From positions 1 through 34,466 of the IMG/VR virus record IMGVR_UViG_3300023109_000064: a stretch of 34,466 bases of DNA; one strand, 5' to 3'. Made by a program: the position numbers and the translations under genes. This stretch comes from a virus. This document shows, piece by piece, positions 1 through 34,466 of this stretch. Numbering within the stretch: position 1 is the stretch's first letter; each line of letters opens with the position of its first letter. The notes under the pieces were generated by a model, which did no database searches, had not been told where the DNA came from, and saw only the letters and a program-made list of their open reading frames with translations.

Positions 1-1336
1 TTTCAAAAGTGATTCTTTGAAGAGTCACTAATGAATCTTGATCTATATTTACAAACGCAGCATCCTCTTCTGTAGTTAAATATACCTTTTCAACACGAAC
101 AGTTGCTTCATTAAAATCTAAAGATCCCTTGATTTGAGAAGACAACAGGTATGCATCTTCTGAGTCAATAAAATTGAAAGCTAAATCAGAATTAACATTT
201 ATAAGTTTTGAATTAACTATGTAAATTTTAGAGCTAGTTGCGTTTGGTATAGTTTCATGCGATCTTATTTCGCAATTATTCATATAAATAGTTGCATCAG
301 GGCAAGCGACTTCAAAAACTTCAGAAAAGTTTTGTGTTTCTTGAAAAATACAATTGTTAAAGACAACCGTAACAGAAGCAGATCCAACAGGTATGTAAAA
401 ACGATTAAAGGAAATGTTTGTAAACGATACTACTCTTAAGTCTTCGTCATTATCTGTTAAATCGACAATCAAATTGTTTATGTGAGAAAACGTATGGTCT
501 TTTTCTGGAGGGTGCAGTCCTACAAAATGCACTCCGGGTTTATCTATATCTATAGGGTTTTGGGGTGGGGTTATTACACCTTGTTTTAAAAGTATATTTT
601 TTGGGTTTGAGGCAGATACTGTTTGTTTTTTTAAGGCCCACAGCGCTTCTAGGTCTGAATCATCATCGTCAGAGTCATTGCCGCATGTATAATCTGTAGC
701 GTTTGAAAATCGCTCTAGTGTACTGTCTATTTGCGCGAGTATAGAGACCTCTAACGCATCTACTTCAGCTTTTGTGTATACATCAGCTTTATCGGCTTTG
801 TTTTGTTCAAGATTAGTTAGTTGTGCAAGTATTGTTGCGCCGAAGTTTGGGTCATTATTTATAGCAGCAACCAAGGCGTGTAGGGTGCTAAGTGTAGCGG
901 GTGCGCTACCAATTAGAGTTCCGATTTCATCGTCAACATACTGCTTAGTAGCCCAAACTTGAGCATCAATGCCCGCCGACAGTACAAGGAAGCGCTCTGT
1001 TTTATTAGCATCTATCCAGTTCTGAGGTTGATAGGTGGTTCTATCACTGTCTGCTAAAGCACTATCACCTATGTAAATATAAACATTGTTTTCAGCAATA
1101 GAGAAGAACGCTTCGCCTTCTCGGTAATCTTCCGGAGATGTATTCGCTATATTGAGTAAGCTAGATTGAGGATCTTTCCAATATAGATCCTCAATCTTTT
1201 GATCAAGCCTAAGGTCTTCATCAACGAGTTGCTGGGCGCTTAATACGCCCGTATTTAAATCTACTTTTAAGCCAGCAACAACCGTAGATGGATGTATGGA
1301 GCCAGGATGCAATCTTGTTTTTCTATCTATAACCAT
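1..1336 (-). CDS. Tail fibre/spike protein with beta-helix-like region (3' end outside window)
   Basis: An open frame runs without a stop from an ATG at 1336 to the left edge, so the C-terminus is missing. GGAG lies about 9 bases before the ATG. The first ~150 residues include typical tail-fibre segments (SAPATLSTLHALVAAINNDP, then a KADKADVYTKAEVDAL-like stretch) where fibre proteins often form trimeric coiled or repeat regions. From about residue 260 the chain alternates short beta-strand-like runs with asparagines (VVFNNCIFQET, IYMNNCEIRS, IYIVNSKLINV), as in right-handed beta-helix spikes. The likely role is a virion receptor-binding or tail-decoration protein. The exact family cannot be named by eye. 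It sits directly after a small structural gene, consistent with the edge of a tail module. Confidence 0.75.
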   Translation of the reverse strand, partial: MVIDRKTRLHPGSIHPSTVVAGLKVDLNTGVLSAQQLVDEDLRLDQKIEDLYWKDPQSSLLNIANTSPEDYREGEAFFSIAENNVYIYIGDSALADSDRTTYQPQNWIDANKTERFLVLSAGIDAQVWATKQYVDDEIGTLIGSAPATLSTLHALVAAINNDPNFGATILAQLTNLEQNKADKADVYTKAEVDALEVSILAQIDSTLERFSNATDYTCGNDSDDDDSDLEALWALKKQTVSASNPKNILLKQGVITPPQNPIDIDKPGVHFVGLHPPEKDHTFSHINNLIVDLTDNDEDLRVVSFTNISFNRFYIPVGSASVTVVFNNCIFQETQNFSEVFEVACPDATIYMNNCEIRSHETIPNATSSKIYIVNSKLINVNSDLAFNFIDSEDAYLLSSQIKGSLDFNEATVRVEKVYLTTEEDAAFVNIDQDSLVTLQRITFE

Positions 1337-1354
1337 TGACTGACTCTCCGAATC

Positions 1355-1738
1355 CTATACTATAGTTTGCTGCTTAACGTATACTGCTATTAAGATCTGA
1401 GTCGATACAGGGGTTAGTTGATTTCCTCGCAATACAACTGTTTTTTTATCTCCCTCTATATAGTAATCGCCATTTTGATCTTCAGCATTGGTAGCTCTAG
1501 GCAGTAGATCCCCATCAAGAAACAAAGCAAAGAATTCTAACGTACCAGCTGCATAACGGCCAGGTAAGTCAAAACTAAGTGTTTGACCATCCAGTTGATG
1601 TGAAAGATCATAGGGTCTGGGTATAAAACTGTATATAGCACTACCATTAATACCATCTAGAGCATTGATCGTCTCGACAGTTATAGGAGAATCAGTAATA
1701 AAAGTCCCATAGTGTCTATTGTCAGTATGTGTAGGCAT
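1355..1738 (-). CDS. Small tail-associated structural protein
   Basis: This 127-residue soluble protein starts at an ATG preceded by TAGGAGC. It has no signal peptide, membrane segment or cysteines. The composition is beta-rich, with a C-terminal half (FFALFLDGDLLPR... GDKKTVVLRG... TQILIAVYV) that resembles the small beta-sandwich proteins encoded beside phage fibres. It lies 18 bases upstream of the fibre gene on the same strand. A structural or fibre-attachment role is inferred mainly from that position; no family was recognised. Confidence 0.6.
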   Translation of the reverse strand: MPTHTDNRHYGTFITDSPITVETINALDGINGSAIYSFIPRPYDLSHQLDGQTLSFDLPGRYAAGTLEFFALFLDGDLLPRATNAEDQNGDYYIEGDKKTVVLRGNQLTPVSTQILIAVYVKQQTIV

Positions 1739-1748
1739 AAAAACGCTC

Positions 1749-3359
1749 CTATTTTATAGTGTTTAGTTTTATATTTTGTTCATAAATCTTGTCAATTTCA
1801 AGCATACCAGAGTTTTGAGTTAAAAATTTATGATTAGAAGTACAAGTTACTTGTCTGCCATCTTCCAAAGTGTAAGTATAAGTATCTTTAATTCCTTTTG
1901 AATGCCACTGAGTGACTGGTTGAGCAACCCAAGGAACATTAGTACCAGAATCATGACTAAGGAGGAAGCCTTGGTATTGATCCTTAACAAGGTTTTGAAT
2001 AGTGTCAGAACGTAAAGCAGATGGAAGTAAAACTTCTGTATCACCGGCAAGACAATAATCTGCAAAACCTAAAATATCAGTCCAAAGTGATTCTGCATAG
2101 TCGGCGGTCAAGCCGCCAACTGCTTGACAACCTTGAATGAATTTAGGCTTATAAACTTCTAAAACGGAAAGTTTTTTCTTACCCATAGCACGACGAATAT
2201 CATCGCTAGTTTTGGGATCAAACCCAGCAAGCTCGGTAAACAAAGCTAATATCTGTTCCTGATATATTAAAGTCCAGTAAGATGCTTTTAAAATTTCTGC
2301 TACTTTATCTGGTAATTCATCAGGCGGGCAATTGTTCAGTTTATTAGTTATATATTGTTTATCAAGTCCTGCTTGTAAAGGGCCAGGTCTATTAATAGCG
2401 CTAATAGCGCTAAGATCTTCTATGCTTCCTGGTTTTATTTGAGAAATCAATCTCTTAGCTGTACCACTAGTTTCCATTTGAAAAACACCAGTAAGTTTTC
2501 CATCTGCTAAATTTTGATATGTAGGTTCATCGCCATCTGGAATAGCGTAGGGTTCTATATCAATGTCATGGTTTTGTTTAACTAAAAGTTTGCATTCTTT
2601 AATTATTGAAAGAGTATCTATACCAAGGAAATCATACTTAATTAAACCAAGCTCTTCGCACTCGTCTTTATCATATTGAGTTATCCTCTCGGCTTTACTG
2701 TTTTTCCAAATAGGAACAGTATCGCTTATATCTGTATCCGATATAATAACTCCAGCAGCGTGTATGCCAAAATTTGCAACCATATCTTCGATACGATCTG
2801 CAAATTCTAAAAAAGCAGCATATCGCTGATCAGAAGAAAGGTCTGGGTTTTCTTTTAGAATTTCTTCCAAAGTGGCTTCTTTGCCATACTTGGGGGGAGG
2901 TATCATTTTTAAAAGTTCCGTTAACTCAGAAGAATCTCCCTCGTGTATACGGTAAAAACTTCTAGCTAAAGACTTAGGCTTAAAAGTGCCATGAGTAATT
3001 ATATTAGCAACTTTGTCTCGACCCCAATAATCTACACACCATTCAATAGCTTTTTCACGATCTAAAGCGTCATGATCAAGATCTATGTCCGGGGGAGCGC
3101 CGCCAATCATGTCTGATCTTGATTTATTAAAATCAAATTGATCTGTTAAACAAGTAACGTAAAGCAGAATACTGTTATGCGGATTTGGAAGTAGTTTTTT
3201 GTTAGAAGATTCTTGACCAATTAAAAGGAAAAGAATTCGAGATATGTCTTCATCAGAGGACATGCGGACTTCGTATTGAAAGTAATCTTCGTCTACTTCA
3301 GCGTAACGATTATTGTCGATATGTTCGTCAATGAGTTTTAAATCTAGCAATCGTGACAA
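1749..3359 (-). CDS. DNA polymerase III alpha, central catalytic fragment ending in a split intein N-half
   Basis: The 536 residues cover the palm and fingers core of a C-family replicative polymerase. The palm motif PDIDLD (residues 90-95) supplies two catalytic aspartates and KYDFLG (D233) the third. Other family landmarks are ANIITHGTFKPKS, FGIHAAGVI, TGVFQMETSG, NRPGPLQAG, YWTLIYQEQ and RRAMGKKK. The N-terminal PHP domain is absent here and encoded at 5039-6409. After LGFADY at residue 435 the polymerase stops and a 101-residue intein N-half begins with Cys436. Everything beyond (rest of fingers, beta-binding, OB domains) is missing from the window. The start is a TTG directly after the upstream stop, with AAAGAAAG some 9 bases away; an ATG at residue 33 (3263) is an alternative. 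Trans-splicing with a fragment encoded elsewhere is inferred. Confidence 0.93.
   Translation of the reverse strand: MSRLLDLKLIDEHIDNNRYAEVDEDYFQYEVRMSSDEDISRILFLLIGQESSNKKLLPNPHNSILLYVTCLTDQFDFNKSRSDMIGGAPPDIDLDHDALDREKAIEWCVDYWGRDKVANIITHGTFKPKSLARSFYRIHEGDSSELTELLKMIPPPKYGKEATLEEILKENPDLSSDQRYAAFLEFADRIEDMVANFGIHAAGVIISDTDISDTVPIWKNSKAERITQYDKDECEELGLIKYDFLGIDTLSIIKECKLLVKQNHDIDIEPYAIPDGDEPTYQNLADGKLTGVFQMETSGTAKRLISQIKPGSIEDLSAISAINRPGPLQAGLDKQYITNKLNNCPPDELPDKVAEILKASYWTLIYQEQILALFTELAGFDPKTSDDIRRAMGKKKLSVLEVYKPKFIQGCQAVGGLTADYAESLWTDILGFADYCLAGDTEVLLPSALRSDTIQNLVKDQYQGFLLSHDSGTNVPWVAQPVTQWHSKGIKDTYTYTLEDGRQVTCTSNHKFLTQNSGMLEIDKIYEQNIKLNTIK
1752..2054 (-). other. Split intein N-terminal half (DnaE-type IntN)
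   Basis: This covers residues 436-536 of the polymerase fragment. It starts with the nucleophilic Cys of block A (CLAGDTEVL) and contains block B TSNHKFLT, with the TxxH Thr and His. The core PVTQWHSKGIKDTYTYTLED and the end MLEIDKIYEQNIKL match in order and spacing the known cyanobacterial DnaE IntN (about 102 residues; AQPVAQWHDRG... TKDHKFMT... MLPIDEIFE). The frame ends in a stop straight after, with no endonuclease and no C-terminal HN motif, so this is a split and not a contiguous intein. The N-extein ending in FADY before Cys1 corresponds to FAEY in cyanobacterial DnaE, so the insertion site is the same. Confidence 0.95.
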
Positions 3360-3716
3360 TTATAAGAACTTTCTTTGAGTTGGATTGGAAGTATTGTGAG
3401 ATCTTAAAAATTGCAATGCATCTTCAAAAGAATCTTGTTCACAAGCCCAAAGATGGAGACCATGGAATTTAGTAACTAAATGACCTGCATCTTTTAACAA
3501 AATAAAAAGGTCAGAAGAAATAGACCAAAAAGACTTAATCTTAACAGCTCTAGAATCATTTAAAAATAACTCTTGATACCAAAGAGATTGGATAAGATCT
3601 TCCTCAACAGCGTAATCTTCTATAATTGATACAATTAAATCTGTAAAATTATCTTTAACATTAGATGAAATATAAAAATAATAAGCTTCTTCGGTAAGTA
3701 AACTTGGAAAAGTCAT
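3360..3716 (-). CDS. Orphan protein, member C of a three-gene paralogue array
   Basis: The 118-residue form starts at the ATG at 3716, which overlaps the upstream stop (TTATGA); a longer frame from 3773 reads into the previous gene and is less likely. It aligns to its two upstream neighbours: SFWSISSDLFILLKDAGHLV and then FHGLHLWACEQ match FWIVSDYFANKLKENHHLV and HWGFWIWGRET of member A. It is the most diverged copy, having lost the WIWGRET signature. The function is unknown. It ends immediately before the TTG of the polymerase catalytic fragment, so the two are probably translated together. Confidence 0.75.
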   Translation of the reverse strand: MTFPSLLTEEAYYFYISSNVKDNFTDLIVSIIEDYAVEEDLIQSLWYQELFLNDSRAVKIKSFWSISSDLFILLKDAGHLVTKFHGLHLWACEQDSFEDALQFLRSHNTSNPTQRKFL

Positions 3717-4102
3717 AAGAAAGGGTCTTTCAATATAATTTTTTGTACAAAATGATCTTGAGATAGCAAGCAAGTAGCATCAGTTTCCCTGCCCCAAATC
3801 CAAAAACCAAAACAATATGAAACTAAAGCACCTTCCAGAAGTAACTGGCGGGCAAAAGATTCAGAGACAATATAAAAGCCTTTTGGCTTTCTTAAGTTTG
3901 AGTCCTCTTTGTAAAGAGAGTAATCGAGATAAGAAAGTTCAGAGACTAAATTAGGGTTAATGGGTTTTAAATAAAAATCAGAAACCCATTCAGCGTCCTG
4001 AGGAAATTTATTGGGGTCAGCATTAATATGAAGTCTATGCATCATATAAGTGATGCATGAGTGAATATGTTTATTTACAAAAGTTTGCGCAGTTAAATTC
4101 AT
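3713..4102 (-). CDS. Orphan protein, member B of a three-gene paralogue array
   Basis: This 129-residue soluble protein shares GFYIVSESFARQLLLEGALV and CFGFWIWGRET with member A at 4105-4512. The N-terminal pattern is also shared: a helix with KH(I/V)H, then a W..DFY/W..DLF segment. The family looks like a small alpha/beta fold with a conserved aromatic WIWGRET core. I do not recognise it from any characterised system. Starts and stops of the three copies touch or overlap, so they form one transcription unit between the two halves of the polymerase gene. Confidence 0.8.
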   Translation of the reverse strand: MNLTAQTFVNKHIHSCITYMMHRLHINADPNKFPQDAEWVSDFYLKPINPNLVSELSYLDYSLYKEDSNLRKPKGFYIVSESFARQLLLEGALVSYCFGFWIWGRETDATCLLSQDHFVQKIILKDPFL

Positions 4103-4104
4103 GA

Positions 4105-4512
4105 TTAAGTGTAAAAATCTTGCCAGATTTTTTGAAATACGTAATCGATTAATATTGATTGACCTGTAGTTTCTCTACCCCATATCCAAAAACCCCAATG
4201 GTTAGTAACCAAATGATGGTTTTCCTTTAGTTTGTTAGCAAAATAATCGCTGACAATCCAGAATTCAAAAGGCTCTCTTAGTTCTGGGTCTGGTTCAGAG
4301 GGGCAATAGTTTGTACCTTCATAATCTTCATTTACTTCCCAAATGTCAAAATCTTCTTCATATTGAGAAAATAAGTCTTCATACCATTGCTGAGAAGTAA
4401 GATCCCAATCTCTTTGACCTTTTTCTAAAAGTTCCTGAATAAGAAGGTTAGCCCTAGCGTGTACATGTTTTTGTAAAAAAGCTTGTGCTTCTTTACTTTG
4501 ATCGTTAAGCAT
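4105..4512 (-). CDS. Orphan protein, member A of a three-gene paralogue array
   Basis: This 135-residue acidic protein is the best-preserved copy of the array. Key stretches are KHVHARANLL near residue 15, QQWYEDLFSQYEEDFDIWEV, then EFWIVSDYFANKLKENHHLV and HWGFWIWGRET. Its ATG overlaps the stop of the upstream gene by 8 bases. There is no signal peptide, membrane segment or recognisable catalytic motif. The function is unknown; similarity to members B and C shows local tandem duplication. Confidence 0.8.
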   Translation of the reverse strand: MLNDQSKEAQAFLQKHVHARANLLIQELLEKGQRDWDLTSQQWYEDLFSQYEEDFDIWEVNEDYEGTNYCPSEPDPELREPFEFWIVSDYFANKLKENHHLVTNHWGFWIWGRETTGQSILIDYVFQKIWQDFYT

Positions 4513-4756
4513 TAGTTACCTTTACTATATCGTCTGCATAGAATCTTGCAAGATTGACATGTCTGCTGATTAAAGCGGATCTAAAAGCGCCGCCTTTTTT
4601 TGTATAGTTGTATAATATTTTTTGACCATAGCCATTGGTATCGCCTATAACTTTCTTACCAGAGTAAAGAAACCTACCATCAGTTGAAAAAGATCCAGAA
4701 GTGGACTTTGCAGAAGAATCTGAGTGCCAGAATCTAGGTATTAAATGTTCCTTCAT
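4505..4756 (-). CDS. Small orphan protein
   Basis: The 83-residue form starts at the ATG at 4756, which overlaps the upstream TGA (AAAATGA). A TTG five codons earlier is possible but has no advantage. It is a basic, soluble protein with a Ser/Gly-rich first half (SDSSAKSTSGSFSTDG) followed by YSGKKVIGDTNGYGQKILYNY. The second half, ending HVNLARFYADDIVKV, is amphipathic. No family was recognised. It belongs to the small-gene cassette between the polymerase fragments. Confidence 0.65.
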   Translation of the reverse strand: MKEHLIPRFWHSDSSAKSTSGSFSTDGRFLYSGKKVIGDTNGYGQKILYNYTKKGGAFRSALISRHVNLARFYADDIVKVTNA

Positions 4757-5028
4757 TTTGCAGTTTTCCAAGTTTCAACGTTTACAAAAGAACTTTGAAC
4801 TAGCTTTATATCTTTTGGAAGGTAAGCAGTTGTTGCTAAAAGCTCGAGCCTAGCTTGCCTAGCAGACTTCCTTGTCATATAAAAAGAAGTGTTTTTATAA
4901 TTAATGATAAGGCCAGTTTTCTTGTTTAGCACTCCATAAATGTTAATCATCACAGTATTACCAGAATCGCGAATCATTGTAGCTAGGTCATCGATTTGGT
5001 TTTCTTGTATGTAACTTTGTAAATTCAT
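4753..5028 (-). CDS. Small orphan protein
   Basis: This 91-residue protein has an ATG preceded by AAGGAAAATTAA, a good ribosome-binding site that begins at the stop of the polymerase N-fragment. The middle reads as beta hairpins (TVMINIYGVLNKKTGLIINYKNTSFYM) and is followed by a basic helix (TRKSARQARLELLA). No catalytic motif or family is evident. It is the first gene of the insert that separates the two polymerase halves. Confidence 0.65.
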   Translation of the reverse strand: MNLQSYIQENQIDDLATMIRDSGNTVMINIYGVLNKKTGLIINYKNTSFYMTRKSARQARLELLATTAYLPKDIKLVQSSFVNVETWKTAK

Positions 5029-5038
5029 TTAATTTTCC

Positions 5039-6409
5039 TTAAAAAGGTATTTTGCTATTATCTGCAATAATAGCCATTTCTTTGTTAAAAATAAGAGGTG
5101 TAGCACCACGCCCCTCATTTAAAAATCTACCAAAAAGAAGACCATATTTAACTGGATCTACTTCTGTGATTTTAAGAGCCCAAGCGATCAAACTGCCAGC
5201 AGCAGATCCACGACCGGGACCATGCATAACCCCTCTCTCTCTAGCACCGTCCATAAACTGTGCTACAATAAGAAGGTAATCTGCAAAACCCATACGTTTA
5301 ATAACTTTAAGTTCGTGATTAAGACGCTCAATATAGTCTTGAGGGGGCATAGCACCAAAACGATTATAAAGACCGTGTTGAGCTTCTATAGTTAAGTGTT
5401 CTATAGAAGTTAAACCTTCAGGCAATTCTTGATATTTTGGATACCTATTCATGCGATCCATGAAATAACTGTCACTATCTATCATAGATGCTAAATGCAC
5501 TGTGTTAGATATGACATCGTAAGGCATGCCTTGAGCGTGAGCTTCACGCCACATCCAATCTCCGTCTGCTACATGAACGTTTATTTCACCAAAAGTAAAA
5601 CGCTTTTCATTGGAAAGCGTAGTTTTAGTCTGCATACACAAAGCAGCTTCGTGATGCTCTTTATCATGCTCTGTAGGGTAATGGCAGTCTGCAGTAAGTA
5701 TCATTGGAAAATCATTATCAATAGCAATTTGCTGAAGAACTTTATTAACGGCTTGCTGTTCTTCGTCTTTATGTAATTGCAGCTCGATTATAAATCTATT
5801 TTTAAATATATCGCGATGATGATGAATTAACTTTTCAGCTTGTTTTCTTTGACCCTGAAGGATAAGTTGACTAGCCCTGCTGCCAAGGCAAGTTGTAGTA
5901 GCAATAATTCCTTCAGAATACTCAGCAATCAAAGCGTCATCAATTCTAGGCTTCCTATACATACCTTCAGTGTAAGCATAAGAACTTAATTTCATTAGAT
6001 TTTTTAAACCAACATTATTTTTAGCCAAAAGAATTAAATGATAATAACTTTTACCTAGTTCATCAGGTTCGCGAACTGTACGGTCTCCAACAGTATAATA
6101 GGCTTCCATGCCAATTATAGGTTGAACACCGGCTTTATTACACTCTTTGTAAAACCTATAGCTGCCAGATATGTTACCGTGATCTGTTTGTGCAACTGCA
6201 GGTTGATTCATCTGTTTAACTTGAGATGGAAGTCTATTAACTTTATTAATACCATCTAGTAGAGAATATTCAGTGTGTACGTGCAAATGCACAAATTCAT
6301 TTTCTACTTCTTGCGCAGGCATAGTCCAAGATTTTGACTTGCTTTTATGCTTACAGTGAGAATGATCATGATGAGTGTCGTTGCAATCAGATTGATGATT
6401 ACTACTCAT
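5039..6409 (-). CDS. DNA polymerase III alpha, N-terminal fragment (PHP domain and start of palm)
   Basis: The 456 residues match the N-terminal third of DnaE. The PHP domain starts with HLHVHTEYSLLDG (His41, 43, 45), then TDHGNISG, PIIGMEAYY and TADCHYP. It continues to the palm entry HGPGRGSAAGSLIAWALKI and LLFGRFLNEGR. A normal alpha subunit would next carry the catalytic PDIDxDF; here the chain ends GATPLIFNKEMAII... and stops, so no catalytic aspartate is present. The remaining palm is at 1749-3359. The first 29 residues are unusually His/Lys-rich (THHDHSHCKHKSKSKS); a start at Met30 (6322) would remove them. The start used overlaps the end of recA by 8 bases. Confidence 0.93.
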   Translation of the reverse strand: MSSNHQSDCNDTHHDHSHCKHKSKSKSWTMPAQEVENEFVHLHVHTEYSLLDGINKVNRLPSQVKQMNQPAVAQTDHGNISGSYRFYKECNKAGVQPIIGMEAYYTVGDRTVREPDELGKSYYHLILLAKNNVGLKNLMKLSSYAYTEGMYRKPRIDDALIAEYSEGIIATTTCLGSRASQLILQGQRKQAEKLIHHHRDIFKNRFIIELQLHKDEEQQAVNKVLQQIAIDNDFPMILTADCHYPTEHDKEHHEAALCMQTKTTLSNEKRFTFGEINVHVADGDWMWREAHAQGMPYDVISNTVHLASMIDSDSYFMDRMNRYPKYQELPEGLTSIEHLTIEAQHGLYNRFGAMPPQDYIERLNHELKVIKRMGFADYLLIVAQFMDGARERGVMHGPGRGSAAGSLIAWALKITEVDPVKYGLLFGRFLNEGRGATPLIFNKEMAIIADNSKIPF

Positions 6410-7421
6410 TTGAAGTTGGATTTAAACAAATAGTTTTTAACAACTCAAATCTTTCAGGAGCATCGATAAGGTTTTGTTTCATACCTAAGCGACCTCCTGA
6501 GCAAAGAGTTTCTTCTTCACCTGTTTCTGGGTTAAACCACTTGACAGCTGAGCCAGCAAATCGAACAAGGCCTATATCTTTACAATAACCAATTAGATCC
6601 ATGTACTTGTCAGTTCCTTTTGCACAAATAAACTCGAACTCAGCAGTCTTATTAAGAGCAGGTGCGCATTTATTTTTTACAATTTTAACCTTCATAGCAA
6701 GAGCACCATCTTGAGATGAAGATGGTTTACTGCTAACTCGAAGCCTAACAGAACTGTAAAAAGGTAAAGCTTTGCCACCAGAAGTGGTTTCAGGATTGCC
6801 GTACATCACACCAATGTTAGTTCTAACCTGATTAATGAAAAGGTATAAACATTTATTGTCTACGGAAATTTTAGAAAGGCTACGTAAAGCTTTAGACATA
6901 AGCCTAGGTAACTCTCCTACACCTTTCTCGTTCATAAGACGCTTAGTGTCAGATTCTGACTGCGCAGCATCGATAGAATCAAAGACAATTATACCAACTT
7001 TACCGGTCTTACCAAGGTCCTGACACAGTTGTAGCGCTTCTTCAGCTGTATCAGGATAGCAAAATATCATTTTTGATGGGTCGAGACCCATTGAAGAGAC
7101 CAGATCAAGACCGGTGGTACGCTCCAGATCAACATATACAGGAGGGCGGTCGTATCCATGTTCAGTGACATATTGATTTACTACTTGAAGACATAAAGAG
7201 GTTTTACCTGCTGAAGGTGGGCCAAAAACTTCAACTATACGATCGTCAGGGAGTCCACCAACTCCAAGTGTCGCGTCTAAACTAATAGAACCAGTAGATA
7301 TAGGAGTTACTTTTTCGTATCTAGGACCGAGACTCATTATATTTTCTTTGCCAAACTTTTTAGCAATAGAGGCTGCAATCATATCAATTTCAGCAATACC
7401 GGTTACTTTTTTAATTGCCAT
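6402..7421 (-). CDS. recA: RecA/UvsX-type recombinase
   Basis: This 339-residue RecA-family ATPase would form filaments on ssDNA for strand exchange and recombination-dependent replication. Seen: Walker A GPPSAGKT (67-74), catalytic Glu in VYVDLERTTGLD, Walker B-like IIVFDSIDAA, QVRTNIGVMYG, the DNA-binding loop 2 region TTSGGKALPFYSSVRLRV, and IVKNKCAPALNKTAEFEF, which matches bacterial RecA KNKxAAPFKxAEF. Length is close to bacterial RecA (about 350), and the sequence looks nearer to bacterial RecA than to T4 UvsX. It overlaps the polymerase N-fragment start, so the two are probably co-expressed. Confidence 0.96.
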   Translation of the reverse strand: MAIKKVTGIAEIDMIAASIAKKFGKENIMSLGPRYEKVTPISTGSISLDATLGVGGLPDDRIVEVFGPPSAGKTSLCLQVVNQYVTEHGYDRPPVYVDLERTTGLDLVSSMGLDPSKMIFCYPDTAEEALQLCQDLGKTGKVGIIVFDSIDAAQSESDTKRLMNEKGVGELPRLMSKALRSLSKISVDNKCLYLFINQVRTNIGVMYGNPETTSGGKALPFYSSVRLRVSSKPSSSQDGALAMKVKIVKNKCAPALNKTAEFEFICAKGTDKYMDLIGYCKDIGLVRFAGSAVKWFNPETGEEETLCSGGRLGMKQNLIDAPERFELLKTICLNPTSNE

Positions 7422-7799
7422 TTATATTTCAATACTTTCAGAATGTTGATAGGTAGTTTCTAAAAGAATGTCAGAAGCTAGCTGTTGCTTTAATAAAATA
7501 GTTTTCTGAGCTCTTGAATTGACAAGAGTATAATTTTTAATAGCTATAGAAGGACTAAGAGCGCCTCCCCAAAAAAACGGATTTGATTTCCTATTAGTCA
7601 ACCATGCTTGATAAGCATAAATGAACTGCTTTTTAGCAACCCAGTCTTCAAGTTTAATCAACCATTGGTCAGGTGTTAAAGGCGTAGAGTAATTGGAATA
7701 AGAGAATTCTTTTTTACGCCACTCATCTCTATCTTTTCCAAAGAAAGAAGCCCTTAAAGTTTTATACCGAAAACGCTTTTCGTCTAATGTGGAATTCAT
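7422..7799 (-). CDS. Orphan basic protein
   Basis: The 125 residues start at an ATG that overlaps the stop of the upstream gene (TGATG). It is basic and aromatic-rich (WRKKEFSYSNYSTP, QWLIKLEDWVAKKQFIYAYQAWLTNRK), followed by a predicted helical tail. It has no signal peptide, membrane segment or known motif. It lies directly before recA, so a role around replication or recombination is possible but only by position. Confidence 0.65.
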   Translation of the reverse strand: MNSTLDEKRFRYKTLRASFFGKDRDEWRKKEFSYSNYSTPLTPDQWLIKLEDWVAKKQFIYAYQAWLTNRKSNPFFWGGALSPSIAIKNYTLVNSRAQKTILLKQQLASDILLETTYQHSESIEI

Positions 7800-8011
7800 C
7801 AATCATCTCTTTCTGGATTTAAAATCAAACTTATGTTTTCTTGTACTTCAAGAGCTTCAGGAAGAAGTACTTTTGGTAAAGTAGAGTCGTGAACTTTTTT
7901 ACTTAAATTAGTAGCACCTAACAAATGAAGTATCTCCATGAGAGGGTGAGCCACGATATTGTGCAAAGTAAATCTAAAATGATTGCGCGCTTTAAATAGA
8001 ATCTTTTTCAT
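7799..8011 (-). CDS. Small conserved phage protein (HN-AHPLM type)
   Basis: The 70 residues carry a pattern I associate with small phage proteins of unknown function: a basic N-terminus, then TLHNIVAHPLMEILHLLG and KKVHDSTLPK. The hydrophobic middle could associate with membrane but is short for a true transmembrane helix. No function is known to me. It is tightly packed in the nucleotide-metabolism block. Confidence 0.65.
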   Translation of the reverse strand: MKKILFKARNHFRFTLHNIVAHPLMEILHLLGATNLSKKVHDSTLPKVLLPEALEVQENISLILNPERDD

Positions 8012-8016
8012 AATAA

Positions 8017-8244
8017 TTAACCAATAACAGTTTCAAGATTTTCGGTAAGGTACTTGTTCCAAGTAGTATTTAAAATTCCTGTCATCAGGAATTCTCTTTC
8101 TGATAAAGCTAAATGGGGAACTATATTTTGAATATACTCTCCAGTAATATTTCGGTTTTCTATTCTTATAAGCTCTTCCTCAGTAATATTGATATCAAGG
8201 GTGTTATAAGTGTTAGTGATTATACATTTTCTAGTAACTTGCAT
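8017..8244 (-). CDS. Small conserved phage protein (PHLSxxxREFL type)
   Basis: The 75 residues match the layout of a small family common in phages: an N-terminal beta hairpin, then GEYIQNIVPHLALSEREFLMTG and a Trp-containing end (TTWNKYL). The conserved part is the PHL...REF..TG..W string. Its function is unknown. It has no cysteines or membrane segment. The stop lies 5 bases before the next gene. Confidence 0.65.
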   Translation of the reverse strand: MQVTRKCIITNTYNTLDINITEEELIRIENRNITGEYIQNIVPHLALSEREFLMTGILNTTWNKYLTENLETVIG

Positions 8245-8257
8245 TTAAAGGTTTCTT

Positions 8258-8701
8258 TCAGGACAATTGTTTGAGTTGTTTAAAAACAATATGAGAGTTA
8301 GTTTTTAAATAATCTGAATAAAGATTCTGACTAACATCAGAATAATCTGAATCAAAATATATAGTTGTTATTCCAGATTGAATTATGTTTTTAAAACAAT
8401 TCCAACAAGGTTTAGTTGTGCAGTAAATTACTGCAGAGTTAAGTGATGAACCATTTCTAGCAGCTTGATTGATAGCATTTGTTTCAGCATGTATAGTAGT
8501 AATGCAATGACCATCATGTATGGTACAACCCACGTCTTCACAATGCGGAGCAGCAGGAAGAGAACCGTTATAGCCGGTGCTTATAACGGTTTTAGTTATT
8601 TGGTTTACAACTACTGCGCCAACTTTACGTCGCTTACAAGTGCTTCTTGTGGAAGCGATGTGAGCCAGGTCCATAAAGTAGTGCGGCCAAGTTTTTCTCA
8701 T
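8258..8701 (-). CDS. Deoxycytidylate (dCMP) deaminase
   Basis: The 147 residues belong to the zinc-dependent cytidine/deoxycytidylate deaminase superfamily. Zinc ligands and catalytic Glu are in HAETNAINQAARNG and the two cysteines in PCWNC. The N-terminal segment WPHYFMDLAHIASTRSTCKRRKVGAVVV and YNGSLPAAPHCEDVGC are typical of ComE/dCMP deaminases. The enzyme would turn dCMP into dUMP, feeding ThyX (24211-25014) for dTMP in an AT-rich genome. An intragenic 10-bp perfect inverted repeat lies at 8563-8591. Confidence 0.93.
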   Translation of the reverse strand: MRKTWPHYFMDLAHIASTRSTCKRRKVGAVVVNQITKTVISTGYNGSLPAAPHCEDVGCTIHDGHCITTIHAETNAINQAARNGSSLNSAVIYCTTKPCWNCFKNIIQSGITTIYFDSDYSDVSQNLYSDYLKTNSHIVFKQLKQLS

Positions 8702-8768
8702 AAATCTTATTCCTATATTTTACAAATATTCAATCAGTTAAAAGACTCCTTTTAAAGAATATTTAAAA

Positions 8769-9356
8769 TTAAAGTTTTGGAAAAGCGTTGTTTACTTTTA
8801 AAAACAAGTAGAACATTTTGTGAAAATTTAAAAATTCTTCTTCAGATATATTTAACGAAGATTCTTTTAAAAGAATTTGAAGAAGAGCTTTTAAAATAAG
8901 GCGATCAGAAGATCGCCCCTTTATTTGGGAGTATATTCGAAAGTTATCCCAGTCTATGTAATGGTTTTTTGGAGAATGCACTAGTCTCCAAACTTTACCT
9001 GCAAGAGTAATTTCAGTAGGGAAAGAAATATCGTGAAAGTTTTTTTCCCACCAATAATCTATGGATTGTTGGACAATGTGATCTTGAGCTTTTTTCATTG
9101 AAGCTGGAGCCCCACCTATAGCAAAAGAAAACATATCTAAAGTAGACATGCTTTCTTCTGTATCTAAATTTATAAAGTGTTCAAATCTATAATCAGGATC
9201 GTAAAATATATCTAAAGTAAGTAAGAAGTCTTCTTGTTCAGGTTTTCGTTTACGATTTAAGGGGTGCTGCATTTTTATATAGCTCGTAATAGAATAATTT
9301 ATTACTGCTGTAATAAGAGTTTTATATTCTTCTAAAGCTTCAAGATTGTCTTCCAT
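8769..9356 (-). CDS. Conserved phage protein of unknown function
   Basis: This 195-residue soluble protein has an N-terminal acidic helix, a KMQHPLNRKRKPEQEDFLLTLDIFYDP-like stretch, a Gly-rich IGGAPAS turn, YWWEKNFHDISF, and a C-terminal helical region (LILKALLQILLKE). The overall look is that of a globular alpha/beta phage protein. I do not recognise the family. It lies between dCMP deaminase and MazG, so a role in nucleotide metabolism or replication is possible but unsupported. It contains a 7-bp perfect hairpin at 8900-8917. Confidence 0.65.
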   Translation of the reverse strand: MEDNLEALEEYKTLITAVINYSITSYIKMQHPLNRKRKPEQEDFLLTLDIFYDPDYRFEHFINLDTEESMSTLDMFSFAIGGAPASMKKAQDHIVQQSIDYWWEKNFHDISFPTEITLAGKVWRLVHSPKNHYIDWDNFRIYSQIKGRSSDRLILKALLQILLKESSLNISEEEFLNFHKMFYLFLKVNNAFPKL

Positions 9357-9359
9357 AAA

Positions 9360-9710
9360 TTACACTTTTTTACCGCCGTGTCGATGAGATCTAGATTTGT
9401 TATAAACCATTTTTTGATTAATAGTTTCTTCTAAATCGATACCATATTTGCCGCAAAAATCAAAGATTCTTATTACGCAGTCTGCAAGCTCAACTGGAAT
9501 GCCCTCAGGCTTTTCAGGTTTACTTGAGTTGTAATAAATTTCATTAGGCTCGTGATTGTTTCTATATTCTTCTAAAGCTTCACTAAGTTCAGAATGCATG
9601 AGAGCAATAAGGTCTCCAATAGTCCGATCATCGTCATGCCAGCCTTTTTCAGAAGCGTTTTGAAAAGACTCTTGAACGTAATCATTTAAATATTTTCTAG
9701 GTAATGTCAT
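9360..9710 (-). CDS. MazG-like nucleotide pyrophosphohydrolase
   Basis: The 116 residues fit the all-alpha NTP pyrophosphohydrolase (MazG-like) superfamily. Metal-binding acidic pairs lie in ALMHSELSEALEEYRN (ExxE) and further on in VELADCVIRIFDFCGKYGID (ExxD). The family hydrolyses (d)NTPs to monophosphates plus pyrophosphate; phage versions are thought to cleanse or rebalance pools or act on ppGpp. The GIDLEETINQKMVYNKSRSHRHGGKKV ending is typical of phage members. The gene sits 8 bases after nrdB's upstream partner in the same unit. Confidence 0.85.
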   Translation of the reverse strand: MTLPRKYLNDYVQESFQNASEKGWHDDDRTIGDLIALMHSELSEALEEYRNNHEPNEIYYNSSKPEKPEGIPVELADCVIRIFDFCGKYGIDLEETINQKMVYNKSRSHRHGGKKV

Positions 9711-9718
9711 GTTTTTCC

Positions 9719-10696
9719 TTAATTAATTAAATCCCAGTCAATTTGACCTGAAAGGCCAGAGGCGTTGTAATCAGTGACTGTTCCTTCAAAAAAATTCTTA
9801 AAGGAATCGCCTGATACAACCCAATCTAGCCAAGCGAGAGGGTTTTGTTTTACATTAAAAATTGGCTTTAAGCCAAGTTGAAGTAAGCGCCTATCTGCTA
9901 GATATCTTACGTAAAGCTTGACCTCTTCAGCAGATAAGTCAGCAATAGTTAAAGTAGTAGAATAGACAAGATCAACAAGCGCGTCTTCTAAAAAGACTGC
10001 TTGTTCGTAGTTATTGTAGATGTAACCTTTAAGCTCATCAGTTATAACTGAAGGGTTCTCTTTACAGTATTCGTGGAAAAGCTGAGTCATGCCTTCAACA
10101 TGTTTAGTTTCGTCACGTAAAGACCACTCGACTATTTCACACATACCTTTCATCTTACCGTCTCTTTGATAATTCAAAAGCATAACAAAAGCAGAGAAAA
10201 GGGACATGCCTTCATTGCAAACGCTTCTAGCAAGCTCGTAAGCTATTTTTAAAGTTTCATCTTGTATTTTGTGAGGAGGGTTTAGCATAAAGTTTATTTT
10301 AGAAGACATTTCTTCATATGCTAAAAATGAAGAATACTCGGATTCATGAAGACCTAAAGTGTCATTAAGTAAAGCGTAAGATCTTTGATGAGTGCCTTCT
10401 CTATTAGCAAAAGAAAGCAGCATGTTTCGTATTTCATTATTCTTAAATACTTTAATAAAAATGTCGCAGTAGTTACCACCTACTGCAACATCGCTTTGAG
10501 TAAATATTCTTAATATTTGAGTTATGTGATCTTTTTCTTGTGGAGTAATTACATTTGATTTCCACTGATTTACATCTTCTTGGAGCTTAGCTTCCCAAGA
10601 ACCCCAATGAATTTTTTCATGCTCTTCAGCAGCAATCATAGCCCAAGGATATTTAAAAGGTTTATAAATTTTTGAGTATTCAGTTAACCCTGACAT
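9719..10696 (-). CDS. nrdB: Ribonucleotide reductase class I beta subunit
   Basis: The 325 residues form a ferritin-like R2 subunit that holds the metal cofactor and radical used with NrdA to reduce ribonucleotides. Seen: EGTHQRSY, which keeps E-x2-H and the radical Tyr in E. coli spacing (E115/H118/Y122), then RSVCNEGMSLFSAF and the second E-x2-H in DETKHVEGM. A Trp/Tyr-containing start (KPFKYPWAMIAAEEHEKIHW) matches class I beta chains. The start at the ATG at 10696 is favoured by GAGGAG 8 bases before it; a GTG three codons earlier is weaker. The 5' end overlaps the last codons of nrdA. Confidence 0.95.
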   Translation of the reverse strand: MSGLTEYSKIYKPFKYPWAMIAAEEHEKIHWGSWEAKLQEDVNQWKSNVITPQEKDHITQILRIFTQSDVAVGGNYCDIFIKVFKNNEIRNMLLSFANREGTHQRSYALLNDTLGLHESEYSSFLAYEEMSSKINFMLNPPHKIQDETLKIAYELARSVCNEGMSLFSAFVMLLNYQRDGKMKGMCEIVEWSLRDETKHVEGMTQLFHEYCKENPSVITDELKGYIYNNYEQAVFLEDALVDLVYSTTLTIADLSAEEVKLYVRYLADRRLLQLGLKPIFNVKQNPLAWLDWVVSGDSFKNFFEGTVTDYNASGLSGQIDWDLIN

Positions 10697-12438
10697 GACA
10701 TGCACTCCTCTGTAGCGTAATCTTGTAAATATTTTCTTTCAATTTTATTAGAAACTTTTTCTGCTATGACACCAGAATTAGTTCTTAAATAATAGAGAGC
10801 CTTTAAAGACTTTTTCCAAGCAGAAAGGTGGACTGCGTTTACATAGTTGATATTACTACCGCTAGGAAAAAATAAATTAACTGATTGACCTTGGCAGACC
10901 CATTCTTGACGAACTGCTGCATGATCAACAACCCACATCTGATCTATTTCAAAAGCAGTTTTAAATACTTCTTTTTCATGATCTGATAAATAATCAAGGT
11001 GCTGTACTGAACCTTGCTCAAGAATAACAGATTGAACCTGCTCTTCTAACCAAGTAGTTCTAGCCAAGATGATTTCATCGTTATCACAAGTATCAGTAGC
11101 AATATTTAAAGAATGCTTATTAAGAAGAGCTAGTAGATATTTATTTACTTGAAGAAAAGAGCCGGCTCTAGTTCTATGAGTAAATGCATTACTTTTCCAA
11201 GGCTCAATACTAGGACTAGTATTTAAAATAATTGAGCTGTTTGCATTAGGGGCAATGGCTAATAGATGGCTGTTGCGAAGCAAAGAAGTAGTGTCATCTA
11301 AATAAGCGCCTTTAACCAGAGCAAGAGACTTAGTTGCTGTTAGGGCTTTTTCTTTTATTAAAGAAAAGATTCGACGATTAATGCTATTAGCAAAAACAGA
11401 TTCGTAAGCAATATTTTTTTTCTGCAAATAACTATGAAACCCCATAGCTCCGAGACCTAGAGAGCGCTCCCTAGTGGCAGAGTAAATTGCTTTTCTTAAT
11501 TGAGGAGGAGCGTTATCAATAAAATGTTGAAGTACGTCATCTAAAAACTCAATTAGATCTTCAACAATAGTTGTGTCTTTCCATTCATCAAAAAACTCTA
11601 AATTAAGAGAAGACAAGCAGCAAACAGCAGATCTGTCTTTTGAAGTTGGAAGATGTATTTCAGAACACAAATTGGAACCATGTATTTTTAAGCCCTTTTC
11701 TTTTAACTGAAAAGGTAAAGCTTGATTAGCCTTGTCTATAAAATTTATATACGGTTCGCCAGTTCGGAATCTTACTTCGAGAATACGTTGCCACAATTCT
11801 CTAGCAGGTAAAGTATCTTTAACTTCTTTACTGTGAGGATCTTTAAGATCCCAAGAAGCATTATTAAAAACTGCTTCCATAAAAGAGTCTGAGATGTTTA
11901 TAGCATTATTTAAATTGAAACATTTTCTATTAGTATCCCCGCCGGTAGGTAGTCTAATATTTAAAAACTCAATGATGTCTGGGTGATCTATATCAATGTA
12001 AGCAGCGTAACTGCCTTTTCTTGTAGAACCTTGGCGGTAAGCGACCATATCGCTATCAACTGTTTTTAAAAAGGGAATAGGGCCAGGAGCTTTGTCGCTA
12101 ACTGAACGAACGTTACTCCAGTGACCTCCAACACCTCCTCCCATGACACTCATCCACCTAAGCTCTTCTGTATGCTCTATAAGACCTTCAATAGAGTCAT
12201 CTACATAAGAGAGAAAGCATGATATCGGCATACCTGTAGAGCCAGCATTAGAGAGTATAGGGCTGGAAAACATAAACCAGCCCTTAGTAGCATAATTATA
12301 AATGCGCTCTGCGAGCGCGGGATTAGAAGAATAAGCATAAGCAGCTCGTTTAAAAGCCTCTGTAGGACTTTTTTCAAACTGCTGCATATAATAATTTTTT
12401 AATAAAGTCTTAGCATGCTTAGAAAAAGGAAAAGTCAT
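10684..12438 (-). CDS. nrdA: Ribonucleotide reductase class I alpha subunit (no ATP-cone)
   Basis: The 584 residues form the catalytic R1 subunit. Active-site features are present: PISCFLSYVDDS (redox Cys), NLCSEIHLP (Asn, radical Cys, Glu), VCCLSSLNL (second redox Cys), LKALYYLRT (radical-transfer Tyr pair) and a C-terminal ECMSCQG tail that can carry reducing equivalents. VMGGGVGGHWSNVRS matches the R1 barrel. The protein starts directly in the R1 core; E. coli NrdA is about 760 residues and begins with an allosteric ATP-cone, which is missing here. Loss of that cone would remove dATP feedback inhibition, as reported for several phage enzymes. It overlaps nrdB. Confidence 0.95.
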   Translation of the reverse strand: MTFPFSKHAKTLLKNYYMQQFEKSPTEAFKRAAYAYSSNPALAERIYNYATKGWFMFSSPILSNAGSTGMPISCFLSYVDDSIEGLIEHTEELRWMSVMGGGVGGHWSNVRSVSDKAPGPIPFLKTVDSDMVAYRQGSTRKGSYAAYIDIDHPDIIEFLNIRLPTGGDTNRKCFNLNNAINISDSFMEAVFNNASWDLKDPHSKEVKDTLPARELWQRILEVRFRTGEPYINFIDKANQALPFQLKEKGLKIHGSNLCSEIHLPTSKDRSAVCCLSSLNLEFFDEWKDTTIVEDLIEFLDDVLQHFIDNAPPQLRKAIYSATRERSLGLGAMGFHSYLQKKNIAYESVFANSINRRIFSLIKEKALTATKSLALVKGAYLDDTTSLLRNSHLLAIAPNANSSIILNTSPSIEPWKSNAFTHRTRAGSFLQVNKYLLALLNKHSLNIATDTCDNDEIILARTTWLEEQVQSVILEQGSVQHLDYLSDHEKEVFKTAFEIDQMWVVDHAAVRQEWVCQGQSVNLFFPSGSNINYVNAVHLSAWKKSLKALYYLRTNSGVIAEKVSNKIERKYLQDYATEECMSCQG

Positions 12439-12459
12439 AAAAACCTCTTTTATTTAAAT

Positions 12460-12478
12460 TCAAACATTAAATGTTTGA
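12460..12478. promoter_or_regulatory. Palindrome upstream of nrdA (operator or weak terminator)
   Basis: Perfect 9-base arms (TCAAACATT and AATGTTTGA) flank a single central base, between the stop of the membrane-protein gene (12487) and the nrdA start (12438). It could be an operator for the nrdAB unit or a weak terminator; there is no clear T-run on the minus strand. It does not match the NrdR box that I know. Confidence 0.4.
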
Positions 12479-12486
12479 GAAATTAA

Positions 12487-12741
12487 TTAACATTGCTGGG
12501 GAGATAAAAATTTATAAACAACTAATGTTAAATTTATTAATAACCCACAAACCATTGATGCAATAACTGCTACTAAAGATTTTGATATGCTTGTAAGTAG
12601 CAAGAACGTCAAAAGGACAGACATAATATCAGTTATAAAAAAGTTCTTCAAAAGAAATTTTTTAAGTTGCACAGGAAAATGTTTAAAAGAGAAAATAAAA
12701 CTTAACCAAGTCAAAGATCCTAAAAGAAAACCATCATACAT
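12487..12741 (-). CDS. Small membrane protein
   Basis: The 84 residues contain three likely membrane spans: GFLLGSLTWLSFIFSF near the N-terminus, MSVLLTFLLLTSISKSLVAVIASMVCGLLI in the middle and LTLVVYKFL near the end. The loop LPVQLKKFLLKNFF is basic. It could be an inner-membrane or holin-like protein, but no family signature is visible. It is flanked by two short non-coding gaps that contain only AT-rich sequence and the palindrome upstream of nrdA. Confidence 0.65.
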   Translation of the reverse strand: MYDGFLLGSLTWLSFIFSFKHFPVQLKKFLLKNFFITDIMSVLLTFLLLTSISKSLVAVIASMVCGLLINLTLVVYKFLSPQQC

Positions 12742-12787
12742 TTTTGCATAATAGTTTTAAATCATTGTTTGGATACATAAAGATTTT

Positions 12788-13336
12788 CTATTGTTGTGAA
12801 GTGAATTTCATTTCTACTGAAAGTGACATCCCAATCTGCTCAAAAACTTTGCGTAAATCTAGCAAAGTGTCTAAGCGTTGTTTCCAAAAATTTTTTACAA
12901 TTTTTGCAGCTCTTTCAGCAGATACGGTTGAAGACAAGTAAGAATCTGCCATTTTTTCAATTACGGTAGCTGCAGGTCTTTTAGCCCCGCGAGTTGCGTA
13001 ATTTGTAACTAACATATTAATTATATCAGAGCGTTTCATACTATTGCCACCGCCAATTGCTTCCACCATAGTGGAGGCAACAGAGTAATAATTAGAAGCA
13101 ACTTGAATATTTTTTGCAAGCACAATAAGTACTTCTCTAAATTCTGGTATATTAAAGTTTTTTGTTTCAGGAAGCTTAACTGACAGAAACTCCGTCCATT
13201 CGTAAAGAGTTTTGTCATAAAAAGTAAATTCTGAGACAAAGGTATCAGTTATACTAGTATAAAGCTCTGCACCAGCTTTTAAAGCTTCTAATATCTCTTC
13301 AGGATTTTCAGTTAACTCTTGTATACCTTCGGTCAC
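12788..13336 (-). CDS. Orphan helical protein
   Basis: The 182-residue form starts at GTG overlapping the stop of the spoVG-like gene (ACGTGA), which suggests translational coupling; a TTG at 13348 is the alternative. It is predicted to be almost all-helical, with an acidic first half and a basic end (KIVKNFWKQRLDTLLDLRKVFEQIG). GGGNSMKRSDIINMLVTNYATRG is a distinctive middle segment. I do not recognise the family. Position next to ssDNA-binding-like and PhoH genes suggests a replication or recombination accessory. Confidence 0.65.
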   Translation of the reverse strand: MTEGIQELTENPEEILEALKAGAELYTSITDTFVSEFTFYDKTLYEWTEFLSVKLPETKNFNIPEFREVLIVLAKNIQVASNYYSVASTMVEAIGGGNSMKRSDIINMLVTNYATRGAKRPAATVIEKMADSYLSSTVSAERAAKIVKNFWKQRLDTLLDLRKVFEQIGMSLSVEMKFTSQQ

Positions 13337-13800
13337 GTAAAGTCCCAAATAGGCTTTCTAGCCCTATTAGGAGCTGAAGGAGTTTTAGAAGGTGTCTGTT
13401 GCTTAGGCTGGTTATCTTCTTGAGCTTCTTCACTTTTAGAAGGTTGAGTAGCTTTTGGTTTTGTGTGAGCTGAAGCTGCTTGACCTCTAGATGGAGGTGT
13501 GTAAGAGGAAGAAGAAGAGCCATTACGATACTCTGACAAGATAGCTTCTTTAAGCTCTTGGCCAAAGCTAATACCCTCTTCTCCTATAAACCTGACGTCA
13601 TCAAAGTATTTATCTACTTTGACACCATCCTCCATGACTGAGCCCTTGTGGTTTGGTACACTTACAAAAAGGCCCTTAGAGCCTTCAATAACTTTAAAAC
13701 CATCTACAGACATGAAGCCATCTATGAGTATGGAAGCAACTGCTTTGATTTTAAGTCCGGGCTTATTTATTTTTCTAAGATTTATTTCGTATGAAAACAT
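13333..13800 (-). CDS. SpoVG-like nucleic-acid-binding protein with long tail
   Basis: The first ~85 residues match the SpoVG fold: LRKINKPGLKIKAVASILID, GFMSVDGFKVIEGSKGLFV, VPNHKG and a helix QELKEAILSEYRNG, parallel to SpoVG RAIASITLD...[20 protein letters not shown]...AVLNEYHR. SpoVG is a small bacterial DNA/RNA-binding regulator, and phages carry similar proteins. After the domain comes a Ser/Pro/Gln-rich disordered tail of about 60 residues ending PNRARKPIWDFT; such an acidic-aromatic tip could contact partners, as SSB tails do (inference). GGAAG lies upstream of the ATG. Confidence 0.85.
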   Translation of the reverse strand: MFSYEINLRKINKPGLKIKAVASILIDGFMSVDGFKVIEGSKGLFVSVPNHKGSVMEDGVKVDKYFDDVRFIGEEGISFGQELKEAILSEYRNGSSSSSYTPPSRGQAASAHTKPKATQPSKSEEAQEDNQPKQQTPSKTPSAPNRARKPIWDFT

Positions 13801-13801
13801 T

Positions 13802-14089
13802 TTAATCTTCCGTGTCTTTTTTAGTTATCTGAACGTCATTTTTTAAAAGAAAATTAGAGTAGTAAAATCCAGATAAAAAGAAAAGAGTAAAGAGTTCTTT
13901 AAAGTTTGAATCAGTTACAATTTCGTCTGAAAATAAAGAAAATATAGTTTTAACATAATCTTCAACATTTTCTAATTCAGTTACAGTTGGGTATTTTTTT
14001 TGAAGTTGTTGAAAAAGAAAAGAGAATAACTCTTTTTCAGTAAATTTTAATTCTTTGCCATCTTGTAAGAGAGTAAAAGTATCTGGCAA
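13802..14089 (-). CDS. Small orphan protein
   Basis: The 95 residues begin with TTG directly after the upstream gene (TAGTTAATTG); no ATG is available near the start. It is acidic and helical (KEKELFSFLFQQLQKKYPTVTELENVEDYVKTIFSLF), followed by a hydrophobic LFTLFFLSGFYYSNFLL stretch that may be buried or weakly membrane-associated. No family was recognised. Confidence 0.55.
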   Translation of the reverse strand: MPDTFTLLQDGKELKFTEKELFSFLFQQLQKKYPTVTELENVEDYVKTIFSLFSDEIVTDSNFKELFTLFFLSGFYYSNFLLKNDVQITKKDTED

Positions 14090-14093
14090 TTAA

Positions 14094-14525
14094 CTAAGCC
14101 CAGCCAATCATTTTAGGTAAGGCAGCAGTGAATAAGCGGCCTAAAACCTGAAACTCACCTGCGCTTAAAGAAACGCTGATTCGAGCATCGCCAGAAGAAA
14201 GGTTCATCATGAAAGTACCTTCATAACGACCTTCTCCATGAGATATGGTTAGCTTCTTGTTAACACCATCGTTTTGATGAAAAAACGAACCCCACTTAGA
14301 AGAGTTCGGATCATCAAAGAATTGAACTATATCGTTCATTCCAAAGGCAAAAGTGAGCTTAGCGCCACGCCAATCATAACTTTTTTCACCTTGAGATGGA
14401 GCCATTTCAAGTAAAACTGCACCAGTTTTAGAAATGCGACCATTCTCATCTCTTCTAGGAGGAAGTAAAGTAAATTGAGCTGCGGCTGATTTTTTATAAA
14501 TATTAAAACTTGTTGAGTAAGTCAT
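14094..14525 (-). CDS. Possible ssDNA-binding protein (phage family, low certainty)
   Basis: The 143-residue form starts at the ATG at 14525, preceded by AAGGAAAAAG, within the last codons of phoH; a longer frame from 14552 is less likely. The sequence is beta-rich, with SFNIYKKSAAAQFTLLPPRRDENG, GAVLLEMAP, YDWRGAKLTFAFGMNDIVQFF and KKLTISHGEGRYEGTFMMNL. It then ends in an alpha region (EFQVLGRLFTAALPKMIGWA). This order resembles Whirly-fold-like ssDNA-binding proteins, but I cannot confirm it by eye. A separate OB-fold SSB is at 23861-24211. Confidence 0.6.
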   Translation of the reverse strand: MTYSTSFNIYKKSAAAQFTLLPPRRDENGRISKTGAVLLEMAPSQGEKSYDWRGAKLTFAFGMNDIVQFFDDPNSSKWGSFFHQNDGVNKKLTISHGEGRYEGTFMMNLSSGDARISVSLSAGEFQVLGRLFTAALPKMIGWA

Positions 14526-15390
14526 CTTTTTCCTTATCAATTTCATAAACAAGAGAAGGCATACGACCTCTGTATTGTTTTGTTAATGAAATATGAGATG
14601 TAAAGTCACTCTCTGCAAAAGCAGTAGAGTTTAGTAATAGGGAGATGCCGGATTGTTCAATAGAAAATCCAGCATCAATTTGATAGGGATCGCCACAAAG
14701 TATTATTTGAGCACCCTGGCCTACTCTAGATAAGACAGTTTTAAGTTCGTGCCAAGTAAGATTTTGAACTTCATCTATTATATATGTGCAATTTTCAAAA
14801 GTACACCCGCGTGTAAATTCAACTGGCATAAAATTAAGATGATTTTTTTCTTTCATTAAATTCAAATAGTGATTTGCAGAATCACCTAGAACTTTTTTTA
14901 AAACTATTTCAAAGCTATTAATGTAAGGCTGATACTTTTCGTCAACATCACCAGGAACGGGCCCAAATGCTTGATGATGATGACTTTGAACTGTATGAGT
15001 AGGTTTGGTTAAGTAGATTGGTTTCTTTTGCTTAAAGTAGGAATCTATAGCTCTGGTCAAAGCTAATGTAGTCTTGCCGGTACCTGCTGGACCTAAAGCA
15101 ACTACCATGTCAAAATCGGATCTTAGCATATGGTAATAAGCTAACTGCTTACTATCTCTAGGTTTGAACTCTAAAAAATCTAAATTTTTTGAGCTCAAGA
15201 TTTTGATTCCAAAAGAAGTATTTAAAAGAAGCATAGTCTTCTTATCATTAACTTCTGAAACAAGCTTTGCTGCTTGGCCCACATACAGTTTAAAGTTGTT
15301 TTTAGAAAAATCTCTAGTGGTGTAATAATAATCTATTTGGTTTTCTGAAGTAACTATAACTTTTAAATCTGTAAGCTGAAACCGATTCAT
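14503..15390 (-). CDS. phoH: PhoH-like ATPase
   Basis: The 295 residues belong to the PhoH P-loop family. Walker A is ALGPAGTGKTTLA and Walker B IIDEVQNL, followed by ILCGDPYQID, which are the defining motifs (GPAGTGKT, DEAQN, GDxxQxD). FKPRDSKQLAYYHML precedes the P-loop as usual. PhoH-like proteins are widespread in phages and are predicted nucleic-acid-linked ATPases or helicases, often near RNA turnover or replication genes. A clear GGAAGTAGGA lies before the ATG. The domain is complete and full length. Confidence 0.93.
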   Translation of the reverse strand: MNRFQLTDLKVIVTSENQIDYYYTTRDFSKNNFKLYVGQAAKLVSEVNDKKTMLLLNTSFGIKILSSKNLDFLEFKPRDSKQLAYYHMLRSDFDMVVALGPAGTGKTTLALTRAIDSYFKQKKPIYLTKPTHTVQSHHHQAFGPVPGDVDEKYQPYINSFEIVLKKVLGDSANHYLNLMKEKNHLNFMPVEFTRGCTFENCTYIIDEVQNLTWHELKTVLSRVGQGAQIILCGDPYQIDAGFSIEQSGISLLLNSTAFAESDFTSHISLTKQYRGRMPSLVYEIDKEKDDLLNKF

Positions 15391-15395
15391 AAATC

Positions 15396-15776
15396 CTACT
15401 TCCGTATAAGCGTTGCTAAAAGTTTTTGGAGATCTTTAACTGAGTAAGTTGTATAATTTGCAGGGCAAATATTGTCGAAGATTTGGCTTTCATCTTCTAC
15501 AGTAGTTTGATACTTCCTAGCAGCTTTATTCAAGAACAAGCGTTTAGAAGAAACCTTAATTAAGACAACAGTACTCTCAGGTAAATTGTATCCGCAAGCT
15601 GATTCAATAATTAAAACTGACGATTTAGCTTTTTTTATTTCTTTTTTTAAATCTTTTAAAGTATGAAAAGGTAAAAGATTTTGAGAATCTATATGGTCTA
15701 TTTTGAATTTATTAGAAATATTTTTTATTGCAGTAGACTTTCCAGAACAAGGCAAGCCGACAACTTGAATAATCAT
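15396..15776 (-). CDS. Small P-loop nucleotide kinase-like protein
   Basis: The 126 residues start with IIQVVGLPCSGKSTAIKNI, a clean Walker A (GLPCSGKS, residues 7-14), then a DHIDSQN acceptor-like region and SSVLIIESACGYNL (possible Walker B). This is the arrangement of small nucleoside, nucleotide or polynucleotide kinases (AAA_33/adenylate-kinase-like). The lid is short and the substrate cannot be read from sequence. Placement upstream of phoH and downstream of the ubiquitin-like cassette does not settle its role. Confidence 0.75.
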   Translation of the reverse strand: MIIQVVGLPCSGKSTAIKNISNKFKIDHIDSQNLLPFHTLKDLKKEIKKAKSSVLIIESACGYNLPESTVVLIKVSSKRLFLNKAARKYQTTVEDESQIFDNICPANYTTYSVKDLQKLLATLIRK

Positions 15777-15784
15777 ATTAAATT

Positions 15785-16159
15785 TTAAGAAAATAAAGAA
15801 TTATTTTTATGCTTCCACAGAGTGGTCGCGGAAGAACCTTTGAGGTTCTTTATCTTTTGAGGAACGTAGTTGTTCTTATAAAGATAAGCAGACAGAGCCT
15901 GACTATGAACTGGTAAGTCTTCAATCTGTCTTAGATGTTGCTTCAAATCATAAAACTTAAATATTACTTTTGATGATTGTATAAGCCTAGCAAGCTCAAT
16001 CTTGTGAGAATGAGCAAGACATTGATGAGTTGCTTTTGAAATATCAGAAGTTGCAGTTGAATCTGAAATTGAATGATTATCTACTTGCGGAGTTTCAAGA
16101 TCTTTAATAACAGAAGAAAGATTAGAAGGAGAAACTACAAATATATTATATTTAGACAT
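15785..16159 (-). CDS. Orphan protein at end of the ubiquitin-like operon
   Basis: The 124-residue form begins at the ATG at 16159, overlapping the end of the upstream gene; a longer frame from 16273 is inside that gene and is judged unlikely. It has a Ser/Thr-rich, possibly disordered segment (DNHSISDSTATSDISKATH) and a basic C-terminal half (QALSAYLYKNNYVPQKIKNLKGSSATTLWKHKNN). No family was recognised. It is in the same transcription direction and close spacing as the ubiquitin-like genes, so it may be an accessory or substrate. Confidence 0.6.
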   Translation of the reverse strand: MSKYNIFVVSPSNLSSVIKDLETPQVDNHSISDSTATSDISKATHQCLAHSHKIELARLIQSSKVIFKFYDLKQHLRQIEDLPVHSQALSAYLYKNNYVPQKIKNLKGSSATTLWKHKNNSLFS

Positions 16160-16439
16160 TGCTTGTACCCAGCCTTGAAGGAATGAAAAAGAAATATTCA
16201 TTATTTTCAAGAAGTAAACATGATAAAGTGTTGGGACGAATTCGAACAGGAATGTTAGCAAGTACATCAGCAATTATAGTCGCTTGATACTGAGTATAAA
16301 CGTTTGTATTAACAATCTTATACCTTATGTAAGGTTCAAGAAAATTGTTAGTCGCATTTTCTTTTGAAAAAGTTTCAATACGTTTTTTAAGCTCGCAAAA
16401 AGCTTCTTTAGCGCCGGATCCTGACTGAACAAGAAGCAT
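16152..16439 (-). CDS. Orphan protein directly downstream of UBL-B
   Basis: The 95 residues start at an ATG overlapping the UBL-B stop (TAATG), with GAGGAAAG as ribosome-binding site. An N-terminal LLVQSGSGAKEAFCELKKRIETF helix is followed by strands (YIRYKIVNTNVYTQYQATIIADVLA, IRPNTLSCLLLENNEYFFFIPS). No family was recognised. The tight coupling with UBL-B suggests shared function. Confidence 0.65.
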   Translation of the reverse strand: MLLVQSGSGAKEAFCELKKRIETFSKENATNNFLEPYIRYKIVNTNVYTQYQATIIADVLANIPVRIRPNTLSCLLLENNEYFFFIPSRLGTSNV

Positions 16440-16738
16440 TACTTTCCTCGAGGAGCGTTATTTCCTCTACCCCCGCCACTGGGACGACCTGTTTGGCTAG
16501 GAGCGTTTGAAGGGGAAGTTGAGTTTCCCTTTACAGAACCTGTAGCGAAAACTTCAGAATTTGAAACTAGTAAAGTAGTAGGAAAATCAGCAGGCAAAAC
16601 AGCTTGGCCGTCGACAATAATGTCTCGGCCATGCAAGTTTTCTTGAACAATAAGGTTTTCAATAGTTGAAGCATCAGGAAGATTTGCAGTTCGAGCGCCT
16701 GAACCAGGGATAACAATCAAAGTCAAAGTAATAGACAT
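16439..16738 (-). CDS. Ubiquitin-like protein B with Gly/Pro-rich tail (ThiS/MoaD-like beta-grasp)
   Basis: The 99-residue form starts at the ATG at 16738; a longer frame from 16810 adds residues with no support. The core (residues ~3-71) reads as a beta-grasp: TLTLIVIPGSG strand, STIENLIVQENL helix, DIIVDGQAVLP hairpin and SEVFATGSVKG as the last strand. VFATGSVKG lines up with MoaD/ThiS AFFPPVAGG, so Gly71 is the likely mature end. After it comes a ~28-residue Ser/Pro/Gly tail containing GRPSGGGRGNNAPRGK, which must be removed before E1 activation if the modifier works like ubiquitin. A JAB peptidase for this is encoded at 18096-19175. It is nearly identical in core to UBL-A. Confidence 0.85.
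   Translation of the reverse strand: MSITLTLIVIPGSGARTANLPDASTIENLIVQENLHGRDIIVDGQAVLPADFPTTLLVSNSEVFATGSVKGNSTSPSNAPSQTGRPSGGGRGNNAPRGK
16583..16639. repeat. 57-bp block identical to 17023-17079
   Basis: Bases 16583-16639 and 17023-17079 are identical over 57 positions, including synonymous sites, while the flanks differ. The block encodes the hairpin centre of both ubiquitin-like proteins (NLHGRDIIVDGQAVLPADF). This suggests recent duplication or gene conversion. Confidence 0.9.
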
Positions 16739-16950
16739 ATATAATCTTTTCTTTAAAAAGCATAAAGCTTTGTTAATAACAAATTTGTAAAAGTGGCAGC
16801 GCGTTATCAAAAATATATTTTTGATATATTAGAAAAGCGCTAAATACATATACATTTATTTAATGCAATAATATTAAAATGTTGCAAAAGTAAAGCAAAC
16901 TATATTAAAAAGTTAAATTAAGCTAGTTTTTGTAACTTAATTTATAGCAA
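16739..16950. other. Non-coding gap between the two ubiquitin-like genes
   Basis: This 212-base AT-rich gap is the largest in the operon. No convincing coding frame is present. On the minus strand a loose promoter (TTGCTT, 16 bases, TAATAT) may exist, allowing separate expression of UBL-B. It contains a 22-base perfect palindrome at 16805-16826. Confidence 0.4.
16805..16826. promoter_or_regulatory. 22-base perfect palindrome upstream of UBL-B
   Basis: The two 11-base halves (TATCAAAAATA and its complement) are exact mirror images with no spacer. It lies 67 bases upstream of the UBL-B start. The AT-only centre makes a terminator unlikely; an operator for a dimeric regulator fits better. Function is inferred from position and symmetry only. 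Confidence 0.5.
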
Positions 16951-17175
16951 TTAAAAAGAACTGTTTCCCTTTACGGAACCTGTAGCAAAAACTTCAGAAC
17001 CATTAACAATTTGAGTGCTTGAAAAATCAGCAGGCAAAACAGCTTGGCCGTCGACAATAATGTCTCGGCCATGCAAGTTCTCTTGGACGATCAACTGCTC
17101 AATAGTGAGGTTGTCAGAAGTTGATACAGTTCGAGCGCCAGGGCCAGGGATAACAATTAGTGTAATAGTAGACAA
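16951..17175 (-). CDS. Ubiquitin-like protein A (ThiS/MoaD-like beta-grasp)
   Basis: The 74 residues start at TTG (17175) with AAGG 9 bases upstream; no in-frame ATG exists. The core matches UBL-B almost exactly: ITLIVIPGPGART, LTIEQLIVQENL, DIIVDGQAVLP, SEVFATGSVKG. The chain ends four residues after Gly70 (NSSF), so only a short tail needs trimming. That contrasts with the long tail of UBL-B. VFATGSVKG aligns with the last strand and terminal glycine of MoaD/ThiS. It follows the Hc1-like gene by 11 bases and is probably co-translated with E1. A sulfur-carrier role as in ThiS/MoaD is an alternative, but the E2-like and JAB neighbours favour protein conjugation. Confidence 0.85.
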   Translation of the reverse strand: MSTITLIVIPGPGARTVSTSDNLTIEQLIVQENLHGRDIIVDGQAVLPADFSSTQIVNGSEVFATGSVKGNSSF

Positions 17176-17186
17176 TTTAAATTACC

Positions 17187-17384
17187 TTAAAGTTGGGTAG
17201 GTTTTCTTGAATTTCTTTCAGCTTGAACTGAAAGTCGCAAATTTTGAAGATCTTGTTTCGCTGTTTGCGCTGATTGACGAATGCGGCGACCGGCCGCATC
17301 AACGCCTGCATCAAACTTAGATGCGTCAGCTAGAGATTCTGTAAGAGTGTTAATTATTGATTGGAGTTGATCTTTGTAAGTCAT
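17187..17384 (-). CDS. Histone H1-like (Hc1-like) small basic protein
   Basis: The 65 residues are Gln/Lys/Arg-rich and helical. DAAGRRIRQSAQTAKQDLQ then NLRLSVQAERNSRK has the heptad-like layout of chlamydial Hc1 and related bacterial H1-like proteins (KAAAQRVRTDSIKLEKVAKxYRKxSIKAE). The start is an ATG with AAGG 9 bases upstream. Hc1 proteins bind DNA. Here the gene lies between E1 and UBL-A, so it could be a substrate or a scaffold of the conjugation system. The family call rests on pattern similarity by eye and is moderate. It could instead be an unrelated coiled-coil protein. Confidence 0.65.
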   Translation of the reverse strand: MTYKDQLQSIINTLTESLADASKFDAGVDAAGRRIRQSAQTAKQDLQNLRLSVQAERNSRKPTQL

Positions 17385-17395
17385 TTTCTATTACC

Positions 17396-18103
17396 TTAAA
17401 AGTTGTAAATATTTAAATTTTGAGTAGAAGAAAAAGAAAATAACTGTTTTTTAACAAGAGTGCAAGGTTTTTGTGTCCTAGAATAAGCATAATAAGCACA
17501 TAGAGTATGGACAAGAGTCGAAGCTACAATATTAGTAAGAGTAGTTATTATACGTGCGTTACAAGCGCTTTCGGGAAGTTCATGGTCTTCTTTTAAAAGA
17601 CTCAAGTAACTATCAATATACTGTACATCTGAAGGAGTAAAAGTATTTAGGTTAGCATGCTCAAAACCCATAGAGGTTTCAAAAACAATATCAATAGAGT
17701 AGTTATTCTTAATAGAAGAAATAATATCTTTGCGAGCAGATAAAGTGTCTACAGCTACAAAGACTGCATCTTCCAAAAGGTGTTGATGCAGTTTGGATTC
17801 AAAAAAACAATCGTATTTTTCAACAACAACATTTGGATTAAATGCTTTTAAAGATTGTTCAAAAGCATCAACTTTTTTAAGACCAACTTGATGTAATCCA
17901 TAAATTTGGTTAGGACAATTGTGGGACTCAACTATATCAAGATCCCAAATTCGAAAATTAGTCCAGCCCATCTTTGCAGCTAGAAGTCCGGCCCAAGATC
18001 CAGTAGCGCCAACTCCTATAATATTAAAATATACGTTGCTTGAGTCTTCAGGAGCAAAGAAAGCATTATGGCGTAAGAAAGAAACTTGGTTATAATCAGA
18101 CAA
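17396..18103 (-). CDS. E1/ThiF-like ubiquitin-like activating enzyme
   Basis: The 235 residues show the ThiF/MoeB/E1 adenylation fold. The nucleotide-binding loop is NIIGVGATGSWAG (residues 28-39), acidic strand IWDLDIVE with D54 and D56, then HNCPNQ, a Lys pair (76-77), and VAVDTLSARKD (D119, R124). Cys181 in ESACNARIITTLTN aligns with the region of the catalytic Cys in ThiF/MoeB. It would adenylate the C-terminal Gly of UBL-A/B and pass it on. It lacks the Zn-binding CxxC pairs of MoeB and is shorter than eukaryotic E1. The start is TTG with GAGG 9 bases upstream, overlapping the JAB stop. Confidence 0.92.
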   Translation of the reverse strand: MSDYNQVSFLRHNAFFAPEDSSNVYFNIIGVGATGSWAGLLAAKMGWTNFRIWDLDIVESHNCPNQIYGLHQVGLKKVDAFEQSLKAFNPNVVVEKYDCFFESKLHQHLLEDAVFVAVDTLSARKDIISSIKNNYSIDIVFETSMGFEHANLNTFTPSDVQYIDSYLSLLKEDHELPESACNARIITTLTNIVASTLVHTLCAYYAYSRTQKPCTLVKKQLFSFSSTQNLNIYNF

Positions 18104-19175
18104 CTTTGAGGTCCTCGGTAAGTAAAGCTTCTAGCTCGTAGTAAGAAGTGCAGTCACAAAAAGAAAGTACTGAAGACAATTTATTTTTCAAATCATCAAG
18201 AGTATCAGTAGTATGAGCAAAATAACTATCTAAGTATTCTTGCTCTTGAGTAGGGCTTATTTCATTTAAAATAGAATAATTTGTATTAGTAAATGTTTTA
18301 TGAGCAGAAACAAAAATCTCATCATACTTATTGTTTAAGTAATACAAGAGCCATAAGTATTCTTTTGAATCTAGATAGGTGCAAAGCTGTTGAGTAAGTT
18401 TGATTCGTTTCTTAGGAGGTAGCTTGGCTTTAGTATTTGGAGTAATTTTTGATTTTAAAGATTCATAAATATCGTCAATTAAATCAGTCGCAATTTCATG
18501 ATTCAAAACTAAAGGGTCTTGTAAAAAAGGTTTTGAGTTTGATTGATTTGAGAAATCAAACTTTGGCTTTGAAAACTTATTTAAAATCTTTGGCTTTAAA
18601 AACTTAGTTTTTGCAGCTTGATCAATGTAGCTGAAATCATAAATTTCCTTAGAAGGAGGGTTTACGATGGGAACGCCTGTAGTAACTATACCTCGAATAG
18701 GATCAAAAACTTTTGAGTAAAAATTATCATCCTTATTAAATATAAGCATGATTTGCCAGCTCTTTATATTCTGGTCTATGCTTTGATTAACAAGTTGAGC
18801 AAATTGATTTTGATCTTGTGAGCTTGGATTTGGCGCCATATTATGATGACTATGACACCAACAAGTCATTGCGGTCAGTTTTTGATTTACAATAGATTGA
18901 TCGGAACACTCTTCTTTTAAAGTATTATAAAATTCAATCATCATAGATGAAGTGCTATTCACTTCAGCAAGACTAGTATTTTGCTTAGGAATGTAAAGCT
19001 TCTCAGATAAATGAAGCTCAATCTGATTATTCTTACGTATAATAGGTTCTACAGTATGGAACCATTGCGCTTCTTGAGGGGCTATACGAACTATATGTTT
19101 AATAGCTTCTACAGTTTTTAGACTAGCAACTATCTTAATAGAATAAGAAGTTTCATATGTTGTTACAGATTTCAT
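18096..19175 (-). CDS. JAMM/JAB isopeptidase-like metalloprotease
   Basis: The 359 residues have a complete JAMM signature: His108-x-His110-x7-Ser118-x2-Asp121 in CWCHSHHNMAPNPSSQDQNQF, with Glu35 in IAPQEAQWFH as the likely catalytic Glu. The fold (residues 1-170) is followed by ~190 residues of basic, low-complexity and helical sequence of unknown function (PKILNKFSKPKFDFSNQ, LPPKKRIKLTQQL). In ubiquitin-like systems JAB proteins mature the modifier and remove it from targets. The start overlaps the stop of the E2-like gene by 4 bases (ATGA). An RPN11/CSN5-type or RadC-type fold cannot be told apart, but the neighbourhood supports a deconjugase. Confidence 0.93.
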   Translation of the reverse strand: MKSVTTYETSYSIKIVASLKTVEAIKHIVRIAPQEAQWFHTVEPIIRKNNQIELHLSEKLYIPKQNTSLAEVNSTSSMMIEFYNTLKEECSDQSIVNQKLTAMTCWCHSHHNMAPNPSSQDQNQFAQLVNQSIDQNIKSWQIMLIFNKDDNFYSKVFDPIRGIVTTGVPIVNPPSKEIYDFSYIDQAAKTKFLKPKILNKFSKPKFDFSNQSNSKPFLQDPLVLNHEIATDLIDDIYESLKSKITPNTKAKLPPKKRIKLTQQLCTYLDSKEYLWLLYYLNNKYDEIFVSAHKTFTNTNYSILNEISPTQEQEYLDSYFAHTTDTLDDLKNKLSSVLSFCDCTSYYELEALLTEDLKVV

Positions 19176-21355
19176 TGAGACCTTGAAAAATAAGGGTTGT
19201 ACTGATTATTTGTATTTGAGTTTAGTTCTTGAGTTTGAGAATCGCCAGAACCAGGAGAGGGAAGTGTGGACTCAATTGTAAGAGTTTCTGGAAGAATTGA
19301 ATCTTCAACTTCTAAGTCTTGGATTTCCTGAATTGGCAAATCTTCAATATCTTGCTCAATATCTTGCTGTTTGAAATTTAAATATTTTTGATGGTCTTCC
19401 CAAGAAGAGAAATATTTAGCACGCCTACCCCAAACATCAGCAGTGTTAGCAGAAGTTAACCAAATGTTAGCAGACATAATTATTTGAGAGAGACGTTTAG
19501 TTTCAAAAGCATTGTAAATTAAAGAAGCTGCTTCACCAAGGCAAGCTGAAGAAGATAAAGTAAGCGTACTTCTAGTACCAGCGTGAGGATGGTAAACTAA
19601 TTGTGTTGAATTGATTACACCAATATAAGAAGCGACACTAGTTAAAGATAACTTTAACCCAGTTTGAGTTAGCTCTACAAAATAAGGACCGCCAACAATA
19701 GGATTTTTATTAGTCCCATTTAGTTTAATTTTAGAAGGGGCTTTAGTAAAAAAGTCTACTTGATGGAAAAACCAATCAGGAGTTTTAATAAAGGATAAAA
19801 CTTCAGATAAAGAAGTGTCTTTGTTTATAGTTAACTGTTTATCTTTGTTTTTAGACTTTAATACAAGCTTAGTTACAGAATAGTTCTGAAGAATATTTTT
19901 TTCCGAAAGAGGAATTTCATAATCAAGAGTTTCAAAAATTTCTAACTGCTGTAAGGTTAGAGTTTTTAAAACGCGCATATTAGCAACCTTCAAATTGGAA
20001 TGAGATTTAGCTGTTAATATAAGGTTGTTTAAATCTCGAGTCCTGTTAGAAATAGCAGAATTATATGAATCAATTTGAGCTTTATATTTTGCTAGTTCAA
20101 TTTGAGCTAAGTCAATTTTTTCTTGAAGAGAAGCTATTCTATTTTTAGAGAATTTTAACTCATGTTTAGAATTAAAATTTTGTGAAATAGCTTCTTTAAA
20201 TGTAACAGATGGAGCGATCAAATTAGTGTTGCAAAAAGATGAATCGCGATCAATCTTTTTATTAATCTTAGATTGTTTCTTTAGTAAAGATTCAGGAAGG
20301 CTCTTTTTAGAAATAACAGGTTCAACTAGATTAAAAGGAACTGCAGCGGCAATATTATTTTTTTTATTAAAATAATCTTGAACTGAAGGATTAATTAATT
20401 TGTCGTCGTAAAAAGCTTTAGTCTCTTTATTTAAAAATCTTCCATAAGGGTTTTCGTAAAGTAAAAAGTTAAAAGCTTTTAAATCTTTATAAAATAAACC
20501 CGAATGATTGACAAAACTATCTAAATAAGTCGTAAAATATTTAATAGCCTTTTTGTATTTTGCAATCTTTTTATAATTAGAATTAATAGAAAAAGTGTAG
20601 AAATAAACATCTTCTGCAACATCAGGATTTTCAGAAGTCCTGATTGTTAATGGGATTAAAACAGCAGTTACAGCACCGGGAGATTTGACAAGCTTTGCAG
20701 TTGTTAAATCAGTTTTATCAAAATGAAAATTGTTAAAAGCGGTGCAGTATGACTTTGGAATAACTGCTTTTTGTTTACTGCGAGGAATAGCTATAAAAGG
20801 ATTATTACGATTCACTTGAAAAAAGTTGTTAGTAATAGTAGTTTCGAGAAGCATAGGCTCTAAACCAATATTAGAATCAAAAATATATTGTTGCTTCGCT
20901 TTAAAAGCAGTATATAAGAACGAATTAAAATCACGAAGATTAGATCTATGAACATCCCAATGGGAAATATCATCTGTATAATGTGTCGGAGGAAAAAGGT
21001 CGTTGTAAAATACTGGATCGTATACTGATATTACTGGCTTGCCATTAAAGGATTCATTAAGACGATAATAACTAGAAGTATTTGTTAAGTAAGAAGTAAC
21101 TTTACTATGGTTGAAATCAAAATAACTCCAGTTCAAATCTGGACAACTAGAGTTATTTTTTAAAGTTTCAATTCTGTTTAAAATTTCAGAAGTGTCTTCT
21201 TCTAAAGAAGGCTCTTGAAAACTAGGGAACATTCTAGAATAATCAAACATGATAGTATTATTAAAACGTCTGTAATCGAACATTTTAGAAGGATATTGAA
21301 ACATAATTTCTGGAAAGGAAAAAGTGTTTACTTGTACAGTTTTTACAGTTTTCAT
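19172..21355 (-). CDS. Large protein with E2-like conjugating domain near C-terminus
   Basis: The 727 residues can be split into three parts. Residues 1-390 are unrecognised, aromatic and Asn-rich. Residues ~400-445 are a coiled coil (KNRIASLQEKIDLAQIELAK). Residues ~550-660 resemble bacterial E2-like folds: GGPYFVELTQTGLKLSLTS strands, HPH at 589-591 and SSSACLGEAASLI with Cys605 as candidate catalytic Cys. HPH followed by CLG after about 14 residues is the layout of HPN...CL in UBC enzymes and of HPH...CLG in prokaryotic E2-like proteins. The tail (660-727) is acidic and Gln/Asn-rich. It would take the modifier from E1. The family is assigned from motif pattern, not overall similarity. Confidence 0.78.
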   Translation of the reverse strand: MKTVKTVQVNTFSFPEIMFQYPSKMFDYRRFNNTIMFDYSRMFPSFQEPSLEEDTSEILNRIETLKNNSSCPDLNWSYFDFNHSKVTSYLTNTSSYYRLNESFNGKPVISVYDPVFYNDLFPPTHYTDDISHWDVHRSNLRDFNSFLYTAFKAKQQYIFDSNIGLEPMLLETTITNNFFQVNRNNPFIAIPRSKQKAVIPKSYCTAFNNFHFDKTDLTTAKLVKSPGAVTAVLIPLTIRTSENPDVAEDVYFYTFSINSNYKKIAKYKKAIKYFTTYLDSFVNHSGLFYKDLKAFNFLLYENPYGRFLNKETKAFYDDKLINPSVQDYFNKKNNIAAAVPFNLVEPVISKKSLPESLLKKQSKINKKIDRDSSFCNTNLIAPSVTFKEAISQNFNSKHELKFSKNRIASLQEKIDLAQIELAKYKAQIDSYNSAISNRTRDLNNLILTAKSHSNLKVANMRVLKTLTLQQLEIFETLDYEIPLSEKNILQNYSVTKLVLKSKNKDKQLTINKDTSLSEVLSFIKTPDWFFHQVDFFTKAPSKIKLNGTNKNPIVGGPYFVELTQTGLKLSLTSVASYIGVINSTQLVYHPHAGTRSTLTLSSSACLGEAASLIYNAFETKRLSQIIMSANIWLTSANTADVWGRRAKYFSSWEDHQKYLNFKQQDIEQDIEDLPIQEIQDLEVEDSILPETLTIESTLPSPGSGDSQTQELNSNTNNQYNPYFSRSQ

Positions 21356-21367
21356 ATATAAATATTT

Positions 21368-21565
21368 CTAATCTGGAGGATTGTCTAAAAATTGAAAAAT
21401 AATTTTTGTTTCTAAAAGAAGTCTTATATTTGATTTAGATGGAATCAAAACGAGAAGATTGGCACACTCTAAACAAGTTTTAAAAGTAGGCGAGTCTTTT
21501 AAATTGTCTTGTTTAACATGATAGTAATTATCGCAATATTCATAATTCATGCACGCATATTTCAT
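21368..21565 (-). CDS. Cys-rich mini-protein (putative zinc binder)
   Basis: The 65 residues begin CMNYEYC and carry TCLEC near residue 33, giving two Cys pairs suitable for a zinc ribbon or treble clef. AGGAG precedes the ATG, and the gene overlaps the end of the nucleotidyltransferase-like gene. Directly upstream of the E2-like gene, it may work with the conjugation cassette, but no RING motif is present. Confidence 0.6.
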   Translation of the reverse strand: MKYACMNYEYCDNYYHVKQDNLKDSPTFKTCLECANLLVLIPSKSNIRLLLETKIIFQFLDNPPD

Positions 21566-22160
21566 TATATATTAGCTCCTGAAAACTATAAGTGTTTCCA
21601 GCATAATCTACAAAAGTAGAAGTAGAAAAAAGATCTGGGTATTCTTTAATCTTGAGTGTACACTTTTTGCGATAAGTATCTATATTGTTTTTAGAAGTAT
21701 CATCTAGTTTCAAACTATATCTTGAAGTGTATTTTTGTATACGTTTAAGAAGTATTCCTATTGTTTGAAAATAATGAAAGTCTGGTAAGTGTTTAGACTG
21801 AAGAGGAGTTTTGTTAATCATTAACAAATCATTAGCCCAAGCATGTAAAGCTTCTTTCGAAAGATAAAAAGAAGCTTGTTTAGAACAGTAAGCTACTCCA
21901 CAGTTATGGAAATCGTGCGCATAAACAAGATGGTGGGGAGTAGGATGGATTTTTTTTATTATTTGGATTTTTATATTTTTTTTAAGATGTAAGTAGGTAT
22001 TTGCGCGTTTTGTTTTATAATGGAGCTCAAAATCGACAGATTTATTTAACAGTTTTATAGCAATGTAAAGATCTTTTTTTGTAGTAAAATATAAGTCAAA
22101 ATCATCGTAAATTAATGATTTTGAAAATAATAAAGAAGCAACAAAAGATCCGCTTATCAT
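21540..22160 (-). CDS. Nucleotidyltransferase-like protein; N-terminus likely extends to about 22266
   Basis: From the first ATG (22160) the 206 residues read ISGSFVASLLFSK then YDDFDLYFTTKKDL. This GS-x(n)-DxD layout is that of polymerase-beta-type nucleotidyltransferases. The frame is open ~35 codons further upstream (KLKKAIASFDEILSPSNY just before the ATG) with convincing protein sequence but no ATG, GTG or TTG. The real start may be ATT near 22260-22266. The rest is basic with many aromatic residues (HPTPHHLVYAHDF). No target is evident. It could act in nucleotide transfer to proteins or nucleic acids, or be inactive. Confidence 0.7.
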   Translation of the reverse strand: MISGSFVASLLFSKSLIYDDFDLYFTTKKDLYIAIKLLNKSVDFELHYKTKRANTYLHLKKNIKIQIIKKIHPTPHHLVYAHDFHNCGVAYCSKQASFYLSKEALHAWANDLLMINKTPLQSKHLPDFHYFQTIGILLKRIQKYTSRYSLKLDDTSKNNIDTYRKKCTLKIKEYPDLFSTSTFVDYAGNTYSFQELIYNEICVHEL

Positions 22161-22264
22161 GTAGTTTGATGGGGAAAGAATTTCATCAAACGAAGCTATT
22201 GCTTTTTTTAATTTATAATTTACAATTCCCGAGCTTTTAGTAAAACCAGGAGTGTAAATATTAA

Positions 22265-22567
22265 TTAGCTAATTCTTACTACTAGAGGGCGATAAACTGA
22301 TGAACAAGCACTAGGTGTTTGCGGTTGAGTAGAAGCAACTAAGCTTGACATAGAAGTATAACCAGTTTGAGAAGCCTGAGGTGAATGCGGGGCAAGGACC
22401 GCATCTGTAGTAATAGAAACTGAGGTATCAGGATTCAAACGTTGCAAAGCTGCTTCATAAGTTTGAGTTAAATGAGCAACTTGAGTATAATAGTTTTCAT
22501 AGTCTCTAGAAGAAAGAGTTAGCGAAGGAAGATCGACTAGAACTTGTGTATCAATAATATAATTCAT
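22265..22567 (-). CDS. Small orphan protein
   Basis: The 100 residues start at an ATG overlapping the upstream stop (TTATGA), with AGGAAAA as ribosome-binding site. The N-terminal half is helical (SSRDYENYYTQVAHLTQTYEAALQRL). The remainder is Ser/Thr/Pro/Ala-rich and probably disordered. It ends with VYRPLVVRIS. There are no membrane segments. No family was recognised. Confidence 0.6.
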   Translation of the reverse strand: MNYIIDTQVLVDLPSLTLSSRDYENYYTQVAHLTQTYEAALQRLNPDTSVSITTDAVLAPHSPQASQTGYTSMSSLVASTQPQTPSACSSVYRPLVVRIS

Positions 22568-22830
22568 AATTTTTCCTGTAGTTTAGAAATGATTCCGTTA
22601 GTAAGATCTTGAATTTGATTTTCAAGATTAGCTTTTTGAACGTCTAATTGTTTAAGTTGAGACTTTAATAAATAAATTTCTTTATCTTTAGTAGTATATT
22701 TTGGCTCTTTATATTTTATGTAATGAAAAAAATTACTAACAAAAATATAAAAATAATAACTTACAGAAGAAAATCCTGAAATTGTTAAAAAAATTAAAGT
22801 CGTTTCTGAAAGAGCAAAAGAAATAGTCAT
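22564..22830 (-). CDS. Small membrane protein with coiled coil
   Basis: The 88 residues contain one hydrophobic span (TTLIFLTISGFSSVSYYFYIFVSNFF), then a basic loop (YIKYKEPKYTTKDKEI) and a C-terminal coiled coil (LKSQLKQLDVQKANLENQIQDL). The ATG at 22830 was preferred; a GTG at 22836 is in frame. It is the first gene of the left-going unit that leads to the ubiquitin-like genes, and it is divergent from the amidase gene. A holin-accessory or spanin-like role is possible but not supported by motifs. Confidence 0.6.
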   Translation of the reverse strand: MTISFALSETTLIFLTISGFSSVSYYFYIFVSNFFHYIKYKEPKYTTKDKEIYLLKSQLKQLDVQKANLENQIQDLTNGIISKLQEKL

Positions 22831-22840
22831 GTCCACAAAG

Positions 22841-22869
22841 TTATTAAAGTTAGTGTTAACGTGTATAAT
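22841..22869 (+). promoter_or_regulatory. Candidate promoter for the plus-strand amidase
   Basis: A perfect -10 box (TATAAT, 22864-22869) lies in the divergent gap. A weak -35 (TTATTA) sits 17 bases upstream of it. A second TATAAT at 22905-22910 has no good -35. The call rests on the -10 match in an AT-rich region. Confidence 0.4.
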
Positions 22870-22945
22870 AGTTTAAATGTTTCTATTAATTTATTTTTAT
22901 TAAATATAATAAATGACAATGTTTTCCCTTAGTAAGGTTTTATTT

Positions 22946-23875
22946 ATGAATTATGAAAAAGCTTTAAAATATAATCGCAGCTCATTAATTAAGTACAAGT
23001 GGAGTCCACTTTGGTTTGGAGGAAAGTCTTTAGATGAAGATTTAATCAATAAGATAAAAGCTTTTCAAAAAGAAAATGAGCTAAAAGAAGACGGTTTTGT
23101 AGGACCTACTACTTATAGAAGAATTCTAACGGAAGTTGAAGCTCAAAGATTAAATTTTAAACCAAATAAAAGTAGGAAACGACGAATAGAAACGTGTTTG
23201 ATCTACAATGGAAAAAAGATACCAATCCTGTGGAAAAAAGTGAGACTATACACTGAAAAAACAGGGCTTCGAATAGAAGCCCCAACGTACTACTCTTATT
23301 CAAAAGAAGCAGACAGGGGACCTATCCAATTTGTAAATCATTGGGATGCAGCGCTTACAAGTGAAAGCTGCGCTAAGATTATAAATAGAAGAAAGTTATC
23401 TATGCATTTTTGCATAGATAACGATGGGACAGTTTATCAGTTGATGGATATGCAAGATGCTGCCTGGCAAGCAGGCAATGAGTTTTCTAACAGAATTGGT
23501 TTGGGAGTAGAGATATCAAATGCATTTTATTTAAAGTACCAAGACTGGTATGTTAAAAATGGATTTGGTAAAAGACCGTTAGTTGAAAAGAAAACGATAC
23601 ATGGAAACAAGAGTGTATCAAAACACTTAGGTTTCTATGATGTTCAAATAGAAGCTTTAGCTGCTCTTTGGGAATGCGTATCTTTTGCTACGGAAGTACC
23701 GTTAGAAATTTGCGATGTGCAGGGAGTATGCAAAAAATGCCAAACAGGCGAGCATGCAGGCTTTATTAACCATTTTAATTTAACTGAAAATAAAATTGAT
23801 TGCAGCGGTTTAGATATGCATTTAGTTCTAAGCAAAGCGCTTGAATTAAGAAATGAAAGATTAAACGGGTCTTGA
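22946..23875 (+). CDS. N-acetylmuramoyl-L-alanine amidase endolysin with N-terminal peptidoglycan-binding domain
   Basis: This is the only plus-strand gene. The 309-residue form starts at the ATG at 22946 with TAAGG 8 bases upstream; an earlier ATG at 22913 has no ribosome-binding site. Residues ~20-60 form a peptidoglycan-binding repeat (INKIKAFQKENELKEDGFVGPTTY). The Amidase_2 domain follows: PIQFVNHWDAAL, SMHFCIDNDGTVYQLMDMQDAAWQAG, VEISNAF, then GFINHFNLTENKIDCSGLD, providing His, His and Cys/Asp zinc ligands. It would cleave cell-wall peptides at lysis. The gene ends overlapping the SSB gene tail-to-tail by 15 bases. It also contains a 12-bp perfect hairpin. Confidence 0.93.
   Translation: MNYEKALKYNRSSLIKYKWSPLWFGGKSLDEDLINKIKAFQKENELKEDGFVGPTTYRRILTEVEAQRLNFKPNKSRKRRIETCLIYNGKKIPILWKKVRLYTEKTGLRIEAPTYYSYSKEADRGPIQFVNHWDAALTSESCAKIINRRKLSMHFCIDNDGTVYQLMDMQDAAWQAGNEFSNRIGLGVEISNAFYLKYQDWYVKNGFGKRPLVEKKTIHGNKSVSKHLGFYDVQIEALAALWECVSFATEVPLEICDVQGVCKKCQTGEHAGFINHFNLTENKIDCSGLDMHLVLSKALELRNERLNGS
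23395..23422 (+). repeat. 12-bp perfect inverted repeat inside the amidase gene
   Basis: Arms GTTATCTATGCA and TGCATAGATAAC flank a TTTT loop. It lies within the codons for the conserved MHFCIDNDG motif. Such a long perfect stem inside a coding region is unusual; it could act in RNA stability or translation. Confidence 0.85.
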
Positions 23876-24211
23876 CAGTAAAATGATGTCGTCTACAACT
23901 ATTTCAAAAGTTGAAAAAGTTTGATCACCTTTAGTAATTAAACGAGTACGCAAAGCGCCTTTGACTCTAATTTTGTCATTTCGCTGAAAATCATTATAAA
24001 CTTGCTGAGCTTTAGAATGCCAGACTACAAGAGGTACCTTAGCGTACCTCTTCTTAACTGCGTAATCGCCAACTACATTTTTTTTAGCTTTGTAAGTACT
24101 GTCTACAAACAAGATCATATTAAGTACTGGCCTAGAACTGTCTCTTGTGTGGCGGAGTACAAGATCAGTACCTATGTTGCCCTCGCCAATCCATTGATTG
24201 ATATTTTCCAT
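23861..24211 (-). CDS. Single-stranded DNA-binding protein (OB-fold)
   Basis: The 116 residues show the SSB layout: NINQWIGEGNIGTDLVLRHT, RPVLNMILFVDSTY, KVPLVVWHSKAQQVYNDFQRNDKIRVKGALRTR and TFEIVVDDIILL, with the typical basic and aromatic residues of an OB-fold. There is no acidic C-terminal tail, so partner recruitment as in bacterial SSB may be absent. It would coat ssDNA in replication and recombination. Its start overlaps the thyX stop (TAATG). A separate possible ssDNA binder is at 14094-14525. Confidence 0.85.
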   Translation of the reverse strand: MENINQWIGEGNIGTDLVLRHTRDSSRPVLNMILFVDSTYKAKKNVVGDYAVKKRYAKVPLVVWHSKAQQVYNDFQRNDKIRVKGALRTRLITKGDQTFSTFEIVVDDIILLSRPV

Positions 24212-25014
24212 TAGTTCTCCGGATAAGGATGGATTTTAAGTAAATCTAGTTGATCTGGATTTAAGTTTTTAATGATTTTTTTAACTAACTTTAAATCTCG
24301 TTCAGTTTTAGCTTCGTTATAAATAGCTATAGTTTCAGGTATAATTTCTTTTAGAATATCCATGCAAGCAATAGCGACTTCTTGAATTTCAAACTGTGCT
24401 CCAGGATGATTGCGCAATTCGTAAAACTTAAAAAAGTTATTTAAGTTACAAGTACCCCAATAGTAAGTGTATATATTTTGAGGTAAAACCATACGAGCTT
24501 GTTCACGACAAATTCCAGATTCTATCATTTTGTTATACAAAACTAGAGATTCTGTAACATGTTCTGTAACAATTTCACTAGCGCTTGAATCGTAATCGAG
24601 GTGAGTACCATCGACAAATTTTAGAGTTGGGTTAAAATCAGAACCAACAATACTAGACTGCCTATTTGAAGCAGACTGCTTACGAAAAGTATTAGGAGTA
24701 TAAAAGTCTAAATTTTTATCTGTATACCTTCTGCTAATTTCATTAAAAGACCAAGTTCTATGACGCATGTGTTGTCGTGCTACAAACAAGGGAACTTTGA
24801 AAGCAAATGTGAAAACATTGTGCTCCATAACAGAAGTATGACCTTCTCTAGCGCAAGTTTTAAGAAGCTTCTTGTCTCTATCAGTGACTTCACTTATTTC
24901 AACTCCAAATGAAGCTCTAGCAGCGTTTACTTGAGTCTTGACGTCTTCACCCATGTATTGTTTCAGATGAACATAACCTGGGTACAAAGAATCGTTATAA
25001 AGTGAAATTTTCAT
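24211..25014 (-). CDS. thyX: Flavin-dependent thymidylate synthase
   Basis: The 267 residues have the ThyX hallmark RHRTWSFNEISRRY (RHRxxSxNExSxRY), with EHNVFTFAFKVPLFVARQHMRHR before it and EQARMVLPQNIYTYYW after. NLNNFFKFYELRNHPGAQFEI is also typical. The enzyme uses FAD, NADPH and methylene-tetrahydrofolate to make dTMP from dUMP. It would pair with dCMP deaminase. Its start overlaps the next upstream gene (ATGA). Confidence 0.97.
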   Translation of the reverse strand: MKISLYNDSLYPGYVHLKQYMGEDVKTQVNAARASFGVEISEVTDRDKKLLKTCAREGHTSVMEHNVFTFAFKVPLFVARQHMRHRTWSFNEISRRYTDKNLDFYTPNTFRKQSASNRQSSIVGSDFNPTLKFVDGTHLDYDSSASEIVTEHVTESLVLYNKMIESGICREQARMVLPQNIYTYYWGTCNLNNFFKFYELRNHPGAQFEIQEVAIACMDILKEIIPETIAIYNEAKTERDLKLVKKIIKNLNPDQLDLLKIHPYPEN

Positions 25015-25508
25015 GTGGTTTCATTTTCTTCTGTAAGAAACTGATCCATGTCGTCAAACATTTGATAAGGCCAGCTATTTTTAAAATTAGGGTAATAACT
25101 AGAATCAGAAAGAATAAAGGAGGACAAATGCCTCCAATCAGATTCATTGTATTCTCCAATAGAGTTGTTAAGGAAAGCAGAAGAAGGTAAAGTTTGTAAG
25201 GTAAAATTTAAAACTTTATCAAAATCAATACTTGTCATATCAGAATTATTAATAAAAGCATAGAAAAGTAAAAACTTTGGCAAAGCTGTAACTATGTTTT
25301 TGAATTCTGTAGAACTTTGATTAAAATCAGAAGTAACAGGATCGTAAGCGGTCAAAAGGTCTTGAGACAAATTCAACAAAAAAATAGAAAAGGCATGAAG
25401 AAAATCATGTCCCATTACTTCTTTTTGTTCAGGGTTGTTTTTGAAATAGGCTTGAACAAAATCATTTAAACTAGAAGTTTTGTCAGATTCCTTGTGGGAA
25501 AAATACAT
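25011..25508 (-). CDS. Orphan acidic protein
   Basis: The 165 residues are helical and acidic, with long hydrophobic helices (FLHAFSIFLLNLSQDLL, LPKFLLFYAFINN) but no clear membrane span. The end is rich in Asp/Glu (FDDMDQFLTEENETT). No family was recognised. It overlaps thyX (ATGA) and abuts the next upstream gene. Confidence 0.6.
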   Translation of the reverse strand: MYFSHKESDKTSSLNDFVQAYFKNNPEQKEVMGHDFLHAFSIFLLNLSQDLLTAYDPVTSDFNQSSTEFKNIVTALPKFLLFYAFINNSDMTSIDFDKVLNFTLQTLPSSAFLNNSIGEYNESDWRHLSSFILSDSSYYPNFKNSWPYQMFDDMDQFLTEENETT

Positions 25509-26200
25509 TAAATAAACTCCGAATCAATTTCAGCTAAAGATGGGTTAGCATGAATTTCTTGAGATACTGGGATATGCATAGACAATTTCTTTAAAGGAGA
25601 AGCTTTAAGAAATTTCGGTTCAGGAAGAGTAATTGAGTTTTGAACTGGAGTGAAAGGAGGATTAGACCCTTTAGAATAAAACTGCGTGCTTTCTTGATTA
25701 GAATTTACATAAATTAAAGTGCAGCCTCGAATAGTTTTGTTTGGACCAGGCTTCTTAGGCCAAGAGATGGTCTCAACCATATTTATGAATTGACCTAGAA
25801 ATGCCTGATCAGACATTAAGCTTTCTAAATCAAAATCTTCAAAATCAATAGATTCTAAAGTTATAGAATTGGTAACTTTATCAAATTCTATAACAAAATC
25901 AACAAGATCAATAGAGGTAACTCTATTAGTTTTATGTTTAAAATGCTTCTTTTTTGGTTTATAAAGCTTACTTGTTTCAGGCTTAAAGATTGCTTGTTCT
26001 ATTAAAGATAAATGAAAGTCATTATGCTCTTCGTTTGTCAAATCGGCTAAAGACTGATTTGGATTAGCGAGTAATGCTTCGTAAAATATAGATGCTTGTT
26101 CTTGCGCAAAAGAAATTTCATCATTAACAAAACTCAAAAGAGAAGAGTAAACATGCTTCCAGTTAGATTGATTGACGGTTAAAGTTCCAAGAATTTTCAT
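25508..26200 (-). CDS. Orphan protein
   Basis: The 230 residues have a helical N-terminus, a basic segment (PKKKHFKHKTNR), an acidic FEDFDLESL stretch and a distinctive WPKKPGPNKTIRGCTLIYV core near residue 150. The final ~40 residues are Pro/Ser/Lys-rich. No family was recognised. Its start lies inside the last codons of the lytic transglycosylase gene (38-base overlap). Confidence 0.6.
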   Translation of the reverse strand: MKILGTLTVNQSNWKHVYSSLLSFVNDEISFAQEQASIFYEALLANPNQSLADLTNEEHNDFHLSLIEQAIFKPETSKLYKPKKKHFKHKTNRVTSIDLVDFVIEFDKVTNSITLESIDFEDFDLESLMSDQAFLGQFINMVETISWPKKPGPNKTIRGCTLIYVNSNQESTQFYSKGSNPPFTPVQNSITLPEPKFLKASPLKKLSMHIPVSQEIHANPSLAEIDSEFI

Positions 26201-26768
26201 TGTAGGTTTCTTTCAATTTACAGATTAAGTTGTTTGCTTGGAAATAAGTGTTCCAAATATCAATTCGCTTTTTGTACCATTGGTTACAATACTTTGAATA
26301 GATGCCAGTATTATGATGGCAAGCATGCTTATTGCGCTTGTCCATCTTAGTTAAATAAAACTTCATAACTTCAACAGAATAATTAACTGTAGATAGAGTT
26401 TTACATTCTTGATATATTTTAATTGGTTTAGGAGCTTTCTTCCAAGCAAGTCTCTGCTTGTAAGTTTTAAGACGATAAGAAGGGTAAGAATATCGAGCAT
26501 GTATTTGGAATACACCGCAAGCTCGACCATTATCACCCTTACGAACGTTTATTCTAGCCCTAGATTCATTAAGAGCTATAGCTAAGTACCTTTGATCAAG
26601 TACGCCATTGTTGCTCTTTAAAATAGCTTTTAAGAACTTAGAAAGATTCTTTCTGCTTGCTGGTTTATAGATGCGAATTTTATTTGGTTTTAATTCAACA
26701 CTAGTAGCAAAATGAAAGGAATCAAGAATACAATTAAAGTAGAGAGATAAGACAATTGTTAGAAACAA
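26163..26768 (-). CDS. Lytic transglycosylase-like muralytic enzyme (signal-anchored)
   Basis: The 201 residues begin with a hydrophobic signal or anchor (TIVLSLYFNCILDSFHFA). The lysozyme-like core is LAIALNESRARINVRKGDNGRACGVFQIHARY, giving the catalytic Glu of ALNESR and the GxFQIH signature of SLT-type transglycosylases. The C-terminal part is basic (KRNKHACHHNTG). Start is TTG with AAGGAG 6 bases upstream. It would cleave peptidoglycan glycan strands, for virion entry or lysis. Confidence 0.85.
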   Translation of the reverse strand: MFLTIVLSLYFNCILDSFHFATSVELKPNKIRIYKPASRKNLSKFLKAILKSNNGVLDQRYLAIALNESRARINVRKGDNGRACGVFQIHARYSYPSYRLKTYKQRLAWKKAPKPIKIYQECKTLSTVNYSVEVMKFYLTKMDKRNKHACHHNTGIYSKYCNQWYKKRIDIWNTYFQANNLICKLKETYNENSWNFNRQSI

Positions 26769-26771
26769 TTA

Positions 26772-26999
26772 TTACTCCTTAAAGGTTGTTAACAATTCTA
26801 AATAATCGGTTTCATCTTCAATTAAGACAATATCTGTTGAGTCATCTTCTAAAATACCTAAATGGCCGTAATTAACGCTACGCAAATATATAGCCGTAGA
26901 GTCTAAATAAAGACCTCTCTCTCTGAGAGAGGCCTTTAAGTTGCTCATAAAAAGTAAAATTTCAGTTTTTTCTAAATGAGACATCTGATCGAAACTCAT
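26772..26999 (-). CDS. Small orphan protein
   Basis: The 75 residues start at an ATG overlapping the upstream TGA. It has an amphipathic helix (EKTEILLFMSNLKASLRERG) followed by a short acidic half (DDSTDIVLIEDETDYLELL). An 8-bp hairpin (26914-26932) is encoded within it. No family was recognised. Confidence 0.6.
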   Translation of the reverse strand: MSFDQMSHLEKTEILLFMSNLKASLRERGLYLDSTAIYLRSVNYGHLGILEDDSTDIVLIEDETDYLELLTTFKE

Positions 27000-27259
27000 C
27001 GTTCCTCCATAGTGGTTAAATAAATACTTAATGCGACAAAGTGTATATAGTTTTTGAAAAAAAGAGCTCTATAAACAAAGACAGGCGCATAGAGAATAGT
27101 TATTAAAGCACCAATAGAGAAAAGTATCAACATCAAAGGATAACGTATTACATCATGTGTTTCAGAATCTATACTTTTCATAGCAAAAAGTATAGAAGCA
27201 ATTACGTATAGACCAGATAGATATATACTGAAATAAGCAGCTAAAAGAAAAGTAATCAT
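26996..27259 (-). CDS. Small membrane protein
   Basis: The 87 residues contain two to three hydrophobic spans: FLLAAYFSIYLSGLYVIASILFAM, YPLMLILFSIGALITILYAPVFV and IHFVALSIYL. The ATG overlaps the alkB-like stop. A holin role is possible because lysis enzymes lie nearby, but it is not shown. Confidence 0.65.
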   Translation of the reverse strand: MITFLLAAYFSIYLSGLYVIASILFAMKSIDSETHDVIRYPLMLILFSIGALITILYAPVFVYRALFFKNYIHFVALSIYLTTMEER

Positions 27260-27870
27260 ATTATTTTGTTTAGATAATTGTATTTATAATAGTTAATTGA
27301 ACCGGCTTCAGAAAGAACGTTTCTAAAGGTTAATGAAATTCTTGGTAGAATAAAGTTTTTTGTTTTAGGAACTGAATGCATATAGTCTTGTTGGCAATTA
27401 TTCTGCATGAGAAATAAATCTCCATGAGAAAGTAAATGTTTAGAAACATTTTTAGTCAATTTATCTTTTAAACAAAACAATCTCTCTGCACCTAGTGTTA
27501 CTGAAGGTATCGTTGGATTTTTACCTAAAAAGGTTTCGTCATCACTATGATATCCAATACTGTGACTACCATCTTTATAATAAGAAAGTAAAATAAAATT
27601 ATAAGTCTGAGAAGTATGAGCTTCTACGTATTCCTTCAGGGGAATAATCCAGGAAGGAAAAGCTAGAGGAGCGGTTTTTTGAGGTAAATATAATTCATAA
27701 TGTTCCGGCTGGTGAAAGCCATAACAATAAGTAAACCTTGGTGTAGTAACAAGGCCACGCTCAGGTTTATAATATTTAACTTGCCTCCAGGGAACTTCTT
27801 GTAAAAGTTTGGAATAGAGCCAATCAGATTCTTCTTTAGTTAGAAAATCTTTTACATGATTAAAGTGCAT
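27256..27870 (-). CDS. AlkB-family 2-oxoglutarate/Fe(II) dioxygenase
   Basis: The 204 residues contain the AlkB set. Iron ligands are His108 and Asp110 in IGYHSDDE and His165 in YMHSVP; Arg177 and Arg183 in LPRISLTFR bind 2-oxoglutarate. SVTLGAERLF and LSHGDLFLMQ are also family-typical. AlkB enzymes oxidatively remove alkyl groups from DNA or RNA bases. A phage copy could repair its genome or RNA, or demethylate bases. The start overlaps the upstream stop. Confidence 0.93.
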   Translation of the reverse strand: MHFNHVKDFLTKEESDWLYSKLLQEVPWRQVKYYKPERGLVTTPRFTYCYGFHQPEHYELYLPQKTAPLAFPSWIIPLKEYVEAHTSQTYNFILLSYYKDGSHSIGYHSDDETFLGKNPTIPSVTLGAERLFCLKDKLTKNVSKHLLSHGDLFLMQNNCQQDYMHSVPKTKNFILPRISLTFRNVLSEAGSINYYKYNYLNKII

Positions 27871-28129
27871 CTTTTTTCTTTTTTCTATAATCTGCGCTAT
27901 TTTTACGCTTTCTACATTTTACAGAGCAATATCTACTGTTTTCTTTTTTTGGGTTTGAACAATTTGAATTAAAACATGTGTTATTTTCAAGATTAGCGCG
28001 ACCTGGACAGTTGTATTTCCAACATTTTTCAACTGAAGCTTTTCGAGGAGTACGCCTACCTATTGTATTCGGGCAAACCCAGTACAATTGATTGTCATCT
28101 ACAAAAGTTTGAACTATACATTTAGTCAT
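27860..28129 (-). CDS. Cys-rich zinc-binding protein
   Basis: The 89 residues carry four Cys pairs: KCIVQTF, VEKCWKYNCPGR, TCFNSNCSNP and YCSVKCRKRKNSADYRKKKK. The last resembles the C-terminal zinc hairpin of CGNR-type proteins, with a basic tail suited to nucleic acid binding. Role unknown; a small DNA/RNA-binding protein is likely. Confidence 0.65.
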   Translation of the reverse strand: MTKCIVQTFVDDNQLYWVCPNTIGRRTPRKASVEKCWKYNCPGRANLENNTCFNSNCSNPKKENSRYCSVKCRKRKNSADYRKKKKDAL

Positions 28130-28370
28130 TTTTTACTTTCTGAGTTGTTTCTACCATTTTTGTATATTTGTCTAAAGAAGCTTGTCCTAAAATATATCCT
28201 ACTTGAATGAATCCTGTAGTAATTACTAAAGTTAATGTAATAAAAAAGCTGTAGTAATCGTATTTTCCTTTAAGCTGAAAAAGCATATAAACTAAAAGAA
28301 GTTTCCAGCCGATATCAGCTATTAAATAAGCAATAAATTTTTTAGACTTTAAAGGATTCTGATTAGTCAT
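28122..28370 (-). CDS. Small membrane protein (holin-like)
   Basis: The 82-residue form starts at the ATG at 28370. It has two hydrophobic spans (FIAYLIADIGWKLLLVYMLFQL and YSFFITLTLVITTGFIQVGYILG) and a charged C-terminus. The arrangement fits small phage holins or a membrane anchor. It follows the cyclase-linked membrane gene by one base. Confidence 0.6.
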   Translation of the reverse strand: MTNQNPLKSKKFIAYLIADIGWKLLLVYMLFQLKGKYDYYSFFITLTLVITTGFIQVGYILGQASLDKYTKMVETTQKVKND

Positions 28371-28371
28371 T

Positions 28372-28848
28372 TTAAAAATCTCTTTCAACTTCAGGAAGCC
28401 ACTGCTCTACATGTTTATTTAAAACAACTTGTGACTCGTCTTTTTTAGTTATTGCAGGAGGGTTTTGGAAGTTGGAAAGCTTATTTATAATTGTTGTTTG
28501 AAGCTCAAACATTTGATCTGTTTTTAATTGCATTTGTATATGCGCGTCTCTAAGACGAGCAATTAGTGAAACCCTGTCGGCATTAGCTGAAGCTAAGTCG
28601 TCTTTTAACTGCTCTACCTCACTTGGATCACGTCCCGAAGCTATAGCCATCATAGAGCTTATACTTCCGGTAATCATTCCGAGGATACCTACGAGAACGT
28701 CTCTATTTTCATCGACTATTTTTACGTAAGTAAGAAAAAGTATAAGGCCGACTACTATAAGTAGAAAGAAAACAGAGAACCACCAACCACGCTTAGCCTT
28801 TTCAGTTGTACTGAATTGCTTATTAGTTAGATCTTTAGGTTTATTCAT
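28372..28848 (-). CDS. Two-span membrane protein with coiled-coil tail
   Basis: The 158 residues have two spans (WFSVFFLLIVVGLILFLTYV and LVGILGMITGSISSMMAIA), then a coiled coil (EVEQLKDDLASANADRVSLIARLRD) and a hydrophilic end. The ATG overlaps the cyclase stop (ATGA), so both are co-translated. It could be a holin-type lysis protein, or a membrane effector partnered with the cyclase. The sequence does not decide. Confidence 0.65.
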   Translation of the reverse strand: MNKPKDLTNKQFSTTEKAKRGWWFSVFFLLIVVGLILFLTYVKIVDENRDVLVGILGMITGSISSMMAIASGRDPSEVEQLKDDLASANADRVSLIARLRDAHIQMQLKTDQMFELQTTIINKLSNFQNPPAITKKDESQVVLNKHVEQWLPEVERDF

Positions 28849-29690
28849 TTTAAAACGTCCTTTATATAATAAACAATCACTTTAAAGTAATAGTCTAAAT
28901 ATTCTATTGGTTTTAAAAGTAAATAATCTACTCCCCATAAACTTTTAGCTGAATGAGAAGCTAAAAAAGGCCAAAAAATAACAATTAAATAAAATAAAGA
29001 TAATTTAAAAGCAGAATTGAGAAGAACAAAAAGCTTTTCTTTGAGAAGCTTATGTTTAAAATGAGTTTTAATTTTTTTCTTACCGCCAAGACGAATAGCT
29101 TTTTCGTTACTAGGAGGAGATTGAATATCGTTTTGAGAAAATGCTAAAACCCAAATTTGTTCTGGAGAAGATATACCTTTAAAACGGTACAAACCTGCGC
29201 AAACAACCAAGATATTTTTAGGTATATGCGGATTAGATGTAAGCCTAGCTTTAAATTTTAAATAAGCTCTATTGCTTAATAAAATTTGATTAGGACCGCA
29301 AATGCTCATAGTTCTAGCAGCTAAATTTTTACCTATACCTTCGATGTTAACTTTTTTAACACCACCGTCTACAAGTCTTTGCTCAGTCCTAACAATTACC
29401 ATAGAATCCCAGTGGATACCTACTCGACTAGTAAATGGAAAGTTAAGGCGCAATTTTTTCTTATAAATAGAAGCAAAAGCGACTGCATCTTGTACGTTTC
29501 CAAAATACATCAAATGGCCATCTGAGCTGTCGATCCACTGACCATTAAATCTAGTTATTAAATTCATAACAAGCTTGTCATGAGTCGAAAACCATACAGT
29601 AGCGACTTCAGGACCATGTTGTTGAACAAATTTTGTACTACCGATTATGTCGGTAAGTACAATGGCAATTTCAGCATTTGTCATATTCAT
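28845..29690 (-). CDS. Class III nucleotide cyclase with C-terminal membrane anchor
   Basis: The 281 residues start with a class III cyclase domain: AIVLTDIIGST (metal-binding Asp14), QWIDSSDGHLMYF (second metal Asp57), RVGIHWD, and GIGKNLAARTM with Asn122 and Arg126 of the catalytic NxxAAR. Positions that select the base in adenylate or guanylate cyclases look non-standard (Asp54 where Lys or Glu is usual), so the product may not be cAMP. Residues ~215-280 are basic, then membrane-spanning (FKLSLFYLIVIFWPFLA). TAGGAGG precedes the ATG. Pycsar antiphage systems use such a cyclase with a membrane effector; a phage copy could serve exclusion or signalling. Confidence 0.85.
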   Translation of the reverse strand: MNMTNAEIAIVLTDIIGSTKFVQQHGPEVATVWFSTHDKLVMNLITRFNGQWIDSSDGHLMYFGNVQDAVAFASIYKKKLRLNFPFTSRVGIHWDSMVIVRTEQRLVDGGVKKVNIEGIGKNLAARTMSICGPNQILLSNRAYLKFKARLTSNPHIPKNILVVCAGLYRFKGISSPEQIWVLAFSQNDIQSPPSNEKAIRLGGKKKIKTHFKHKLLKEKLFVLLNSAFKLSLFYLIVIFWPFLASHSAKSLWGVDYLLLKPIEYLDYYFKVIVYYIKDVLK

Positions 29691-29734
29691 AAAAACCTCC
29701 TAGAAGTAATATACTCCTTGAAGGTTTTAAGAAT

Positions 29735-30064
29735 CTATTGTTTTAAAGGAATAGGATCGTTAACATTAACAAGCTTATATTGTATAATGAAATTACGATA
29801 AATTCGGGAGTCAATAAGGATTTTTGATTTTTGATTTGCATATTCATTTTTCGTAAAGTTGAAGGTGTAGTAGCATTTACCCCAAGAGTGACTAGGAGGA
29901 TTATAGTCAAAATAAGTTACTTGATTAAAGCGTTTGCAAAAATAAGTTTTAATCTTAGTGTTTGTATCTTGAAGATAAACAGTTGCAACTACAGCTGTGA
30001 TTGTTGAAAACAAAGCAATTTTAGAAAAGGCTGATTTAATTTTTAATAAAATTTTTTTAAACAT
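29735..30064 (-). CDS. Orphan protein with N-terminal signal/anchor
   Basis: The 109-residue form starts at the ATG at 30064; a TTG at 30112 is less likely. A basic N-terminus and hydrophobic run (IALFSTITAVVATVYLQ) look like a signal anchor. The rest (FNQVTYFDYNPPSHSWGKCYYTF) is soluble and aromatic. No family was recognised. Confidence 0.6.
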   Translation of the reverse strand: MFKKILLKIKSAFSKIALFSTITAVVATVYLQDTNTKIKTYFCKRFNQVTYFDYNPPSHSWGKCYYTFNFTKNEYANQKSKILIDSRIYRNFIIQYKLVNVNDPIPLKQ

Positions 30065-30108
30065 ATAATTTACCAACACGTAAGTTAAAGACAATTTTTT
30101 AAAGAAGA

Positions 30109-30360
30109 TCAAATATACTTATAACTAGTTACTAGCCAACCGGTACTTTCAGAAATGATCGCGGATATAAGTTTAGTAGGTTGTTTTGAGAAAAACCTAG
30201 TATCAAAAACAAGAGAAACATTATAATCTTGACAAGTTGTGACTTGAAAAAAATCAGGTTGATGTTTTTTATATTTATAAAAGTCAGTTTCTGAAAAACT
30301 ACTGAGGCTTTTAATATAATCAAAATCATAGTAAACTTGAATAAATGTGTTTTTTAAAAT
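30109..30360 (-). CDS. Likely gene with non-standard ATT start
   Basis: An 83-residue open frame has ordinary soluble-protein composition (FIQVYYDFDYIKSLSSFSE, YKKHQPDFFQVTTCQDYNVS, LISAIISESTGWLV) but no ATG, GTG or TTG. The ATT at 30360 has AAAAGG 6 bases upstream. A 65-residue ATG frame in another phase (30132-30329) is hydrophobic and Phe/Ile-rich and is judged a shadow. No family was recognised. It ends 45 bases before the next gene. Confidence 0.5.
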   Translation of the reverse strand: MLKNTFIQVYYDFDYIKSLSSFSETDFYKYKKHQPDFFQVTTCQDYNVSLVFDTRFFSKQPTKLISAIISESTGWLVTSYKYI

Positions 30361-30454
30361 AAGAAACCTTTTAAAAACTGTTATCTCTGATTAAATAATC
30401 ACAAATAACAATAAATATTAATAAATAATACAAAATTCTAACTTTAATTAAATT

Positions 30455-30479
30455 AGTCCGTAGCTATAAAGTACGGACT
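30455..30479 (-). terminator. Hairpin downstream of the tRNA pair
   Basis: Eight-base perfect arms (AGTCCGTA and TACGGACT) with a 9-base loop lie 13 bases 3' of tRNA-Lys on the minus strand, followed by a short AATTT tract. It could end the tRNA transcript or help its processing. The surrounding 130 bases (30361-30490) hold nothing else visible. Confidence 0.45.
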
Positions 30480-30491
30480 TTAAGAATCTAA

Positions 30492-30565
30492 TGGACCTTC
30501 TGGGACTCGAACCCAGGACCTGCGGATTAAAAGTCCGATGCTCTAACCAACTGAGCTAAAAGTCC
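30492..30565 (-). tRNA. tRNA-Lys (anticodon UUU)
   Basis: Read on the minus strand the sequence folds as a tRNA: 7-bp acceptor stem (GGACTTT with AAGGTCC), D-arm AGCTCAGTTGGTTAGAGC, anticodon loop CTTTTAA with anticodon TTT, and T-arm with GGTTCGAGTCC. The discriminator is A and CCA is not encoded. Lys AAA codons are common in AT-rich phage genes. Confidence 0.95.
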
Positions 30566-30613
30566 TTAAAATTAAGTTGAACAAAGTATGTAACAAGAAT
30601 TTAGTATGCAAAA

Positions 30614-30687
30614 TGGGCCCACCAGGACTTGAACCTGGGACCTACCGATTATGAGTCGGGGGCTCTAACCAACTGAGCTATAGGCCC
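30614..30687 (-). tRNA. tRNA with CAU anticodon (Ile2 or elongator Met)
   Basis: On the minus strand it folds with acceptor GGGCCTA/TGGGCCC, D-arm AGCTCAGTTGGTTAGAGC, anticodon stem-loop CCGACTCATAATCGG and T-arm GGTTCAAGTCC. Discriminator A, no CCA. CAU may be elongator Met or Ile2 after lysidine modification by host TilS. The G-rich acceptor and anticodon stem resemble Ile2, and AT-rich genomes use AUA, so Ile2 is preferred but not proven. Confidence 0.9.
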
Positions 30688-30763
30688 TTAAGCGTTTTTG
30701 CATACAGGGTTAACAAAAACGAAATAATTAAATAAATAATAAGCTAATGTTTGTCAAGAATTA

Positions 30764-30901
30764 TTAAAGTAAAGAGATGAGTAATAAACTAAAAAATATT
30801 AATAAAGCTTGGTAGGGAAAATAATAAGCACTTGCTGCTAAAAAGCAGATTATTAAAAGGACATACACGTAAAACAGTAGGTCCTTAAAATTTCTAATCA
30901 T
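30764..30901 (-). CDS. 45-residue hydrophobic membrane peptide
   Basis: An ATG at 30901 overlaps the stop of the upstream gene (ATGATTAG). The peptide is almost all hydrophobic: FYVYVLLIICFLAASAYYF and QALLIFFSLLLISLL form two membrane spans with a short basic N-terminus (MIRNFK). It could be a holin, antiholin or other small membrane protein. It is too short for most gene finders. Confidence 0.6.
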   Translation of the reverse strand: MIRNFKDLLFYVYVLLIICFLAASAYYFPYQALLIFFSLLLISLL

Positions 30902-31193
30902 TTTTAATCTCATTAGTGTCTAATTGACTTTGATAAAGAGTTAAAAGAGATTGAACAGAATTGTTAGCTAACCAAGAATCAGGTAAATCGGTAAGCTTTA
31001 AGACTTTTTTAGAAGTCTTATTTGTTGATCTTAGCTTTACCTTATCAAAGGGTGTAACAGATGTTTTGAGCATTTTAGCAGTAGTATTGAGTACTATTCC
31101 TATTTCAAGTATAAGTCCGCCAAAACGAGGATTACCACCGGGAATTAAAAAGAAATCGCCAGGCTCAATTTCTTGTTGTAACATGTCTTTCAT
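30894..31193 (-). CDS. Small orphan protein
   Basis: The 99 residues begin MLQQEIEPGDFFLIPGGN and then GLILEIGIVLNTT, a beta-barrel-like start seen in small phage proteins (a PGD turn). The remainder is basic (KVKLRSTNKTSKKVLKL), then helical. No function is known to me. Confidence 0.65.
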   Translation of the reverse strand: MKDMLQQEIEPGDFFLIPGGNPRFGGLILEIGIVLNTTAKMLKTSVTPFDKVKLRSTNKTSKKVLKLTDLPDSWLANNSVQSLLTLYQSQLDTNEIKND

Positions 31194-31196
31194 TAT

Positions 31197-31499
31197 TTAT
31201 TTTCTATTAAGTAAAGTTACTTGATTCTTAGTATATTGCTTAGTAACACAAGTGTAATCGTTAAAAAAAGATGGATAATTCTTTTTAAAATCTAAATATT
31301 TATAATGTGTTAAAATAGGAAGAGGGGGTGTAGCAGTTTTAGTTGGAAGGCATATATGAAAAGTTTTTAACTCAGTTTCATAATGGTTTTGCATAAATGT
31401 AAAACCGGCTATAAAAAGAACTATGAGTATAAAACCAAAAATCTTCTCTTTTGTTTCAGTCACGTGCAAACCAGTAATTTTATAATTTGTTTCAGTCAT
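31197..31499 (-). CDS. Single-span membrane protein
   Basis: The 100 residues have a hydrophilic N-terminus, a span IFGFILIVLFIAGFTFM near residue 20 and a long soluble C-terminus with two Cys (FHICLPTK, DYTCVTK). The ATG is conventional. Role unknown; possibly an anchored periplasmic protein. Confidence 0.6.
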   Translation of the reverse strand: MTETNYKITGLHVTETKEKIFGFILIVLFIAGFTFMQNHYETELKTFHICLPTKTATPPLPILTHYKYLDFKKNYPSFFNDYTCVTKQYTKNQVTLLNRK

Positions 31500-31549
31500 T
31501 TAAATAAAGCTATCGAAAATAAGTGTAAAAATAAAAACTTTGTAAAGTT

Positions 31550-31711
31550 TTACCATTTACCTTGAGGGCATTTAGAAGGTACAAGGAGGGCTTTTAAAAG
31601 TAAAAAGCAACCGCAATCTTTGCACTTATTTTTTTTAGAGTCGTAGCTTGGGCAATCCAAGCATTTAGCAATACGCTCTTTGTATTTTTGTCTTGATATA
31701 ATATTATTCAT
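31550..31711 (-). CDS. 53-residue zinc-ribbon phage protein
   Basis: An ATG at 31711 opens a 53-codon frame: RQKYKERIAKCLDCPSYDS, then CKDCGCFLLLKALL and KCPQGKW. The pairs CLDC and CKDC-GC and the final CPxGKW fit a small zinc-binding protein common in phages. It is too short for usual ORF cut-offs. Role unknown. Confidence 0.75.
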   Translation of the reverse strand: MNNIISRQKYKERIAKCLDCPSYDSKKNKCKDCGCFLLLKALLVPSKCPQGKW

Positions 31712-31736
31712 CAAAGCAACCTTAAATTAAAAAACA

Positions 31737-32156
31737 TTAATGTGTCGAGGTTTCAGGAAGCAAGTTATCATTAGAAAGAGTATTAAGAGCTAAACTTAAA
31801 TAGTTCTCTTTACTAATAGCAGCATATGTTTCTAATTCAGAAGCATGCTTATGTAAAGCATCAAAGTAAATTTTTGACGCTATTAATCTGTATTTAAAAT
31901 ATTTAAAAGAATAAGCTTCTTTATAAAAATCAGAAAGCAAAACAACAAAAGATTTCTGTAAAAAATCAGAATAATCTTGTATTAAAAAATTATAGTTGTG
32001 ATATTTGGTGTAATGCGGGTTTATTTCTATAAAGTATTTAAATGATAAAAGATCAGATTGTTTAGATAAGGAATGAATGTTTTTTAATAAAACTAAGTTT
32101 AAATCATCATAAATTCTGTTTTTGAGCCAAGCTTTTTTCGATCTCAAGTACTGCAT
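31737..32156 (-). CDS. Orphan helical protein
   Basis: The 139-residue form starts at the ATG at 32156, overlapping the upstream gene by 50 bases; a GTG at 32222 would overlap more. It is basic, aromatic and helical (LSFKYFIEINPHYTKYHNYNFLIQDYSDFLQ, YKEAYSFKYFKYRLIASKIYFDALH). No family was recognised. The overlap makes the start uncertain. Confidence 0.55.
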   Translation of the reverse strand: MQYLRSKKAWLKNRIYDDLNLVLLKNIHSLSKQSDLLSFKYFIEINPHYTKYHNYNFLIQDYSDFLQKSFVVLLSDFYKEAYSFKYFKYRLIASKIYFDALHKHASELETYAAISKENYLSLALNTLSNDNLLPETSTH

Positions 32157-32403
32157 AGCCTGCGATATCCTTCCATGGGTCTTCTGTATCTGCAAAATTG
32201 GCAATTCTATGAAGCTTGTCACTTATTCTAATAATAGTAAGAACATCAGAATAAGCTTCAGGTGGAATACCATCAGGGTAAAGCATTTTTAAAATGCTTG
32301 GCGCATTATTAAAAGCATTTCCGTAAGACTCACGTTTCTGAAGCAAGGTTTCTTTTAAAACATCAATTGCTTGAGACAAAAGTTCAGTATCAGTTGTTTT
32401 CAT
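32107..32403 (-). CDS. DUF1599/DUF6378-type phage protein (MazG-like fold)
   Basis: The 98 residues match a phage family linked to nucleotide modification: an N-terminal helix, KRESYGNAFNNAPSILK, SDVLTIIRISDKLHRIANF and EDPWKDIAGYAVLEIE. Such proteins share the all-alpha MazG-like layout with conserved YG, DK-x2-R and D-x-GYA. The ATG at 32403 lies within the end of the upstream gene. It contains a 19-base palindrome at 32281-32299. A pool-shaping role is inferred from the family. Confidence 0.75.
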   Translation of the reverse strand: MKTTDTELLSQAIDVLKETLLQKRESYGNAFNNAPSILKMLYPDGIPPEAYSDVLTIIRISDKLHRIANFADTEDPWKDIAGYAVLEIEKSLAQKQNL

Positions 32404-32644
32404 AAGCTGTAAAATCAAATTCTATAGAGTAATATTTTTGTAAAGACTGAATGTTGTATTCAAAATATTCGTAAACCATAAAGGAAAAATCGTATTGAGA
32501 ATAATCGAAAGTTTCTTTAGAAAAGTCTTGAGATAAACAATCTAGTATTTTTTGAACGCAATAAGTACATGTTTTTTCTGTTTCAGATATTATAAATGCG
32601 TCAAATGTTTTACGAGGTTCAAGGTATATTTTATTTGAGTTCAA
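32390..32644 (-). CDS. Small orphan protein (start uncertain)
   Basis: An open frame reaches from the upstream HNH gene to 32390. No ATG lies outside the upstream gene near the start; TTG at 32644 gives 84 residues. Content is plausible protein: KTFDAFIISETEKTCTYCVQKILDCLS, acidic-aromatic YDFSFMVYEYFEY. Two Cys pairs are present. No family was recognised. Confidence 0.5.
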   Translation of the reverse strand: MNSNKIYLEPRKTFDAFIISETEKTCTYCVQKILDCLSQDFSKETFDYSQYDFSFMVYEYFEYNIQSLQKYYSIEFDFTAYENN

Positions 32645-32672
32645 AATAAAGTCTTTTTTTATAAATAATAAG

Positions 32673-33812
32673 TTAAGTGTTAGACTTGGTGCGATTGCAA
32701 GGTTTACAAAGCATTTGTAAATTGGCTTGTATCGTCTTACCTCCACTAGACCAAGGAACTATATGATCAGCTTCCATTTGTTCTAAAAGGAAATTGGCTT
32801 TGCAAGAAAGGCATACGCCTTTTTGAGTTTCATATGCCAGTTGCTTATCTTTGGCATCAAAAGTACGCAAATTTAAATGCTTTTCATTGCCACTTAAAAG
32901 GTAATAATAAATACCTTTAGTGGACCTTAATTGAACTTCGTCGTCGTTTAAAAGAGCTCTATAAGTAGATTCGATAGTTACAGGATCATACTCTTGAGTA
33001 GAGTGCTGATTAAAGAGGAATCCCCAAGGGATTCCCCTCATATCTCTTCTATAGGTAGGGAAAACAGAGTGAACCCACATGATTACTTTTTGAAAGTAAT
33101 CCCATAATTCAAAAGAATAATTGGAAGTATTTTGAGGTATAATGTCACTTTGATGATTAGACATGTAAGTTTCAATATCGCAAGATTTACTATCTGCTAT
33201 CCACAAAAGAGCAGTTTCTAAGTAGTCTTGTTTAATTGGAACCCCTTTTACATAACGATTTGCAAAGTTATAAGCAGGGCAATTAGTCTTACTAAAGAAA
33301 GATTTTGCGTAAGAAAGCCATTCGCCGGTATAAACTGCGTTTCTTAATTCTTGGTTTGTTAACTTTTCACCAGAAATATTTATAGTTTTAAACCAATCAA
33401 GTTTTTCTTGAGAAGTACCTTGGCAAAAGTAAACCATAAGCTCGTAATTTAAAATTTCATCTTGGACATCTTTAGTTAGATTTGAAAAATACTTAGGATT
33501 TTCAGACAAATCTAAAATAGAAAATTCGCCTGAAACAAACTGACAAATAGATATAGTTCTTTGTTGACCGTCTAAAACTTCAAAAGAAGAAGTTCCGTTT
33601 TGAACCCAGTACATAACATTAATTGGCAGCCTATTCATGACTGAAGTTATTACTGCGTTTCTTTGATCAATGTTGTAAACAAATTCACGTTGATAAGCAG
33701 GTCTAACGTTAAGATTTTCAGAATAAGCAATTATACCTTGCTCAAGGTGGCTATTGTCTTTGTAACCAGAAACAAGTTCTGAGATTGGTATACTTTTAAG
33801 TTCAATCTTCAT
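32673..33812 (-). CDS. DUF262-HNH protein (GmrSD/restriction-like)
   Basis: The 379 residues show an N-terminal DUF262 domain: AYQREFVYNIDQRNAVITSV, EVLDGQQRTISICQF (DGQQR at 81-85), INISGEKLTNQELRNAVYTG. The C-terminus is an HNH nuclease motif: GVCLSCKANFLL, MEADHIVPWSSGGKT, NLQMLCKPCNRTKSN, giving two Cys pairs and the catalytic His. DUF262 domains are ParB/Srx-like NTP-using modules found in GmrS-type and other modified-DNA restriction systems. It overlaps the methyltransferase by 11 bases, so the two may act as a modification and cleavage pair. Confidence 0.9.
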   Translation of the reverse strand: MKIELKSIPISELVSGYKDNSHLEQGIIAYSENLNVRPAYQREFVYNIDQRNAVITSVMNRLPINVMYWVQNGTSSFEVLDGQQRTISICQFVSGEFSILDLSENPKYFSNLTKDVQDEILNYELMVYFCQGTSQEKLDWFKTINISGEKLTNQELRNAVYTGEWLSYAKSFFSKTNCPAYNFANRYVKGVPIKQDYLETALLWIADSKSCDIETYMSNHQSDIIPQNTSNYSFELWDYFQKVIMWVHSVFPTYRRDMRGIPWGFLFNQHSTQEYDPVTIESTYRALLNDDEVQLRSTKGIYYYLLSGNEKHLNLRTFDAKDKQLAYETQKGVCLSCKANFLLEQMEADHIVPWSSGGKTIQANLQMLCKPCNRTKSNT

Positions 33813-34466
33813 TTTCTTTAACTTTATGTTTAATAATTAAGCGACGGTATAAAATTTTACCATCTAATTCGGGGCCCTTACCTCTCCAAGGAACAGTATG
33901 GTCATCAAGACCAAGTATTTGAAACTGGTCAGGACAATATTTAGTTAAAATAGAGATAGGTACTCCCATAGGGCCTGAATAATCTAAAGGTATGTTTTTT
34001 ACTTTTGAAACCTCAATAGCATCACAGTTTTCATATTGTTTGTATTCGTCTGAATACTTTTTATACAAAAGTATTGGAGTGTTACGTTTATAATGCTCAA
34101 TATTTGTAAACCAACAAATATTCCCAAACTTCTTAAAAGAACCGTCTGGTTGCAAAAACCTATTTACATTATTGACACCAAGCCAAAGCAAATCATCCTT
34201 TAACAAGGGGAAGATCTGCTTATATGTTATAGCGTTCATACTGCCAATAAGAAGAAAAGATTTTTGATATCTCAACAACGTAGAAGTATATTCACGAAAA
34301 AGGCTAAAGGGAGGGTTTGTTACCACAATGTCAGCTTCTTGAAGAAGCTGAATCGAAGCAGGAGAAGAATAACTGCCATCGCCAAGTATTTCAGTTATCT
34401 TACATTCGTCTGGACTAGTCATTTCCAACTTAGTAGTAGTCAAAGCAGCGCTTACATAATGTGTAG
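33802..34466 (-). CDS. EcoRI-type adenine DNA methyltransferase (5' end outside window)
   Basis: The frame is open past the window edge (reads THYVSAALTTTK before any start), so the N-terminus with part of the AdoMet site is missing. The catalytic motif IV is DIVVTNPPFSLFREY; FLLIGSMNAITYKQIFPLLKDD, GNICWFTNIEHYKRNTP and NCDAIEVSKVKNIPLDYSGPMGVPISILTKYCPDQF follow, matching the EcoRI methylase family. It would put N6-methyl-adenine in a specific site to block restriction. It is directly upstream of the DUF262-HNH gene and probably co-transcribed. Confidence 0.92.
   Translation of the reverse strand, partial: THYVSAALTTTKLEMTSPDECKITEILGDGSYSSPASIQLLQEADIVVTNPPFSLFREYTSTLLRYQKSFLLIGSMNAITYKQIFPLLKDDLLWLGVNNVNRFLQPDGSFKKFGNICWFTNIEHYKRNTPILLYKKYSDEYKQYENCDAIEVSKVKNIPLDYSGPMGVPISILTKYCPDQFQILGLDDHTVPWRGKGPELDGKILYRRLIIKHKVKENED

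What the first reader, a model, noticed from the sequence alone, without database searches (positions are those of the whole stretch)
1749..2054. Cyanobacterial-type DnaE split intein in a phage polymerase
The polymerase fragment ends in a 101-residue IntN with Cys1, a TxxH block B and the same insertion site as cyanobacterial DnaE (FADY before Cys). There is no endonuclease. No C-half is seen in the window. It suggests gene flow between a cyanobacterial chromosome and this phage, and functional trans-splicing.
Basis: partly seen in the sequence, partly recalled or inferred. Interest (0 to 1): 0.85.

Follow-up and report, generated by a model that had tools for sequence, protein, structure and literature searches.

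The report
Phage DNA polymerase with split intein
This phage encodes its replicative DNA polymerase as three separate proteins, two of which are predicted to be stitched together by a split intein of a type the held literature describes in polymerase III only from cyanobacteria, so phages carry this protein-splicing element too and could have helped spread it.

Summary
ORF 1749-3359(-) ends in a 101-aa IntN at the cyanobacterial DnaE site (FADY|C), with Cys1 and TxxH and no endonuclease. The missing IntC was not found because the record stops 1.75 kb past the IntN stop codon. In 13 relatives of the same phage clade that hold both halves, IntC (about 36 aa, ending SN or HN) followed by CFNKAHS or CFNKSHS and the DnaE C-terminus lies 2.1-13.6 kb downstream, beyond tail genes. 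Splicing residues are invariant, so trans-splicing is the best reading, though splicing itself was not shown.

The polymerase is also broken a second time, in the palm domain: piece A (5039-6409) and piece B (1749-3359). No intein or intron was detected there, so A probably joins spliced B-C non-covalently.

Gene flow from a cyanobacterial chromosome is not shown. The polymerase groups away from cyanobacterial DnaE. Phage and cyanobacterial inteins form two separate groups whose root moves with the outgroup. Other phages carry the same split intein, one with IntN fused to a LAGLIDADG endonuclease and IntC in an overlapping ORF. None of 50,697 named phage records carries the IntC half, and no held paper reports DnaE split inteins in phages.

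The parts
1749..3359 (-). piece B of phage PolIII-alpha (DnaE): N-extension (aa 1-87), palm second half with PPDIDLD, fingers, then IntN
   Evidence: PF07733 profile 100-260 and PF17657 1-164; 56-72% identical over full length in five relatives
1752..2054 (-). IntN, 101 aa: Cys1, TSNH block B, no endonuclease, preceded by FADY
3099..3359 (-). N-extension of piece B (about 87 aa before PPDID), conserved in relatives, helical in the model, not an IntC
   Evidence: pN/pS 0.51; no HN/SN + C/S/T end in any relative
5039..6409 (-). piece A of phage PolIII-alpha: PHP domain and palm first half (HGPGRGSAAGS), with a lineage-specific 21-aa tail ATPLIFNKEMAIIADNSKIPF
   Evidence: PF02811 and PF07733 2-102; tail conserved, pN/pS 0.28, as for the core
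3360..5028 (-). five small ORFs between A and B, two or three of them tandem paralogs sharing FWIWGRET; no known function
2..1738 (-). tail-gene block (127-aa ORF, then a tail-fibre-like protein) that separates B from C in relatives; the record ends here

Best explanation
The window holds two of the three gene pieces of a phage replicative polymerase (DnaE type). Piece B ends in the N half of a naturally split intein. The C half sits in front of the C-terminal polymerase piece, further along the phage genome, beyond tail genes and off the end of this record. After separate translation IntN and IntC bind and fold into one Hint domain. Cys1 makes a thioester at FADY, the +1 Cys attacks it, Asn cyclises, and the product is a B-C polymerase with a seamless ...FADY-CFNKAHS... 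junction. Piece A (PHP + palm first half) shows no splicing element and most likely associates with spliced B-C without a covalent bond. Shown: all sequence parts, their conservation and their pairing in relatives. Inferred: splicing, assembly and polymerase activity.
For: IntN identity. IntC + CFNKA/SHS + DnaE C-terminus in six of the eight first relatives and, in all, in 22 records of the same phage clade. Both halves in 13 records of the clade, 2.1-13.6 kb apart. In the 12 window-clade rows tabulated (11 relatives and the window) Cys1 and TxxH are invariant, and in the 11 relatives so are block F D, Asn(-1) and Cys(+1). Purifying selection on IntC (pN/pS 0.30) and weaker on IntN (0.66). IntC pieces start at their own ATG (TTG in one). 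A/B: adjoining profile coordinates, conserved A tail and B N-extension, no group I/II intron at Rfam level, no intein motif.
Against: No splicing assay. The window's own IntC is not in hand. IntN evolves fast (pN/pS 0.66, synonymous sites near saturation) and the IntN-negative / IntC-positive charge pattern of cyanobacterial DnaE inteins is weak or inverted in this clade. The whole-B structure model is poor (pLDDT 54). Non-covalent A assembly rests on absence of alternatives.
Confidence: 0.85

Rival explanations
1. Recent transfer: the phage took the DnaE split intein, or the whole dnaE, from a cyanobacterial host chromosome.
For: Same insertion site and closest solved structures are cyanobacterial DnaE inteins. 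With one outgroup set the phage clade falls inside cyanobacteria. Nesting with cyanobacterial subclades is disfavoured by 9.6-15 lnL units but not rejected (p-AU 0.14-0.21).
Against: The polymerase is not cyanobacterial (p-AU 0.022). In-group tree separates phage and cyanobacterial inteins (96/85*). Window IntN is only 31-36% identical to cyanobacterial IntNs and 55% to the nearest phage. Piece C likewise belongs to the phage clade.
Confidence: 0.12
2. The intein is a decayed relic and the pieces work unspliced, or the phage uses the host polymerase.
For: Fast IntN evolution, loss of the charge pattern.
Against: Catalytic residues invariant in every relative tabulated, constraint on IntC, halves kept in pairs in all records long enough. 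A relic would lose residues or one half somewhere.
Confidence: 0.06
3. Pieces A and B are joined as well, by an intron or unrecognised trans-splicing element in the 2 kb between them.
For: Relatives do carry group I introns in piece B and in recA. A distant phage (L228) has a LAGLIDADG ORF at the same A/B break.
Against: No intron in the window interval. A's tail is conserved at protein level with pN/pS 0.28, so it is translated, and B starts at its own conserved start codon position. B's N-extension does not end like an IntC.
Confidence: 0.1
4. Assembly or frameshift artefact that only looks like a split gene.
For: Metagenomic record, incomplete.
Against: Same breaks in 13 or more relatives down to 56% identity, from separate samples.
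Confidence: 0.01

Closest known systems
Cyanobacterial split DnaE inteins (Ssp, Npu; reviewed in PMC8861304, PMC7765530)
   Same: Insertion site (FA[D/E]Y|CFN), Cys1, TxxH, block F VYDIG, Asn(-1), Cys(+1), IntN about 100 aa without endonuclease, IntC about 36 aa on a separate gene; best fold and sequence match
   Different: In a phage, on a non-cyanobacterial polymerase, 31-36% identity in IntN; halves 2-14 kb apart across tail genes; charge pattern lost; polymerase broken once more upstream
Phage split inteins / fractured genes (Dassa 2009, cited in PMC6892783; MIJ3 PolB)
   Same: Essential phage replication gene fractured at a split intein with other genes between the halves
   Different: Those reports concern other proteins or other polymerase families; here the intervening genes are tail genes, no endonuclease seen between B and C in this clade
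Contiguous DnaE inteins outside cyanobacteria (Desulfonema ishimotonii, PMC6390638)
   Same: Intein in DnaE, reported as related to cyanobacterial DnaE inteins
   Different: Not split and 415 aa; insertion site not compared here

Membership tests
DnaE split intein family | insertion after FA[D/E]Y, before CFN in PolIII alpha | tested here: met
   FADY|C in window; N|CFNKA/SH in relatives
DnaE split intein family | catalytic residues Cys1, block B TxxH, Asn(-1), Cys(+1) | tested here: met
   the Asn and Cys(+1) tested in relatives only
DnaE split intein family | halves on separate genes: IntN about 100 aa, IntC about 36 aa | tested here: met
   13 records of the clade hold both; the window's own IntC is off the record
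DnaE split intein family | homology to known members above other inteins | tested here: met
   DnaE inteins lead sequence (1e-44 vs 5e-10 for the next intein) and fold search
DnaE split intein family | protein trans-splicing | not testable with these tools
   needs an assay
DnaE split intein family (cyanobacterial branch) | sits in a cyanobacterial chromosome and groups with cyanobacterial members | tested here: not met
   phage record; separate group in the tree
Fractured genes with split inteins (Dassa type) | free-standing endonuclease gene between the halves | tested here: not met
   no endonuclease recognised among the ORFs listed between B and C in L225, L226 and L229 by inspection, not by domain search
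Bacterial DNA polymerase III alpha (DnaE) | PHP, palm with PDxDxD, fingers, HHH/OB C-terminus | tested here: met
   C-terminal HHH in relatives

The most novel reading that the evidence does not exclude
The split DnaE intein arose or long circulated in phages and reached cyanobacteria from them. The phage L227, where IntN is fused to a LAGLIDADG endonuclease and IntC begins in an overlapping ORF, would be an intermediate between an endonuclease-bearing cis intein and the widely separated split form.
Probability: 0.25. Interest if true: 0.85.

Novelty: new variant of a known kind. Interest (0 to 1): 0.7.

Why it matters
A 2022 review held here states that natural split inteins occur only in DnaE of some cyanobacteria (PMC8861304), although other phage split inteins are known from other genes (PMC6892783). 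Finding the DnaE type in at least three phage lineages makes the origin of this widely used protein-engineering tool testable, offers a new diverse set of split inteins with different interface charges, and shows a replicative polymerase made from three polypeptides with replication and tail genes interleaved.

Tried and rejected
IntC in the window: none. Group I/II intron between A and B: none. B N-extension as a copy of A's C-terminal region: profile comparison shows no similarity, so a duplication origin of the A/B break was dropped. Whole-B AlphaFold model: too poor to use. Huge-phage hit LR745208: cis mini-intein in DnaX, not DnaE. Second gap in L062 (RRAMG...KKKHDV): no Rfam intron. Charge complementarity of IntN/IntC pairs: loose by eye, not tested formally. 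Rooted direction of intein transfer: outgroup-dependent, left open. Host: not determined.

Full report
Observation. ORF 1749-3359(-) encodes 536 aa. Matches: NCBIfam intein_Nterm E 9.6e-11, Npu DnaE split intein E 5e-14, shuffled control 157 vs at most 51, profile to PDB 1e-44 for DnaE inteins against 5e-10 for the next intein family, fold match 4qfq first (TM only 0.44, as expected for a lone half).

Missing half. G000 is a 34,466-base IMG/VR fragment. Eight relatives were found from piece B. Six of them carry IntC plus the DnaE C-terminus; the other two are short. A scan with the C piece gave 25 loci, 22 of the same clade (window clade, called P here) and 3 of other phages. The listed ORFs begin MKI..KEYLG..VYDIGV...HNF.L.NGLVASN|CFNKAHS. 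In 13 P records holding both halves the gap is 2,119-13,552 bases. The window ends 1,748 bases past the IntN stop, shorter than any of these. The genes after B in the window (127-aa ORF, tail protein) are in the same order as in relatives, so C should lie just off the record.

Second fracture. The NTPase/palm profile PF07733 matches 2-102 in ORF 5039-6409 and 100-260 in ORF 1749-3359. The break falls just before PDxDxD. A's tail ATPLIF... and B's N-extension are conserved across the clade. pN/pS is 0.28 for the tail, 0.27 for A core, 0.51 for the N-extension. No intron and no intein ends are present. I infer non-covalent assembly.

Tree evidence. Cyanobacteria were sampled: 73 of 244 genomes match the IntN. 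IntN+IntC pairs from 31 cyanobacteria (two of these by IntN only) and the phages were aligned. Without outgroup, phages and cyanobacteria are split by a supported branch (96/85*). With four cis inteins as outgroup cyanobacteria nest in phages; with six others phages nest in cyanobacteria. Direction is therefore open. AU tests do not reject P with cyanobacterial subclades (p 0.14-0.21), since the alignment is about 140 columns. The extein tree (349 columns, quick method) puts P polymerases in one clade (100*) apart from cyanobacteria; P + cyanobacteria is rejected at p-AU 0.022.

Other phages. Q_24336 (L227): IntN joined to LAGLIDADG_3 with IntC at an ATG 26-29 bases inside the end of that ORF. 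The two records are identical over 4.5 kb, so they are one observation, and a frameshift error is not excluded. Q_35137 (L228): IntN, two tail ORFs, then IntC about 3.5 kb on, plus two further cis inteins and a LAGLIDADG ORF at the A/B break. Q_37424 (L232): IntN, one tail-like ORF, IntC 1.3 kb on. No named phage record of 50,697 matches the IntC part (matches begin at residue 36 or later in the rows shown), nor has a close IntN in DnaE.

Literature. Eight searches of the held library found no report of a DnaE split intein in a phage. Caspi 2003 and Dassa 2009 themselves are not held, and subscription papers are missing, so novelty is relative to this library.

Noticed in passing
L009 10885-11207 (also L006, L007): Group I intron (66.8 bits, RF00028) interrupts piece B at SAIN|RPGP; recA upstream has a weaker one (30.7 bits, below the gathering score).
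   Followed up: partly
L227 7612-8426: Probable group I intron (27.6 bits, E 0.005, below gathering score) with an HNH ORF inside phage dnaE.
   Followed up: partly
L228 reverse strand: dnaE with a cis LAGLIDADG intein, the split intein and an HNH intein at CFNK|SHS; the gene is a hotspot for inteins.
   Followed up: partly
IntN/IntC of the P clade: Net charges of IntN -9 to +3 and IntC -6 to +1, against -4 to -13 and 0 to +4 in cyanobacteria; two pairs look inverted.
   Followed up: partly
window 3360-4512: Tandem paralogous ORFs with FWIWGRET between polymerase pieces A and B, function unknown.
   Followed up: no
window 32673-34464: GmrSD_N-HNH protein next to an EcoRI-like adenine methylase, perhaps a restriction-modification pair.
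   Followed up: no
window 30492-30687: tRNA-Lys and tRNA-Met genes.
   Followed up: no
L250, L252: Inteins beside a CSHATAYS-type DnaE sequence in other viral contigs; site near the second intein of L228.
   Followed up: no
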